Source: Leptolyngbya sp. BL0902 (GTDB taxonomy: Bacteria > Cyanobacteriota > Cyanobacteriia > Phormidesmidales > Phormidesmidaceae). From it: a DNA stretch of 64,000 nucleotides. The stretch is taken from NCBI RefSeq assembly GCF_016403105.1, contig NZ_CP046155.1, forward strand, positions 1,178,001 through 1,242,000. Direction: 5' to 3'. The position numbers were made by a program, and so were the translations under genes. Below, piece by piece: positions 1 through 64,000 of this stretch (positions are counted from its first letter, which is position 1; each line of letters starts with the position of its first letter). The notes below the pieces were generated by a model. The model ran no database searches and was not told the DNA's origin. It saw only the letters and a list, made by a program, of their open reading frames with translations.

Positions 1-2
1 AA

Positions 3-2576
3 GTAGAGTATCTGCAATGCAAGGTCACGAATAAACGTAGTGAAGAATTAGAAATTCTATTTGGTGCGATCATCTCTGATGATCAAGTAATCGTGACGAT
101 GCAGGACTTGACGGAACTTAAAACCGTTGAGTCAGAACTAGATCAAGCTCGTGAAGCATTAGCTAAAACGGCTCTAGCCATTACTGAGGCGATCCCGGTA
201 GGGACGTACACCATGGTAAAGCAGCCCGATCAACCTTTAGCGTACTTTTCCTTTATGAGTGAGCGGTTCCTTCAACTCACGGGATTAGAGCGTCAAGAAG
301 CCGAGTCTGATCCGCTCAAGGGGTTTGCCTGCGTTCATCCAGAGGACTACGAGGCTTGGGTCGCCCTCAATGCAGAAGCATTTGCCCAAAAGAGACCTTT
401 CTATGGTGAAACCCGAGTAGTCTTGGATGATGAAATTCGCTGGATTACGGCTGAGTCTATCCCTCGCGATCTACCCGATGGCACAACTGTATGGGAGGGC
501 GTTTTAACAGATATTACTAAAACCAAACGCTATGAGGAAGAATTAAAGCAAGTTCACAACGAGCTTTCAAAGGCTAATCAACATTTAGAGGAGAAAGTCA
601 ACAAGCGTACGGCAGAGTTAGAGGCTAGTCGTTCTAAATTTCAGAGGCTTCTGGATGATATCGGAGATAAGTTTGTCGTGTTTAGTCACACAGACTCCAT
701 CATCACCTATGTGAGTAATGGTATTAGTCATATTTTTGGTATTAGTCCTGATGACATTATTGGAGAATCTTGGATAACTGCTATTCATTGGCATCCTGAA
801 AGTCTCAAAATAGCCGAAATTGAATTAGCTAGGATGATTGCTCGCCGTAGTGATCTTCAGTTAGAGCTCTCCTTTACTCGACCGGATGGAGTACCAAAAA
901 CAGTTAGCGTTTTACAACATGGAGTTTGGGATCAATCTGGTAATTTAGTTGCGGTTGATGGCTTAGTTGAAGATATCACTGAACGAAAGAAGGCACTATC
1001 GGCCTTAGAAGCTAGCGAAGCTAAATATCGCAGCTTTATCGAAACAGCCAATGATATTATCTATAGTATTAATCCAGAAGGATATTTTATCTATCTGTCT
1101 CCCAACGTGGAAGACATTCTTGGGTTTTACCCAGAGGAATTACAAGGACTTCCTTTTGTAGAAGTCTTACATCCCGATGATGCCGATCACTGTCAGCAGT
1201 TTTTCAATGCTGTCATTAGCGGTGAGAGGAAACGAGGCTTAGAATATCGTGTGAAGCATAAGGATGGCTCTTGGCGCTGGCATACTAGCAGTGCTTTCCC
1301 TCAGGTAAATGAGCAGGGGGAGGTCGTGGCCTTCATGGGTTTTGGTTACGATACAACAGAACGAAAAATTGCGGACTTAAAACAGCAGGAACTCAACCAA
1401 GCGCTCATTAAAGCTAATCGCCTCAAGGATGAGTTTTTGGCCATGATGAGTCATGAACTACGGACACCCCTCAACGCTATTTTAGGTATGGCAGAAAGTC
1501 TTCAAGAGAATGTTTTTGGCGACATCAACTCACGGCAAGAGCAGGCCATTAGAATTATCGAAAAAAGTGGCGATCATCTACTCTCACTGATTAACGATAT
1601 TCTTGATATGGCCAAGATTGAAGCGGGGAAAATCGAGCTAGACCTACAGCCTGTGGCGGTTCATGCTCTCTGCGACTCTAGCTTGGCCCTAGTAGATTCC
1701 CAGGCTCAGAAAAAACAAATTCAGCTTAAGGTTACTCTTCCTTTTCACCTGCCTAAAATTTACGTCGATGAAGGTCGAATCCGTCAGGTATTATTAAACC
1801 TTCTCAATAATGCCGTGAAGTTCACCCCTGACCATGGCCAAGTTATCCTAGAGGTGATTTATCCTGCTACCAGTGAGGATCAGGATTCTAGTCAACTTCG
1901 CCTTGCCGTGAAGGATACGGGCATTGGCATCTCTGCTGAAGATATGGCGCGACTCTTTCAGCCCTTTGTACAAATTGACAGTACCCTTAGTCGTCAACAT
2001 GAAGGTACAGGACTAGGCTTGGTGCTCGTGAAGAAAATTGTGGATCTCCACGGGGGCAAGGTGTCTGTGACTAGTGAAGTCGGAATCGGCAGTTGCTTTA
2101 TGGTTGATCTTCCCATTACATCTCCCTCCCAAGACCTTGTCCCTTTGCCTTCTGAGGTTCAGATGCAATCCAAGACTATGGTGGAGAATCGACCTTCCCG
2201 GAAATTACCCCGAATTTTGATTGCTGAAGATAACCCAACCAACGTTCTTACGATGAAGAATTACCTGGAGGCTAAGGGATATCGCCTATTAATTGCGAAC
2301 ACTGGAGAAGAAGCTATTCAATTGGTGAATACCGCAAACCCTGACGTAGTAATTATGGATATTCAGATGCCCAAGCTAAACGGCATTGACGCCATTACTA
2401 CCATCCGTGCTAACCCTGAGTTTCAGCACCTGCCGATTATCGCGTTAACGGCACTCGTGATGGAGGAAGATCGGGAAAAATGCCTTGCGGCGGGTGCTAA
2501 TGAATACCTGCGTAAGCCCGTTCGTCTGAGGGCATTATGGGAGGCGATTGAGCATCTCTATCAGCCAGAAACCTGA
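3..2576 (+). CDS. Hybrid sensor histidine kinase, multi-PAS (5' end outside window)
   Basis: The frame is open from the first bases of the window. Upstream of the internal GTG at 93 it reads as the end of a PAS/PAC domain, so the true start lies outside. From that GTG the order is three further PAS/PAC domains (about residues 30-145, 185-300 and 310-430) with a coiled coil near 145-180. A HisKA domain follows with phospho-acceptor His454 in SHELRTP, then an HATPase domain (N box LLNLLNNAVKF, G1 DTGIGIS, G2 GTGLGL). A C-terminal receiver domain has acceptor Asp756 in VIMDIQMP. All catalytic motifs are intact, so it should autophosphorylate and pass phosphate to its own receiver. The ligand is unknown. 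No response regulator is adjacent, and the protein looks soluble in the visible part. Confidence 0.95.
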   Translation, partial: VEYLQCKVTNKRSEELEILFGAIISDDQVIVTMQDLTELKTVESELDQAREALAKTALAITEAIPVGTYTMVKQPDQPLAYFSFMSERFLQLTGLERQEAESDPLKGFACVHPEDYEAWVALNAEAFAQKRPFYGETRVVLDDEIRWITAESIPRDLPDGTTVWEGVLTDITKTKRYEEELKQVHNELSKANQHLEEKVNKRTAELEASRSKFQRLLDDIGDKFVVFSHTDSIITYVSNGISHIFGISPDDIIGESWITAIHWHPESLKIAEIELARMIARRSDLQLELSFTRPDGVPKTVSVLQHGVWDQSGNLVAVDGLVEDITERKKALSALEASEAKYRSFIETANDIIYSINPEGYFIYLSPNVEDILGFYPEELQGLPFVEVLHPDDADHCQQFFNAVISGERKRGLEYRVKHKDGSWRWHTSSAFPQVNEQGEVVAFMGFGYDTTERKIADLKQQELNQALIKANRLKDEFLAMMSHELRTPLNAILGMAESLQENVFGDINSRQEQAIRIIEKSGDHLLSLINDILDMAKIEAGKIELDLQPVAVHALCDSSLALVDSQAQKKQIQLKVTLPFHLPKIYVDEGRIRQVLLNLLNNAVKFTPDHGQVILEVIYPATSEDQDSSQLRLAVKDTGIGISAEDMARLFQPFVQIDSTLSRQHEGTGLGLVLVKKIVDLHGGKVSVTSEVGIGSCFMVDLPITSPSQDLVPLPSEVQMQSKTMVENRPSRKLPRILIAEDNPTNVLTMKNYLEAKGYRLLIANTGEEAIQLVNTANPDVVIMDIQMPKLNGIDAITTIRANPEFQHLPIIALTALVMEEDREKCLAAGANEYLRKPVRLRALWEAIEHLYQPET

Positions 2577-2903
2577 TTGATGCAACGCTGAAAAGCCTTT
2601 ATTTCTTGTAGATTAGGTGGCACGATAGCCGAACCTAACTCGCCCGAAATTCTCGGTACCGTTGCCCCTATTGATCTTGAGAATTCCGAAAGCCTATTAT
2701 CACTTCACTCTGGCGAGAAGCAAGCTACACCCCTAGCCCTTCTCCCTCAGGGTGAGAGCTAGCGGCGCACCTGGAAGCGGATAGCTTTCCCCTTGCCTGT
2801 TTGGCGTAACCCAAACTCCGGTGAATTTAGAAGACCTCAACCCTCCGCCAGGCAGATAGACAAGAGGAAACCTCTCCCATCGGCAAGGCTGCAATGGCTG
2901 AGT
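2577..2903. other. Gene-free region between kinase and cbiX (converging genes)
   Basis: This 327-nt stretch lies between the kinase stop and the cbiX stop. Around 2725-2762 there is a C/T-rich then G/A-rich segment with a short inverted repeat that weakly resembles the MITE-like repeat at 38137 and 51182; it may be a decayed copy. I see no RNA gene or convincing reading frame here. The open frames on the plus strand are shadows of the His-rich part of cbiX. Confidence 0.4.
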
Positions 2904-3965
2904 CTAGGGAACTTGCCATGCCCGCTGGTGATAATCCTCTGGCTGAGGGAAGAGATCTACGGGTTCGCCATGGTGGTGATGGCCGTGATCGTGGCCATGG
3001 CCGTGGGCGTGACCATGATCGTGGCTATGGCTGTGATCATGACCGTGACCGTGATCGTGGCCGTGGCTGGCACCCGCCCCCACAGCGGCGAGGCGAAATT
3101 TGCACATTTCGCAGTTCATCTGCACTTGGCCGAGCTGGGTTTCAATTTCGCGCTCTCGCAAAATTTGCATCAGCCGGGGGTGGCTCCCCATTTCAGGCAG
3201 GTAGGTGACGGTGATATCGGGATGTTGGGCCTGTTCTTGCTGGGTGATATCGACGATCTTTTTCACCAGCACCCCGGTAAACAGGAAATAGGGCAATACA
3301 ATGATGCGCTTGGGCTGGTACAGACGGGCGCGGCGAAAGCCTTCCTCTAGGCGGGGGTGGGTGATGCCGATGAAGCAGATTTCGACGGTGTGGTAGCGGC
3401 TCCCTTCCCACAAAATTCGGGCCAGTTTATAGACATCGCCGTTGGCGTCGGGGTCGCTGGCTCCGCGTCCCACAAACAGCAGTACGGTGTCTTCGCGGGC
3501 AATGCCCTGGGGGTTAAAGGCGGGGGTATCCAGTTCCTCTAGGCGATCTTGCCAGAGGCGAATAATTTCGGGGGTGATGCCAAAGTGGCGACCATAGTGA
3601 AACGTGACCTGGGGATGGCGCAGGCGGGCACGGTCGAGCTCGTTGGTGACGTCAAACTTGTTGTGGCGGGCGGCAAACAGCAAAATGGGCAGCACCGAAA
3701 TATCGGTATAGCCCTGGGCTACGCATTGATCCACCCCGTCCTGGATGGTGGGTTCCGTCAGTTCCAGAAAGCAGGGGATCACGGGACGGGAGGTATCCAA
3801 CGCCTGGTAAGCGGCGGCGAACTCCAGCAGGCGATCCCTGCCATCGGTGTCGCGGCTACCGTGCCCCACCAACAACAGGGGACGCTTCATCGGCAGGGGC
3901 TCCCATGGGGCCAGGGCGGGCGGGGTAAAGTCCTCTGGGGCGGTAATGATGGGAGCGATGGCCAT
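2904..3965 (-). CDS. cbiX: Long CbiX/SirB sirohydrochlorin chelatase with His-rich tail
   Basis: The predicted role is metal (Co2+ or Fe2+) insertion into sirohydrochlorin, for cobalamin or siroheme synthesis. The 353-aa protein has two tandem CbiX-type domains: the first opens [15 protein letters not shown] near residue 31 with the active-site His of the GHGS motif, and the second opens [10 protein letters not shown] near residue 170. A Met-x-Cys-x-x-Cys motif (MNCEMC) follows, then a tail almost wholly of His, Gly and Asp. The MXCXXC plus His-rich tail combination is known from the long CbiX of Bacillus megaterium, where it relates to an Fe-S centre and metal storage. A later start at the Met before [10 protein letters not shown] (residue 27) is possible. 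Gene neighbours give no pathway context. Cobalt versus iron specificity cannot be read from the sequence. Confidence 0.88.
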
Positions 3966-4133
3966 AGCTGCGGTGTCTGCCTCGATAAAACTCTAGCGAG
4001 ATAAAAATCCCGTTGTTCGGTTATCTTAGCCCACTCCACCCCCCAGAACCATCCTGGGGGTAGGGATTGACTTACAAACAAATGCTCTGACTGCCCCATA
4101 CGCCAAAGACTTTCGACCAATCGCCATAGATCC

Positions 4134-4472
4134 TCAAAATTGCAGGTTGATTTTTTCTTGCCAGGTCGCCCTAATCTGGGCTGCATCATCTGTTGTGATC
4201 TTCCCCATCTGGACGATCAGTAGTCGTTGTTCTAGACAATCCAGTCGAGAAAGGCGAACGGTAGAAGGAACCCGTAAACCGCCCTCCTCCCAGGCTTGTA
4301 AGGCCACATCGGTTGGGGTGCGCGGTGGGGCCGAGGTCACAGCCGCAACGACAGCATCAAAGCCATCGAGCCACAGCACCAAAACAGGCCGTTTCTTGGA
4401 GGCTTTGCCATTGGTAAAGGGAATATCAGCAAGCCAAAATTCACCCGCCGAGATGGTCATAAAGTCCCTCAT
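4134..4472 (-). CDS. MazF/PemK-like type II toxin (endoribonuclease family)
   Basis: The 112-aa product matches the MazF/PemK fold pattern: an N-terminal GEFWLADIPFTNG followed by KRPVLVLW, where MazF proteins have G-x-x-W/Y-x-v-d-f and the K-x-R-P strand. A Ser/Thr-containing strand (TVRLSRLDCL) follows, then a C-terminal helix. Known family members cleave mRNA in a sequence-specific way. The gene begins inside the end of the upstream small ORF (4441-4668), with about 32 nt overlap, which is the usual antitoxin-toxin arrangement. A second Met at 4460 is an equally plausible start and still overlaps. The cleavage specificity is unknown. Confidence 0.75.
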   Translation of the reverse strand: MRDFMTISAGEFWLADIPFTNGKASKKRPVLVLWLDGFDAVVAAVTSAPPRTPTDVALQAWEEGGLRVPSTVRLSRLDCLEQRLLIVQMGKITTDDAAQIRATWQEKINLQF

Positions 4473-4668
4473 CTTCAGCGGTGTAACTGTTTAGGAAAGC
4501 GCTATGGTCTCGTGGAGCCGTGGCGTCAGGTTCCGGGTTTAACACAGGCTCGATGGTGATTTTCCAGCGTCCAGCCCCCAGGGATGGCTTCCAGTCATCG
4601 GGAAACACGAAGGCTTCACCGGGCTGTAGCTCGATTTCGTAGGTGAGGTTGAGGAGTTGGCTTTTCAT
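4441..4668 (-). CDS. Putative antitoxin partner of MazF-like toxin
   Basis: This is a 75-aa, acidic protein with a predicted beta-rich middle (EIELQPGEAFVFPDDWKP and a WKITIEP strand) and an acidic tail ending in an Asp/Glu-rich segment. I do not recognise a DNA-binding fold with certainty. The call rests on position: it is directly upstream of, and overlaps, the MazF-like gene in the same orientation, and its size and acidity suit a labile antitoxin. The acidic tail could be the part that wraps the toxin. No operator was identified. It could instead be an unrelated small cyanobacterial protein. Confidence 0.55.
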   Translation of the reverse strand: MKSQLLNLTYEIELQPGEAFVFPDDWKPSLGAGRWKITIEPVLNPEPDATAPRDHSAFLNSYTAEDEGLYDHLGG

Positions 4669-4743
4669 AGCGCAAAGAGCAGGGTGAGGCCGTGGCTTTT
4701 CCTTAAGGATAGGCGAAACCCTTGAACCGCTGGTCGGGGATGG

Positions 4744-5538
4744 CTAAGCCATGCCGGGGAAATGGTCAATTTGGGCGTAGCCGCTGAAGACTAGCTGATT
4801 GCCCTTGGTTTCCAGACGGTTGACCCGCAGCAGGACGCCATCGAGGTTAAAGCGCTCCAGATCCACCATGCGGTTGAGGACGGTGGCAAAGCCCTGAGTC
4901 AAAACGGCGGAGAGAGACTTGATCGTGTCGGGGATGCCGTCAGCCAAAAATTCGGCATTGGCGAAGATAATTCGTCGCCGCTTTTCCACGGTGATGGTGG
5001 CCGTGAGCTGGATGGGCACGTCTTTTTTATTGGGCAGGTCGGTTTTGGCGGCAATCGTCACCTGCTGATCGGGCTGGAGGGTGATGTGAATATCGCGGAA
5101 GGTGAGGGGTTCGCCGCCGGAGAGGTTGGTGAGCGCTTCGTCGTTCACCCCTTCCAGGTGTTGGCGCACCAGTTCGGCCCCAAAGGCGCGGTTAATGGCG
5201 TCTTCGGTGAGCACCACCTGGGCGATGGCCTGGGTGGGCTGGCGCAGGCGAATTTTGCCGCCGATGGCCGCCCCCACGTCAATGGCGACGGCATCGGTTT
5301 CAAACATCATTTCTTCGGTTTCAAACTCGTTGCGGATCACCAGTCCGCGTCCTTCCATGCGGAAGCTGTCTACGGTGCCCTGCAAGAGCTTGCTGGGGGG
5401 CGAACAACGCACCGCCACGTCGATGGAATCGCTACGGCTGAACATATGCCGAAGGGACTGCGTGACCACGGAATTGATCATCCGTTCGCCGAAATCATTC
5501 GCTGCGTTTGGCTGGAACCCGGTAAAGCCGCCGAACAT
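4744..5538 (-). CDS. DUF2993 (LmeA-like) domain protein
   Basis: I start this at the Met of MFGGFTGFQPN. The longer open frame to 5631 adds 31 residues with no family character, and cyanobacterial DUF2993 proteins characteristically begin at this point. The product is about 264 aa. It contains the typical block FGERMINSVVTQSLRHMFSRSDSIDV, then repeated beta strands and a C-terminal LVFSGYAQID segment. DUF2993 proteins belong to the LmeA family, mycobacterial members of which bind phospholipid. In cyanobacteria the function is unproved. There is no clear signal peptide. The gene stands alone, divergent from metG. Confidence 0.8.
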   Translation of the reverse strand: MFGGFTGFQPNAANDFGERMINSVVTQSLRHMFSRSDSIDVAVRCSPPSKLLQGTVDSFRMEGRGLVIRNEFETEEMMFETDAVAIDVGAAIGGKIRLRQPTQAIAQVVLTEDAINRAFGAELVRQHLEGVNDEALTNLSGGEPLTFRDIHITLQPDQQVTIAAKTDLPNKKDVPIQLTATITVEKRRRIIFANAEFLADGIPDTIKSLSAVLTQGFATVLNRMVDLERFNLDGVLLRVNRLETKGNQLVFSGYAQIDHFPGMA

Positions 5539-5934
5539 AGAGGTTAATACCAACCCAACATCTCTACTTGTTGTAACAAAGTATGAAGCATTTCGACACC
5601 TCCATTCTAGCGGGGGATGGCCGAAACCCACGGATTATCCCCCTGAAAGCCATGGAAGTCTTCTATGGCCTGCATAGTTTAGGCACCCACAGCGCGGCCC
5701 AAAACGCAATGGTTAAATCTTCTGGGCGCTGGGGCAAAAGCGACCCAAACAGGGGCTACACTGTGGCCGACCTATCTAACCTTTCCTCCCTAAGATGTCT
5801 GATTAGTCAAGGAGTTCGGGTTCCTTGTATGATGGCCTTTTGGCGGTTTGAGTGCTTTTGCCTAGGGCAGGAGGATAATTACCGCCGAACCAGGGTTTTC
5901 AATTGCCCGAAGGCTAACCTTTACACACCGTTCT
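5539..5934. other. Divergent intergenic region DUF2993 / metG
   Basis: This is a 396-nt region between two divergently transcribed genes. It must hold both promoters, but I cannot place -35/-10 boxes with confidence. No tRNA-like cloverleaf or T-box leader is visible ahead of metG. The open frame that crosses it on the plus strand runs into metG out of frame and looks spurious. Confidence 0.4.
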
Positions 5935-7527
5935 ATGACCTTCACCGCTGCCCCCTTCGCCATCACCACCCCGCTCTACTACGTCAACGATTTGCCCCAC
6001 ATTGGCAGCGCCTACACCACCATCGCGGCGGACGTGGTCGCTCGGTTCCATCGCCTGACGGGGCGACCCGTGCTGATGATTACGGGCACCGATGAGCACG
6101 GCCAAAAAATCCTCCGCACCGCCGAAGAACGGGGTGTGTCGCCCCAGGATCACTGCGATCAAGTGGTCGCTGGGTTTGAAAGCCTGTGGCAGAAGTTAAA
6201 TATCCAGTGGGATCGATTTATTCGCACCACGTCGCCCCGCCACGAGGTGATTGTGCGGGAGTTTTTTCAGCGGGTGTGGGACAAGGGAGACATTTACCAA
6301 GGCCAACAACAGGGCTGGTACTGCGTGTCCTGCGAAGAATTTAAAGAAGAGCGGGATTTGTTGGACGACCACCGCTGCCCCCTGCACCCCAATAAAACCG
6401 TGGAATGGCGGGACGAGCAAAACTATTTCTTTCGCCTCTCCAACTACCAGGAAAAACTGGAGCAACTCTACGCCGAACGGCCCGATTTCATCCAACCCGA
6501 AACCCGCCGCAATGAGGTCTTGAGCTTCGTCAAACGCGGCTTGCAAGACTTTTCCATTTCCCGCGTCAATTTGGATTGGGGCTTTCCCGTCCCCACCGAT
6601 CCCGACCACACCCTCTACGTCTGGTTTGATGCCCTGTTAGGCTACGTCACGGCCCTCCAGGATGCCGATGAAGCCCCCAATTTAGAAGCCGCTGTCGCCC
6701 ACTGGTGGCCGATCAACATTCACCTAATTGGCAAGGATATTCTGCGGTTCCATGCCGTGTATTGGCCCGCCATGCTGATGTCAGCGGAATTGCCCGTGCC
6801 GGGACGAGTCTTTGGCCATGGCTTTTTGACCAAAGACGGCCTAAAAATGGGAAAAAGCCTTGGCAATACCCTCGATCCCGTGGAGTTGGTCGATAAATAT
6901 GGCTCTGACGCCGTTCGCTATTATTTCCTTCGCGAGATTGAATTCGGCAAGGATGGAGACTTTAATGAAACCCGATTTATCAACGTTCTCAATGCTGATT
7001 TGGCCAATGATTTAGGAAATCTGCTAAATCGCACCATTAAGATGGCGGCGCGTTATTGTGGAGGAAAGGTACCCCATGGGGAACCTATGTCTTTAACGGA
7101 TGATCATCGGTTGAAGGGCATGGGAACAGGCTTGGGAGAAACCGTTGCCGAGGCCTATCAACAGTTGAAATTTAGTCAGGCTTGCAGCGCTATTTTGGCA
7201 CTGGTGCAGGCGAGCAACAAGTTTCTAGACGAAGAAGCCCCCTGGAGCCTCTTTAAGCAGGGCAAACAGGCGGAGACGGAATCGGTACTCTACGCCGTGT
7301 TGGAATCGGTACGTTTAGCGGCCTACCTGCTTTCCCCCGTAGTGCCGGGGTTGAGTAATGAGATCTATCGGCAATTGGGCTACTCGGTGGACTTTAACCA
7401 GCGATCCATCGGGGATCAATTGGTCTACGGAGAACACGCCGCCTGGGGTACCTTGCCACCGGGTCAGCCCCTAGGAGAAGCCAAGCCCATTTTTCAGCGC
7501 ATTGAGATGCCTGAAGCGACAGCTTAG
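5935..7527 (+). CDS. metG: Methionine--tRNA ligase
   Basis: The enzyme charges tRNA-Met with methionine in the cytoplasm. The 530-aa protein begins with the class I signature (TTPLYYVNDLPHIGSAY, HIGH-type motif about residue 22). A zinc-knuckle insertion with CVSCEEF and a second half HRCPLH lies near residues 130-155, and the KMSKS loop is KMGKS at residues 304-308. An anticodon-binding helical region follows. There is no C-terminal tRNA-binding EMAP/Trbp111 extension, so this is the short, probably monomeric form. The ATG at 5935 sits just before the conserved N-terminus. It appears to be a single-gene unit. Confidence 0.97.
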   Translation: MTFTAAPFAITTPLYYVNDLPHIGSAYTTIAADVVARFHRLTGRPVLMITGTDEHGQKILRTAEERGVSPQDHCDQVVAGFESLWQKLNIQWDRFIRTTSPRHEVIVREFFQRVWDKGDIYQGQQQGWYCVSCEEFKEERDLLDDHRCPLHPNKTVEWRDEQNYFFRLSNYQEKLEQLYAERPDFIQPETRRNEVLSFVKRGLQDFSISRVNLDWGFPVPTDPDHTLYVWFDALLGYVTALQDADEAPNLEAAVAHWWPINIHLIGKDILRFHAVYWPAMLMSAELPVPGRVFGHGFLTKDGLKMGKSLGNTLDPVELVDKYGSDAVRYYFLREIEFGKDGDFNETRFINVLNADLANDLGNLLNRTIKMAARYCGGKVPHGEPMSLTDDHRLKGMGTGLGETVAEAYQQLKFSQACSAILALVQASNKFLDEEAPWSLFKQGKQAETESVLYAVLESVRLAAYLLSPVVPGLSNEIYRQLGYSVDFNQRSIGDQLVYGEHAAWGTLPPGQPLGEAKPIFQRIEMPEATA

Positions 7528-7677
7528 GGCATGGCAACGACGCTGAATAGGATGGTCAAAATCGCCCCCAAACCTTCCCTGAATGCCCCCTTACAAGTCC
7601 CCTTAGGTACATTCCCTTAGCCCCCATAAAAGCCCCTTTAACACACCCTCGATTTAATACAACTGGATAACACGCCC

Positions 7678-8319
7678 ATGCTAGATTCCCATTCTTTAAT
7701 TAGCGAAGACGCCATTTTTACCCCTGAGCAGGTGCTTGGCAACCGAGGTCGGGTAGCGATTTTCATTGATGGATCCAACCTGTTCTATGCTGCTCTGCAA
7801 CTGGGTATTGAAATCGACTACACCAAGTTACTCTGTAAGCTCACCGCTGGATCCCGCCTGTTTCGGTCGTTTTTCTACACAGGCGTAGACCGCAGTAACG
7901 AGAAGCAGCAGGGCTTCTTGCTATGGATGCGCCGCAACGGCTATCGGGTGATTGCTAAGGATTTGGTGCAGTTGCCCGATGGCTCGAAAAAGGCCAATTT
8001 GGATGTGGAAATTGCCGTCGATTTGGTCGCCCTCGTAGACTATTACGACACCGCTGTTTTGGTGAGCGGCGATGGCGATTTGGCCTACGCCGCCGATGCC
8101 GCCAGCTATCGGGGTGCCCGCATTGAGGTCGTTAGTTTGCGATCCATGACCAGCGACAGCTTGATCAACGTGGCCGACCGCTACATTGACCTGGAACTGG
8201 TCAAAGACGACATTCGCAAAAATCCCCGTGCCCCCCAGCACAACTACACCTATCGCCCCCTCACCCCCGGCGTGGGTGGCACCGATGACCTGCCGCCAGA
8301 GTCTGCGACAAGGGGCTAG
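7678..8319 (+). CDS. LabA-like NYN domain protein
   Basis: The 213-aa protein has a complete NYN (PIN-like) nuclease fold. It shows IDGSNLFYA near residue 31, an acidic strand in DVEIAVDLVALVDYYD near 105, and VSGDGDLAYAADAA near 125; these carry the conserved Asp residues. The family includes LabA of Synechococcus elongatus, which acts in circadian output, and many uncharacterised LabA/DUF88 paralogues. Which paralogue this is cannot be settled here. The C-terminal 40 residues are polar and Pro-rich and probably disordered. The gene lies 48 nt upstream of lptC in the same direction, so cotranscription is possible. Confidence 0.85.
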   Translation: MLDSHSLISEDAIFTPEQVLGNRGRVAIFIDGSNLFYAALQLGIEIDYTKLLCKLTAGSRLFRSFFYTGVDRSNEKQQGFLLWMRRNGYRVIAKDLVQLPDGSKKANLDVEIAVDLVALVDYYDTAVLVSGDGDLAYAADAASYRGARIEVVSLRSMTSDSLINVADRYIDLELVKDDIRKNPRAPQHNYTYRPLTPGVGGTDDLPPESATRG

Positions 8320-8367
8320 GATAGGTAGCGGTAACATGAGTGCGGGGATAGCCCTAGGGAAATCACG

Positions 8368-9531
8368 ATGGTAAAGGCACGGCAGGTTGCCGTTGGAGGG
8401 ATGGTCGTGGCTATACTCGGCCTGGGCGCATACTGGCTGGGCATCGGGCCGCTGGCTCCGCCGCCCCCGCTGCCCCCGCCGGAGGAGGAGGTGGAAACCG
8501 GGCTGACCCTACGCAATGTGACCCTAGAACAACCCGACGAAAACGGAGTCTTGCTGTGGCGGGTGAAGGCCGAAGAAGCGACCTACAGCCCGGATCGCTC
8601 TGTGGCGACGTTTACCCGCCCCGATGGCGAACTATTCCAAGACGGCGAGGTGATCTATAACGTCACTGCCGACAGCGGGGAAATGCGCGACAACGGCAAC
8701 ACCATCGTGCTGCGCGGCAATATTGTGGCTAGGGGTGTTCAAAATGGGGCTATCCTGCGCGGGCAGGAGATGGAGTGGCGACCCCAAGAGGACATCCTCG
8801 TGCTGCGCCAGGATGTCACCGGAAGTCACCCCCAACTGCGGGCCACGGCGGACGAATTTCGGGTGTTTAACCGCGAAAATCGGATGGAATTGCAGGGCGA
8901 CGTGGTGGCCAATACCGTGGTAGAAGACCCCAGCACCGAACCCTGGCTGAAACTCCAGGCCCAAGAACTGGCTTGGGACTGGGATCAAGAACAAATCGAT
9001 AGCCCCGAAGCCCTACGAGTTGAGCAGTTCAAGGACACGACGATTACCGAAGTGGTGCAAGGCCAGCGTGGGCAGGTGGACTTGGCCGATCAGGTGGCGA
9101 CGCTCCAGGGAGCTGTGACTATGCAGTTCCTCACCCTACCCTTGTCCGTCCGCAGCGAGGCGCTGGAGTGGCGGGTGAAGGAGGAGCAAATTAACCTCAA
9201 CCAACCGCTGACCGTAGTGCGCCCCACGGAAAATTTGGTAGTGACGGCCCGCCAAGGCACCATGAACCTGGCTGATGAGGTGATTACCGTTAGCCAAGAG
9301 GTGGTGGCCGTACGCCAAGATCCCCAATCCCGCCTCACCACCGACCGCCTCACCTGGACAATTCCTAGCCAAACCCTGTTGGCTGAGGGCCAGGTTAACT
9401 ATCAGCAGACTAACCCCGCCCTAAACCTCAACGGCAGTCGGGGCATTGGTCGCTTGCAAGAGGGCATCTTTACGGTGGATGGCGGCGCTAACAATGATGG
9501 CCAAGTCGTCACCGAGATTGTGCCGAATTGA
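8368..9531 (+). CDS. lptC: LPS export protein LptC
   Basis: LptC relays lipopolysaccharide from the LptBFG inner-membrane pump to the periplasmic bridge. The 387-aa product has one N-terminal membrane anchor (about residues 7-27) followed by a Pro-rich linker. Repeated beta-jellyroll strands follow, with alternating patterns such as GNTIVLRGNIVARG and NRMELQGDVVANTV that are typical of LptC/LptA/OstA domains. It is longer than the roughly 190 aa of E. coli LptC; cyanobacterial homologues are commonly long with an added OstA-like half. The stop codon lies inside the first unit of a 16-bp tandem repeat. Confidence 0.85.
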   Translation: MVKARQVAVGGMVVAILGLGAYWLGIGPLAPPPPLPPPEEEVETGLTLRNVTLEQPDENGVLLWRVKAEEATYSPDRSVATFTRPDGELFQDGEVIYNVTADSGEMRDNGNTIVLRGNIVARGVQNGAILRGQEMEWRPQEDILVLRQDVTGSHPQLRATADEFRVFNRENRMELQGDVVANTVVEDPSTEPWLKLQAQELAWDWDQEQIDSPEALRVEQFKDTTITEVVQGQRGQVDLADQVATLQGAVTMQFLTLPLSVRSEALEWRVKEEQINLNQPLTVVRPTENLVVTARQGTMNLADEVITVSQEVVAVRQDPQSRLTTDRLTWTIPSQTLLAEGQVNYQQTNPALNLNGSRGIGRLQEGIFTVDGGANNDGQVVTEIVPN

Positions 9532-9586
9532 AGCTAGGCCGAATTGAAACTCAGTCAAATTGAAACTCAGTCAAATTGAAATTAGA
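9523..9586 (+). repeat. Four tandem 16-bp repeats over the lptC stop codon
   Basis: Four head-to-tail units of exactly 16 bp lie at 9523-9538, 9539-9554, 9555-9570 and 9571-9586. All contain an AATTGAA core (units 2 and 3 read on as AATTGAAACTCAG). Unit 1 contains the lptC stop codon (TGA at 9529-9531). The units differ at a few positions, with unit 3 closest to unit 2. The period is not a multiple of three, so the array could not be in-frame coding. It looks like local replication slippage. Confidence 0.85.
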
Positions 9587-9677
9587 CCCAAGGGAAATCA
9601 GGCCGAACTAGGCCCACTGCCCCCGTCAACCTGGATACACTAGAAATTCAGTGTGATCAACCAGGAGGTGTAAAACC

Positions 9678-11030
9678 ATGGCCTACGATTTTGATTTGTT
9701 TGTGATTGGAGGCGGATCGGGGGGCATTGCCGCCGCTCGCCGCGCTGCCGAATATGGGGCCAAGGTGGGGTTGGCCGAGGCCGGACGCCTAGGCGGCACC
9801 TGCGTGAATCGGGGCTGCGTTCCCAAAAAGCTGATGGTCTACGCCTCCCATTTTCCCGACCAGTTTGAGGCGGCGGCGGGCTACGGCTGGACGGTGGGCG
9901 ACCGTCACTTCGATTGGCCCACGTTGATCCAGGCGCTGGATACGGAAGTGACCCGCCTCAACGGCATTTATGGAACCATGCTGGACAAGTCCTCGGTGCA
10001 ACTCTTCCCGCACTATGCCCGCTTTGTGGACGAGCACACCCTGGAGGTGGGCGATCAAAAAATCACCGCCGAAAAAATCCTCATCGCCGTGGGGGGCAAG
10101 CCCGTCAAGCCCGACGTTCCCGGCATTGAGTACACCATCACCTCCGACGATATTTTCCATTTGCCCCAACAGCCCAAGCGGGTGGTGATCCTCGGCGGCG
10201 GCTACATCGGCAGCGAGTTTGCCTGTATTCTCAACGGCCTGGGTACCGAAGTGGTGCAGGTGATTCGGGGCGACAAAATTCTGCGCGGCTTTGACGAGGA
10301 ACTGCGCACCGAAATTCAAAACGCCATGGCCCAGCAGGGCATCACCCTGATGACCCACTGCGAACTGATCGCCATCCACAAAACCGAAACAGGCGTGGAC
10401 ATCACCATCGCCACCCCCGAAAAACAAGAGCACATCCTCGCCGATGCCGTCAGCCTAGCCGCCACCGGACGCCGCCCCAACATTCAGGGGCTCGGCCTAG
10501 ACAATACAGGGGTTAAAACCCACCAGGGGGCAATTGTTGTGGATGAACACCACCGCACCGCCGTGCCCCACATCTTTGCCGTGGGCGATGTCACCGACCG
10601 GGTCAACCTCACCCCCGTCGCCATCAAGGAAGGACGCATCTTTGCCGATACCGAATTTGGCAATAAGCCCGGTCTGGTGAGCCACGCCATTGTGCCCACC
10701 GCCGTTTTCACCACCCCCGAAATGGGCACCGTGGGCATGACTGAGGAACAGGCCAAGGCCAAGTACGGCGAGGAGACCATCAAAATCTACCGATCCCGCT
10801 TCCGGCCCATGTACTACACCATCCCCGGTATGGAAGCCCGCACCCTGATGAAGCTGATCGTCCATCAGCCCACGGACAAAGTGCTGGGGGCACACATGGT
10901 AGGCGACTATGCCGCCGAAATCATCCAGGGCGTAGCCATTGCCGTGCAGATGGGGGCCACCAAGGCCGATTTTGATGCCACCATCGCCATCCATCCCAGT
11001 TCTGCCGAGGAGTTTGTTACGATGCGGTAG
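9678..11030 (+). CDS. gor: Glutathione-disulfide reductase
   Basis: The enzyme reduces GSSG to GSH with NADPH via FAD. The 450-aa protein shows the N-terminal FAD-binding GGGSGGIAAARRAAEYG and the redox-active disulfide GGTCVNRGCVPKKL (Cys42 and Cys47). A second Rossmann motif, VILGGGYIGSEFA, lies near residue 172, with the C-terminal dimer interface ending in HPSSAEEF, which holds the catalytic His-Glu pair. Length and motifs match glutathione reductase rather than dihydrolipoamide or mercuric reductase. A strong Shine-Dalgarno (AGGAGGTG) lies just upstream, which fixes the ATG at 9678. A hairpin follows the stop. Confidence 0.95.
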   Translation: MAYDFDLFVIGGGSGGIAAARRAAEYGAKVGLAEAGRLGGTCVNRGCVPKKLMVYASHFPDQFEAAAGYGWTVGDRHFDWPTLIQALDTEVTRLNGIYGTMLDKSSVQLFPHYARFVDEHTLEVGDQKITAEKILIAVGGKPVKPDVPGIEYTITSDDIFHLPQQPKRVVILGGGYIGSEFACILNGLGTEVVQVIRGDKILRGFDEELRTEIQNAMAQQGITLMTHCELIAIHKTETGVDITIATPEKQEHILADAVSLAATGRRPNIQGLGLDNTGVKTHQGAIVVDEHHRTAVPHIFAVGDVTDRVNLTPVAIKEGRIFADTEFGNKPGLVSHAIVPTAVFTTPEMGTVGMTEEQAKAKYGEETIKIYRSRFRPMYYTIPGMEARTLMKLIVHQPTDKVLGAHMVGDYAAEIIQGVAIAVQMGATKADFDATIAIHPSSAEEFVTMR

Positions 11031-11037
11031 CCCTAGC

Positions 11038-11074
11038 CTGAGACTCCCTGGGCCTTTGGGCTGGGGAGTCTCAG
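11038..11074 (+). terminator. Terminator-like hairpin after gor
   Basis: A perfect 11-bp inverted repeat (CTGAGACTCCC with GGGAGTCTCAG) begins 7 nt after the gor stop and closes a 15-nt loop. No T-tract follows, so it may act as a 3' stabiliser or a weak terminator rather than a classical intrinsic one. Confidence 0.6.
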
Positions 11075-11164
11075 TACGAAGGCGGTGGTTAAATGTCCTG
11101 AAATAGTTGTGCCGAAATTTTGGCCATAGAGTAAGCTTAACGGCAAGTGTTCAGGAGAAGACAC

Positions 11165-11701
11165 ATGAGCCGCCTTGGGTGTTGGATCGAAAAGACAGCA
11201 TATGCTTCGCTGTTGGCGACCGTCGTGGCAGGGAGCTTGGCTCTGCGTCCAGAGGCTGCTCAGGCTCAGGTGGCCTATGGTAGCTATGTGGGCCTAGGGG
11301 CTGGGGTTGGCCTCACCCGTGATGCGGCGACCAATGATGGTAGCGGTATCCAAGGGGTAATCGCCGGACGCTATCGTTTCCTGACTATGCCCATTTCCGC
11401 CCGTGCCCAGGCCTTTGTGTTTGGCGATAGCTTTGCGGTCGTGCCCACGGTCTCCTACGATTTTCCCCTCAGTTGGAATGCCGACGCCTACATTGGGGCC
11501 GGGGTCTCCATTCCGAGCGGCGGCAACACCCCCAGCGTTGTGGGCGACAAAACCGCCTTCGTGCTGCAACCTGGGGTAGACTACATGTTCCCCAACAGTA
11601 ACCTGGTGGCCTTCGGCAATGCCATCTTTGCCTTCGATGCCTACCGCGATGGGGGCAACACCGCCATCTCTGTCCAAGGTGGTGTGGGGATTCAGTTCTA
11701 G
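11165..11701 (+). CDS. Exported small outer-membrane-type beta protein
   Basis: This is an unnamed protein of about 178 aa. I choose the ATG at 11165 because an AGGAGAAG ribosome-binding site sits 5-10 nt upstream; a GTG at 11147 would place that site inside the gene. It has a signal peptide (charged start, hydrophobic core LLATVVAGSLAL, likely cleavage after AQA). The mature part is made of alternating Gly/aromatic beta strands (VAYGSYVGLGAGVGL, YIGAGVSIP) and ends in Phe, the usual last residue of outer-membrane barrels. It is probably an eight-stranded barrel or a related beta-rich surface protein. The function is unknown. Confidence 0.7.
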   Translation: MSRLGCWIEKTAYASLLATVVAGSLALRPEAAQAQVAYGSYVGLGAGVGLTRDAATNDGSGIQGVIAGRYRFLTMPISARAQAFVFGDSFAVVPTVSYDFPLSWNADAYIGAGVSIPSGGNTPSVVGDKTAFVLQPGVDYMFPNSNLVAFGNAIFAFDAYRDGGNTAISVQGGVGIQF

Positions 11702-11779
11702 GCCCCATCCTTTTTCGTTTCCCCAATCCAAGCGCCTGACTCCTTCCCCGTGGTGTTCACCCTAGGCCCAAATTAGCCC

Positions 11780-12643
11780 GTGCCGTCAGTAATTGGGATT
11801 CTCTCGTTTATTATCATCGGCTACTTAATTAGCTCGGTGCGCATTATCAACCAGGGCGAAGAAGCGCTGGTGGAACGCCTAGGCCGCTACCACCGTAAGC
11901 TCAAGCCCGGCCTGAATTTTATTGTGCCAACGCTCGACTACATCCGCCTCAAAGACAGCGTGCGGGAACGCATCCTTGATGTGGCCAAACAGGGAGCCAT
12001 CACCAAGGACAACGTCTCCCTAGAGGTGGACGCTGTGGTCTATTGGCGCATCCTAGAATTAGAACTGACCTACTACGCCATTGAAGACGTAGAGAAAGCG
12101 ATCCAAGAATTGGTGATTACCACCCTGCGCTCAGAAATTGGGAAAATGGAGTTTGAAAACACCTTTTCCTCCCGCGATGAGCTGAACCGGGCGCTGCTCT
12201 CCCAACTCGATGAAGCTACCGAACCCTGGGGCGTGAAGGTGACGCGGGTGGAGGTGCAGGAAATTGTCCCCCCCGAAGAAGTGCGCCGCTCTATGCAAAA
12301 GCAGCAGGCCGCTGAACTCGAACGACGGGCCACCGTCCTCAAAGCTCAGGGGGATCAGGAAGCCGCCATCAAACGAGCCGAAGCCACCGTGCGATCCATC
12401 CAAATGCTGTCTGACGCGCTGCAACAGCGGGACAATGCCCCCAGCATCCTACAATTTTTGATCGCCCAAGACTACGTCGAAGCCAACCAAAAGCTGGGGG
12501 CCAGCGAAAACTCCAAGGTTGTTTTTATGGATCCTAAAAATCTCACCGAAGGTCTGGCCCGCCTGATTGAACCCGACATCCCCAATAAACCCAAGGCCGA
12601 CGACGACGACTTCCCCAGCCGCCGCCGCCGTTCGGGTTCCTAG
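11780..12643 (+). CDS. SPFH/stomatin-like membrane protein
   Basis: The 287-aa protein has an N-terminal hydrophobic hairpin (about residues 4-22) and an SPFH/band-7 domain (VRIINQGEEALVERLGRY onward). A coiled-coil region rich in Ala, Glu and Lys follows (about 170-215), and it ends in a basic Arg-rich tail. It resembles the stomatin/QmcA subgroup, which forms oligomeric rings at membranes and often scaffolds proteases. No NfeD-type partner gene is adjacent. The start is a GTG at 11780 immediately before the hydrophobic segment; no strong ribosome-binding site is seen. Confidence 0.88.
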   Translation: MPSVIGILSFIIIGYLISSVRIINQGEEALVERLGRYHRKLKPGLNFIVPTLDYIRLKDSVRERILDVAKQGAITKDNVSLEVDAVVYWRILELELTYYAIEDVEKAIQELVITTLRSEIGKMEFENTFSSRDELNRALLSQLDEATEPWGVKVTRVEVQEIVPPEEVRRSMQKQQAAELERRATVLKAQGDQEAAIKRAEATVRSIQMLSDALQQRDNAPSILQFLIAQDYVEANQKLGASENSKVVFMDPKNLTEGLARLIEPDIPNKPKADDDDFPSRRRRSGS

Positions 12644-12804
12644 GACGTTTGTCTGAGTACAGGGTTACAGTTATGGGTAAAACGCATTTCGACTTCGCTT
12701 AATGCCCCCCCAAGGCAACAGGAGGGTTGAGCGCAGTCGAAACCCGGAGCCAAACTTAATTTTAATTTAGCCATTCTACTTATCAAAAACCTGGGTCTAA
12801 AACC

Positions 12805-12821
12805 CCGTCCTTTTAGGACGG
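12805..12821. repeat. Left-end hairpin of IS200/IS605 element
   Basis: A perfect 7-bp stem (CCGTCCT with AGGACGG) closes a 3-nt loop. The tnpA stop codon (TAA on the minus strand, 12813-12815) lies in it. IS200/IS605 transposases recognise such subterminal stem-loops. Confidence 0.7.
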
Positions 12822-13214
12822 CTTTTCTTGATTCTCAATATAGTCTTTGAGAACATCTAGTGGCGCTCCGCCGACAGATGAGGCAAAGTAGCTGGGACTC
12901 CACAACGATGGCTTGCCATAGGGCTTAGGATGCCCAGCCTGCCCATATCGCCGACTCGAAACCCCTTTAAGGGCATTCACCATCTGCGAAACAGAGAGCT
13001 TGGGTGGATATTCTAGGAGCAGATGTACATGATCAGCCTCTCCATTGAACTCCTTTACCTCAAAGCCCATTTTTTGCGCCACATCGGAGAATGCGCCCTC
13101 AAGAGTTTTAAGGCTTTCTGCGGTCAAAATCTTCCTGCGGTATTTCACCACGCAGACCAAATGTAGATAAAGACTGGAAACGCTATGTCTTTCGCGTCTT
13201 AGAGGTGTTGTCAT
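12813..13214 (-). CDS. tnpA: IS200/IS605 transposase TnpA (Y1 HUH)
   Basis: This is the single-strand DNA transposase of the element, 133 aa when started at the Met of MTTPLRRERHS; the 13 extra upstream residues have no family character. It shows the HUH motif (His62-Val-His64 in DHVHLLLEYPP) and the catalytic tyrosine Tyr125 in LKDYIENQ. The conserved LVCVVKYRRKIL strand lies near the start. Family members cut and join ssDNA through a 5'-phosphotyrosine link. It is divergent from the rightward gene set, with a 29-nt gap to the RHH gene that must contain both start regions. Confidence 0.92.
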   Translation of the reverse strand: MTTPLRRERHSVSSLYLHLVCVVKYRRKILTAESLKTLEGAFSDVAQKMGFEVKEFNGEADHVHLLLEYPPKLSVSQMVNALKGVSSRRYGQAGHPKPYGKPSLWSPSYFASSVGGAPLDVLKDYIENQEKPS

Positions 13215-13243
13215 TGTACGGCTTAATGCTGTACAATGTAGGC

Positions 13244-13381
13244 ATGGAAGCACAAACCGAGAAAATCACTATCAGGCTAACTAAGGCCGAAAAACTTGCA
13301 TTAGTTAGTTACTGTCGCGCTGTAGGACGGAATCAATCCGATGTCATTAGGGAATTTATAAGGAGATTGCAAAATGATTAA
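13244..13381 (+). CDS. Small ribbon-helix-helix-like protein in IS605 element
   Basis: This is a 45-aa ORF starting at the ATG at 13244. It opens MEAQTEKITIRLTKAEK, a beta strand of the form x-I-T-I-R-L-T, followed by two predicted helices (KLALVSYCRAV and QSDVIREFIRRL). That is the MetJ/Arc/CopG pattern. The stop overlaps the start of the GIY-YIG gene (ATG at 13374) by 8 nt, so translation is probably coupled. It could be a DNA-binding repressor or antitoxin-like regulator of the element. Function is inferred from fold pattern only. Confidence 0.65.
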   Translation: MEAQTEKITIRLTKAEKLALVSYCRAVGRNQSDVIREFIRRLQND

Positions 13382-13844
13382 AAGCTTGGAAGATGCCAAG
13401 TTGCTCAATCCCCTAGATCTCTCTTTCGTTAGTTTCAATCATAAGCCAAGACAATACCCTAGGCAGAGTGGCGTGTATTTCATTGCGGAGGGCACAAAGA
13501 TTCTTTATGTAGGTAGAGCCTTGAACTTGTATTCAAGGTTGTCTAATCATTCTAGAAGAAAGCAGTTTTCTGAAAACAACTACTCAATTTCTTGGATATT
13601 GGTTGACAAGAAAGTTCCGGACGTTGTAGAGAATTTTTTGATTTCAAAGTTTACGCCTCCCATAAATGAGAGTCCTACAGGAAAAGATGATGACTCATGG
13701 GCTTTACATTCTTTAATTGCTGATTTAGGCTACGACAACCCAGATCTCCTAAATCAAAGAGAGGACGACATCAAGCAATCTTTTCTAAGCATGGTGCAAC
13801 TATTTAAGGATGGCTCCCATCCAGCGAGTTATTTAATCAATTAG
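13374..13844 (+). CDS. GIY-YIG nuclease domain protein inside IS605 element
   Basis: The 156-aa protein has one GIY-YIG domain at about residues 28-100: Gly33-Val-Tyr35, then Tyr45-Val-Gly47 in ILYVGRALNLYSRLSNH, with Arg55, His59, Glu86 in VENFLISKF and Asn98. These match the catalytic Tyr, Arg, His, Glu and Asn positions of the superfamily (UvrC N-terminal domain, I-TevI), so it looks active. The 60-residue C-terminal part is helical with no motif I know. It starts inside the RHH gene's stop and ends 10 nt before tnpB, so the three genes probably form one transcript. A homing-type or DNA-cutting accessory role is inference. Compared with tnpB this gene is visibly more A/T-rich. Confidence 0.8.
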   Translation: MIKSLEDAKLLNPLDLSFVSFNHKPRQYPRQSGVYFIAEGTKILYVGRALNLYSRLSNHSRRKQFSENNYSISWILVDKKVPDVVENFLISKFTPPINESPTGKDDDSWALHSLIADLGYDNPDLLNQREDDIKQSFLSMVQLFKDGSHPASYLIN

Positions 13845-13853
13845 CATATACCA

Positions 13854-15035
13854 ATGAAAGCCCGCTATCAGTACCGAATCTACCCGACCAACCAACAGAA
13901 GCAAAGTCTTGCTCAACTGTTCGGCTGCGTTCGGGTAGTTTTCAATGATGCGCTGGCATTCTCGAAGGAGTCTGGAAAATACCCAGGGGTTAGTGTCCTG
14001 TCATCTCAGCTCACGCTGTCTAAGAAGACGGCTGAACGGGAGTGGCTTAAGGACGTGTCTTCCGTGCCATTGCAACAAGCCCTGCAAGACCTGGATGTTG
14101 CCTATCGCAACTTCTTCAAGTCGATCAAGGGTGAGCGTAAAGGGCCGAAGGTCAGTCCCCCTCGGTTCAAAAAGAAGACCAGTCAGCAATCAGCTAGATT
14201 TGCGAAAACAGCATTTAAGCTGAAGGCATCCAAGGTCTACTTGGCTAAAATTGGGGATCTAAAAACCAAGTGGTCTAGGCCACTACCTTCTGAACCCAGT
14301 TCAGTCACGGTCATCAAAGACTGTGCAGGGCGGTACTTCCTGAGTTTTGTAGTCGAGATTCTACCTGTCACCGTCGAGCCTGAAAACCAAGGGGTCGGCG
14401 TGGATCTGGGAATCAAAACTTTTGCCGTGCTAAGCACTGGCGAGAAGGTGTCCTCCCCGAATTACGACAAATTGAACCGCAAGATTCGCCGTGAACAGCG
14501 AAAGTTGGCAAGACGGATTAAGGGATCAAAGCGTCGTGAACGGGTTAGACTCCGTATCGCTAAACTGCAAGCGAGAAAAGCCGATATTCGCAAAGATTTT
14601 CTACACAAGCTGTCTACTCGTCTAGTTCGAGAAAACAGTGTTGTGGCCCTAGAAGATCTCAACGTGTCGGGAATGGTCAAAAACCGCTGCTTAGCCCGTG
14701 CTATCAGCGAGGCTGGTTGGGGGACATTTAGGGCAATGTGCGAAGCTAAGTCTACGGTAATTGAGGATCGGCAAACGGTGGTGATTAGCCGCTGGGAACC
14801 CACTTCTCAGATTTGCTCAGGCTGTGGCTATCGCTGGGGCAAACTAGATCTCTCTGTCCGAGAGGTGGTCTGCTTGAATTGTGGTTCTATGCATTGTCGT
14901 GATGGCAATGCCGCCAAAAACATCGAAAAATCTGGGCTGGAGCTAGCCCAAGATTCAAACTGGACGGGGAGGGTATGTAAGACTGGCTTGCCAGCAATGC
15001 CTGCTGAACCGTCTACCTGTCTGGACGTAGCCTAG
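13854..15035 (+). CDS. tnpB: RNA-guided nuclease TnpB (IS605 OrfB)
   Basis: The 393-aa protein has an N-terminal helix-turn-helix region (KARYQYRIYPT, QLFGCVRVVFNDAL) and a split RuvC nuclease with Asp184 in GVDLGIKTF, Glu267 in VALEDLNVSGM and Asp350 in HCRDGNAAKN. A zinc ribbon has Cys321/Cys324 and Cys340/Cys343. All catalytic and zinc residues are present. TnpB proteins use an omega-RNA from the element's right end to cut DNA and help keep the element at its donor site. The omega-RNA here would cover the end of tnpB and the right-end hairpin, with its guide read from the flank beginning near 15081. Confidence 0.95.
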   Translation: MKARYQYRIYPTNQQKQSLAQLFGCVRVVFNDALAFSKESGKYPGVSVLSSQLTLSKKTAEREWLKDVSSVPLQQALQDLDVAYRNFFKSIKGERKGPKVSPPRFKKKTSQQSARFAKTAFKLKASKVYLAKIGDLKTKWSRPLPSEPSSVTVIKDCAGRYFLSFVVEILPVTVEPENQGVGVDLGIKTFAVLSTGEKVSSPNYDKLNRKIRREQRKLARRIKGSKRRERVRLRIAKLQARKADIRKDFLHKLSTRLVRENSVVALEDLNVSGMVKNRCLARAISEAGWGTFRAMCEAKSTVIEDRQTVVISRWEPTSQICSGCGYRWGKLDLSVREVVCLNCGSMHCRDGNAAKNIEKSGLELAQDSNWTGRVCKTGLPAMPAEPSTCLDVA

Positions 15036-15050
15036 CTATTCCAGCGAATC

Positions 15051-15080
15051 CCCGCACCTTTAGGTCGGGGAGGATGTCAA
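15051..15080 (+). repeat. Right-end hairpin and cleavage site of IS605 element
   Basis: A 5-bp stem (CCCCG with CGGGG) carries a bulged C and an inner ACCT/AGGT pairing, and is followed by GGATGTCAA. This is the usual right-end architecture of tnpB-bearing cyanobacterial elements, with cleavage after TCAA. It is also expected to be the 3' scaffold of the omega-RNA. Confidence 0.65.
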
Positions 15081-15141
15081 CGCTGATCTAGCGTTTGATG
15101 GCTGTGTGATCTACTGTGACTCACCCTGGGCTGCGTCATCG

Positions 15142-15945
15142 TTAGGTAAGTCCATCGACCCTAGGCACGCCCTCTAGGGCCGAACTGACCTGGGGAGTAA
15201 TGCCTAAACCATCGCGGCTGCTGGTTAGTACCTCTACGGCTCGCTTCAGCTTGGCCTCTAGGTAGCGCTTTTGATCGACCAACTGACGCAGCTTTTGATG
15301 GCGGGCGATGGCCAAACTGAGGGTTGAGACTTGCTCTGGTGGGCAGGGCATACACTGCAACTGACCATCGGCATTGAGGCTACAGAGGCGGTAGCTGGGC
15401 GGCGCGGCGGATGCTGAAGCCTCCTGGCTCTCCTGTCCCTGAGTTTCCTGGGATTCGCATAGCCGATCCACATAGCCCGAAAGCGCCTGGGGATCGGCAT
15501 GGCGCAGGAGGGCCGCTGCATCCTGGGTGGAGGGGGCGGGGCCGTCCGTGGCCTCTAGCCAGCCATCGACAATCGGGCCTTCCAGGTACAGGTTTTGAAT
15601 GATTTGCACCGTTTGCCGCAGTTCGCTGTGCCAGCTTTCCACCGCCAGATGAATATCCTGAAGCACCTTGAGGGCAAGGGCTGGGTTGGCATCGTGGCGG
15701 TGGCGGCTAAAGGTAGGACGCTTCGCCGTCGAGGCTCCCGCAATCAGGGCGACATCTCCGAGGGGCAGCGACAAACCCTGAGGGCTCTGGCCTGCTTCCC
15801 CTGGTTGTGGCCCCTGACGGCCCAGGGCGGATGTTCTGGGGGTGAGGTCAAAGGACACAGGCCGCTGGGGAGGCCGCAGCATATGAGGCCCAACTCCATG
15901 GGGGGCGGTGGGCCGAGAAGGATCGAGATTGGGCAAACTGGCCAT
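15142..15945 (-). CDS. Cyanobacterial conserved hypothetical protein
   Basis: No named function. I start it at the Met of MASLPNLDPSRP (15945); the open frame extends to 16065 but the extra 40 residues look like unrelated coding noise. The first ~90 residues are Pro/Gly-rich and probably disordered. The centre holds the most conserved-looking block, a helical stretch LKVLQDIHLAVESWHSEL followed by QIIQNLYLEGPIVDGWLE. The C-terminal 60 residues form a coiled coil (HQKLRQLVDQKRYLEAKLKRA). There is no signal peptide or membrane segment. It is transcribed away from the small membrane protein upstream. Confidence 0.65.
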   Translation of the reverse strand: MASLPNLDPSRPTAPHGVGPHMLRPPQRPVSFDLTPRTSALGRQGPQPGEAGQSPQGLSLPLGDVALIAGASTAKRPTFSRHRHDANPALALKVLQDIHLAVESWHSELRQTVQIIQNLYLEGPIVDGWLEATDGPAPSTQDAAALLRHADPQALSGYVDRLCESQETQGQESQEASASAAPPSYRLCSLNADGQLQCMPCPPEQVSTLSLAIARHQKLRQLVDQKRYLEAKLKRAVEVLTSSRDGLGITPQVSSALEGVPRVDGLT

Positions 15946-16191
15946 GGCAATAGGGGATAACAAGGCCGGAAAAACAAGGCCGACAGCAGCCACACCGCCA
16001 CCGAAATCGAGCTTGGGGCAAAATTCCCCTAGAACAAGCTGATTTCGATAAAAACCTATGGTCAATTTATACCTGAATCTCTGGATTCTGCGCCACTGGA
16101 TCGCAACAGCTCAGAAAACCAGTCAAACCCTAGGAGCAACCCAATAGAGACGCTTGATGGGTCTGGGCCGTTGCTTGCCCTGGGGCACGAC

Positions 16192-16356
16192 CTACCAGAG
16201 ATGATCGATAATCACCGCCGAAATGGCCGAAAACAGCGTGATCCCTAACCCCACGAACGGATTTTGGCCCTGGCTAACAGCCAATGTCGTAATGACGCCA
16301 GCGCCGAGGGCGGCAATGGCGATGGCGCTAATCCAGTCTTTTTGGGCGTTGTGCAT
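16192..16356 (-). CDS. Small membrane protein, two hydrophobic segments
   Basis: This 54-aa protein starts at MHNAQKDW, and an upstream in-frame Met at 16413 would add 19 residues. Two hydrophobic stretches (WISAIAIAALGAGVITTLAV and GLGITLFSAISAVII) are separated by a short polar loop SQGQNPF. It looks like one of the small conserved cyanobacterial membrane proteins, but I cannot name it. Confidence 0.5.
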   Translation of the reverse strand: MHNAQKDWISAIAIAALGAGVITTLAVSQGQNPFVGLGITLFSAISAVIIDHLW

Positions 16357-16772
16357 GGGTATGATCAGGGATAATTGGATGTTATTGAGTCTTAAAAAAG
16401 GAAAATTCACCAAAACCTAAGAAAATCAACCTGAGAACAGCGATTTACGTCGCTAGACTTGCATTTCTTTGGCCTAGACTTAGTGGTTTCCACGGGTCAG
16501 ATCCCGAATCTATCACTCCGATCAGCGGGAAATCAGCGGCTCCGTCAAAACTGCAACCAAGCGTTAGAGTTAGTCAAATTAGTTAACATTTCCCCAAAAC
16601 CCGGTGGAATGGCCCCGATTACTGAGGCCCACCCAGAATGCCAAATGCCGATAGATTCCACGGAATCGGGGTGCTCGACAATCTGTGGCTCATCCGGGGG
16701 CTATCCGAGATATGCCATCGGCGATCCATCCGAGATACAATGGGGGCTGAGTTTTTCTAGGTAAGGGTCTCC
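16357..16772. other. Divergent intergenic region upstream of rpoZ
   Basis: This region separates the small membrane protein from rpoZ. It probably contains the rpoZ promoter. I see no RNA gene, no strong hairpin and no credible coding frame; the 101-aa plus-strand frame here has no family character. Confidence 0.4.
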
Positions 16773-17000
16773 ATGCTCAAGCGCTCTCACTTCGACAGCA
16801 CACAAATCATGCGCCGCAGCGAGGAACTCATTCGAGCCGCTTCTAACCGCTACCGAATTACCGTCCAGGTCGCCACCCGCGCCCAGCGCCGCCGATTTGA
16901 AGATTTTGAGAACTACGAAGATCCCAAGATGAAGCCCGTTCTCCGCGCCATCATTGAAATGTCCGACGAACTAACCCAGCCGGAAATCATCGGCGAGTAG
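16773..17000 (+). CDS. rpoZ: RNA polymerase omega subunit
   Basis: The 75-aa protein matches cyanobacterial omega: [30 protein letters not shown] followed by an acidic [26 protein letters not shown]. Omega assists assembly of the beta' subunit and, in cyanobacteria, recruitment of sigma factors. The gene is followed after 35 nt by the DUF1818 gene in the same direction. Confidence 0.95.
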
Positions 17001-17035
17001 ATCGTCGTCCGCACCCCGCCAAGGACTCGCAATCG

Positions 17036-17410
17036 ATGGGACAACGATCCATCCAAGAGGGAGAGGGCTGGCGCATCGGCTGGGATGAGGGCGCACCCCA
17101 CTATCCCGGCTTACTGGCAGGATCGACCTGGGCGATGGAGCTGACAGCCCCTGAGTTTGGGGAGGTCTGTCGCCTAGCCCAGCAGTTGGCCCAGCAGATG
17201 CAGGCCATGGCAGAGGTGTTGATGGCAGAAGAAACCCTCACCTGCGATGCGGAGTCGGATCTGGTTTGGGTAGAAGTCACCGGATTTCCAGCGGCCTTTA
17301 CCCTGCGGTTTATTCTGCAATCGGGGCGACGGGGGGAAGGATCGTGGGATGCAACGGCCACCCAGGCCCTGCTGCGGGTCATGGCAACGTTTTCGACCCA
17401 GCCGTTTTAG
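17036..17410 (+). CDS. DUF1818 family protein
   Basis: The 124-aa protein begins with the family hallmark EGEGWRIGWD and continues YPGLLAGSTWAMELTAPEF. A helix follows, then strands ending TLRFILQSGRRGEGSW and an amphipathic helix (ATQALLRVMATF). DUF1818 is a cyanobacteria/plastid-restricted family of unknown function. It lies directly downstream of rpoZ and may be cotranscribed with it. Confidence 0.85.
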   Translation: MGQRSIQEGEGWRIGWDEGAPHYPGLLAGSTWAMELTAPEFGEVCRLAQQLAQQMQAMAEVLMAEETLTCDAESDLVWVEVTGFPAAFTLRFILQSGRRGEGSWDATATQALLRVMATFSTQPF

Positions 17411-17568
17411 CCCCCCGCGATGGAAGATAGAAGTGACCCTGCCTCGGCGGGACAGAAGGCGCTGGGATTGCTTGAGGGGCGGCAGAATCAGGTTTCCGGC
17501 GAATCCTAGGTGGGGGGCTTAATGCAGGCGACGGCCTGGAGATGGATAGCGATTAAGGAGCAGGTTGA

Positions 17569-18534
17569 ATGGCCTACGAATTGGAGAAACAGGTGGCGGT
17601 GGCAGCGGTGCGGCAGGCGGCGCAGTTGTGTGAGGCCGTACGCCAAACCTTGGTGCCCGAAGCCATCGAAAAAAACGACAAAAGCCCCGTCACCGTGGCA
17701 GACTTTGGTGCCCAGGCGCTGATCTGTCGGGCCTTGGCGGAGGCGTTTCCCCAGGATGCGGTGGTTGGCGAAGAAGACGCCAACGACCTGCGCCAGCCGG
17801 AGATGGCAACCCCTTTAGCCACCGTGACGACGCAGGTACAGCGCCATGTGCCGACGGCCACCCCTGACGACGTCCTAGCCTGGATTGACCACGGCAACGG
17901 CACGGTGTCCTCCCGCTATTGGACGCTAGACCCCATCGACGGCACTAAGGGCTTCCTGCGCGGCGACCAGTACGCCATTGCCCTGGCCCTGGTGGAAGAT
18001 GGCGATCTAAAAGTGGGGGTGTTGGGCTGTCCCTATTTGAGCTTTGACGGCGGTGAGCAAGGGCTGATCTTCGTGGCGGTGCGCGGTGAGGGGGCGGTGA
18101 TGATGCCCCTAGCGGGCGGCGATCCGCAACCGTTGCAGGTCGTGCAAGATCCGCAGTCGGAGCGGTTCCGGTTTGTAGAAAGTGTGGAATCGGGCCACGG
18201 CGACCAACGCCAGCAAAGTGCCATGGCCCAGGCCGTGGGGATTCAGTCCCCCTCCATGCGGATGGACAGTCAGGCCAAGTATGCGGCGGTGGCGGCGGGA
18301 CAAGCCGCTCTATATTTACGGTTGCCTTCCCCCAAAACCCCCAACTACCGAGAAAAAATCTGGGATCACGCTGCTGGCACCCTGGTCGTCCAGGAAGCGG
18401 GGGGCTGCGTGACGGACATGCACGGTAAACCCCTCGACTTTGGCAAGGCCGCTCGGTTTGAGGACAACCGGGGGGTGGTGGTCAGCAATGGCATGATCCA
18501 CACCGATGTTTTGGCTGCCCTAGCTGCCAAGTAG
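17569..18534 (+). CDS. cysQ: 3'(2'),5'-bisphosphate nucleotidase (CysQ/HAL2-like)
   Basis: The predicted reaction is PAP to AMP plus phosphate, removing the by-product of sulfate assimilation. The 321-aa protein belongs to the inositol-monophosphatase superfamily. It has the first metal site in VVGEEDAND near residue 64, the DPIDGTKGFLRGDQYAI block near residue 122, and the C-terminal WDHAAGTLVVQEAGG block. The GTKGFLRG sequence is typical of the HAL2/plant SAL1 group rather than of IMPases or FBPases. An AAGGAG ribosome-binding site precedes the ATG. Confidence 0.88.
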   Translation: MAYELEKQVAVAAVRQAAQLCEAVRQTLVPEAIEKNDKSPVTVADFGAQALICRALAEAFPQDAVVGEEDANDLRQPEMATPLATVTTQVQRHVPTATPDDVLAWIDHGNGTVSSRYWTLDPIDGTKGFLRGDQYAIALALVEDGDLKVGVLGCPYLSFDGGEQGLIFVAVRGEGAVMMPLAGGDPQPLQVVQDPQSERFRFVESVESGHGDQRQQSAMAQAVGIQSPSMRMDSQAKYAAVAAGQAALYLRLPSPKTPNYREKIWDHAAGTLVVQEAGGCVTDMHGKPLDFGKAARFEDNRGVVVSNGMIHTDVLAALAAK

Positions 18535-18554
18535 AGATAGATCCCGGACGGCGG

Positions 18555-19427
18555 TTACGGGGTCTGGGATGAAGGTGAATCCCTGGAGTCTGCGGTGAGA
18601 TCGCCAAAGGTGGGGTGCTGGAAAGTGTAGCCAGCGGCCTTGATCTTTTGGTTGGAGACTCGCACGTTGTAGGGACGAGCACTGGGCTGGGTGGGATCCC
18701 ACGGGGTGGGGGCGAGGCCGTAGGTTTGGCTCACCCGGTCAATCAACTGGCGAACGGTGGGGATTTCGTCTTGCACCAGGTTGTAGAGCCCGCTGAGGCC
18801 CTGATCTTTGGCCCAGTCGATGGCCCCCACAATGTCCTCCTGGTGAACCCAGTTACTCGCCTCGTCTCCGCTACCAGGGCGGGTGGTGCCTGCCGAACGA
18901 CCGTAAATCTTCGCGAGTTCCCGCCCTGGGCCATAGATGCCGCCCAGCCGCAGCACACACACCTGTCGCTCTGCCGTCGCCGCCGATAGCAGAACGTTTT
19001 CGGTATCTAGCATAATGCGCCCGTTGTCTGTGGCGGGCTTGGCGGGATCGTCCTCCCGCACCCAGGATCCACCGTAGTTACCGTAGACCGAGTAGGTGCT
19101 AGTGAAGATAATCTGCCGTAAATCTGGGGCTTGATCGAGGGCCTGCACCACGGTTTCGGCAGTGTTGAGGTAGGTCTCGGTGTAGTTGGCCTGTCGTCCG
19201 GCCCCAACGCAGATCAGCAGCACCTGCTGCCCTGCCAGCAAATCCGCCACCGCTGCCCCATCATTGCCCCGCACCACCATCGCTCGATCCGCCACCCTCT
19301 GCAATGGGGGCAAACGGTCTGGGTGGGTCGTTGTGGCAGTGACCGTTATCCCCTGGGCTTGCCACAGTTCTGCCACGGCTTGGCCCACGTATCCACATCC
19401 TAAAATAGCCGCGTAGCGATAGCCCAT
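18555..19427 (-). CDS. NAD-dependent epimerase/dehydratase (YeeZ-like SDR)
   Basis: The 290-aa extended short-chain dehydrogenase-like protein has its nucleotide-binding motif at the extreme N-terminus (ILGCGYVGQAVAE) and a STYSVYGNYGG segment near residue 112. An LRLGGIYGPGREL strand follows near residue 160. GCGYVG instead of GxxGxxG is characteristic of the YeeZ-type atypical SDRs. The usual YxxxK active site is not evident, so catalytic activity is uncertain. The substrate is unknown. It converges with the bisphosphate nucleotidase gene. Confidence 0.75.
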   Translation of the reverse strand: MGYRYAAILGCGYVGQAVAELWQAQGITVTATTTHPDRLPPLQRVADRAMVVRGNDGAAVADLLAGQQVLLICVGAGRQANYTETYLNTAETVVQALDQAPDLRQIIFTSTYSVYGNYGGSWVREDDPAKPATDNGRIMLDTENVLLSAATAERQVCVLRLGGIYGPGRELAKIYGRSAGTTRPGSGDEASNWVHQEDIVGAIDWAKDQGLSGLYNLVQDEIPTVRQLIDRVSQTYGLAPTPWDPTQPSARPYNVRVSNQKIKAAGYTFQHPTFGDLTADSRDSPSSQTP

Positions 19428-19525
19428 GGGTTCACTCTCCAGAGGGTTCTGTACCCCAATACCAGATTACCGAATGGAGGCACCATCCCGGATAGCCAAC
19501 TCCCATTGGCCTAGATCCCATCGAC

Positions 19526-19753
19526 CTAGATCACATCAGCAAAGGTACGCTCCATGCGGCGGAAGTAGAGGATTCCGGTGAACAGCAGCACGAACACCAG
19601 CAGCAGCGACAGCAAAAATCCCGGCCAAAACAGCTGTACCTCACCGCCAATGATGGCCCACCGAAAGCCGTCAATCACCCCCACCATGGGATTGAGGGAA
19701 TACAGCAATCGCCAGCGGTCGGGCACGATGGCGCTACTGAAACCCACCGGGGA
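19526..19753 (-). pseudogene. 3' fragment of polysaccharide-export ABC permease, split by IS4
   Basis: These are the last 75 residues of an ABC-2 type export permease (SPVGFSSAIVP onward, a hydrophobic segment near the end, then a cytoplasmic FRRMERTFADVI). The fragment has been separated from its 5' part (21076-21681) by the IS4-family element at 19763-21075. Removing the element and one 9-bp duplicate rejoins both parts in frame into 277 residues, the usual length of Wzm/TagG-type permeases. The fragment's present open frame continues upstream into IS sequence and has no genuine start. Confidence 0.9.
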
Positions 19754-19762
19754 GATATAGAG
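19754..19762. repeat. Target-site duplication, left copy (GATATAGAG)
   Basis: The 9-bp sequence GATATAGAG directly abuts the left inverted repeat of the IS and recurs at 21076-21084. The identical copies suggest a recent insertion. Confidence 0.95.
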
Positions 19763-21075
19763 CTGACTGCCTGACAGAAGTGGGTGAAAGGCTTGAAACC
19801 TCGTGGTGGGAGGGGAAAAGGTGAGGTGACATGAGACGCTGGAATTTGCGTATTTCAGGGTCTTTGCCATGTCATCCACCACCTGTCTCTATGATCAAGT
19901 GCTGTCCTTGCTGCGTCAATATAGCCATCGTCGGGATTTACGGCACCTCAAAGCGCTGGCGTGGATGGTGACGGCGCTGGTGTGCAGTGGTCGGTTGAGC
20001 CTGCCGGAGTGGGAGGCCTATGTTCCCAGTCGCGCCCGCCAAGCGCAAAGCACCGAACGACGATGGCAACGGTTTATGAGCAATCACCGGGTGCGGATTA
20101 AAAGTCTGTACGTGCCCTTGGCGTTAGCGGCGATTCATCGGTGGAAAGGACGGCGACTCTACCTAGCCCTCGATACGACGGTGCTGTGGAATCGGTATTG
20201 CATGATTCACCTGTCCGTGACCTGTTGTGGGCGGGCGGTGCCCCTGCTGTGGCGGGTGTTAGAGCATCCTAGTGCCACGGTCAGTGCCCAACGGTATTTG
20301 CCGATGCTGCGCTTAGCCCATCGACTGTTGCAGGCTTATCCCGATGTGATGCTGTTAGCCGACCGAGGGTTTGCCAACCATGACCTGCTGGCGTGGCTCA
20401 GCGACAGTCGATGGCACTATGCTTTACGCTTGCCCAGTGATGTGGTGGTGCATGGCCCCCGCCGTCAGCCGATTGAGGTAGGTGTTCTGTGGCCCCCCAA
20501 GGGCGAAGTTCGTTTCTATGAGGGCATTGGCCTGTGGGCCGATGGGCGCTGGCGCTGCAACCTGGTTCTGGCTAACGTCAAAGGCGTTAAGGAGCCCTGG
20601 GCGGTCATCACCGATGAGCCGCCGACCCTCAATACCCTGTGGCAATATGCCCTCAGGTTCCGAGTTGAGGAACTGTTCCTCGATTCAAAATCCGGGGCCT
20701 TTGCCCTCGAATCTTCCGGCATCCGCTCCGCCCAAGCCCTCGAACGTCTCTACCTCGTCGCGGCAGTCGCCATCCTCTATGGCACCACCCAGGGCATGGC
20801 CGCTCAACTCGACGGTCTCCGCTCTCAGGTTGACCCTCATTGGACACGGGGCATCAGCTATCTCAAAATCGGCCTCCGCTGGCTTAGAGGGGTGGTCAAC
20901 AAAGGGCGTCCGTTGCTCAACCCCATCCCCCTATTGACCGTTGACCCAGATCCCTGTTTTGCATCTAAAAAGGCAGAAGCCCGATATTATGACCGCATCT
21001 GGTTCTCTAGGATCCAGTCCATGCGCTGTCAGCTACCCCCTTGGGAGGCCGCATAAAGATGTGTCAGGCAGTCAG
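19763..21075 (+). mobile_element. IS4-family insertion sequence, complete (1313 bp)
   Basis: The ends carry perfect 14-bp terminal inverted repeats, CTGACTGCCTGACA at 19763-19776 and its complement TGTCAGGCAGTCAG at 21062-21075. A 9-bp GATATAGAG duplication lies outside each. One intact transposase gene fills it. It is inserted in antisense orientation to the interrupted permease gene. Confidence 0.95.
19869..21056 (+). CDS. IS4-family DDE transposase
   Basis: The 395-aa protein has an RNase-H-like DDE core with the first Asp in YLALDTTVL near residue 100, the second in LLADRGFANHDLL near residue 163, and the Glu in RVEELFLDSKSG near residue 270, matching the IS4 Y-x-x-E-x-x-F-x-D-x-K signature region. 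The N-terminal domain is basic (RARQAQSTERRWQRF). No frameshift or stop interrupts it, so it is probably functional. The ATG at 19869 lies 106 nt inside the left end. Confidence 0.92.
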   Translation: MSSTTCLYDQVLSLLRQYSHRRDLRHLKALAWMVTALVCSGRLSLPEWEAYVPSRARQAQSTERRWQRFMSNHRVRIKSLYVPLALAAIHRWKGRRLYLALDTTVLWNRYCMIHLSVTCCGRAVPLLWRVLEHPSATVSAQRYLPMLRLAHRLLQAYPDVMLLADRGFANHDLLAWLSDSRWHYALRLPSDVVVHGPRRQPIEVGVLWPPKGEVRFYEGIGLWADGRWRCNLVLANVKGVKEPWAVITDEPPTLNTLWQYALRFRVEELFLDSKSGAFALESSGIRSAQALERLYLVAAVAILYGTTQGMAAQLDGLRSQVDPHWTRGISYLKIGLRWLRGVVNKGRPLLNPIPLLTVDPDPCFASKKAEARYYDRIWFSRIQSMRCQLPPWEAA

Positions 21076-21084
21076 GATATAGAG
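21076..21084. repeat. Target-site duplication, right copy (GATATAGAG)
   Basis: Exact copy of 19754-19762, immediately outside the right inverted repeat. This copy is counted as the last three codons of the permease 5' fragment. Confidence 0.95.
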
Positions 21085-21681
21085 GCCAAACTGCACCAAA
21101 AACGGTACGACGTAGCGAAAGTCGCGGTATTGCACATTGAGGGCGGCTAGCCACAGCCCCGCCCCCATGGCAGCGGCAAAGGCAACGGCGGTGAACAGGG
21201 GCAGGGTGAGGATGCGCCAGGAGGGCAGGGCATTGTACCAAGCCATCAGCCCCAGCAGAATAATGCCGGAAATTAAGAAGTCTACAAAGCTGACGATGAC
21301 GGCACTGGTGGGCACCACCAGCCGGGGAAAGTACACCTTAGAAATCAGGTTAGCGTTGGTAATTAGGCTGTTGCTGCATTCCGCCAGGGCATTGGCAAAA
21401 AACTGCCAGGGCAGCATGGCCGAAAACACCAGGATCGGGTAGGGCGCATCTCCCTCGCTGGGGAGGTTGGCGAGGCGACCAAACACTACGGTAAACACCA
21501 CCATAGTCAGGAAGGGCCGAATCAGCGCCCAGGCTACCCCCACGGCGGTTTGCTTGTAGCGGACTAAGATATCCCGCCATGCCAAAAAGTAAAACAGCTC
21601 CCGGTAGCGCCACAGATCCCGAAAATACTGGGCTTCTGTGCGCCCCGCCTCAATCACCAGTTCAGGAATCGGTTCCGTCAT
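21076..21681 (-). pseudogene. 5' fragment of polysaccharide-export ABC permease, split by IS4
   Basis: These 202 codons are the N-terminal part of a Wzm/RfbA/TagG-type ABC-2 permease. There is a cytoplasmic start (IPELVIEAGRTEAQYFRDLW), then membrane segments including YKQTAVGVAWALIRPFLTMV and PFLVQFGLYI at the break. The reading frame then enters the IS and stops after three codons. The rest is at 19526-19753. No Wzt-type ATPase partner is present on either side, so the permease was already encoded away from its ATPase here. The truncated product would lack the last membrane segments and is presumably inactive. Confidence 0.9.
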
Positions 21682-21890
21682 GGGTATCTCCCTACGCCTA
21701 CTGCCTCTAGGCTACCCAGAAGCCCGAATTCTGCCCGCGCTCTGTCAAAAGTTGAGACATCCCCCGTCTGCCGGACGGTAAACCGCTCTCCCTAAGCCCC
21801 TAGACCATCCCCCTGGGCGCTAAAATCAGAAAGCCCATGGGCACAGATTGACATTAGATTCACATTAGCCGTTCGTTCGAGAGTAACTCC

Positions 21891-22235
21891 ATGTCACAAG
21901 GTCAAGGATTTGGGTTTGGGTTAGGCAAAATGAAGGAGCTCACCGAAGCCTTCAAAAAAGCCCAGCAAATTCAAGAGGGAGCGAAGCAACTTCAGGAAGA
22001 TCTCGAACAAATGGAGATCGAAGGGGAAGCGGGTGGTGGCTTGGTGAAGGTGATCATGAGCGGCAACCAAGAACCCCGTGGTGTCACCATTGCCCCGGAG
22101 GCGATGAACGAAGGCGCGGAGGTGTTGTCCGATCTCCTCACAGCGGCCATGAAAGACGCTTATCAAAAGTCCACCTCCACCATGCGCGACAAGATGGAGG
22201 AACTGACTGGGGGGCTCAATCTCCCAGGGCTCTAG
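21891..22235 (+). CDS. YbaB/EbfC nucleoid-associated protein
   Basis: This 114-aa protein has a Gly-rich N-terminus ([20 protein letters not shown]), then a helical [31 protein letters not shown] core and the family block [16 protein letters not shown]. It ends in a [17 protein letters not shown] tail. EbfC/YbaB dimers bind DNA as tweezer-like proteins. It is usually found near dnaX/recR, but that context is absent here. Confidence 0.93.
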
Positions 22236-22458
22236 GGGCTGGGGATGGCGTGGCTAGGGCCTCATCCTAGGGGCGTCAGGCCAAGAGGCTCTTGCGGTAG
22301 ATGGGTTTCGGTGTCTGCCCGTGCGTGGCCCCTGGTTCTAACAACTACCCTGGATATCCCCCGTGGTCGCTGACGAGAATCTCGCTACGGGTGAGTTTTG
22401 AGGGCCTAGTCACCGCTCTGCATGTTTTTGATCCTCTATTCTGCATATCCCTTCCTGA

Positions 22459-22947
22459 ATGGCTATGAGCACTCGCGTATTATTTGTGTGCCTCGGCAAC
22501 ATTTGTCGGTCGCCCTCCGCCGAAAATATCATGAACCATCTCGTGCAGCAGCGACAGTGGACGGATCGCGTCACCTGCGATTCAGCCGGAACCGCCAGCT
22601 ACCACATTGGGAGTCCACCAGATCGACGGATGACCGCCGCCGCCAAGGACTTTGGCATCACCCTCCGAGGACAAGCCCGCCAGTTTGATCCCGCCGATTT
22701 TGAGCGCTTCGACTGGATCCTAGCCATGGATGCCCAAAACTATCGCGATATTTTGGCCCAGGATGTCACCCAAGTCTACGGCCACAAGGTCAAATTGATG
22801 TGCGACTTTTGCCGTACCCACACCGACCGGGAAGTGCCCGATCCCTACTACGGTGGCCCTGAGGGGTTTACCTACGTCATTGAGCTGCTCCTTGATGCCT
22901 GTGAAGGATTTTTGGATCAGGTGATTGATCATGGCGCTACTCCCTAG
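22459..22947 (+). CDS. Low-molecular-weight protein tyrosine phosphatase
   Basis: The 162-aa enzyme carries the P-loop CLGNICRS (Cys11 to Arg17) close to the N-terminus and the general-acid loop VPDPYYGG near residue 131. These are the two defining motifs of LMW-PTPs, which dephosphorylate phosphotyrosine, for example on polysaccharide-export kinases. A second in-frame ATG two codons later (22465) is an alternative start. The gene overlaps the downstream DUF1400 hydrolase gene by 17 nt, implying translational coupling. Confidence 0.93.
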   Translation: MAMSTRVLFVCLGNICRSPSAENIMNHLVQQRQWTDRVTCDSAGTASYHIGSPPDRRMTAAAKDFGITLRGQARQFDPADFERFDWILAMDAQNYRDILAQDVTQVYGHKVKLMCDFCRTHTDREVPDPYYGGPEGFTYVIELLLDACEGFLDQVIDHGATP

Positions 22948-24649
22948 GGATTGCCCGCCGTCGGAGCCCAGGCTTCGCCCCCGATGCTGTCGCCCCTGGC
23001 GACGGTGGCGCTGGGGACTGGCGTCCTTAGCGGCGGCAGGATTGTGCCTGGTGGCGGTGCCCAGTCGGGCCGCAGAACGGCTGATTATTTCCTACGGTGC
23101 CCTAGAACGCACGATTCCCATTGCCGACATTGAAGCCTTTGTGGCCACGGGGCACCTCACGCCCCAGCTTCAAGCCTATAACCGCCATTTTAGGCTCCCC
23201 CAGGCGCAGCTCGATCAGGCTCGACAGGTGTTGGCCACCCCCGCTGAGATGCTACGTCCGGTGGGCATTGCCCAGTTTCTCTATACCCAGCAGGGGGAAC
23301 GGCTGCTGCAAGAACTAACTAGAGTAGTGCGGACTCCGGCGCGGGTGGGGGATTTTTCGGCCCTGCGAGCGGCCATTATCCTAGGGGCGGTGCGGGTCGA
23401 GAGCGGGGTCACGCTCTTGGATGTGCTGCGGGCCTATCCCCTGGAGGCCATTCGCATCGACTTGGCGGAGGGCTTTGCCGTGGCCTCCGAAATTAACCGG
23501 GCTATTTTCCAGTCTTCCCAGGCGGTTGACCTAGTGCAGCGCCTGTCTCGCCAGGAGGCGGAGGCCGATCCCCTCACCCCAGCAGAGTTGGACGCCCTGC
23601 ATCAGTTGCGGCAGGACAGCCGCATTTATGGAGTCAACCTAATCAGCCGCAACCTACCTGGCTTAGCCAATCCAGCCAACCTTTACCTGCCCCAGGTATC
23701 ACCCGGACAAGTTCCTCCGCCCCAGGGCTTTCCCTTAATTTTGATTTCCCACGGGCTGGGTAGCAATCGCCACAGTTACGACTACCTGGCTAACGATTTG
23801 GCCAGCGCTGGCTTTGCGGTGGTGGCCATTGACCATGCTGGCAGCAATGACGAGCAGCTCATGGCTCTGCTGGAGGGGCGTACCGCCGACGTGGTGCCCG
23901 ATGAGGAATTTCTCCGCCGCCCCCAGGAAATTAGCCTCGCGATAGATTCCCTCAAAGCCCTCCAGGCCCACGGATCGGTCTTGCCTGTGCGCTTCAACTT
24001 TGACCGCATTGGTGTGGTGGGGCAATCCTTTGGAGGCTATACGGCCCTAGCCTTAGCGGGGGCCACCTTTGATCTCAACACCCTCCATGGCGAATGCCCG
24101 CCGGAGGTGCTGACCTTCAATCCGTCGCTGCTGTTGCAGTGTCAGGCCACCAACTTAGTCGATCCCCAGCAAACCCTTCAGGATGCGCGGGTGGACTCCA
24201 TTTTGGCCATGAACCCTGTGGGTAGTGCCCTGTTTGGCCCAGGGGGCTTTCAGCGCGTCACCATTCCGGTCATGGTGGTCAGCAGTGCCGCTGACACGGT
24301 AGCCCCGGCCTTTCCTGAGCAAATCCTGCCCTTCACCTGGCTCTCCACGCCAGAACGATACCTGGTGCTGCTGGGGCAGGGCACTCACTTTTCGGTGATT
24401 GGCGATGTTGAGGCCAGCGACCAACCCATTGCCCTGCCACCAGACATCATTGGCCCCCGCCCCGACCTGGCGCAGGAAGCCATGAAGATCCTGGCCCTGG
24501 CGCATTTTCAGATGACCCTCAATCAGGATGAACGCTTTCGGCCCATGGTGCAGGCGGCGTTCGTCAAGGCCATTAATGGTGAGACCTATCCCCTCTACCT
24601 CAGCACTACCCTTTCCACCGAAGCACTAGGATCGGTGCTTCAGCCCTAG
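22931..24649 (+). CDS. Exported alpha/beta hydrolase with DUF1400 domain
   Basis: Started at the ATG at 22931, it is 572 aa. There is an Arg-rich leader and hydrophobic core (LASLAAAGLCLVAV) with cleavage likely after SRA. A DUF1400 domain (ERLIISYGALERTIPIADIE onward, about 50-180) is followed by an alpha/beta hydrolase domain with an oxyanion strand LILISHGLGSNRHSY, the nucleophile elbow GQSFGG and acid AADTVAP. The catalytic His is in GQGTHFSVI. All three catalytic residues are present. DUF1400 hydrolases are cyanobacterial and unassigned; lipase or dienelactone-hydrolase-like activity is possible. Confidence 0.88.
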   Translation: MALLPRDCPPSEPRLRPRCCRPWRRWRWGLASLAAAGLCLVAVPSRAAERLIISYGALERTIPIADIEAFVATGHLTPQLQAYNRHFRLPQAQLDQARQVLATPAEMLRPVGIAQFLYTQQGERLLQELTRVVRTPARVGDFSALRAAIILGAVRVESGVTLLDVLRAYPLEAIRIDLAEGFAVASEINRAIFQSSQAVDLVQRLSRQEAEADPLTPAELDALHQLRQDSRIYGVNLISRNLPGLANPANLYLPQVSPGQVPPPQGFPLILISHGLGSNRHSYDYLANDLASAGFAVVAIDHAGSNDEQLMALLEGRTADVVPDEEFLRRPQEISLAIDSLKALQAHGSVLPVRFNFDRIGVVGQSFGGYTALALAGATFDLNTLHGECPPEVLTFNPSLLLQCQATNLVDPQQTLQDARVDSILAMNPVGSALFGPGGFQRVTIPVMVVSSAADTVAPAFPEQILPFTWLSTPERYLVLLGQGTHFSVIGDVEASDQPIALPPDIIGPRPDLAQEAMKILALAHFQMTLNQDERFRPMVQAAFVKAINGETYPLYLSTTLSTEALGSVLQP

Positions 24650-24671
24650 CCCCAAATCGCCCCAGGCGGAC

Positions 24672-25340
24672 TTAGCCCTTGGCCCTACCGCTCAGGACGG
24701 TGCCGATCAGACAGGCTCCAGTGGTGATCACGCCCTCAAGCCGGGCCTGGGTGAGGTCGGCGCAGAGGAGGTTGGCCCCAGAGAGGGATGCTCCGGCTAG
24801 GTTGGCTTGGTGCAGGTCGGCTTCCTCTAGGTTGGCATTGTTTAGTCTGGCCCCGGAGAGATCGGCCCCAGACAGATCGGCTCCCCGCAGGTTTACCTCA
24901 CTAAGGTTGGCTCCCCGCAGGTCTACACCGCGTAAATCTACCCCTTGCAGGTTCACCCCGGTTAGGGTGCAGCCACTCAGGAAGGCCCCCGCCAAACTGC
25001 CCCCGCCAAACCGCGCTCCCATCAGGTTGGCCCCCCGCAGGTTGGCCCCCCGTAGATCGGCCCCGCTGAGGTCGCACTGCATCAGGTTGGCCCCCCAAAG
25101 GTTGGCCCGCCCGTCGGCCCCTGCTAGGCTAGCGCCCATCAGATTGGCTCCCTCTAGGTGGGCTTGGTGCAGGTTGGCACGGCTGAGGTTGGCTCCGACG
25201 AGGGTGGCCCCTGGCCAATGTACCCCGGCCAGCATCGCCCCAGATAAATCTTCATCGGCTAGATCAACCCCCGGCAAGTGGCGCAGTTGTCCAGCCTTGA
25301 GGGCGGTTAGATCCAGAGAGTCGGCGGTCGCAGGGGCCAT
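24672..25340 (-). CDS. Pentapeptide-repeat protein
   Basis: The 222-aa protein is made almost wholly of A(D/N)LxG-type pentapeptides from about residue 25 to 215 ([17 protein letters not shown], then many tandem units). It should fold as a right-handed quadrilateral beta-helix. Small interruptions occur near ADGRANLWG and [13 protein letters not shown]. There is no signal peptide or membrane segment, so it is likely cytoplasmic. The function cannot be assigned; some family members mimic DNA. It lies 35 nt downstream of the DICT gene, in the same direction. Confidence 0.93.
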
Positions 25341-25375
25341 GGGTTTGGGATGGGGAGGAGGGCAGTGGGGACAGA

Positions 25376-26773
25376 TTACTGGGCAGTGGCGGCAAAGACC
25401 GTCCTGGGATCGGCAAGCTCAGGGTTGAGTAAGCCAGCGCCTAGGGTGATTTTAGTGGGAATGGTGGGCAGGCTCATGCCCTGTTGTAGCCCCATCACCA
25501 ACAGGCTCAGAATTTCGACGAGTTTAGGATCCCACCGTTGCCCTGCTTCCTGCTGAAAGTTCCCCAAGACTTCTGTGATGTTAGCCATGGTCTGAGCGGG
25601 GTCTGGTGCGTGCCCCTGACCGGATGGATCGTAGCCCTTGAGGGCCACCTGGCGCTGAAACTCGGCCACCAGACCCAACAGGCGCGACTCTAGGGGGATG
25701 CTGTCTCCCGCTAGGCCAGCGGGATAGCCCTGCCCGTCCCAGCGTTCGCCCTGGTGGGTGATGATGGCGGCAATGGCGCGCATTCGGGGCATCAGCCGCA
25801 GGGCTTGAACCTCAGCCACCAGGGGGCAACTGGGGGCCTCGTGGCCGAGGGCGAGAACTTCGGCGGTGGGGGCAATGCGGTGTAGCATTCCGGCCAGCCG
25901 CAGGCGCTGAATTTGCCAAGCGGGTAGATCGAGCAGTTGGCCCATCATCTCTAGCAGGGCCACCACTTCGCTGCCCGCCAGGGGGTTGATGGGATCGCTC
26001 AGGTCTACGAGCTGGGCCATGCGTAAAAAGGCTTGCAGCTCGTTAGAAAACAGGTTGTGATCGAGATCTTCGGCCCAGTTAAAGGTGAGATTACTCTGCA
26101 AGTCATCGCGGCTGGTTTGCAGATACTGCACCACCTGGGTCACGGTGCGGCTCACGGTAACGGCATCGGGGCACGTTTGGGCGGGGGTCTGCTGGCGCAG
26201 GGCGTCAAGCTGTTGTGAAAGCTGGGCCTGGAGGGCCGGATCATAGCCTCCGATATGCTGGATGGCCAGTTCCACCGTTTGGCAAACCAGGGCGGCATCA
26301 AAGGTCCAAAACCCGTAGAACTTGCGCTCTAGGTCGTTGCTGGGCAGTCCGGTTTTGCCATAGTCAGCCTCGGATAGTTCTTGGCAGAGCACCATGGCGC
26401 TGTACTCCGGCGAGAGAATCATCAGGTGCCATTCCTGGGCCACCGGGTCGCTATCGGCCAAATCGACTAGGGCTACATTCTGGCGCTGGCTGGTGGGATG
26501 ATCGTGAAAGCCCGCCTCTGGAGACGCCATGATGACAATCTGCTGGGATCGGTCGGCCAGGGCGGCGTAGCGCTCCGCCTCTTCTAGGTACCACTTGCCC
26601 CGCTGAAAGGCCGTGATGACCAGGGGATCGGAGTCAGCGGTGAGAATACAGTCCTCTAGGGCATGGCAGAGGGCCACCAGGGTATTTTTGTAGTACACGC
26701 CGTAGTTAAGGGGCGTAGTTTCCGGTTCGGTGCGCCCATCCACCAACCGTTGCAGTAATGACCCCTCCAGCAT
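25376..26773 (-). CDS. DICT sensor protein with degenerate HD-GYP-like domain
   Basis: The N-terminal half of this 465-aa protein (about 1-190) matches the DICT domain, a light- and cyclic-di-GMP-associated sensory domain of cyanobacteria and actinobacteria ([38 protein letters not shown]). The C-terminal half (about 250-450) reads as an HD-GYP-type phosphodiesterase fold with [21 protein letters not shown], but the HD metal doublet is replaced (LHRIAP where LHDIGK is expected). It probably binds a nucleotide without hydrolysing it, or has lost function. The pentapeptide-repeat gene follows in the same direction. Confidence 0.75.
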
Positions 26774-27116
26774 TGCAGTCCTCGGTATACCCTACAGCTA
26801 TGTATTCTGGATGATAACGCAGCTTGGGGGGGGCAAGCCACGGCACAATAGCTACCCCTGGCGACAGGTGGATAGCGGCACCGGAGAAACCACCGATAAA
26901 CGCCCGCTTCACCCAGAATCTTAGCGAAACCTGTTACCGTTTCAGTAACTTTTGAGCATCTCCTGTCCACCCTCGGTAGAGTGAGAGGTGGCAGGGCAGG
27001 TAGGCCATCATTCTCCTACGATCCCCGGCCCAATTCCCGTCAGTGGGGCTTGAGAAGCGGCCCCATGACTGAGGACTTGCCTAAAAATCGTCAATGCTGT
27101 GGATGTGAGGTCAACC
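26774..27116. other. Divergent intergenic region DICT / YbaY protein
   Basis: This 343-nt region between divergent genes presumably holds both promoters. It includes a G-run (26826-26832) and a short GAGAGGTGGCAGGGCAGG purine stretch. No RNA gene or reliable promoter boxes are seen. Confidence 0.4.
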
Positions 27117-28346
27117 ATGATGCAAACTGCTGTGATCCGTCGTCTCAAGCCAGCCCTAGGGTTAGGAATTCTGAGCCTGGGGCTGGCCCTGGGGCTATCC
27201 AACCTGGGTCAATCGGCCCAAGCCCAAGCCGAGCCTGAATGGCACAACTGCCTCACCCGTGAAGTGTTTACTCCGGCTAAACAAGCCTGGTGTAATCGCT
27301 GGCAAACCCTTCAGGAGGGGACATTTCTGGTGCCGTCCACGGGGGTGCAGGACTCGGTGTACACCACGGTGACGCTGACCAATGGCCAGTACCAGGTGGC
27401 GGGTGAACTCATGGTTGCCCTGGCCAACGAACCGGGCTGGATAGCCTTTGGCGACGTGAATGGCGATGGGAAAGACGACGCAGCGGTGATCCTCGGCGTT
27501 CTGCCGGGGGATGGTACGGCCCTAGCCACCTACGTAGCGGCGGTGATGGACATTGACGGCAGTGCTGAGGCGCTGAATCCGGTGCTGTTGGGAGAACGGA
27601 TCATGCTGAATGGCCCCATGACCATTGATAATCTGCGGATTCAGGTGCCCCAGCTCACCCAAGCCGAGGTGATTAACCGCGCCTTTGTGACCGATGGTGG
27701 CACCCTCAGCGAACTGGCCCAACTGCCTACCCCAGAGCGGGTTCCCGGCGGCGTTCCCGATGGCACCCTGGTGTTTAGCAACACGGCCACCTACGCCCTG
27801 CGCGTGTTCACGCAATCGGGCCAGCCCCATGTCAATCTGTTTAACCGCCAAACCGGGCGGCTGGAGGTAGACGCCGGACGGGCCATAGCCGTCTCCTCTG
27901 TTTCGGGCACCCGCTACGAGTACAGTGGATCTGAAACTAGTCCTTCAGTGCTGGTCAGCGTGGCCCGCGATGGATCTCAAACTTTGGAGGTCAATGGCAC
28001 CGTGCAAACAGATCGATCCACCGTCAGCGGTACGGTGGCTTACCTGCCCCGCATTGCCCTACCGCCCAACGCTGTAGTGGAGGTGCAGTTGGTGGATGTC
28101 AGCCGCGCCGGAGCCCCGGCCATTGTACTAGCCAGCCAGAGCACGATCACGGGTGGGCGGCAGGTGCCCATTCCCTTCGAGTTGGTCTACAACCCCGATG
28201 GCATTGATCCCCGCATGACCTACGCAGTTCAAGCCCGGATTACGGTGGATGGGGAACTTCAGTTCATCAGCACTCGCCGCTTTACCGTAGACCTACTAGG
28301 ACAGACAACCTCGGTGGAGGTAGTGGTCGATCCAATTCAGCGCTAG
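27117..28346 (+). CDS. Secreted YbaY-domain protein with EF-hand-like segment
   Basis: I start this at the ATG at 27117 because GTGAGG lies 6-11 nt upstream; a GTG at 27099 is less likely. The product is about 409 aa with a signal peptide (GLGILSLGLALGLSNL, cleavage after AQA). A central FGDVNGDGKDDAAVIL segment resembles a calcium-binding DxNxDGxxD loop of VCBS/dockerin type. The C-terminal 110 residues (SGTVAYLPRIALPPNAVVEVQLVD to RRFTVDLLGQ) match the YbaY/YscW-type lipoprotein fold. It is predicted to be periplasmic. No role is known. Confidence 0.75.
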   Translation: MMQTAVIRRLKPALGLGILSLGLALGLSNLGQSAQAQAEPEWHNCLTREVFTPAKQAWCNRWQTLQEGTFLVPSTGVQDSVYTTVTLTNGQYQVAGELMVALANEPGWIAFGDVNGDGKDDAAVILGVLPGDGTALATYVAAVMDIDGSAEALNPVLLGERIMLNGPMTIDNLRIQVPQLTQAEVINRAFVTDGGTLSELAQLPTPERVPGGVPDGTLVFSNTATYALRVFTQSGQPHVNLFNRQTGRLEVDAGRAIAVSSVSGTRYEYSGSETSPSVLVSVARDGSQTLEVNGTVQTDRSTVSGTVAYLPRIALPPNAVVEVQLVDVSRAGAPAIVLASQSTITGGRQVPIPFELVYNPDGIDPRMTYAVQARITVDGELQFISTRRFTVDLLGQTTSVEVVVDPIQR

Positions 28347-28350
28347 GCTG

Positions 28351-29148
28351 CTAGCTGAACAGACGGGAGTAGATCCGCAGGGCAGCCAGGCGGGCCATCA
28401 AGGCCATCCAGCCCAGCAGCCACAGCAGCGACAAGGGCCACCAGGGCGGCAACCCCAGGGGCCAGCGCAGCAAATCCACCAGGGAAGCCAGGGGCAGCAG
28501 CCCAGCGAACTTGGCCAGCAGGGGCGGCAGGGTATCCCGTGGGAAGTAGGTGCCGCAGAGGGTAAACATGGGAATCACGATCAAAAAGATGGGAACGTTC
28601 ACCTGATCCACCTTGTTCACCACCCCCGCCACCAGCAAGCCAAAGGCCCCAAACAGAAGGCTCCCCAGCCCAATCAGCGGCAGGGACAGCAGCAGACTAG
28701 AGAGGTCGTAAAGCTGGGCGATGACGGCCACTAATCCAGTGAGGAATCCGGCGATGGTGCCCTTGGTGGCGGCCCAAAACCAGTCGCCCAGAAACACGTC
28801 CGTGTAGCTGAGGGGGGCGGTCAGCAACGCCTGCCAGGTTTTCTGAAAATTGAGGCGTATGAAACTGCTGTAGGCTCCCTCAAAAAAGGACTGAAACAGC
28901 ACGCCAATGGCAATCATCCCCGGTGCGAGAAACTGGGGATAGGGCACGGGCTGACCCAGGTGCTGCACCTCGCCAATCAGCGGCGTGAGGCCGTAGCCAA
29001 AGGCCAACAGGTAGACGATGGGTTCAGAAATGGGGGGTAGGCAGTTCACCAGCCACGTACTGCGGTAGACCTGGAAATGCCGCCACCAAACGGAATAGAC
29101 CCCCCAGGGGGTGACGGAGACGGGCTTGAGTCCGGCGATGGGTTTCAT
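28351..29148 (-). CDS. ABC-2 type export permease (NodJ/DrrB-like)
   Basis: This 265-aa integral membrane protein has about six hydrophobic segments (LPPISEPIVYLLAFGYGL, LLLSLPLIGLGSLLFGAFGL, IFLIVIPMFTLCGTYF and others). The conserved FFEGAYSSFIRLNFQKTWQ region is the usual ABC-2 coupling loop. Its start overlaps the stop of the ATPase gene by 4 nt, so the two form one exporter. The substrate cannot be told; NodIJ-like pairs export lipid-linked or hydrophobic compounds. Confidence 0.88.
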   Translation of the reverse strand: MKPIAGLKPVSVTPWGVYSVWWRHFQVYRSTWLVNCLPPISEPIVYLLAFGYGLTPLIGEVQHLGQPVPYPQFLAPGMIAIGVLFQSFFEGAYSSFIRLNFQKTWQALLTAPLSYTDVFLGDWFWAATKGTIAGFLTGLVAVIAQLYDLSSLLLSLPLIGLGSLLFGAFGLLVAGVVNKVDQVNVPIFLIVIPMFTLCGTYFPRDTLPPLLAKFAGLLPLASLVDLLRWPLGLPPWWPLSLLWLLGWMALMARLAALRIYSRLFS

Positions 29149-30065
29149 TCCAGCAGGCTCCCGGTGAGGCGCAAAAACACATCTTCTAAGTTAGCCTGTC
29201 GGCGCAGCAGGCGACGGGGGTGGTGGGCTTCGATCTGGCTCCAGAGGGTTTCGGGGTCGTCGTCGGGCAGGGTAATCAGGTAGCCGCTGCCAAAGGGCCG
29301 AGACCAAACGCCAACCTGTTCTGCCAGGGTTTTGATGGTGTCCCCCGGAATGCCTTCGACCTCGGCAATTTCTCGGCCCATCACCCGTAAAATCAGGTCG
29401 TCGGGGGTGCCTTCGTCAATCACCTGGCCCTGTTGCAGCAGCAGCAGCCGATCACACAGCCGCTGGGCCTCGTCCATATAGTGGGTGGTCAACAAAATGC
29501 CGCAGCCCTGGGCCTTGAGGTGCAGCACCAGCCGCCAAAAGTCTTGACGGGCATCGGGATCGAGCCCGGTGGTGGGTTCGTCTAAGAAGATCACCTGGGG
29601 CCGATTTAGCAGTGCGCGGGCTAACACCAGCCGCCGCTTCATGCCGCCAGAGAGCTCATCTACCTGGGCCGTGGCCCGGTCGGAGAGGTTCACCAAGTCC
29701 AGCAGTTCCCCTGCTCGCTGCTTGGCCGCTGCCCCAGTGATGCGGTAGTGGTGGGCAAAGTGGGTGAGGTTTTTGAACACCGTAAAGTCTGGGTCGAGGT
29801 TGTCGTCTTGGGTGACGATGCCCATCTGGGCGCGGGCCTGGGCCGCCTGGGCTGGAATGTGCCAGGGGCCAAGCTGCACAAAGCCCCGTGTGGGTACCAC
29901 CGTGCCAAACAGCATCCCCACAGTGGTGGTTTTTCCGGCCCCGTTGGGCCCCAGCAACCCCACAATTTCTCCCGGATGCAGGGCAAAACTCACCCCCTGC
30001 ACCACAGGCATCTGGTTGTATTCCTTCCACAGGTCGTAGGCCGTTAGGCTTAGGGCATCAGACAT
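29145..30065 (-). CDS. ABC transporter ATP-binding protein (NodI-like)
   Basis: The 306-aa ATPase has Walker A GPNGAGKTTT near residue 38, the signature LSGGMKRRL near 139, Walker B VIFLDEPTTGLD near 158 and the switch His in LLTTHYMDEAQRL. The C-terminal extension of about 80 residues is typical of the NodI/DrrA group. It is first of a two-gene unit with the downstream permease, overlapping by 4 nt. Confidence 0.93.
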   Translation of the reverse strand: MSDALSLTAYDLWKEYNQMPVVQGVSFALHPGEIVGLLGPNGAGKTTTVGMLFGTVVPTRGFVQLGPWHIPAQAAQARAQMGIVTQDDNLDPDFTVFKNLTHFAHHYRITGAAAKQRAGELLDLVNLSDRATAQVDELSGGMKRRLVLARALLNRPQVIFLDEPTTGLDPDARQDFWRLVLHLKAQGCGILLTTHYMDEAQRLCDRLLLLQQGQVIDEGTPDDLILRVMGREIAEVEGIPGDTIKTLAEQVGVWSRPFGSGYLITLPDDDPETLWSQIEAHHPRRLLRRQANLEDVFLRLTGSLLE

Positions 30066-30211
30066 GGCGCTACACTACATCTCCTTCCTCACCCTAGCGC
30101 GATGCCAAGCTATCCGCCGGAATCATGGCTATCCTGCGGCGAAAAATCCTAAAAACTATCCTGATGAGCCACGCCACCGCTGAACGATAGGACGGTAGAT
30201 GCACCCTGATG

Positions 30212-30244
30212 AAATCCTTGGCCCCTGGGCTAGGGATTTTTTTT
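30212..30244 (-). terminator. Terminator hairpin downstream of usp gene
   Basis: A 13-bp stem (with two wobbles) pairs AAATCCTTGGCCC with GGGCTAGGGATTT and closes a CT loop. A run of T follows on the plus strand and a matching A run precedes it on the minus strand. Its place 18 nt after the leftward universal-stress gene suggests it ends that transcript; it may work in both directions. Confidence 0.65.
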
Positions 30245-30261
30245 GCGCCCACAGTCTGACC

Positions 30262-30765
30262 CTATGACTTCTCCTCACTGTTTTGCACGACCAGTACCGA
30301 ACAGTGGGCATGGTGCAGCACATAGTTGCTAACGCTGCCCAGGAGTGCCGCCTGAATCCGCCCCCGCCCCCGCCGACCAATTACAATCAAATCGGCTTGG
30401 TAATGGTGGGCAATCTCGCATAACTGTGGCCCTACTTCGCCGCCGCGCCAGTCCCAGGATACAGCTACCCCGGCTTCCTGGGCTTGGGTTTCGAGGCTGG
30501 CTAGCCATTGGCGGGTGTGCTCTAGGTTGGTATCGAGCTGCTCCTGAGCAATGGCGAGAAATTCTTTGGCGCTGGCCCGGTAGCGGTCGCCAAAATCTAG
30601 ATTGGTAGGGATGGGCAGGGTGAAACAATGGGCCAGATGCAGGTGTGCGCCCTGGGTCTGAGCCAGCCCTAGCGCTGTGGCAAACACCCGCTCCGACAGG
30701 GCCGACTGATCGATAGCCGCCAAAATCCGTTGGTACTGACCCATAAGACTCACCTGGAGAGACAA
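30262..30765 (-). CDS. Universal stress protein A family
   Basis: This 167-aa single-domain UspA has the ATP-binding signature G-2x-G-9x-GS in VIGRRGRGRIQAALLGS and the C-terminal strand CSVLVVQ. The presence of this motif predicts nucleotide binding. It is divergent from a second UspA gene (30999) of the same length, 233 nt away, suggesting an ancient local duplication and inversion. The ligand and stress cue are unknown. Confidence 0.9.
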   Translation of the reverse strand: MSLQVSLMGQYQRILAAIDQSALSERVFATALGLAQTQGAHLHLAHCFTLPIPTNLDFGDRYRASAKEFLAIAQEQLDTNLEHTRQWLASLETQAQEAGVAVSWDWRGGEVGPQLCEIAHHYQADLIVIGRRGRGRIQAALLGSVSNYVLHHAHCSVLVVQNSEEKS

Positions 30766-30998
30766 CGCAGCTCCTCACCCGCAGGGCTTGGCCCCGGCGG
30801 AAAGACCCACGAAAGCATCTTAAACCTTGATCCTGCCGAAACAAGCAGCATGGCCCCAGAAAAGGGCACTAACGGTGAAGGACAGGGATGTTCAGCGGCA
30901 GGCTGATCGAGATTGCCTGCGTTAAGACAGGTTTCGCCGCAGCCACCCCCCCACCCCCCCTTGCGATACTTGAGCTATCTGTAATCGGGGAAAGTGCC

Positions 30999-31502
30999 AT
31001 GTTCAAACGCATTATCGTTGCCGTAGACTGTGAATCCACCATGGCTAGCCCAGTGGTGGCCGAAGCCCAAGCCATCGCCCTAGCCCACTCAGCTCACCTG
31101 AACCTTGTACACGTCCTCTCTCCCCTGCGCCTGGGCTATCCCGATCCGGCCTATATGACCCTCGACGGAGCCTTCAGCACCATTAACCTCCAAAGCTATG
31201 AGCTGTACCGCTCGACCTGGGAAGCCCTGACACAGCAAACCCAGGTCAAACTCAATGCCTGGGTAGAGATGTCCCAAGGACAAGGCATTGACACCACCGC
31301 CACCCAACTGGCGGGAGAACCGGGCAAAGCCCTGTGCCTGCTGGCTAAAGACTGGTCAGCGGATTTAATGGTTGTAGGCCGACGGGGAATGCAGGGGCTT
31401 GGCGAACTTCTCCTCGGTAGCGTCAGCAGCTATGTTCTCCACCATGCCCCCTGCGCGGTGCTGGTAGTGCAAGGGCAGACCATCGCTGACGCTGCCGCCT
31501 AG
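30999..31502 (+). CDS. Universal stress protein A family
   Basis: I start this at the ATG before FKRIIVAVDCE (30999). It has a GGGGAAAG ribosome-binding site and matches the conserved UspA start; the open frame upstream is noise. The 167-aa protein has the ATP-binding motif VVGRRGMQGLGELLLGS and ends in the strand CAVLVVQGQ. It shares length, motif spacing and the NYVLHHA-like SYVLHHAPC block with its divergent neighbour. Confidence 0.92.
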   Translation: MFKRIIVAVDCESTMASPVVAEAQAIALAHSAHLNLVHVLSPLRLGYPDPAYMTLDGAFSTINLQSYELYRSTWEALTQQTQVKLNAWVEMSQGQGIDTTATQLAGEPGKALCLLAKDWSADLMVVGRRGMQGLGELLLGSVSSYVLHHAPCAVLVVQGQTIADAAA

Positions 31503-31583
31503 GGGGCAGGCGAGATCCCTCCACCGTGAGGGCGAATCAACGCCCTACCCCACCATGATCTCCCTCACCATCCTCCCTAAAAA

Positions 31584-31610
31584 CCTCCCTAGACCAAGGA
31601 TCTGGGGAGG
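31584..31610. terminator. Hairpin between converging usp and hypothetical gene
   Basis: A 10-bp stem with one wobble pairs CCTCCCTAGA with TCTGGGGAGG, with a 7-nt loop. It lies between two converging genes without a T-tract and may serve as a weak bidirectional terminator. Confidence 0.4.
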
Positions 31611-31667
31611 CTAGGGTGCTAATTGGCTGAGTTTGTCGCCCGTGCTGGCGGATCCCCAGATAACGGG

Positions 31668-32324
31668 CTACTTGCCAAAGCTGCTGATGGCAACCTTAGC
31701 CAACTCGATAGCTTGGGCTAGGGCCGTGCTGTCTTCCGTTAACTTACCCACGGCAGCGGCGGCGTCATCCACATTCAGCGCCCCTGTATCCTGACTCAGG
31801 GAGGAAAGGGCCTTAGAGACTCCGTTGAAAGCGGCTTGTAGGTCGTCAAACTTAGTGCCTAGTTGGGTTTCAAGAGCCGCTTGGATCTGATCTGGAGTGG
31901 CAGAGAGTGCCTTCTGAAACGCTGCCGTATCCTCCACCAGGGTACTGAAGGCAGTGGCAGCGGTTTCCAATGCTGTTTGAGATGCCACAAGTTTTGGTTC
32001 TAGTAGCGTTGTATCTGGCGTAGGAGAAATTGCAATTTTGCTCAGTTGCTTGGTCAAATCCTTCGTGACCGACTTCAGGGGCTTTAGGGTGCCATTAAAG
32101 CTGTCTTCTAGGACGTCTTCATACTCTCCCAACACCGAGGACACAAACTCCTGAGCAGCCTTGCTAATTTGTAGATCCATGGCTTCAGTCACAGAGCCTT
32201 CAGTGGCCGCTAAGGCCGGAGGAACAAAGGCGAACATCATCGTGCTCATCAGCCCTAGAAGGCAGATGCTAGCAGTCAATCCCTTAGCAAACCGACCTGT
32301 AATTTGGCGAAGGTAGTGAATCAT
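31668..32324 (-). CDS. Exported helical hypothetical protein
   Basis: I choose the ATG at 32324 because AGGAAAAG lies just upstream. The 218-aa product has a clear signal peptide (LTASICLLGLMSTMMFAFV, cleavage after ALA). The mature protein is acidic and almost wholly helical, with regularly spaced Leu/Ala/Val and Thr/Ser (TALETAATAFSTLVEDTAAF). It resembles an elongated helical bundle. I recognise no family. It is probably thylakoid-lumenal or periplasmic. Confidence 0.6.
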   Translation of the reverse strand: MIHYLRQITGRFAKGLTASICLLGLMSTMMFAFVPPALAATEGSVTEAMDLQISKAAQEFVSSVLGEYEDVLEDSFNGTLKPLKSVTKDLTKQLSKIAISPTPDTTLLEPKLVASQTALETAATAFSTLVEDTAAFQKALSATPDQIQAALETQLGTKFDDLQAAFNGVSKALSSLSQDTGALNVDDAAAAVGKLTEDSTALAQAIELAKVAISSFGK

Positions 32325-32643
32325 GAAACTTTTCCTGAAATCAAACACATCTATACCCAGCGCTGCCTGGCCCATTGATTTGAGCTTTTATCTAGCTAAC
32401 TTTCGCCCAAAAGTGATCCTTATTCCCGTCTTTCTGGGTGAGGAAAATTGAATTCCCATCCTGGGCTATCACCACCAGGAAATATGAGAACAACCGCATG
32501 CTTGGCGGTTTTTCTGGATGATTTGGGTTAACGAAAATTAAGCAGCTACAACGCTAAAACGAGTAATCCTCCAGCACTGTACACAATCGACAAGGGTTTT
32601 TCAACAGCCTGCTAAAAATCACAGACTCTCTACAGAATTCCCC
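32325..32643. other. Gene-free region upstream of hypothetical exported protein
   Basis: This holds the presumed promoter of the leftward gene. A small hairpin (AACCGC with GCGGTT, 32492-32510) followed by a short T run looks like a terminator on the plus strand, but no rightward gene precedes it. Nothing else is evident. Confidence 0.4.
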
Positions 32644-32747
32644 CACGCTCCGCTTCCGACTCCCGCTTCCCCACTCCTGACTCCTGCCCCCTACCTAGTC
32701 CCCGACTCCTGCTTCCTGACTCCCGCTTCCTGACTCCCGCTTCCTGA
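32644..32747. repeat. C/T-rich heptad-type microrepeat tract
   Basis: This is a degenerate tandem tract built from ACTCCCGCTTCCTG-like 14-bp units (two near-heptads), with the clearest units at 32712-32747. Similar short tandem repeats are common in cyanobacterial intergenic DNA. The ISAs1 element is inserted at its right edge, and the tract apparently continues for a few bases after the element. Confidence 0.75.
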
Positions 32748-33960
32748 CCAGGGCAAACGCATACTCGTGGAAACAGGGATACTGATGGGGAAGGTTGAGA
32801 TGGAGACATCCTATGGCCCCCACGGATAGGCTGCTGAATCATTTTGAGTCGTTAGAGGATCCGCGTACTCCGTACCTGATTGAGCACCGCTTGTTAGACA
32901 TCATCGGGTTAACGATCTGTGCGGTGGTCTGTGGGGCGGAGAGTTGGGTGGAGGTGGAAGCCTACGGGCAAAGCAAAGCGGCGTGGCTGAAGACCTTTCT
33001 GGCGCTGCCAAGCGGAATTCCGTCCCACGACACGATTAGCCGTCTGTTTGCTCAACTTGACCCCGACCAATTGCAGGGGTGTTTTCTGAGTTGGGTGAAA
33101 TCGGTATCGGCGCTGAGTGAGGGCAGTGTGGTGGCCATTGACGGCAAAACGGTGCGGCAGTCCTATGACCGAGGTCGAGGGAAGGGGGCCATCCATATGG
33201 TGAGCGCCTGGGCGGCGGAGAATCGCTTGGTGCTTGGGCAAGTGGCCGTGGATGAGAAATCGAATGAAATCACGGCCATTCCAGCCTTACTGAAGGTGCT
33301 GGCCTTGAGAGGATGCATCGTCACCCTAGATGCCATGGGGACTCAGAAGGCCATTGCCCAGCAGATTATTGAGCAGGAAGGGGACTACATCCTCAGCCTC
33401 AAGGGCAATCAGCCCGGCCTTTACGAGGATGTGCAGCAGATCTTTGACCATGCCCGACAGCAGGGCTTCAAGGCCATGCCCCACGAAGCCTATGAAACGA
33501 TTGAGAAAGGCCATGGTCGCATTGAAATCCGCCGTCATTGGCTCCTGGGGGAGGTGGAGCATCTCGTCGATGCCGACCAGTGGCTCGGCTTAAAGCGGGT
33601 GGGCTTGATTGAATCGGAGCGTCGTCTTCCTGGGCAGGCTCCCACGATCACCCAACGCTACTATCTCACCAGCCTTGACGGCGGAGTAGAGCGCTTTGCC
33701 CAGGCCACCCGCAGCCACTGGGGCATTGAAAATAGCCTCCACTGGTGCCTTGATGTCGCTTTCCATGAGGATGACTGTCGCATTCGCACGGGCTACGCCC
33801 CCCAAAATATGGTCGTCTTGCGACACTTGGCCCTCAACCTTCTCACGCAGGAATCCTCCGCCAAGGTTGGCAAAAAAGCCAAACGACTCAAGGCCGGATG
33901 GGATAACGACTATCTCTTCAAGGTGCTGACGCTCACAAAATGAGTATGCGTTTGCCCTGG
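32748..33960 (+). mobile_element. ISAs1-family insertion sequence, complete (1213 bp)
   Basis: Perfect 19-bp terminal inverted repeats: CCAGGGCAAACGCATACTC at 32748-32766 and its complement at 33942-33960. An 8-bp direct duplication CTTCCTGA flanks it at 32740-32747 and 33961-33968; because the target lies in a repetitive tract the duplication length is slightly uncertain. One intact transposase gene is inside. The element ends 84 bp before the petG start codon. Confidence 0.93.
32813..33943 (+). CDS. ISAs1-family transposase
   Basis: This is 376 aa when started at the Met of [19 protein letters not shown], which has GGAGA upstream. The N-terminal DDE_Tnp_1-associated domain ([19 protein letters not shown]) is followed by the DDE core: Asp in [13 protein letters not shown], Asp in [10 protein letters not shown], and Glu in [23 protein letters not shown]. 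The order and motifs match the H-repeat/ISAs1 family. The frame is intact. The stop codon lies inside the right inverted repeat. Confidence 0.93.
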
Positions 33961-33996
33961 CTTCCTGACCCTCCAAATCCCACCAAAGCCAGATGG

Positions 33997-34002
33997 TATG
34001 AT
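33997..34002 (+). promoter_or_regulatory. Candidate -10 box for petG
   Basis: TATGAT (five of six to TATAAT) lies 42 nt before the petG start codon. No good -35 is seen (CAAATC at a suitable distance). The site is 36 bp downstream of the ISAs1 end. Confidence 0.35.
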
Positions 34003-34044
34003 AAGTTCACATTGTTGCTGTATCGAGTGTTAAGGAGTTCGACC

Positions 34045-34158
34045 GTGGTTGAGCCGTTGCTAAGTGGCATTGTTCTAGGGCTAATTCCGGTAACGCTGGC
34101 GGGGCTGTTTGTGGCCGCCTACCTGCAATACCGTCGGGGCAATCAGTTTGACCTGTAG
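34045..34158 (+). CDS. petG: Cytochrome b6f complex subunit PetG
   Basis: This is a 37-aa single-span subunit of the cytochrome b6f complex in the thylakoid membrane, required for complex stability. The sequence [20 protein letters not shown] followed by [13 protein letters not shown] is nearly the canonical PetG. The start is a GTG at 34045, preceded by TAAGGAG 7 nt upstream; the longer open frame from 33940 begins inside the IS and is not the gene. Its last 16 nt overlap the end of the converging sugar-kinase gene. Confidence 0.95.
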
Positions 34159-35444
34159 GCTCCAGTTAACGGGTCAGCGCTGAATCGGTTGATCCCCCCT
34201 TGGGCCAGATAGGCCGTCCCCACAGCCGCCTCGGTCGAGGTGGCTATTTTTATGGGCACTTGTAGGAGACCCTGGCGGATCTCGGCCCATGTTGGATTTT
34301 TGGCCCCACCTCCAGCGGTGTAGATGCGCTTCAGGGGGGACGACCCCTGCTGGACAAGGAGATCATAGCTCCGCTGTTCGATGCGGGCGATGCCCAGTAG
34401 TAGCCCATGGAGAAAGGCGACGTCATCGGCAGGACGAGGGGTGAGCCGGGGGGCAAGGTGGGGATCGTTGATAGGAAAGCGTTCCCCTGGCTGGAGCAGG
34501 GGGTAGTAGTCCAGATCCATCGGCGCAGCGGGGTCGATGTGTTGACTGAGGCGGGTGAGGGTGTCGGCATCAAAAAACTGCTTTAGCACAGCACCACCTG
34601 TATTAGAAGCGCCCCCCGCTAGCCAGTAGTCTCCTAGGCGATGGCTGTAGATCCCGTATTCGCTAGCCTCTACCCTGTGGGCGCTGAGGAGTTTAATCGC
34701 CAGGGTTGACCCCAGGGAGGTGACGCCATCCCCGACTTCGCTGGCCCCACTGGCCAAAAAGGCGGCGATACTGTCGGTGGTGCCCGCCACGATCTCGCAC
34801 TGGGGCGACAGGCCAAACCGTTGTGCGATATCCGCTGTGACGTATCCAGCGACCTGGCCTGGTTCTAAGACCTTTGGCAGTAGGAAGGCCCAGGGTTGTC
34901 TAAGCATGGCATCGGGGTAAGCCAAGCGGCCCGGATCGTAGCCCAGTTTCAGGCTGTTGTGATAATCGCTGAGACCCCAACGTCCGTGGAGATGGGCGCT
35001 GAGCCAGTCGGCTTGGTGCAGAAAATATCGCCCTTGCTGCCACAGTTCAGACGGTAGGTGTGCCTGCCACCACAGTAGTTTGGCTAAGCTAGACGTGGCG
35101 CTATAGGCTGGGCTATGGGCGGGGACGAGGCTTTTCCCCTGGGCCAATTCCGTTTTGCCTCGGCCATCGTGGTACATCAGGGCTGGGGCAAGGGGCTGTC
35201 CTTGACCATCGCACAGCAGCACTGTGCCGGAGGTGCCATCTAGGGCAATCCGCTCAATGTAGGGGCTGAGGGCCGAGGGCAGGGCATCTAGGACGGCAAA
35301 AAGGGCTTGTCTCCACGCGGTGTAGGACGGCGGTGGATCCCCATAGTTGGTGCGGTAGGCCCAGACCTCCTGCCGCCGCTCCACCATCGCCGCTCTCACC
35401 CCGGAGGTGCCAAAGTCAATACCAAGGGCCAACACCATCTTCAT
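34143..35444 (-). CDS. FGGY-family sugar kinase (ribulokinase/xylulokinase-like)
   Basis: I start this at the Met of [19 protein letters not shown]; a frame extends to 35492. It is about 433 aa. The N-terminal phosphate-1 motif [10 protein letters not shown], the [11 protein letters not shown] segment and a C-terminal adenosine motif [11 protein letters not shown] identify an FGGY kinase with intact ATP site. The set resembles the cyanobacterial/plant SePSK-type pentulose kinases (D-ribulose or D-xylulose), but specificity is inferred only. It converges with petG with a 16-nt overlap. Confidence 0.85.
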
Positions 35445-35541
35445 ACCCCACCGCAGATATACAAAAGGCATGACCGCCCATTGACCAGCCATGCCCCTGT
35501 TCTATTGTGTTCTGAAGTCGTGCCACCGAATCGGAACTGGC

Positions 35542-36051
35542 CTAGACGCTGAGTTCGCTCAGTTCGCGGCACATGTAGTCAAAGGGAGCTTCCACGACGG
35601 AGGGATTGGCTACCCCAGCTTCGGCTACCTTGGCTTTGATGATATCTTTCATGATTTGGATGCCGATGACGGTGGGGCCAATGGGCACGCCCAGGGAGTT
35701 GTAGGTTTCCCGCAGGCCCGCCAGCACCCGCTCATCCAGCAGGTCAGAGTCGCCAGCCACTAGGGCATAGCTGCCGTAGCGCAGGTAGTAATCCATATCG
35801 CGCAGACAGGCAGCATAGCGACGGGTGGTGTAGGCATTGCCACCGGGGCGGATCAGTTCGGGCACCTGGGCAAACAGGGTCGAACCAGCGGCCTTCACAA
35901 TTTCCGAGGCGTTGGCGCTGATCACGGCTGCCGCTTTAATCCGGTCAAGGCCGCTGTCAAAGTAGGACTTAATGGAGCTAAGGGCATCCCGGTCGAGGTA
36001 GCGCCCGGTGTCGTCGTAGGTTTTGATCAGCGTCGTCACGGCATCCCGCAT
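35542..36051 (-). CDS. apcF: Allophycocyanin beta-18 subunit ApcF
   Basis: I start this at MRDAVTTLIKTYDDTGRYL, giving 169 aa, the usual ApcF length; GGGAG precedes it. It has the phycobiliprotein globin fold with the phycocyanobilin-binding Cys82 in [14 protein letters not shown] and the [14 protein letters not shown] loop with Asn72, which is methylated in beta-type subunits. The IRPGG segment and FDYMCRELSEL end distinguish it from ApcB. ApcF sits next to ApcE in the basal core cylinders and helps energy transfer to photosystem II. It is a single gene, away from the main apc cluster. Confidence 0.92.
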   Translation of the reverse strand: MRDAVTTLIKTYDDTGRYLDRDALSSIKSYFDSGLDRIKAAAVISANASEIVKAAGSTLFAQVPELIRPGGNAYTTRRYAACLRDMDYYLRYGSYALVAGDSDLLDERVLAGLRETYNSLGVPIGPTVIGIQIMKDIIKAKVAEAGVANPSVVEAPFDYMCRELSELSV

Positions 36052-36692
36052 GGATTGTATCTCCCAACTCTCACTGGACAAACAGCAATTTTATTTAAAG
36101 GCATTCAAACCCGATCCGGCGCTTTATCGGGGACGTTCGTCGCGCCTTGGCAAGTCTGATTCTCGTGAAAGTTTACCACGGGGGTTTATCCCCCAAGTGC
36201 CCCTAGCCCGTTCAGGGGGCTTCTTTATGAGGGAATTGTTACAAAAGCACATATTTCGCTATGGATAGGGCCATGGTGCAGGGTTGGGCAAGGGCAGAGT
36301 AAGGCTGGGCCGAATCTGGGCCATGGGATGCGTAAATAAAGGGCTGAAACATCGTTACAAATCATCCCAATTTTGCCCCTGGGGCCTCGATTTCTGGGAT
36401 AAGGAAGGGTTTATTTGTTGCGATCTCCTGACAAAAGGTAACTCCTGATACAAAACGAGCGTACCCCTATCCATAGGATGGGTCAGATGAATCAATGCTG
36501 TGGCAATAGCCCTGCAACGTGGTGCGCTTTGGCTCAGCCATAGGGGTTCCCGTTCTGGGGTGGGTTGAGCATAGCCAGTTGGTTGGCCATTCGGGACATC
36601 TGGCGGTTCTGTAGACCACCAAGCCTCACTGAAGGGCGAATGGCATTGATTTACTACACATTTCCACGCTTGTAGAGGTTAAGGAGTAGTTC
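36052..36692. other. Divergent regulatory region apcF / glnA
   Basis: This is a 641-nt region holding the apcF promoter (leftward) and the NtcA-type glnA promoter (see 36438-36478). The remaining DNA is A/T-richer than the genes. A perfect inverted repeat CCCCTATCCATAGG-like block follows the NtcA box. I see no small gene. Confidence 0.5.
36438..36478 (+). promoter_or_regulatory. NtcA-activated (class II) promoter of glnA
   Basis: The exact NtcA consensus GTA-N8-TAC is present as GTAACTCCTGATAC (36438-36451). It is followed after 21 nt by TAGGAT (36473-36478), fitting the TAN3T -10 element of NtcA-dependent promoters. It lies about 215 nt before the glnA start. NtcA activates glnA under nitrogen limitation in cyanobacteria. 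Confidence 0.85.
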
Positions 36693-38126
36693 ATGGCAAC
36701 CCCAGCAGACATCCTAAAGAAAATTGAGGATGAAGGGATTGAATTAATCGATCTGAAATTCATCGACATGCCAGGGATTTGGCAGCACCTTACCGTGCAC
36801 AAGAGCCAGATTGACGAAAGCAGCTTTAGCGATGGCGTGGCATTCGATGGTTCCAGCATCCGAGGCTGGAAGGCCATTAACGAATCCGACATGATGATGG
36901 TGCCCGATCCTGACACCGCCTGGATCGATCCCTTCATGTCTCACAAAACCCTGAGCATGATCTGTACGATCAAAGAGCCTCGGACGGGGGAACTGTATTC
37001 CCGCTGCCCCCGCGCCATTGCTACCAAGGCCATCGAATACATGAAGTCTACGGGCATCGGCGACACCGCCTTCTTTGGCCCCGAAGCAGAATTCTTCATC
37101 TTCGATGACGTGCGCTTCGACCAAAACGAGCACTCCGCCTACTACTACGTGGACAGCGTAGAAGGCCGTTGGAACACGGGTCGAGAAGAGAAAGACGCCC
37201 TAGGTGTGAGCCGTAACCTCGGCTATAAGCCCCGCTACAAAGAGGGCTACTTCCCCGTCGCTCCCACCGATACCTCCCAGGACATGCGGAGCGAAATGCT
37301 GCTGACCATGGCCGAGCTGGGGGTGCCCATCGAGAAGCACCACCACGAAGTGGCCACGGGCGGTCAGTGCGAGCTAGGTATCCGCTTCGGCAAGCTGGTG
37401 GAAGCCGCCGACTGGCTGATGATCTATAAGTACTGCATCAAGAACGTGGCCAAGAAGTACGGGAAAACCGTTACCTTCATGCCCAAGCCCCTGTTTAACG
37501 ACAACGGCTCCGGGATGCACACCCACCAGTCCATCTGGGGCAACGGCCAACCCCTGTTCGCTGGGGATCGCTATGCTGGCCTGAGCCAGATGGCCCTGTG
37601 GTACATCGGCGGCATCCTCAAGCACGCCCCCGCCCTGCTGGCCCTGACCAACCCCACCACCAACTCCTACAAGCGGCTGGTGCCCGGTTTCGAGGCTCCG
37701 GTGAACCTGGCCTACTCCCAGGGCAACCGCTCCGCTTCCGTGCGGATTCCCCTCTCCGGCGACAACCCCAAGGCCAAGCGCCTAGAGTTCCGCTGCCCCG
37801 ATGCCACCTCTAACCCCTACCTGGCCTTCGCCGCCATGCTCTGCGCAGGTATCGACGGCATCAAGAACCAGATTGATCCCGGCGATCCTCTGGATGTGGA
37901 CATCTACGACCTCAGCCCTGAGGAACTGGCCAAGATTCCGTCCACCCCCGGCTCTCTGCTGGATGCCCTGAAGGCTCTGGAAGCGGATCACGAGTTCCTC
38001 ACCAGCACGGGGGTCTTCACCGAAGACTTCATCAGCAACTGGATCGAGTACAAGCTCGACAACGAAGTCAACCCCATGCGCCTGCGTCCCCACCCCTACG
38101 AACTAGCCCTCTACTACGATTGCTAG
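36693..38126 (+). CDS. glnA: Glutamine synthetase type I
   Basis: The enzyme joins ammonium to glutamate with ATP. The 477-aa protein has the N-terminal beta-grasp ([15 protein letters not shown]), the catalytic glutamates in [12 protein letters not shown], and the GHHEVA-equivalent [14 protein letters not shown]. The ATP loop [12 protein letters not shown] and glutamate-binding NRSASVRIP are also present. The C-terminal [18 protein letters not shown] is typical of GSI. Length matches the family. AAGGAG lies ahead of the ATG. Upstream is an NtcA-type promoter. Cyanobacterial GSI is controlled by small inactivating factors, but none is encoded here. Confidence 0.97.
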
Positions 38127-38136
38127 AGTTCCAGTC

Positions 38137-38244
38137 GGCCCTCACCCCCAGCCCCTCTCCCAAGTTGGGAGAGGGGGGGCGGAAAGTTCTTCAAGGTGCT
38201 TCACAGTCCCTCTCCCATGGGGAGAAGGATTTAGGGTGAGGGCC
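38137..38244. repeat. MITE-like palindromic repeat, copy 1
   Basis: A 108-bp element with perfect 11-bp terminal inverted repeats (GGCCCTCACCC ... GGGTGAGGGCC) and two internal palindromes of CTCTCCCA/TGGGAGAG type. A second copy with the same plan lies at 51182-51279. The RNA could fold into a multi-branch hairpin. It lies 10 nt after glnA. No coding capacity. Confidence 0.85.
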
Positions 38245-38251
38245 AAGTCAT

Positions 38252-38291
38252 CAACAGCGGACTGTGTTCTACGGAATGCAGTCCGTTGTTG
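38252..38291. terminator. Long hairpin downstream of glnA
   Basis: A 13-bp stem with one mismatch pairs CAACAGCGGACTG with CAGTCCGTTGTTG around a 14-nt loop. No T-tract. It may end or protect the glnA transcript. Confidence 0.45.
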
Positions 38292-38425
38292 CATTCTGAC
38301 GATTCCCGTCCCACGTCCTCCAATCCCTAACCCCTAATCCCTCACCTCCCCTAGCCGAAAATCCCCACATAGACTACTATTCCATCCAGTTTGTTCGTTA
38401 GACGCCGCCCCAGGAGGACACCCCA

Positions 38426-39079
38426 TTGGCCAAGGCCAAATCCCCAAAACGTACGATTATTCTGGTCGTTTTGAACGGCAAAGGCGGTGTCGGCAAAACG
38501 ACCACAGCGGTGAATTTAGCCGCCATTTACGCCGAAACCCAGTCGGTACTGCTGGTGGATGCCGATCCCCAGGGGTCTGCCCTGTGGTGGACGGGCCGCA
38601 GCCCCACGGCGCTGAATTTTGAGGTTATTCAAGCCAACGATCCCGCTCACCTCAGCGACCTGCCCAACCTGGGACGACACGACCTGGTGATTGTGGATAC
38701 GCCCCCCGCCCTCAACTCAGCGGCCCTAGCGGCTGTGATCCCGGTGGCGAACTACGTGCTGCTGCCCACGCCCCCCGCCCCGATGGACTTAGCTGCCCTA
38801 ATTACTACAGTCAGTGAAGCGGTAGCCCCTAGGGGGGTAGCCCATCGAGTATTGTTGACAAAAGTAGACTCCCGCAGTTTGGCCGAAGCCCTTGAGGCTC
38901 AAAACACGCTGCTGGAACTGAATATCCCAGCCTGCAATGCCTTTATTCGGACGTACAAGGCCCACGAACGCGCCGCCCTAGAAGGCATACCCGTGGTGCA
39001 GTGGCGGGGCAAAAATGCCCAAGAAGCCCGTTCTGACTACCACCGAGTGGCCGAAGAAATACAGCGAGACTGGAAGTAA
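38426..39079 (+). CDS. ParA-type ATPase, candidate carboxysome positioner McdA
   Basis: This 217-aa ParA/MinD-family ATPase has the deviant Walker A KGGVGKTTT near residue 19 with the signature Lys, switch I DADPQGSALWW and Walker B LVIVDTPP. It starts at a TTG (38426) with AGGAGG 8 nt upstream. A coiled-coil, disordered partner gene follows 16 nt later, and there is no ParB. In cyanobacteria such a pair may be McdAB, where McdA on the nucleoid and McdB on carboxysomes space the organelles. The classical Walker A and short length would fit the type 2 McdA. This is inference; it could be another ParA cargo positioner. Confidence 0.6.
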   Translation: MAKAKSPKRTIILVVLNGKGGVGKTTTAVNLAAIYAETQSVLLVDADPQGSALWWTGRSPTALNFEVIQANDPAHLSDLPNLGRHDLVIVDTPPALNSAALAAVIPVANYVLLPTPPAPMDLAALITTVSEAVAPRGVAHRVLLTKVDSRSLAEALEAQNTLLELNIPACNAFIRTYKAHERAALEGIPVVQWRGKNAQEARSDYHRVAEEIQRDWK

Positions 39080-39095
39080 CCCTCTGGAAAAGACT

Positions 39096-39896
39096 ATGAC
39101 CAAGAAAAGCCTCTCCGACCTACTAAAAGAAGAAGCCAGCAAGGCCGACACGCCGGGGGAGGCTCCTGCGCCTGGAAATCCGTCGGACGAGGCCCCTCCT
39201 CTGCCCTCTGGGGATGAAACCGCCCGTCAGCCCATTCAGAGCCGCCGCAAAACGGCCAGTAGTCGCGCTAAGACGCCCCAAGCCCCCGCTGCTAAGAGTG
39301 CCTCTGCCAAAAGCACATCGGTTAAAACTGGCGGACGCACTGCGGCTAAGTCTCAAACCACCGTCCAGCCAAGCGATTTATCTGGGGATCAGCCCAGTGC
39401 GGCTAGCCCAGCAGCTACCCCGGCGGCGGCAAAAGTTGCTGCGCCCCCCAGTGTTCCAGCCTCCAGCGGCCCTTCTACCGCAGACTTAGAAGCCACCCTA
39501 GCCACCGTTCAGCAGGAAAAGGCTAACCTCGAAACCATCGTGCAAGGGCTTCAGCAGGATCTCGCTGCCCAGCAGAGCCGCCTGTTTGAACTCACCGATA
39601 GCCTCGACCAGGCCCAGGCCGATCTCAAGGCTAAAACCACCTCCCTTCAGCAATCTGAGGCAGCCCTCGCGGAAGCCAAGGCCACGATTTTGAAGCTGTC
39701 TGCCCCCGCCCCTGCCCCTGTCGCCGCCCCCAAAAGCCCTGCCCCGCCCCGCCGCTCCGGTGGAGACATTGTGCCCCGCCAACCCAGCTCAGGGCCAGCC
39801 CAACCCGGCTATGTACGCGGCGTCCCCTCCTATACGCCTCAGTCGGATCAACCCAATCCCATGCTCTCCGATGCCGATATTGGCTGGGTAGACTAG
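39096..39896 (+). CDS. Disordered coiled-coil protein, candidate McdB
   Basis: Started at the Met of MTKKSLSDLLKEE, the protein has 266 aa. It has a short amphipathic N-terminus, then ~110 residues rich in Ala, Pro, Ser and Lys (disordered). A Gln-rich coiled coil follows (about 145-225; QQEKANLETIVQGLQQDL and similar), then a Pro-rich C-terminus ending DADIGWVD. The only Trp is the third residue from the end. A single invariant C-terminal Trp, central coiled coil and disordered N-terminal arm are described features of McdB. Its place directly behind the ParA gene supports a partner role. No enzymatic motif is present. Confidence 0.55.
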   Translation: MTKKSLSDLLKEEASKADTPGEAPAPGNPSDEAPPLPSGDETARQPIQSRRKTASSRAKTPQAPAAKSASAKSTSVKTGGRTAAKSQTTVQPSDLSGDQPSAASPAATPAAAKVAAPPSVPASSGPSTADLEATLATVQQEKANLETIVQGLQQDLAAQQSRLFELTDSLDQAQADLKAKTTSLQQSEAALAEAKATILKLSAPAPAPVAAPKSPAPPRRSGGDIVPRQPSSGPAQPGYVRGVPSYTPQSDQPNPMLSDADIGWVD

Positions 39897-39963
39897 CTTG
39901 GGTCGTTCACCAGGGCAAATCATCAGAAAGATGGCAGGATGCCTGCGGCGAGGGCCGCAATAG

Positions 39964-40006
39964 AATACCCGCCTTCCTCCGACAGACATTGGATGAGGCG
40001 GGTATT
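39964..40006. terminator. Hairpin between converging mcdB-like and DUF2811 genes
   Basis: A perfect 10-bp stem (AATACCCGCC with GGCGGGTATT) closes a 23-nt loop, 67 nt after the coiled-coil gene. TTT follows on the plus side. Probably a terminator for the rightward pair. Confidence 0.55.
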
Positions 40007-40120
40007 TGGCTATTGCTGTCTAGGCTAGGCGGCTAGCGGATAGCTGGGCGGTGTGATCCTGTCCCAATGATCTCTAGCTTGGCGATGCTGCGGGATGGAG
40101 GCACCGCTGAGATTAGGCGA

Positions 40121-40360
40121 CTAGTTTTGATCAAATAGGGAGTCAAGGTAAATTCGATTTACCTCGCGGCCACAGTGGCCGTTTTGCATCAAAAACAGGG
40201 ATAGAGCGGCGCAGAACACCCGGTGCTGGCTCCAGTTGGCATGGCTAGCCAGGTAAGTCTGGAGGGCTTCATGGAGTTCTTCGGGGATTTCGGCTAATAG
40301 GCTAACGCGGGTCTGAGTCGTGGAGTTGGGGATCACTCGGAGTTCCTCCTCGGAAAACAT
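40121..40360 (-). CDS. DUF2811 domain protein
   Basis: I start this at the Met of MFSEEELRVIPNS (40360), giving 79 aa; the longer frame to 40468 adds a Cys/His-rich stretch without family character. The core VSLLAEIPEELHEALQTYL, then HRVFCAALSLFLMQNG, then RIYLDSLF is the DUF2811 pattern, a small cyanobacterial family of unknown function, possibly DNA-binding by analogy with short helical proteins. Confidence 0.75.
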   Translation of the reverse strand: MFSEEELRVIPNSTTQTRVSLLAEIPEELHEALQTYLASHANWSQHRVFCAALSLFLMQNGHCGREVNRIYLDSLFDQN

Positions 40361-41118
40361 TGATGAACTGTGGCGAACGGGGCAGGAAACCGTGGCTGGG
40401 CAATCAAGCGCAGCCCCTTTGCACCCATGCCGATACCCTAAATCGGCATGATCGTGGTCTTTAGGCATAGCAAAGCTGCGCTACACAGACGTTTAGACCT
40501 TCCTTACAACCTCAGCCGATGAAGAGCACCGCCTGAGGATGGCCGCTACGTTGGAGCGCATCGTATTTCCAGTCGCATCATTCTGCCCAACTCCCCCGAG
40601 ACTGTCAATCTTGCCTAGAAGCCAAACTTGCGCTAATCCCTGTTCCCGGCAACGAAGCAATCAGGGTTTGATGGATCGCCCCTGGGGCCATGCCACTGCC
40701 TTAGGCAAAATAATCCTCCCGTAGGAGATGACCTTAAGTTTTCCACAGGTTATCCTCAAAGCCTGAGAACCCGTTTTTTCCTGTGGAGAACTCCAGCACT
40801 TCTGTGGAAAACCTGGGGAAAGATCTGGGGAAACTCAGCTAAAATAAAAACTTTTGTAACATTTCAGGGTTTAGGGGATTGACAATCGAGGGGGATTGCT
40901 GGGCTAGGTTGATGCTTTTTTACCCTTCACTGGATCTACCGATCTCTTCATGGAATAGAGGGGTGAGTCTTACCATCGCGCCCCCGCCCAACCCTCTGGA
41001 GAGCAGCCCAACCCTAGGGCTCCAGAATGCGCTGGGGTTAGGGCTCCTTGAGCATTGGAGCCCCCTAGGCTGATGTGTGGGCTTTGGGGATTGGGGATAG
41101 CCAGCCACCATTGTCGGC
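40361..41118. other. Long gene-free region with DnaA-box cluster
   Basis: 758 nt with no convincing gene between two leftward genes. It contains the DnaA-box cluster at 40739-40811, an A/T-rich stretch at 40839-40865 just after it, and TGGGGAAA repeats at 40814-40833. It is the longest unexplained non-coding stretch of the window and is a candidate replication-origin or DnaA-regulated locus. Confidence 0.5.
40739..40811. other. Cluster of DnaA-box sequences
   Basis: Two exact cyanobacterial-type boxes TTTTCCACA are present, at 40739-40747 on the plus strand and 40803-40811 on the minus strand. One TTCTCCACA lies at 40782-40790 (minus strand) and a near-match TTATCCTCA at 40750-40758. That makes four box-like 9-mers within 73 bp, followed by A/T-rich DNA. 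Confidence 0.6.
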
Positions 41119-41649
41119 CTACCCAGCGTCGTCATCCATGGGCTGGCGATGCTGGCGTGCAGGCCCTAGACCCCAGGTTGTGATGGCCAACAGCAGCCCT
41201 AGTGCTAAGGTTTGGAGGGTTTCTGAGAAGGGGCGAGGGGTCTGCCAATCGAAGGCCTCCTGACCTTGACCCGACAGAAAGCTGCGGAGCCCCTGGACAA
41301 CCGCATCGGGGGTGAGGGGCGTCTGCCATTCCGACAGCGTGAGGTGTTGCTGGGCTCCCACTAAGGTTAATCGGTGGCAAAAGCGCACACCGCCTTGGGG
41401 AATGTTGTCGCAAAGGCGGGACGCCAGGGTAAAGTCTGTCCAGTCTAAGGTTGTGTGCTGTGCAGGAAGCCAGCCCAGTCTACGGCCTCGCTCCAGTTGG
41501 CAATGGGCCACGGCGGGCGCGCCCGCTGAGGGGGCTGGGCAGTGGAGGCGCAGAGCCTTGCCGGGACTAGCTCCGTAGAGGCAGAACAGGAGGACACAAA
41601 CAACGACCACCCCAGCAAGGCGCGGCACGACACGGGGTGGGGCGATCAT
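41119..41649 (-). CDS. Hypothetical protein with two membrane segments
   Basis: This 176-aa protein is not recognised. An N-terminal hydrophobic segment (LAGVVVVCVLLFCLYG) and a second one near the C-terminus (TLALGLLLAITTWGLG) bracket a ~110-residue domain. That domain carries four Cys (HCPAP, AHCQLE, RLCDNI, RFCHRL) that could form disulfides if extracytoplasmic. It is predicted to be in the plasma or thylakoid membrane. The PRC-barrel gene lies upstream in the same direction, 55 nt away. Confidence 0.55.
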   Translation of the reverse strand: MIAPPRVVPRLAGVVVVCVLLFCLYGASPGKALRLHCPAPSAGAPAVAHCQLERGRRLGWLPAQHTTLDWTDFTLASRLCDNIPQGGVRFCHRLTLVGAQQHLTLSEWQTPLTPDAVVQGLRSFLSGQGQEAFDWQTPRPFSETLQTLALGLLLAITTWGLGPARQHRQPMDDDAG

Positions 41650-41704
41650 CCTGGCTTAGGCTCCAACAAGACTCAGTTTCCAGCTAGAGGGCAGACGCGA
41701 GGAT

Positions 41705-42652
41705 CTAGTAGTCCAGTTCTTCCTCGTATTCGGTGACTTTTTTCTTCTGGGGAATATTGATGGGAGTTGGCGTGTAGGGTTCAGCGTCGGCTTCCTCCGT
41801 CCAGGTTTCCTCCGCCACCTCTTGGTAGCTGGCATCGCTCACGTCGTAGGAGGATGGCACGGGGGGAGTGTCATCCCAGTTAGCATCTAGACTAGCGGCT
41901 CGGTAGGCTTCGGCAGCTTGGGCGCGGGCCACGGGCTCCTCCACCAGTTCTGGTTGTCCCCAGTCGTCATCACTCCATCGCTCCTCAGCGGCGGGGGTGC
42001 GGGTTTTGGTCAACTCTGTGGGTGCTTGAACTCCAGAGGGCAACTGGTTGGCGGTTGAAACGGGCATGATGTACTCGCTGTCGCTGGTGCGTTCCCAGGG
42101 GGCGCTGCCGATGCCTAAGCGTTCTAGGAGCCCAACGCTGAGCTGTACCATTTTTTCCTCGGCCCCTTCAAAGACAATCAGCCGATCGGGGCCGCTGCTG
42201 ACGACTTCATCAATGGAAAGCTCGTAGGTGCTGATCACTTGGTCTGGAATTTGAGGTAGGCCAAAGGACGCCACCACAATGGTTTCGAGGCGACCGTTGG
42301 TGACGTCAAACTTAAAGCCTCGCACCCGCCCTAGGGGTTCCCCCGTTTCGGTGATGACTTCGCAGTTGACCAAGGTGCTGTAGGGGCCGATGTTAACCTC
42401 ATCGTCTAAAACGGTGTCGTCGTCTACCAAAATGACGTCCCCAATTTGGCGAATACTGCTGAGGGGCATAATTTGCAGCGGGGCAGACACCAGGCTCGAC
42501 ATGATATTGTCTCGGAGCCCCACCGCCACCACTTCGCGCTGATCGACATCGACCCAAACTTGACTGACAATGCCAAGGCGCTGGCCAGAGTTACGTGTGA
42601 TGACCTGGGTTCCCAGGAAGTCAGAGCGGAGGCGATATTTGTCTAAGGTCAT
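41705..42652 (-). CDS. PRC-barrel domain protein
   Basis: The 315-aa protein has two PRC-barrel-like units: about residues 5-80 (RSDFLGTQVITRNSGQRLGIV, then VVAVGLRDNIMS) and about 90-165 (STLVNCEVITETGEPLGRVRGF). A long acidic, Pro-rich, probably disordered C-terminal half follows, ending KKKVTEYEEELDY. The PRC barrel is shared with RimM and photosynthetic reaction-centre H subunits. Cyanobacterial tandem-PRC proteins of this type have been linked to photosystem assembly or stress, but no role is certain. Confidence 0.85.
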   Translation of the reverse strand: MTLDKYRLRSDFLGTQVITRNSGQRLGIVSQVWVDVDQREVVAVGLRDNIMSSLVSAPLQIMPLSSIRQIGDVILVDDDTVLDDEVNIGPYSTLVNCEVITETGEPLGRVRGFKFDVTNGRLETIVVASFGLPQIPDQVISTYELSIDEVVSSGPDRLIVFEGAEEKMVQLSVGLLERLGIGSAPWERTSDSEYIMPVSTANQLPSGVQAPTELTKTRTPAAEERWSDDDWGQPELVEEPVARAQAAEAYRAASLDANWDDTPPVPSSYDVSDASYQEVAEETWTEEADAEPYTPTPINIPQKKKVTEYEEELDY

Positions 42653-43004
42653 GTCAGGTTTATCTCGTTTGCCGAGAGGCTAGATCGCTAGGGAAACATT
42701 GAGCCATTCTCAGACCAAGGCTGATGGATGGCGGAGCGGGGTGTTACGGTGCTGGGTCTAAGCACGGGCTAATCCGCCCCTGGCTTGAATGACTATCTTA
42801 AACAGAATCGCACTATTTTACAGGACGGAAGACCGAACCGCTAGCAACCGCAATCTGGCGGATCCACAAATAGACTATGGCCCTAGCTGCACCTCCTAGC
42901 CGGGTCACTTTCGGCGGCGGCTCTGGTTGTATTCCCGGTAGGAGTTAGCTAATGTATCAGAATGATGGAGACATCACTGTCCTCTTCCTGCGCTGAGCGT
43001 TTAG
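42653..43004. other. Divergent intergenic region PRC-barrel / 43005 gene
   Basis: 352 nt between divergent genes. It presumably holds both promoters. No RNA gene, repeat or clear promoter boxes identified. Confidence 0.4.
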
Positions 43005-43421
43005 GTGATTGTGCGTACCTATAAGAGCCAGAAGATCGACCCCCAGTCCGACTACCCTTGCCCCTGTCGCCGCAGTGGTCGCCTACAGCCCATCATCCTC
43101 ACCGAGGCCTTTGGGTGTGATCGCTGCCAGCAAATTTTTGTGGTGCAGGACGATGGCTATGTCATGGAGCAGCTTTCCACCCACTACCCCTACAAACGAG
43201 CTTGGCGCTGGACTGGCCAACAGTGGCGGCTAGACCGATCTGCCCTCAACCTGAGCTACCCTTCGCTCTTGGTGATGACCTCCTTTGTGTTGATGGCCTT
43301 TTTTCTCATTTTGGCCACCCTTCAGTCTCCCCAGGGAACGAGAGCCCTGACCCATCTGCTGATGACCATGGGAGTATTAGCTCCCTTGGGTTTTGTGTTC
43401 TGGCTAGCCTCTCGCCGTTAG
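43005..43421 (+). CDS. Membrane protein with N-terminal zinc-ribbon-like motif
   Basis: This 138-aa protein starts at a GTG (43005). The N-terminal half has CPCRRSG and CDRCQQIF, a Cys-x-Cys / Cys-x-x-Cys pattern that could bind zinc. Two C-terminal membrane segments follow (SLLVMTSFVLMAFFLILA and MTMGVLAPLGFVFWLA). It is unnamed but looks like a conserved cyanobacterial protein. It ends 17 nt before the ProA-like gene, so the two are probably cotranscribed. Confidence 0.65.
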   Translation: MIVRTYKSQKIDPQSDYPCPCRRSGRLQPIILTEAFGCDRCQQIFVVQDDGYVMEQLSTHYPYKRAWRWTGQQWRLDRSALNLSYPSLLVMTSFVLMAFFLILATLQSPQGTRALTHLLMTMGVLAPLGFVFWLASRR

Positions 43422-43438
43422 CCCTCAACGAGAAAACG

Positions 43439-44704
43439 ATGGTGACTCCCGGATCCCAAGAGGAACTTAGTGCAGCGGTCGGTGAGGTAGCCCAGGCGGG
43501 GTGCAACCTTTGGCTAGGGGGCGTAGAGGCCCAAAGCCAGATTCTAGAGGCCATGGCCGATCAGCTGGAGGCCGCACAGAATGACATCCTGGAGGCAAAC
43601 ACCCTCGATTTAGAAGCAAGTCTAGAAATGGCCGTCCCCGATCTGGTGCTGGACTGGCTGAAATTGACCCCCGAACGCCTCCACATTGCCAGTAAAATTC
43701 TCAGGCGACTCGCCTTTCTGGGCGATCCCCGTTGGCTGAATGCCTTGCCCGCCAGCCGCTGGGCCAAGGATGCCGCAGGCTATAGCCAGGTGGTGCCCGT
43801 GGGGGTGGTGGCCTTTGTGTATGAAGCCTTTCCAGAACTGGCCGCGATCATGGCTGGCTTCTGTGTCCGCACTGGAAACGGCCTCATTTTGAAGGGGGGC
43901 AACGAAGCTAGCCAAACCAATCAGGCCATTGTCCAAGCTCTGCACCATGGCCTGGTTCAGGTCAATCGGCCAACAACAGCCCTGCTGTTCCTCTCCGATG
44001 ATTCTGGGGATGCGGCCCGATCCTGGCTGGTTCAAGATCCTGGCGTGAATCTCGTGATTCCCTACGGACGCCCGAGCTTGGTTAAACAGGTCATTCGCCA
44101 AGCGGCTGTTCCCGTCTTGCCCACCGCCATGGGCAACTGCTATCTGTACTGGTCAGCCTCCGGCAAAGCAGCCACCGTCGCTTCTATCGTGATCGACAGC
44201 CATCGGGGAGAACCAGATGCGGTGAATGCGGTGGAAAAAGTGCTCATCCATGAAGCCTGTACTACGGCGGCGGTGGCCCAGCTCTGTCGCCTGCTGTGGG
44301 ATAGCGGGTTTAAGGTCTTGGGTGACGATGCCCTACACCAAGACCTGCCGGACTTGCCCCTTGCCGCGGTCAATGACTGGCACCAACCCCTGTTGGCCAA
44401 GCGAGTTTTGTTAAAGCGAGTGGACAATCTAGCCCAGGCCGCCGCCTGGATTAACCGCCACAGCAGTGGCCATGCCAACGTTCTCGTCAGCGACACCTAC
44501 TCTGAGACGGTGCAGTTTCCCCGTTTGGTGAATAGTGCGGTGGTCTATGTCAATGCCTCCCCCCGTTTTGTCCGCAACCCTTCCCAAGCGGCGGCCATTG
44601 CCCTAGGCATGACTACTCAGCAGGGGCGCTGTCAGGGATTTGTGGGGCTCAATGCCCTGCTGACCGTCCGCCACATTTTGCAAGGTCTGAGTGAGGATCG
44701 GTAG
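43439..44704 (+). CDS. Gamma-glutamyl phosphate reductase-like protein lacking catalytic Cys
   Basis: Started at the ATG at 43439, it has 421 aa; upstream extension in frame only overlaps the previous gene. It aligns to ProA throughout: PVGVVAFVYEAFPELAAIMAGFC, GNGLILKGGNEA, VIPYGRPSLVKQV, VLPTAMGNCYLY, and the C-terminal NASPRFVRNPSQAAAIALGM. In ProA the thiol nucleophile lies in a CNAxExLLVH motif; here it reads VNAVEKVLIHEA (codon GTG), so the Cys is replaced by Val. It is therefore unlikely to reduce gamma-glutamyl phosphate by the normal thiohemiacetal route. Some cyanobacteria carry two ProA-like genes, so a true proA may lie elsewhere. Confidence 0.8.
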   Translation: MVTPGSQEELSAAVGEVAQAGCNLWLGGVEAQSQILEAMADQLEAAQNDILEANTLDLEASLEMAVPDLVLDWLKLTPERLHIASKILRRLAFLGDPRWLNALPASRWAKDAAGYSQVVPVGVVAFVYEAFPELAAIMAGFCVRTGNGLILKGGNEASQTNQAIVQALHHGLVQVNRPTTALLFLSDDSGDAARSWLVQDPGVNLVIPYGRPSLVKQVIRQAAVPVLPTAMGNCYLYWSASGKAATVASIVIDSHRGEPDAVNAVEKVLIHEACTTAAVAQLCRLLWDSGFKVLGDDALHQDLPDLPLAAVNDWHQPLLAKRVLLKRVDNLAQAAAWINRHSSGHANVLVSDTYSETVQFPRLVNSAVVYVNASPRFVRNPSQAAAIALGMTTQQGRCQGFVGLNALLTVRHILQGLSEDR

Positions 44705-44797
44705 GTCTAGCCCGGGGCCTAGGGCTAAGAACTGCCAGGGGCCAATCTTTCGAGGGAGAGACACCCGGCGGTCATGGCTTGAACTATCCAGGCGGCC

Positions 44798-44817
44798 AAG
44801 CCCCTTTTGGGGGGCTT
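44798..44817. terminator. Short hairpin after ProA-like gene
   Basis: A 7-bp stem AAGCCCC/GGGGCTT with a 6-nt loop, 93 nt after the stop. No T-tract; weak terminator candidate. Confidence 0.35.
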
Positions 44818-44955
44818 CCCCTAGGGAACCTTCAGCAATCTTAATATCCAGATAAAAAATTGCCCAAGCTCAAATCAGACTATTCAGAGCACCAAGGCAA
44901 TGGGTACACTCAGACAGATTCTCTTTCCGTCCCATCGTTGTTGAGAGCGTAGGTT

Positions 44956-46428
44956 ATGGCAGCTTCCTCTGGCCCCATTGCAGCAACCCCGAAGCCGATC
45001 CAGTTTGGCACCGATGGCTGGCGCGGCATCATCGCCGCCGACTTTACCTTCGAGCGCGTTGCTCAGGTGGCTGCCATCTCTGCCCATGTGTTGCAGCAAT
45101 GCTTTGGCGAAACCACAGGTAGTCGGACGGTGGCGGTGGGATATGATCGCCGATTTCTCTCCGCTGAATTTGCCCGCACGGCTGCCGAGGCCATTGCTTC
45201 CCAGGGCTTTGATGTCTGGCTGTCCCAAGACTATGCCCCAACCCCGGCCTTCAGTTTTGTGGCCAAGCATCAAAACCTCCTCGGGGCGATTGTAATCACC
45301 GCGAGCCACAATCCCCCTGCCTATTCTGGCCTCAAAATTAAAGGAGCCTTTGGGGGGTCAGTTTCCCCGGATGTCACTCAGCAGGTGGAGGCGCTGCTGC
45401 CCAATCCCCCTGCGCCCATTGGCCCTAAGGGGCAGATTACAGCGTTCGACCCCTGGCCTGACTACTGTGCCACCCTTCGGGCTGAGGTGGATATCGCAGC
45501 GATCCAGGCCGCGCTCGCCAGCGGCCAACTGACGGTTTTTGCAGATGTGATGTATGGCTCAGCCTCTGGTGGCCTACCTCGCCTTCTCGGAGAGGGTAAT
45601 GTCCGTGAACTGCATCACCATGCCGATCCTCTGTTTGGCGGCAACCCGCCCGAACCTCTGCCCAAGTACCTGGGAGAACTGCTAGGGACAGTGAAGGACG
45701 AACCCGTTGCGGCGGGTGGTTTGAAGGTGGGGCTCGTGTTCGATGGCGACAGCGACCGCATTGCAGCCGTGGATGGTAGCGGCCAATTTCTCAGCTCCCA
45801 AATTCTTATTCCCATCTTGATTGATCACCTCAAGGCACGGCGGGGCTACAGCGGCGAAATTGTTAAAACGATCAGTGGCTCAAACCTGATTCCCGCCGTG
45901 GCCCAACTCCATGGCCTCGATTTGCACCAAACCCCCGTAGGCTACAAATACATCGCTGACCGCATGCAGGAAGCCCCGGTGCTGCTAGGCGGCGAAGAGT
46001 CGGGCGGCATTGGCTACGGCCATCACATCCCCGAACGGGATGCCCTCATGTCAGCCCTTTACGTCCTCGAAGCCGTGGTGATGTCGGGGCTAGATCTGAG
46101 CGACTACTATCGTCAGCTTCAGGAAAAAACGGGCTATTTTTCCGAATACGACCGCATCGACCTACCCCTGGCCAGTATGGAAGTCCAGGCCAAGCTGTTG
46201 AACCAACTCGCCACGGATCCCCCTCTGGAGGTTGCGGGTAAAGCGGTGAAGGATATCCTCGCCATCGACGGCTATAAGCTCACCCTGGCGGATGAGAGCT
46301 GGCTGCTGATTCGCTTTAGCGGCACCGAGCCTGTCCTGCGTCTCTACAGCGAAGCTAAGACCCTGGATGAGGTACATAAGCATCTCAGTTGGGCTAGGGA
46401 TTGGGCCAATGCCCTAGCCACGGGCTAA
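44956..46428 (+). CDS. Phosphoglucomutase/phosphomannomutase family protein
   Basis: The 490-aa alpha-D-phosphohexomutase has the phosphoserine loop TASHNPPAYSG (Ser117), the metal loop DGDSDR (Asp263/265/267), the sugar loop GGEESGGIGYG, and the phosphate-binding RFSGTEPVLRLYSE near the C-terminus. All four active-site segments are intact. The N-terminus IQFGTDGWRGII is typical of bacterial PGM/PMM enzymes supplying sugar phosphates for glycogen and polysaccharide. The preference for glucose or mannose cannot be assigned. Confidence 0.93.
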   Translation: MAASSGPIAATPKPIQFGTDGWRGIIAADFTFERVAQVAAISAHVLQQCFGETTGSRTVAVGYDRRFLSAEFARTAAEAIASQGFDVWLSQDYAPTPAFSFVAKHQNLLGAIVITASHNPPAYSGLKIKGAFGGSVSPDVTQQVEALLPNPPAPIGPKGQITAFDPWPDYCATLRAEVDIAAIQAALASGQLTVFADVMYGSASGGLPRLLGEGNVRELHHHADPLFGGNPPEPLPKYLGELLGTVKDEPVAAGGLKVGLVFDGDSDRIAAVDGSGQFLSSQILIPILIDHLKARRGYSGEIVKTISGSNLIPAVAQLHGLDLHQTPVGYKYIADRMQEAPVLLGGEESGGIGYGHHIPERDALMSALYVLEAVVMSGLDLSDYYRQLQEKTGYFSEYDRIDLPLASMEVQAKLLNQLATDPPLEVAGKAVKDILAIDGYKLTLADESWLLIRFSGTEPVLRLYSEAKTLDEVHKHLSWARDWANALATG

Positions 46429-46510
46429 TGGCCCCGGCAATCCCTCATGGACAGGGACAGAGCCCACAGCCTAGGGGAAGCGGTCAGCCGATCAGCAATC
46501 CCCTGGGGGC

Positions 46511-47500
46511 CTAAACCCCAACGGGCCGATCTTTGCTGCCATTCTTGCGGCCTAGGCTAGTCACGGAATCCTGTCCTGGACGCAAAGCCTCCAGGGGATC
46601 AAGGGGGGCGATCCCACCGCGATCCAGGATTTGAGGAATCAGATCCTCCCGCCGCACCGCCATCAGGTGAACTCCTTGGCAGATCTGGCGAGCGGCTTGC
46701 ACCTGCTCCGCTGCAATGTGAATGCCCTCTTGCAGCGGATCCTTGGCCTCGGCGAGCCGTTGAATAATGGTTTCTGGGATTTTGGCCCCCGGCACATTGC
46801 GATTGATGAACTGAGCATTCTTGGCGGACTTCAACAGAAAAATCCCTGCCAGCACCGGACGCCCCGATCCGGCTGCGATGTTATCCATGAACTTGCGTAG
46901 CCGCTCAAAGTCGGTGATGAGCTGGCTTTGGAAGAACGCCGCCCCTGCCTTGACCTTGGCCTCAAAGCGGCGTTGCAGCCCCGACCAACTGGCAGATTGT
47001 GGATCCACCGCTGCCCCAGCAAACAGGTTGAGTGCCCCATCGGTGAGGGGTTTACCGTGGCTATCTTCGCCGCTATTGAGCTGGTGGATCAGCCGCAGCA
47101 GCCGCACCGACTCTAAATCAAACACAGGCCGCGCATCGGGATGATCCCCAGCTTTGACGGGATCCCCAGTCAAAGCCAGGACGTTTCGCAACCCCAATGC
47201 TTGAGCCCCTAACAAATCGCCCTGAAGGGCAATGCGGTTACGATCTCGACAGGCAACTTGGTACACCGCCTCGACGCCTTCCCGCTGAAGCAGCACCGAT
47301 GCTGCCAGGGAAGACATTCGCATCACCGCCCGACTGCCATCGGTCACATTCACCGCATGTACCCGCCCCTTCAGCAACTGCGCCATTTGCAGCATATGGC
47401 TGGGGTCAGATCCTTTCGGTGGCATCACCTCAGCGGTGACTAAAAATTCGCCAGCCTGAGCGGCAGACTGGAGGCGATAACCTAGGGGTGCAGCAGTCAA
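46511..47500 (-). CDS. metF: Methylenetetrahydrofolate reductase family protein
   Basis: This 329-aa TIM-barrel flavoprotein reduces 5,10-methylene-THF to 5-methyl-THF for methionine synthesis. It shows VTAEVMPPKGSDP at residue 20, NVTDGSRAVMR near 50 and the folate/FAD region LRNVLALTGDPVKAGDH near 108. A C-terminal strand GVHLMAVRREDLIPQIL follows. The TGDPxK motif is characteristic. It is somewhat longer than E. coli MetF and of cyanobacterial type. A stand-alone gene converging with the phosphohexomutase. Confidence 0.87.
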   Translation of the reverse strand: MTAAPLGYRLQSAAQAGEFLVTAEVMPPKGSDPSHMLQMAQLLKGRVHAVNVTDGSRAVMRMSSLAASVLLQREGVEAVYQVACRDRNRIALQGDLLGAQALGLRNVLALTGDPVKAGDHPDARPVFDLESVRLLRLIHQLNSGEDSHGKPLTDGALNLFAGAAVDPQSASWSGLQRRFEAKVKAGAAFFQSQLITDFERLRKFMDNIAAGSGRPVLAGIFLLKSAKNAQFINRNVPGAKIPETIIQRLAEAKDPLQEGIHIAAEQVQAARQICQGVHLMAVRREDLIPQILDRGGIAPLDPLEALRPGQDSVTSLGRKNGSKDRPVGV

Positions 47501-47588
47501 CCCGATCTCCTCGGTGGCAATGGCATGGACGTTTGGCTAGTATATCCTGTCAATTGTTCCCTAGGGAAATCGCGGAACACCTTGATCC

Positions 47589-48599
47589 CTAGGGGGCGAT
47601 GGAAAATCCTAGCGCTTGCTTGACCCTGGCCAGGGTGGGGTTAGCGACTGCCGCCGCCTTCTCTTCTCCGGCCTTGAGGATGGATTCTAGGTAGCCCCGA
47701 TCCGCCATCAGTTCGTTGAATTTTTCCTGAATGGGAGCCAAGGCCGCTACGGCAGTCTCGGCTAGCAAGGGCTTGAACTGTCCCCAGCCCATCTCTCGAC
47801 ATTCGGCGGCGACGGCATCCTTCGTTTGGCCCGACAAAATCATGTACAGGCTCAGCAGGTTATGGCACTCTGGGCGGTTGGGATCATCAAACCAAAGCCC
47901 GCGTTCTGGATCGGTTTTGGCCCGCTTAATTTTTTTGGTCATCACATCCGGGGTATCAGTCAAATCAATCCGGCTCTGCTCCGAGGGATCGGATTTCGAC
48001 ATTTTCTTGGTGCCGTCGGTGAGGCTCATCACCCGTGCGCCCGCTTCCCGAATTAGCGGTTCGGGCACCTTCAGCACTGGATTTTCTTCGCTGCCGTACT
48101 GAAAATTGAGGCGGTTGGCAATGTCGCGGGTGAGCTCCAGGTGTTGCTTTTGGTCTTCGCCAACGGGCACCAAATCCGGCTCATACAGCAAAATATCCGC
48201 CGCTTGCAGCACGGGATAATCGAGCAAACCAATGCTGACGTTTTCCCCCTGTTTGATGGCCTTTTCTTTGAACTGAATCATCCGTTCCAGCCAGTTCAGG
48301 GGCGTAATGCAGTTGAACAACCAGGCCAGTTCCGCATGGGCCGACAGGTGCGACTGCACAAAAATGGTGGATTTTTCAGGATCGATGCCGCAGGCGATGT
48401 AGGTGGCGGCCACTTTGTAGGTGTTTTCGGCCAGTTGCGCCGGATCGTGGGGCACCGTAATCGCATGGAGATCGGCCATGAACAGGAACGCATCGTACTC
48501 ATCCTGGAGGTCAACCCAGTTGCGAATGGCACCAAGATAATTACCCAGGTGCAAATTACCCGTGGGTTGAATGCCCGAAAGGATGCGCTGTTTGGCCAT
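47589..48599 (-). CDS. trpS: Tryptophan--tRNA ligase
   Basis: I start this at the Met of MAKQRILSGIQPTGN (48599); the upstream 14 residues of the open frame are not conserved. The product is 336 aa. The class I signature HLGN follows GIQPTG, the KMSKS loop is KKMSKSD near residue 198, and the tryptophan-site FVQSHLSAHAELAWLF block is present. This is the ordinary bacterial TrpRS length. Confidence 0.97.
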   Translation of the reverse strand: MAKQRILSGIQPTGNLHLGNYLGAIRNWVDLQDEYDAFLFMADLHAITVPHDPAQLAENTYKVAATYIACGIDPEKSTIFVQSHLSAHAELAWLFNCITPLNWLERMIQFKEKAIKQGENVSIGLLDYPVLQAADILLYEPDLVPVGEDQKQHLELTRDIANRLNFQYGSEENPVLKVPEPLIREAGARVMSLTDGTKKMSKSDPSEQSRIDLTDTPDVMTKKIKRAKTDPERGLWFDDPNRPECHNLLSLYMILSGQTKDAVAAECREMGWGQFKPLLAETAVAALAPIQEKFNELMADRGYLESILKAGEEKAAAVANPTLARVKQALGFSIAP

Positions 48600-48796
48600 A
48601 GCGATAAAGACGGAGAGTGAAGACGACAGGGATAGAGCCATTCTTAGCTAAACCCTTTACGAATCTACACCACTCTTTGGCCCTCGCCTTGCTGAATCTT
48701 CGTAAATTATTTAGATTTATGACAGCAAGAGCATTCCCATCGCAGTCCTTGGGGCTAGGTTTCGCTCCTGTGTGCCCACCCTGCCCAGGTTTTGCC

Positions 48797-49108
48797 ATGA
48801 CTTCTACGGACTATGCTTCCACGACTGATCTCTCCACTCGCCTCCAATCGGCCCTAGACCTGGCTCAATCCGTCGAAAATCACGGAGAAGCCAGTCGATT
48901 GATTCAGGCGATTGTGGCAGAACTGCAAGATCAAAGCCCCGAAGCCATCGCCCTGTTTCAGCAGCTTTGGCAAGCCTACATTTCCTCCCAGCGGTCTTCC
49001 CAATTCTGGCAGCAGGTTTCTGAAGCTGAGAAGAACCTCTCGGATCGCCTCAGTGCCAGCCACGTTCAGCTCAAGCAAAACTATCTCCGCCTCATGCAGG
49101 AACAGTAA
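48797..49108 (+). CDS. Small helical conserved hypothetical protein
   Basis: Started at the Met of MTSTDYASTTDLS (103 aa); the longer upstream frame overlaps the trpS start region and looks spurious. It is predicted nearly all helical, with a SALDLAQSVENHGEASRLI amphipathic helix and a Gln-rich C-terminal half (QLKQNYLRLMQEQ). There is no membrane segment. I cannot name it. It faces away from trpS and converges on apcC. Confidence 0.6.
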   Translation: MTSTDYASTTDLSTRLQSALDLAQSVENHGEASRLIQAIVAELQDQSPEAIALFQQLWQAYISSQRSSQFWQQVSEAEKNLSDRLSASHVQLKQNYLRLMQEQ

Positions 49109-49204
49109 CTCAGCCAACTGTCTGACACAGATCTCAAGCCGCCCCACGTCAACCAAACTCGTAGGGTACATTGCTTCGCGAGTGCACCGCAAAAGAAATT
49201 TGAA

Positions 49205-49250
49205 AAACCCCTCGGTTCTGCCCCATCACTCATGGGCTACCGAGAGGTTT
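49205..49250 (-). terminator. Intrinsic terminator of the apc operon
   Basis: A 12-bp stem with one mismatch pairs AAACCCCTCGGT with ACCGAGAGGTTT; on the minus strand it is followed by a T run. It lies 76 nt beyond the apcC stop in the direction of apc transcription, so it should end the apcABC message; it also sits between converging genes. Confidence 0.7.
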
Positions 49251-49325
49251 AAGACCTGGGTGCTAGAACTTTTTAGCTGATCCCATCCGCCAATAATAAC
49301 GTTCCAAAGAACGAAAGGCGTTGGC

Positions 49326-49529
49326 CTACAGCAGGCCCGTGTTGGTGCCTTGGCGACCCGTGGCCAATTCCACCTTAACGATTTTGCCGCCCATCTTTTG
49401 GATGCGCTGCTGCTCACGAAACCAGTTTTCGTAGGGCACTAGCTTGGTAAAAAAGGTGTTTTGCAGCTCTCGCTGGGTGCGAATGCGGCTTTGGCTGGGC
49501 ACGCAGGCCGTAATCTTAAACATGCGCAT
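49326..49529 (-). CDS. apcC: Phycobilisome core small linker ApcC
   Basis: This 67-aa linker caps the core allophycocyanin trimers. It has the CpcD-like domain (MFKITACVPS, TQRELQNTFFTKLVPYENWF and KIVKVELATGRQGTN). A second Met at residue 3 (MFKITACV) is the more usual start. It is last of the apcE-A-B-C set, 202 nt downstream of apcB. That gap holds a 9-bp inverted repeat (GCCAGAGTC at 49597 and GACTCTGGC at 49671), which might lower apcC expression relative to apcAB, in line with the low linker stoichiometry. Confidence 0.95.
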   Translation of the reverse strand: MRMFKITACVPSQSRIRTQRELQNTFFTKLVPYENWFREQQRIQKMGGKIVKVELATGRQGTNTGLL

Positions 49530-49731
49530 GGTAAAACGCTCTCCTACTATCTCGCTGGACTACAGAATTGACGTTTAGGCTAACCCTACTGAAAAGCCAG
49601 AGTCGAAAGCCAATGCTGGGGACACCAGGAAGACAGCACAGCCTAACCCATTGTCCAAACACTCGCTCCTGACTCTGGCCTGTGACTACCCTATCACCCG
49701 ATGGGAGAAGGGATGGCACCAGGATTGAGGC

Positions 49732-50217
49732 TTAGCTCAAGCCAGAGCTGATGTAGTCGAAGTACACGCCCATTTCCTTCCCAGCGTCAGCGCCCACCAG
49801 GCTGGCGGTCACTTCTTTCATGGCTTGGATGGCGTTCACGGTAGCACCGATGGGCACGCCCAGGGAGTTGTAGGTTTCCTTCAGGCCGTTCAGCACGCGC
49901 TCATCCAGGATGGAGGGATCCCCAGCCAGCATGGCGTAGGTGGCATAACGGAGGTAGTAGTCGAGGTCGCGGATGCAAGCCGCATAGCGACGGGTGGTGT
50001 ACATGTTGCCACCGGGACGGGTGATGTCGGAGTACAGCAGGGACTTGGCCACAGCTTCCTTCACGATTTCAGCGGCGTTGGCGCTGATGGTGGAGGCGGC
50101 ACGAACCCGCAGTTCTCCGGTTTGGAAGTAAGCCTTCAGCTTATCCAGGGCGGAGCTGTCCAGGTACTTGCCCTGAACGTCGGAGGAATTGATAACAGCG
50201 GTAATTGCGTCTTGCAT
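49732..50217 (-). CDS. apcB: Allophycocyanin beta subunit
   Basis: The 161-aa phycobiliprotein has the chromophore Cys81 in [19 protein letters not shown] and the methylatable Asn71 in [11 protein letters not shown] (Asn72 in conventional numbering). The sequence is canonical throughout with [22 protein letters not shown]. It has an AAGGAAG ribosome-binding site. It lies 79 nt after apcA, in the same operon. Confidence 0.98.
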
Positions 50218-50296
50218 GGGTGAAGCTTCCTTAGAACTGACGTAATCTCAACAACGAATCGACGAGGTAGTGCAAATGCGAGTAGGGCAAATGCGA

Positions 50297-50782
50297 CTAC
50301 TGCATTGCGCCGACAACATAGTCGAAGTAGGAGGCGGCTTCAGCAGCATCGTCGCTGGACAGCAGACCAGTTGCCACAGCCTTCATGGAGCGCACGGCTT
50401 CAGCCACAGCGGGGATGGGGGTGCCCAGGGAGTTGTACATTTCGCGCACGCCCACCAGACCGATTTCTTCGATGGGGGTCACATCACCAGCGACCACGCC
50501 GTAGGTGATTAGACGCAGGTAGTAGTCCATGTCGCGCAGGCAGGTGGCGGTCATTTCTTCGCCGTAGGCGTTGCCACCGGGGGAAACCACGTCAGGACGC
50601 TTTTGGAAGAGCTGGTTGCCAGCTTCTTTCACAATGCGCTCGCGGGATTCGGTCAGCACTTGGGCAATCCGCAGACGACGCTCGCCAGAGGTCACAAAAC
50701 CCTTGATCCGATCCAGTTCGCCGGGGCTGAGGTAACGGGCCTCAGCGTCAGCATTCACGATTGACTTCGTGACAATACTCAT
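50297..50782 (-). CDS. apcA: Allophycocyanin alpha subunit
   Basis: The 161-aa phycobiliprotein has the chromophore Cys81 in [15 protein letters not shown]. It starts [20 protein letters not shown], as in nearly all cyanobacterial ApcA. GGAGGA lies 8 nt upstream of the ATG. It pairs with ApcB to form the core trimers. The 537-nt gap from apcE suggests that apcAB also has its own promoter, which would explain its high abundance. Confidence 0.98.
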
Positions 50783-51319
50783 TGATGGATTCCTCCGAAA
50801 GATATAACCAGATGTCTATAAAACTGGCTTTGACGGGCCAATGGACTGAGCAGGCGAGGGTGCCACCGCAGCACTATCGAGTTCAGCGAGAATCCTCAAA
50901 GGCTCAGTATCCTTCCCGAATCATTGTCAGGGATTGTGATCCCCTTCTTAAAGACAACGCAATATTTTGTAATAGTCTTCCTCAGTTTTCTAAATGCCCG
51001 TCCCATCTTGGTTTCGGCGCAAAGAGTTGGAAGTCTCACAAGCACAACCGCCTAGATTAAGACAATCCGGCGGTCATGCTTAATATTCCGTTGTGAATCT
51101 ATCAGGAATTGGATCCAGCAGATTTGGCTTATACCCAAGCTAGCCTTAGGAGATCACAAAGATGTTTCTCAGCCTTGGATTGGCCCTCACCCCCAGCCCC
51201 TCTCCCAGGGAGGAGAGGGGAGCCGGAAATCTTTCAAAGTCCCTCTCCCAACTTGGGAGAGGGATTTAGGGAGAGGGCCAACCGTAGGGCGGATTATCGG
51301 GTTGGGCCTTTAGGACGCT
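50783..51319. other. apcE-apcA intergenic region with MITE-like insertion
   Basis: 537 nt. The part near apcA (about 50800-51060) is the likely apcA promoter and long leader. The part near apcE contains the MITE-like repeat at 51182-51279. No gene is seen. Confidence 0.6.
51182..51279. repeat. MITE-like palindromic repeat, copy 2
   Basis: A 98-bp element with terminal inverted repeats GGCCCTCACCC/GGGAGAGGGCC (one mismatch in 11) and the same internal CTCTCCCA/TGGGAGAG palindromes as the copy at 38137-38244. It lies 41 nt downstream of the apcE stop, inside the apc cluster. Confidence 0.85.
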
Positions 51320-54880
<3,561 letters not shown>

Positions 54881-54883
54881 GTG

Positions 54884-56134
54884 ATGAATAGCCCTGAGTC
54901 GAGTCCCGTTCAGTCCGTCAGCGATGCCGTCGCCCGTCTTTACAATACCTACCCCTTCCCCCCAGAGCCGATCCTGGATGAACCGCCTCCAGGCTACAAC
55001 TGGCGCTGGTATTGGCCCACGGTTCACAGCTTTTGCACCGGGGCTGCTCCTGGTCAGTCCAAGGTCAGAATCCTAGACGCAGGCTGCGGCACGGGGGTCA
55101 GCACGGAATACCTGGGCCACCTCAATCCCCAGGCGGATGTGTTGGGGATTGACCTCAGCGAAGGAGCCTTAGCCACCGCCAAAGAACGCTGTCGGCGATC
55201 TGGAGCCACCAACGTCCAGTTCCGCCACCTCAGTATTTATGATGCCGATCAACTCGATGGGCAATTTGACTGGATCAACTGCGTCGGCGTTCTGCACCAC
55301 ATGCCGGATCCCATACGCGGCATCCAATCCCTCGCCGCCAAGCTGGCTCCTGGTGGGTTCCTCCATGTCTTTGTCTATGCCGCCATTGGCCGCTGGGAAA
55401 TCTCCCTCATGCAGCGGGCCATTGCCCTCGTCCAGGGGGAACAACGGGGCGATTATCGGGACGGCGTCAGCGTGGGACGGCAACTTTTCGCCAGCCTGCC
55501 CGAAGGCAATCGCTTCAAGCAGCGAGAGAAGGATCGCTGGTCGCTGGAAAATCAGCGGGACGAATGCTTTGCCGATATGTACGTCCATCCCCAGGAAGTG
55601 GACTACACCCTCGACACCCTATTTGACCTGATCAACGCCTCTGGCCTGGAGTTCCTCGGCTTTTCCAATCCCCACATTTGGCAGCTAGATCGATTGTTGG
55701 GGAGTAACCCAGAACTGCTCCATCGGGCCAAACAGATGTCGCAGCGGGATCAATATCGCTTGGTGGAACTGCTGGATCCCGAAATCACCCACTTTGAATG
55801 GTTCCTGGCCAAGCCGCCCCTAGCCAAACAGGACTGGCACCAGGACAGCGACCTGCTGGCGGCTTACATCCTCCGCAACCCCTGCATGGAGGGCTGGCCC
55901 AGCCAAAGCATTTTCGACCATAACTACCAGTACATCACCCTCTCCCCCGTGGAGTTCGAGGTGTTGTCTGCCTGCGATCAATCCAACGCCCCTACGACGA
56001 CGGATGCACTGGAAACGAACGCGACGCTGGCCGTGACGGATCTTCTCGATCAAACCTCAGCCAGCCTGGACGACCTGCGGGAAATGCAGCAAAAACAGCT
56101 CATCCTGTTACAGCCGCCACAGCTTTCCCCCTAG
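54884..56134 (+). CDS. Class I SAM-dependent methyltransferase, candidate phycobiliprotein methylase
   Basis: This is about 416 aa; the start is the ATG at 54884 or the GTG three bases earlier. A conserved cyanobacterial-looking N-terminus (ARLYNTYPFPPEPILDEPPP, GYNWRWYWPT) precedes a Rossmann SAM site (RILDAGCGTGVSTEYL), acidic strand (VLGIDLSEGALATAKE) and CVGVLHHMPDP. The ~180-residue C-terminal region is non-catalytic. CpcM, which methylates Asn72 of phycobiliprotein beta subunits, is a class I enzyme of similar size. Position next to apcE makes CpcM a reasonable guess, but the substrate is not shown by the sequence. Confidence 0.8.
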   Translation: MNSPESSPVQSVSDAVARLYNTYPFPPEPILDEPPPGYNWRWYWPTVHSFCTGAAPGQSKVRILDAGCGTGVSTEYLGHLNPQADVLGIDLSEGALATAKERCRRSGATNVQFRHLSIYDADQLDGQFDWINCVGVLHHMPDPIRGIQSLAAKLAPGGFLHVFVYAAIGRWEISLMQRAIALVQGEQRGDYRDGVSVGRQLFASLPEGNRFKQREKDRWSLENQRDECFADMYVHPQEVDYTLDTLFDLINASGLEFLGFSNPHIWQLDRLLGSNPELLHRAKQMSQRDQYRLVELLDPEITHFEWFLAKPPLAKQDWHQDSDLLAAYILRNPCMEGWPSQSIFDHNYQYITLSPVEFEVLSACDQSNAPTTTDALETNATLAVTDLLDQTSASLDDLREMQQKQLILLQPPQLSP

Positions 56135-56256
56135 CTTTGCTCAAGAATCATAGATTTCCTTAGCGAGGGGCCTATTAAGTATTATTGCCGTGATATGATC
56201 TCCTACGGCCTGAAACAACGGGCCAAACCCCTTGACGGCTAAGGATTAGTGCTTTC

Positions 56257-56706
56257 GTGGCCTCCACTTCCTCTGAGCAAACCAGTGATGCGGTTCAGGT
56301 AACAGACAGCCCAGCCGAGGAGTCAATACTTCCCCCTCCGGTCGATACCGCGATGGGAGAATATTATCAGCTCCAGCAAAATCTGCTGATTTGTACGGTT
56401 GCCTTTAGTGCCGTAGTCTTTTTCTGCGTCTGGCTCACCTACTCCTTGCCCATTGCTCTGAATTATTTAATTGGAGCGTGCGGTGGTGTGGTTTACTTGA
56501 GGATGTTGGCAAAAAACGTCGCCAACCTTGGGCGTGGGCAGGCAAAGATCGGTAGCGGTCGCCTTGCGATTGTCATCGGGTTAATCCTCGTGGCATCACA
56601 GTGGCAACAGCTTGAGATTGTTCCGGTTTTTCTAGGTTTTTTGACCTATAAAGCCGCCCTGATTGCCTACACACTTTGGACAGCGGTTTTACCGAATCAG
56701 TCTTAA
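56257..56706 (+). CDS. atpI: ATP synthase subunit I-like membrane protein
   Basis: This 149-aa protein starts at GTG (56257). It has four hydrophobic segments (NLLICTVAFSAVVFFCVWL, PIALNYLIGACGGVVYL, RLAIVIGLILVAS, VFLGFLTYKAALIAY) after an acidic N-terminus. As first gene of the atp cluster it corresponds to the cyanobacterial atp1/uncI, which aids c-ring assembly or Mg2+ transport. It lies 66 nt before atpB. Low sequence conservation is normal for this gene. Confidence 0.85.
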   Translation: MASTSSEQTSDAVQVTDSPAEESILPPPVDTAMGEYYQLQQNLLICTVAFSAVVFFCVWLTYSLPIALNYLIGACGGVVYLRMLAKNVANLGRGQAKIGSGRLAIVIGLILVASQWQQLEIVPVFLGFLTYKAALIAYTLWTAVLPNQS

Positions 56707-56772
56707 GCATGGGGCCGCCTAGGCTTTCAAAATTTTCCGGATTCCCGGAAAGTACGAATCAGTTTGGTAAAG

Positions 56773-57522
56773 ATGGCGCTGGGTATGGTTATGTTTTATC
56801 CCTCAACTCTGGCAGAGTTAGAAGTTGGTCAACATCTTTACTGGCAAATTGGCAATCTCAAGCTCCATGGGCAGGTTTTCCTGACTTCTTGGTTTGTGAT
56901 TGGTTTGTTGGTACTGGTGTCAGTGTTAGCCACTCGCAACGTTCAGCGGGTGCCTTCCGGGCTACAAAACCTGATGGAATACGCCCTAGAATTCATCCGA
57001 GATTTGGCCAAAAACCAAATTGGAGAAAAGGAGTATCGTCCTTGGGTTCCCTTCGTGGGCACGCTTTTCCTGTTCATTTTTGTCTCGAACTGGTCAGGGG
57101 CTCTGGTGCCCTGGAAGCTGATCCATTTGCCCTCTGGTGAATTGGCGGCTCCCACCAACGATATCAACACCACCGTTGCCCTAGCCCTACTCACTTCCCT
57201 GGCCTATTTCTACGCCGGGTTTAGCAATCGCGGTCTGGGATACTTTGCCAAGTACATTGAGCCGACCCCGATCCTTTTGCCCATCAACATTTTAGAAGAT
57301 TTCACCAAGCCCCTTTCCCTAAGTTTCCGTCTGTTTGGGAACATCCTCGCTGACGAGCTTGTGGTGGCGGTTCTGGTTCTCCTGGTACCTCTCTTCGTAC
57401 CGTTACCAGTGATGATCCTTGGGTTGTTCACCAGCGCGATTCAAGCGCTGATCTTTGCAACCCTAGCCGCTGCTTATATCGGAGAGGCCATTGAGGGGCA
57501 TGGTGGCGAAGAGCATGAGTGA
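56773..57522 (+). CDS. atpB: ATP synthase subunit a
   Basis: This is 249 aa when started at the ATG at 56773; a TTG at 56764 and later ATGs at 56785 and 56791 are alternatives. Five to six membrane spans. The essential Arg is in [15 protein letters not shown], and [20 protein letters not shown] precedes it. [21 protein letters not shown] is the last helix pair. It forms the proton half-channels with the c-ring (called atpI in some cyanobacteria). Confidence 0.95.
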
Positions 57523-57555
57523 CCTTGAAAAAGGCATTCAGAACCCGCTGGCTGA

Positions 57556-57918
<363 letters not shown>

Positions 57919-57927
57919 GGTTCTAGG

Positions 57928-57966
57928 CCGTGGGGGATCGGGTCAACCTGTCTCCCACGGTTTTTT
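57928..57966 (+). terminator. Strong intrinsic terminator/attenuator after atpE
   Basis: A 10-bp stem with one wobble pairs CCGTGGGGGA with TCTCCCACGG. The loop can itself pair (CGGG with CCTG). Six T residues (57961-57966) follow. It lies 9 nt beyond the atpE stop within the atp cluster. Confidence 0.85.
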
Positions 57967-58049
57967 AGAGATTACGTTCGAGACATCGCATTCGAGACAT
58001 TGAAGTAATTGGGTAAAGACACCCAACATAGGGTGGGGGACGAAGAGGC

Positions 58050-58532
58050 ATGATTCATTCAGTGTGGTTTTTGGCTGTAGAAGCGGCAGAGGAAGCAAGC
58101 GGCGGTCTGTTTGACCTAGATGCTACCCTTCCCCTGATGGCGGTGCAGTTTGTGCTTCTCGCGGTAATACTCAATGCCTTGTTCTACAAGCCCTTGGGTA
58201 ATGCCATTGACGAGCGCGACGGCTACATTCGCAGCAACAAGGTAGACGCCGCTGAGCGCCTTGCCAAGGCTGAGCAAATCGCAAAAGCCTACCAGCAAGA
58301 ACTCGCGGAAACCCGTCGTCAGTCCCAAGCCGTGATTGCAGCGGCCCAGGAAGAAGCCCAGAAACTAGCGGCTCAAAGCATTGCCGAAGCTCAACAGGAG
58401 GCCCAAGCCCAGCGTGAGCAAGTTCAGCGTGAACTGGACGAGCAAAAGCGCCAAGCTATGGCCACCCTAGAGCAGCAGGTGGATGGCCTAAGCCGTCAAA
58501 TCCTGGACAAATTGCTCAGTGCCGCATCCTAG
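58050..58532 (+). CDS. atpG: ATP synthase subunit b'
   Basis: This 160-aa protein has a short N-terminus, one membrane span ([20 protein letters not shown]) and a long charged stalk helix ([18 protein letters not shown] to [16 protein letters not shown]). It lacks the Cys/signal features of b and is the duplicate b' subunit of photosynthetic F-ATPases. Order atpE-atpG-atpF is the standard cyanobacterial one. It is also called atpF2. Confidence 0.95.
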
Positions 58533-58587
58533 CCTGCCTTAAGGCCATGGTAAGCACGATGCCAGCGTCGTTGACGGAAAGAAAGAT

Positions 58588-59109
58588 ATGACTATTGGTT
58601 GGTTTCTAGCAACAGAGGGAGGAGTTGGTCTTAATTTCGACATTCTTGAGACCAACCTAATAAATTTAGCCATCATCATTGGCGTTCTCGTCTACTTCGG
58701 CAGCAAGTTTTTAGGTAAAACCCTATCTACTCGCCGAGCCGCCATTGAAGAGGCGATTACCGAAGCCGAGAAGCGCAAGCAAGAGGCCGCTACCGCCCTA
58801 GCTGAGCAGCAACAAAAGCTGGCTCAGGCCAAGGAGGAAGCCCAGAAAATTTTAGCCGACGCTGAGCAGACTGCCGCCCGTACCAAGGAGGCTATCCTGG
58901 CCCAGGCTAAGGTAGATGTGGAGCGGATGCGGGCGAGCGCAGCTCAGGATCTAAGCTCTCAAGAGACGAAGGTCATGCGGGAGTTGCAGCAGCGAATCGC
59001 GGCTCTAGCCCTAGAGAAGACCGAGCGCGAGCTACCCCATCGTCTCAATGATGACGTTCAGCGACGCCTGGTGGATGCCAGCATTGCCATGCTAGGAGGA
59101 GGTCAGTAA
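58588..59109 (+). CDS. atpF: ATP synthase subunit b
   Basis: This 173-aa subunit has the characteristic GLNFDILETNLINLAIIIGVLVYFG membrane helix near the N-terminus, then the long stalk coiled coil (RRAAIEEAITEAEKRKQEAA onward). It forms a heterodimeric peripheral stalk with b'. Its stop (TAA) shares one base with the start of the delta gene (TAATG), a sign of tight coupling. Confidence 0.97.
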   Translation: MTIGWFLATEGGVGLNFDILETNLINLAIIIGVLVYFGSKFLGKTLSTRRAAIEEAITEAEKRKQEAATALAEQQQKLAQAKEEAQKILADAEQTAARTKEAILAQAKVDVERMRASAAQDLSSQETKVMRELQQRIAALALEKTERELPHRLNDDVQRRLVDASIAMLGGGQ

Positions 59110-59666
59110 TGAAAGACAGCACCATGACATCTGAAGTCACGCTGCCCTACGCCAAGGCTCTGATGGACATCGCCAAGGAAAATGGCGTAGTCGATGAGGT
59201 GGGCAACGAAGTGGCTGGCTTGCTAGCCGTCCTCAACGATTCGGCAGAACTCACCCAGTTCCTGGGCAACCCCCTGATGGAACCGGAAGCGAAGAAGGGT
59301 GCGCTGCGACAAATTGCCGAGGGGAAAGTGAATCCCGCTGTGTTGAGCGTGCTGCTTCTACTTGTGGATCGCAACCGCATCATGTACCTGGACGGTGTTC
59401 TAGAGCAGTACCAAGTGCTGCTGCGGGAACTTAAGCAGACGGTCTTAGCCGATGTAGTGTCTGCGGTGCCCTTGTCCGAGGAGCAAACCGCCACGATTCG
59501 CGACCGAGTGGCGGCTCTATCTGGGGCTCAAAATGTGGAGCTATCGGTTCAGGTGGATCCCGATCTTCTGGGAGGGCTGATCGTCAAGGTGGGCTCCCAG
59601 GTGATTGACGCCAGCCTGCGCGGACAACTTCGCCGGATTGGCATGCAGTTGGCAGCAGCGGCCTAG
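59109..59666 (+). CDS. atpH: ATP synthase subunit delta
   Basis: The 185-aa protein starts at the ATG that overlaps the atpF stop by 1 nt; a Met five residues on is an alternative. It has the helical N-terminal domain (LPYAKALMDIAKENGVVDEV) and the C-terminal GLIVKVGSQVIDASLRGQLRRI motif. It joins the stalk to the top of F1 (also called atpD in Synechocystis). Confidence 0.96.
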   Translation: MKDSTMTSEVTLPYAKALMDIAKENGVVDEVGNEVAGLLAVLNDSAELTQFLGNPLMEPEAKKGALRQIAEGKVNPAVLSVLLLLVDRNRIMYLDGVLEQYQVLLRELKQTVLADVVSAVPLSEEQTATIRDRVAALSGAQNVELSVQVDPDLLGGLIVKVGSQVIDASLRGQLRRIGMQLAAAA

Positions 59667-61238
<1,572 letters not shown>

Positions 61239-61322
61239 TCTCTGCTTCAATTCGCTCCTCCGACCGAGGTATCTGGCCTGCGGTTGGGGGAGCGCCCCCG
61301 CAACAATGGCTGAGGACAGATT

Positions 61323-62273
61323 ATGCCTAACCTAAAAGCAATTCGAGATCGCATTAAATCCGTTAAAAATACTCGCAAAATCACCGAAGCCATGCGACTG
61401 GTTGCCGCCGCTAAGGTGCGCCGTGCCCAAGAGCAGGTGATTGCGACTCGTCCTTTTGCGGATCGACTGGCCCAGGTGCTCTACGGCCTGCAAAGTCGGC
61501 TCAAGTTTGAAGATGTGGATCTGCCCCTGCTCAAGCAGCGGGAGATCAACAACGTCGCGATTCTGGTCATCTCTGGCGACCGGGGTCTGTGCGGCGGTTA
61601 CAACACCAACGTTATCCGTCGGGCGGAAATCCGCGCCAAGGAATTAGCGGCTGAGGGCATCAACTATCAGTACGTCCTGGTAGGCCGGAAAGCCAGCACC
61701 TACTTTAAGCGTCGGGAACAGCCCATTGAGGCTAGCTTTACCGGGCTAGAGCAAATCCCCAACGCCGAGGAAGCCTCTCGCATTGCCGATGAACTGTTGG
61801 CGCTGTTCCTGTCGGGCAAGGTGGATCGGGTAGAGCTGATCTATACCCGGTTTGTCTCCCTGGTGAGCTCTCGTCCCGTGGTTCAGACCTTGCTGCCCCT
61901 GGACGCTCAAGGGCTGGAAACCCCTGATGACGAGATTTTTCGACTCACCACTCGCGGCGGCAACTTCGAGGTTCAGCGGGAAAAAGTAGCGTCTCAAGTC
62001 AAGATGAACTTCCCCCAAGACATGATCTTCGAGCAAGATCCCGTCCAGATCCTGGATGCGCTGCTGCCCTTGTACCTCAACAACCAGATTCTGCGGGCTC
62101 TCCAGGAATCTGCGGCTAGTGAACTTGCGGCCCGTATGACGGCTATGAATAACGCTAGCGACAACGCCAAGGAATTGGCCAAGTCCCTCAACCTGACCTA
62201 CAACAAAGCTCGTCAGGCAGCAATTACCCAAGAAATTCTTGAGGTAGTCTCTGGGGCCAATGCCTTGGGTTAA
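61323..62273 (+). CDS. ATP synthase subunit gamma
   Basis: The 316-aa central-shaft subunit has an N-terminal helix ([21 protein letters not shown]), the central [20 protein letters not shown] and the C-terminal [18 protein letters not shown] helix. Its length includes the roughly 30-40-residue insertion typical of photosynthetic organisms, but there is no CDTNGxC-type regulatory disulfide, as in most cyanobacteria. It is the last gene of the cluster (atpC in cyanobacterial naming, atpG elsewhere). Beta and epsilon genes are not here, as is usual. Confidence 0.97.
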
Positions 62274-62281
62274 CCAATTGA

Positions 62282-62371
62282 AAGTTAGGTGCTTATCAAA
62301 CGCCTAGCTTTTCATCAGAAACTTCAATTTAACAGGGGAACTAGATCTTTTCTGGTTCCCTTTTATTTTTT
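62282..62371 (+). terminator. Tandem hairpins ending the atp operon
   Basis: Hairpin 1 (62282-62311) pairs AAGTTAGGTG with CGCCTAGCTT with wobbles. Hairpin 2 (62336-62360) pairs GGGAACTAGA with TCTGGTTCCC around TCTTT and is followed directly by TTTTATTTTTT. The second is a textbook intrinsic terminator for the gamma-ended transcript. Confidence 0.85.
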
Positions 62372-62590
62372 CTCCACAGCTATTGCTGTATAAGTCATAC
62401 CAATACAAAATGAAGCTGATTATAATTTAGGCTGTCTTCTGGAATTCAATTTGAATTGGCGTTGTTTTGAACAGGATGCAGGCGGAGGCAGTGGGCGAAA
62501 ATCTCTGGCAAAAGCGGTATAGTTGATTGACTTTAGACTGGGACGTTTTTAAGCTATTTATAAGCGGAGTGATGGTTGAACGAAGAAACG

Positions 62591-62899
62591 ATGCCTTACA
62601 GTCTGGATTTAAGGAAGCGCGTGATCGACTTTGTAGAAGGAGGTGGCAGCATCTCGAAGGCGGCGAAAACCTATCAAGTCGGTCGTGCGACAATCTATCG
62701 CTGGTTAAATCGAGTCGACTTGGCCCCGACCAAGGTAACCCGACGCCAACGTAAACTCGATTGGGACGCTCTTCGCAAAGATGTGGAGCAGAATCCAGAA
62801 GCCACGTTGAAGGAACGGGCTCAGAAATTTGGGGTGAGCATTAGTGCGCTCTCTAAGGTCTTCAAGAAAATGAAAATCACCCGAAAAAAAAAGAACTAA
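62591..62899 (+). CDS. IS630 transposase, frame A (N-terminal HTH part)
   Basis: I start this at the ATG before PYSLDLRKRVIDFVEGG (62591), the usual IS630 beginning; the TTG at 62576 adds five residues. It is 102 aa with a helix-turn-helix (ISKAAKTYQVGRATIYRWL) followed by a second winged segment (TLKERAQKFGVSISALSKV). It ends with a stop at 62897-62899 just after a run of nine A (62884-62892). The catalytic part is in the -1 frame, so the full transposase probably arises by ribosomal frameshifting at that run. Confidence 0.85.
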   Translation: MPYSLDLRKRVIDFVEGGGSISKAAKTYQVGRATIYRWLNRVDLAPTKVTRRQRKLDWDALRKDVEQNPEATLKERAQKFGVSISALSKVFKKMKITRKKKN

Positions 62900-63438
62900 G
62901 GTATCGAGAGCGAAATGCAGAAGAACGCATGAAATACTATCGAACCCTGAGAGCATTGATTCAGGTGTATGGCGTCAAAAGCCTGGTCTATATTGATGAG
63001 TGTGGGTTTGAGGAAGGCGTGGCTTGTCTGTACGCTTGGTCGAAACGGGGAAAGAAAATCTATGGAGAGCGCCAGGGCAAGCGAGGGAAGAAGGAGAATC
63101 TGATTGCGGCCCGGAGGAAAGGCAGAAAAGACTTGATTGCCCCAATGTTGTTTACCGGAAGCTTAGATGCTGAAGGATTTGAGGGATGGTTTAGTCTGTT
63201 TTTGTTGACGAACGTCACGACCCCCTCAGTTTTTATTCTAGATAATGCTCCCATCCATCGAAAGACGAAGATTAAAGAACTAGCAGAAGAGGCGGGGCAT
63301 CAGATTTTATTTTTACCGAAGTACTCTCCCGACCTAAATGATATCGAGCATGACTTTAGTGCCTTAAAGAGAGCCAGAATGTATGCGAAACCCGGCACTT
63401 CTCTGGATGACATTATTCGAGACTATTGTGCTTCCTGA
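62890..63438 (+). CDS. IS630 transposase, frame B (DDE catalytic part)
   Basis: Read in the -1 frame from the A9 run, the sequence continues KKELRYRERNAEERMKYYRT; an internal ATG at 62929 is unlikely to be used. It carries the DDE core: Asp in LVYIDECGFEEG, Asp in FILDNAPIHRKTK, and Glu in SPDLNDIEHDFSALKR. The fused A-B product would be about 282 aa, normal for IS630. No other disruption is present, so the element may be active. Confidence 0.85.
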   Translation, partial: KELRYRERNAEERMKYYRTLRALIQVYGVKSLVYIDECGFEEGVACLYAWSKRGKKIYGERQGKRGKKENLIAARRKGRKDLIAPMLFTGSLDAEGFEGWFSLFLLTNVTTPSVFILDNAPIHRKTKIKELAEEAGHQILFLPKYSPDLNDIEHDFSALKRARMYAKPGTSLDDIIRDYCAS

Positions 63439-63495
63439 TGTCTCATTACTAATTCCATCAACTATATCTTGCTTGCGGACAACCTAGGGACGTAG

Positions 63496-63948
63496 TTAGC
63501 GCCTATGTTTGGTTAAAAAGCGATCTAGCTGATTGGCAAAGGCTCCAGTCACTCGCTGGTTGAAGGGAGCAGGCCCACCTGTATCAACCCCAGCGCTGCG
63601 TAGTTCATTCAGAAAGTTTCGCATCGATAGCCGTTCTCGAATATTGCCCTTGTCATAAAACTCACCCCTAGGATTGAGGGCGTAGGCTCCTTTGTCAATC
63701 GCTTCTGCGGCGAGGGGAATATCAGCGGTAATTACTAAATCTCCGGCTTCTAGGTGTTTCACAATGTAGTTATCGGCGATGTCTAGACCGGAGCGTACCT
63801 GCACAAATTCAATGTAGGGAGAACCTGGAATTTGTAGCTCCTGATTGGCCACTAGCGTCGTCTTGATTTCAACCCGTTTCGCGGCTCGAAATAGGATTTC
63901 CTTAATTACGTTAGGACAAGCATCCGCATCTACCCAAATTTGCATCAT
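63496..63948 (-). CDS. UPF0178 (DUF188, YaiI/YqxD) family protein
   Basis: This 150-aa NYN/PIN-like protein begins [18 protein letters not shown] and contains [30 protein letters not shown] and [19 protein letters not shown], the family's conserved blocks with acidic residues of a putative metal-dependent nuclease site. Biochemical function is unknown. The start (ATG 63948, with a second ATG at 63945) touches the stop codon of the upstream gene, so it is the second gene of an operon. Confidence 0.9.
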
Positions 63949-63999
63949 CTATTTACCGATGGGTGCCCGTTGAACGAGCTGAACTAAACTCTGGACATT
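63949..63999 (-). CDS. C-terminus of an upstream gene (cut by window end)
   Basis: On the minus strand 16 codons (ending QLVQRAPIGK) run to a TAG at 63949-63951 that directly abuts the ATG of the UPF0178 gene. The tight junction makes a real coding end likely. Nothing can be said about the product. Confidence 0.45.
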   Translation of the reverse strand, partial: NVQSLVQLVQRAPIGK

Positions 64000-64000
64000 G

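What the first reader, a model, noticed from the sequence alone, without database searches (positions are those of the whole stretch)
12783..15080. IS200/IS605 element carrying an RHH protein and an intact GIY-YIG nuclease between tnpA and tnpB
Seen: a leftward tnpA, then three rightward genes with tight spacing (8-nt overlap, 9-nt gap): a 45-aa RHH-like protein, a GIY-YIG protein with all catalytic positions (Tyr35, Tyr45, Arg55, His59, Glu86, Asn98) and tnpB with intact RuvC and zinc residues. Known: IS605 elements normally hold only tnpA and/or tnpB, and TnpB is an RNA-guided nuclease that biases element retention. Inference: a second, protein-guided nuclease under a small regulator may cooperate with TnpB (homing, target choice, plasmid interference) or form an addiction module. 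The A/T-rich GIY-YIG gene looks acquired. This is the best candidate in the window for an undescribed system.
Basis: partly seen in the sequence, partly recalled or inferred. Interest (0 to 1): 0.68.

Follow-up and report, generated by a model that had tools for sequence, protein, structure and literature searches.

The report
Jumping gene with an extra nuclease
A cyanobacterial jumping gene of a kind that usually carries a transposase and an RNA-guided DNA cutter has also picked up a small DNA-binding protein and a second, protein-type DNA cutter in one tightly packed gene row; an unrelated jumping gene in another cyanobacterium has the same row, so it looks like a rare but real variant whose function is untested.

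Summary
One IS200/IS605-type element (about 12786-15080) carries tnpA (leftward) and, rightward, a 45-aa RHH-like protein, a GIY-YIG protein and tnpB, with an 8-nt overlap and a 9-nt gap. Active-site residues of the three enzymes are present. The RHH-GIY pair stands where a same-genus relative has only a short tnpA-tnpB spacer; homology resumes exactly at the tnpB start codon. A peptide-pattern scan of 84,980 species genomes found no close relative of the nuclease. Yet the same RHH-GIY-tnpB order, with an 8-nt GIY-tnpB overlap, recurs inside a second element (uncultured cyanobacterium PMM_0085) whose TnpB BLASTP cannot align to this one, whose RHH is only distantly similar, and which has no tnpA. 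That is 2 of 177 GIY ORFs examined: rare. Related GIY genes otherwise occur elsewhere in cyanobacterial genomes and plasmids, some behind a small RHH or HTH gene. A palindrome covers the RHH promoter-like site and the tnpA start codon, which suggests RHH autoregulation. Most likely the nuclease is an accessory of the element under RHH control; a captured passenger is nearly as likely. No activity is shown. New variant of a known kind.

The parts
12786..12826 (.). left end of the element with subterminal hairpin (arms 12800-12811 / 12815-12826)
   Evidence: the repeat finder; homology to L034 starts at 12778; a similar block, by eye, at the left ends of L034, L037, L038, L044, L045; the first base is approximate
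12813..13214 (-). tnpA, Y1 (HUH) transposase, 133 aa from ATG, HVH and a DYIE tyrosine present
13208..13237 (+). promoter-like site TTGTCA-18-TACAAT ahead of the RHH-GIY-tnpB unit
   Evidence: 10 of 12 matches; 6 promoter-like sites in the region against a shuffle mean of 2.6, sd 2.1, so weak by itself
13212..13238 (.). palindrome CATTGTAC-N11-GTACAATG, candidate RHH operator; left arm starts with the tnpA start codon, right arm holds the -10 hexamer
   Evidence: 15 of 1000 dinucleotide shuffles of the -70..+20 region reach an 8-nt arm
13244..13381 (+). 45-aa RHH-type DNA-binding protein
   Evidence: below cut-off; homologues up to 62% identical, 5 of 6 scanned pass Pfam RHH_1
13374..13844 (+). 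156-aa GIY-YIG nuclease, catalytic-type positions present
13854..15035 (+). tnpB, 393 aa, RuvC-type motifs and zinc-ribbon cysteines present
15049..15071 (+). right-end hairpin, followed by GGATGTCAA at the element end (about 15080)
   Evidence: z -1.15, the fold alone is not significant; similar block, by eye, in L034, L037, L045, and homology to L034 up to 15080

Best explanation
This is an IS200/IS605-type element that acquired a small DNA-binding protein gene and a GIY-YIG nuclease gene directly ahead of tnpB, forming one co-directional RHH - GIY-YIG - tnpB unit divergent from tnpA. Shown by sequence: the layout, element ends shared with relatives, the junction at the tnpB start codon, intact active-site residues, a palindrome on the promoter-like site that includes the tnpA start codon, and one independent recurrence. 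Inferred: the RHH protein binds that palindrome and keeps the unit (and perhaps tnpA) low; when expressed, the GIY-YIG protein nicks or cuts DNA at a limited set of sites or structures and, beside RNA-guided cutting by TnpB, raises movement or retention of the element as an accessory nuclease. A published precedent is the bacterial Tsy transposon, whose GIY-YIG gene, encoded with a small HTH protein, improves transposition but is not essential.
For: Residues intact. Homology to L034 resumes exactly at the tnpB ATG. Second element L096 (contig CASBQJ010000319.1): RHH overlaps GIY by 20 nt and GIY overlaps tnpB by 8 nt, between ends closely similar to those of an element on a Planktothrix plasmid, L350 (TnpB 73%), which has tnpA-tnpB in one direction with the same 8-nt overlap; so RHH-GIY stands where tnpA stands in L350. 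BLASTP finds no meaningful alignment of the two TnpBs, the GIYs are 36% identical over 92 aa, and the two RHHs score 35 against 104-114 for the window RHH versus two tnpB-flanking RHHs: two separate assemblies of one layout. Both loci have a perfect palindrome near the RHH start; L096's has 16-nt arms, 0 of 1000 shuffles. Tsy precedent: PMC10293859, passages seen.
Against: Only 2 of 177 GIY ORFs of at least 80 aa are in tandem with tnpB. GIY is absent from 29 of 29 window-type TnpB loci, and tandem GIY from 16 of 16 L096-type loci, though at least four of these 16 are partial. The closest L096-type TnpB, L349 (76%), has tnpA divergent, not co-directional. No close homologue was found, so purifying selection could not be measured. 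The window palindrome is only modestly unusual (15 of 1000), and 4 of 6 other DNA-binding + GIY pairs show none. L096 comes from a metagenome-assembled genome. There are no binding, nuclease or transposition data. Most GIY relatives lie away from any tnpB seen in their loci.
Confidence: 0.43

Rival explanations
1. Captured passenger: a DNA-binding-protein + GIY-YIG cassette of plasmid or phage origin was picked up between the ends and rides along, serving itself or the host (for example against other plasmids), with no mechanistic link to TnpB.
For: Related GIY genes occur widely without tnpB, and 56 of 152 had a small ORF tightly upstream by a mechanical test. Of 15 upstream genes that I chose by eye and scanned, the two IS-borne ones included, 8 gave RHH-family hits (4 above, 4 below curated cut-offs), 4 HTH and 3 none. 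Low G+C relative to tnpB. Rare beside tnpB.
Against: Both cases have the same order, orientation and tight coupling to tnpB, at the same side; the window RHH is nearer to RHHs that flank tnpB (scores 114 and 104) than to four RHH or small proteins of other GIY pairs (17-28).
Confidence: 0.4
2. Addiction module: RHH is the antitoxin and the GIY-YIG nuclease a toxin that punishes loss of the element.
For: Small RHH gene ahead of and overlapping an enzyme gene, palindrome at the promoter-like site; a sub-cut-off RelB-antitoxin hit of the RHH protein (12.8 of 50 bits).
Against: No toxin-family hit for the nuclease in Pfam, NCBIfam, PHROGs or PADLOC at the limits used; upstream partners of related GIY genes are of unrelated RHH and HTH families, unlike a dedicated antitoxin.
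Confidence: 0.09
3. Chance neighbourhood: the element inserted around, or next to, an unrelated gene pair.
For: Single copy in this genome and no close homologue found.
Against: The pair lies between ends shared with a relative and abuts the tnpB start codon, and the layout recurs in an unrelated element.
Confidence: 0.04

Closest known systems
IS200/IS605 family (tnpA divergent from tnpB, as in most of L034-L062)
   Same: Y1 transposase, TnpB, hairpins near both ends, overall layout
   Different: two extra genes between tnpA and tnpB; 29 of 29 related loci, one per genome, TnpB 61-78% identical, carry no GIY gene within 1.5 kb; 21 of 29 have a tnpA match and 2 have an RHH divergent from tnpB instead
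Tsy transposon (YRec-HTH-TnsF-GIY-YIG; PMC10293859, passages seen)
   Same: bacterial transposon with a small DNA-binding protein and an accessory GIY-YIG nuclease that improves transposition
   Different: tyrosine recombinases and comM targeting instead of a Y1 transposase and TnpB; relatedness of the GIY proteins not tested
PGv-1 Mariner element with GIY-YIG nuclease and Fanzor1 (PMC3627910, passages seen)
   Same: a transposon that also pairs a GIY-YIG nuclease with a TnpB homologue
   Different: Tc/mariner transposase, in a virus of eukaryotes; relatedness of the GIY proteins not tested
Cyanobacterial plasmid DNA-binding-protein + GIY-YIG pairs (e.g. Nostoc pC052_G, L093)
   Same: small RHH or HTH gene overlapping a related GIY-YIG gene
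   Different: no tnpB beside them in the loci read
IStrons (PMC4227781, passages seen)
   Same: IS605-type element fused with another mobile function
   Different: the partner is a group I intron; no intron match here

Membership tests
IS200/IS605 element | Y1 HUH transposase with HxH and catalytic Tyr | tested here: met
IS200/IS605 element | TnpB with RuvC D/E/D and zinc ribbon | tested here: met
IS200/IS605 element | hairpins near the ends and ends shared with related elements | tested here: met
   right hairpin
IS200/IS605 element | guide RNA at the right end | tested here: inconclusive
   only a sub-threshold Rfam hit (HgcC, 20.5 of 50 bits); fold z -1.53
IS200/IS605 element | defined empty target site | tested here: inconclusive
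   left flank has a match in 26 of 26 genomes of the genus, own included; the right flank did not align in the 19 relative loci checked, which hold 1.5 kb beyond the match
GIY-YIG nuclease superfamily | GIY/YIG tyrosines, Arg, His, Glu, Asn at catalytic positions | tested here: met
GIY-YIG nuclease superfamily | DNA cleavage activity | not testable with these tools
   needs a biochemical assay
homing endonuclease | cuts alleles that lack the element | not testable with these tools
   no empty site established; no assay
type II toxin-antitoxin system | antitoxin-type gene ahead of and overlapping partner, palindrome at promoter | tested here: met
   (layout only)
type II toxin-antitoxin system | partner belongs to a known toxin family | tested here: not met
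Tsy transposon | tyrosine recombinases YRec and TnsF | tested here: not met
   element genes hit Y1_Tnp, RHH-like, GIY-YIG and TnpB families
IStron | group I intron within the element | tested here: not met
   no intron match in 12600-15300

The most novel reading that the evidence does not exclude
A two-nuclease transposition or retention system: a protein-targeted GIY-YIG nuclease and RNA-guided TnpB, made from one RHH-repressed operon, act together to keep or spread the element. In the PMM_0085 version the GIY-YIG gene stands where a related element has its transposase, so homing-like copying could replace peel-and-paste transposition.
Probability: 0.2. Interest if true: 0.8.

Novelty: new variant of a known kind. 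Interest (0 to 1): 0.5.

Why it matters
IS200/IS605 elements are the source of RNA-guided nucleases and are usually seen as minimal: tnpA, tnpB and a guide RNA (recalled). A second nuclease in the tnpB gene row, assembled at least twice with very different TnpBs and regulators, would show that these elements can recruit protein-guided nucleases, as Tsy transposons did and as a virus-borne Mariner element with Fanzor appears to have done. The PMM_0085 element, where the cassette sits in the tnpA slot, makes the question 'can a GIY-YIG nuclease substitute for, or boost, the transposase' directly testable in a laboratory host.

Tried and rejected
Disfavoured: that the element merely inserted around a stand-alone gene pair (junction with L034; L096/L350 comparison). 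Rejected: that the pair is common in this TnpB clade (0 of 29). Not counted as cases: L097, an RHH divergent from a truncated tnpB start and then a GIY gene, no right end seen; L352, a GIY gene convergent behind tnpB; L325, tnpB about 700 bp behind a GIY gene; L023/L201, L024/L098, L130 and L209-L212, where tnpB is on the other strand or more than 1 kb away.

The structure model of the GIY protein was poor (mean pLDDT 43.4, two sequences), so I made no fold search. Profile search of solved structures gave UvrC (E 2e-5) and endonuclease II (E 0.004) as nearest. PADLOC named PDC-S14, weak (best E 1e-4). No confirmed relative in IMG/VR pattern scans. Nine phage records with weak hits, none covering 80% of the query.

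Limits of the counts: the 177 GIY ORFs (at least 80 aa, my own profile, none contained in another, 25 of them 350 aa or longer) come from the loci held, not from every genome. Of the places that were new against I fetched 60 and left about six; a few places without loci were also left. Loci from the genome search hold 1.5 kb on each side. The L034-L062 set is one best locus per genome. Of the 69 plasmid records with an L096-type TnpB I read eight. Genomes are the same draw of 388; that (308) overlaps it.

Papers: searches. In the listings, and in the passages opened (PMC3627910, PMC8987985, PMC11656645, PMC10293859, PMC4227781, PMC5718144, PMC3984707, PMC3073962), I saw no description of a GIY-YIG gene in an IS200/IS605 element. 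Not every listed paper was opened, one search listed 15 of 22, only open-licence papers are held, and two relevant papers were not held.

Full report
What is there. Window 12786-15080 is one IS200/IS605-type element. tnpA (12813-13214, minus; Y1_Tnp) is divergent from three plus-strand genes: a 45-aa RHH-like protein (13244-13381), a 156-aa GIY-YIG protein (13374-13844) and tnpB (13854-15035). Active-site positions of tnpA, the GIY-YIG protein and TnpB are present. The RHH label of the 45-aa protein is itself below Pfam cut-offs; its homologues carry it (5 of 6 scanned pass RHH_1).

Ends and junction. The closest relative found, L034 from the same genus (TnpB 78%), aligns with window 12778-13073 and 13854-15080. 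In L034 the tnpA and tnpB matches are divergent and about 35 bp apart, with a promoter-like stretch in between by eye; in the window RHH-GIY stands there, and homology resumes at the tnpB ATG. Of 29 loci with related TnpBs (61-78% identity, one locus per genome), 29 lack a GIY gene, 21 have a tnpA match and 2 (L051, L057) a small RHH gene divergent from tnpB instead.

Distribution of the nuclease. The genome holds one copy. Of 388 genomes of the class, 84, own included, have a GIY match at E 1e-3 or better to the window protein, the best other one 39% identical; 107 of 388 match the L096 protein; 39 of 308 phylum genomes match it at 1e-6. A scan with six exact 8-residue patterns found no relative in the 84,980-species collection, and pattern scans of viral contigs none. 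On plasmids 21 records match the window protein, none over 80% of it, and 41 match the L096 protein, 2 over 80%. By a mechanical test 56 of 152 GIY ORFs have a small ORF tightly upstream. I chose 15 upstream genes by eye, the two IS-borne ones included: 8 gave RHH-family hits (4 above and 4 below curated cut-offs), 4 HTH, 3 nothing.

The recurrence. G261 contig 319, which is CASBQJ010000319.1 of uncultured cyanobacterium PMM_0085, encodes RHH (54 aa from the first ATG at 4340, 45 aa from the second at 4367), GIY-YIG (145 aa) and TnpB (422 aa) with 20-nt and 8-nt overlaps. BLASTP finds no meaningful similarity between the two TnpBs; the GIYs share 36% over 92 aa; the two RHHs score 35, against 114 and 104 for the window RHH versus RHHs that flank tnpB in L064 and L069. 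A Planktothrix plasmid element, L350 (TnpB 73%), has closely similar left and right ends and carries tnpA-tnpB in one direction with an 8-nt overlap. So in PMM_0085 the RHH-GIY pair occupies the slot that tnpA has in L350. Other relatives (L349, TnpB 76%; L351; L355) have tnpA divergent. Of 16 L096-type TnpB loci none has a tandem GIY gene, but at least four are partial. A 96%-identical partial copy in a second genome (L274) stops matching at 6199, at the right end. Over the loci held, 2 of 177 GIY ORFs of at least 80 aa lie within 60 nt of a co-directional tnpB: the window and PMM_0085. I take this as two independent assemblies of one rare layout.

Regulation. A perfect palindrome, CATTGTAC-N11-GTACAATG (13212-13238), covers the tnpA start codon and the -10 hexamer of the promoter-like site. 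In shuffles 15 of 1000 do as well, so alone it is suggestive only. The PMM_0085 locus has 16-nt arms (4328-4372) over the second RHH start codon, 0 of 1000 shuffles. Against a general rule: of six other DNA-binding + GIY pairs four show no arm of 7 nt or more and two show 7-nt arms, and of 32 other RHH homologues seven show such a palindrome near the start.

How it most likely works. The RHH protein represses the unit and perhaps tnpA through the palindrome; the GIY-YIG protein is an accessory nuclease of the element, working beside TnpB. This is inference. It rests on the shared layout, intact residues and a precedent: in the Tsy transposon a GIY-YIG nuclease encoded with a small HTH protein improves transposition without being essential (PMC10293859, passages). 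A second precedent, by gene content only, is the PGv-1 Mariner element with GIY-YIG and Fanzor1 (PMC3627910, passages). The rival of a captured passenger is almost as likely (0.40 against 0.43), because the layout is rare and no close homologue allows a test of selection.

Known or new. As an element it is an IS200/IS605 member; the layout was not seen in the listings and passages that I saw (opened passages). I rate it a new variant of a known kind.

Noticed in passing
L051, L057, L064, L069, L071, L075, L079, L081, L090, L091, L029: Small RHH genes lie divergent from and within about 120 bp of tnpB, where other elements have tnpA: 11 of 32 distinct RHH homologues other than the window's, with TnpBs from about 25% to 63% identical to the window's. 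It looks like a regulator that recurs with tnpA-less elements; L065-L067 were ambiguous and not counted.
   Followed up: partly
12656-12782: About 127-bp dispersed repeat ending just before the left end of the element; at least 16 further places in the same genome (capped at 18 scored of 59 candidates); eight copies read, all ending near the same base and followed by different sequence.
   Followed up: partly
L007, L009, L020: GIY-YIG genes followed by a KilA-N gene (L007) or AntA-type antirepressor-like genes (L009, L020, below cut-off; L020 114 bp away) and preceded by small ORFs: perhaps a cassette with a variable third gene; a fourth downstream gene (L012) gave no hit.
   Followed up: partly
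L096:4915-6183: TnpB of the PMM_0085 element reads VVFGWNKG where the window TnpB seems to have ALEDLN; possibly a relocated RuvC glutamate (recalled, not tested).
   Followed up: no
L097:2737-3972: Left end like the window's element by eye, RHH gene, tnpB cut off after about 50 codons, then a 219-aa GIY-YIG gene; perhaps a decayed third case.
   Followed up: partly
L352:1755-3653: On a Cylindrospermopsis plasmid a GIY-YIG gene lies tail to tail about 70 bp behind an L096-type tnpB, beside a thermonuclease gene.
   Followed up: no
14969-15092: Sub-threshold Rfam match to HgcC (20.5 of 50 bits, E 0.078) over the right end, where a TnpB guide RNA is expected.
   Followed up: no
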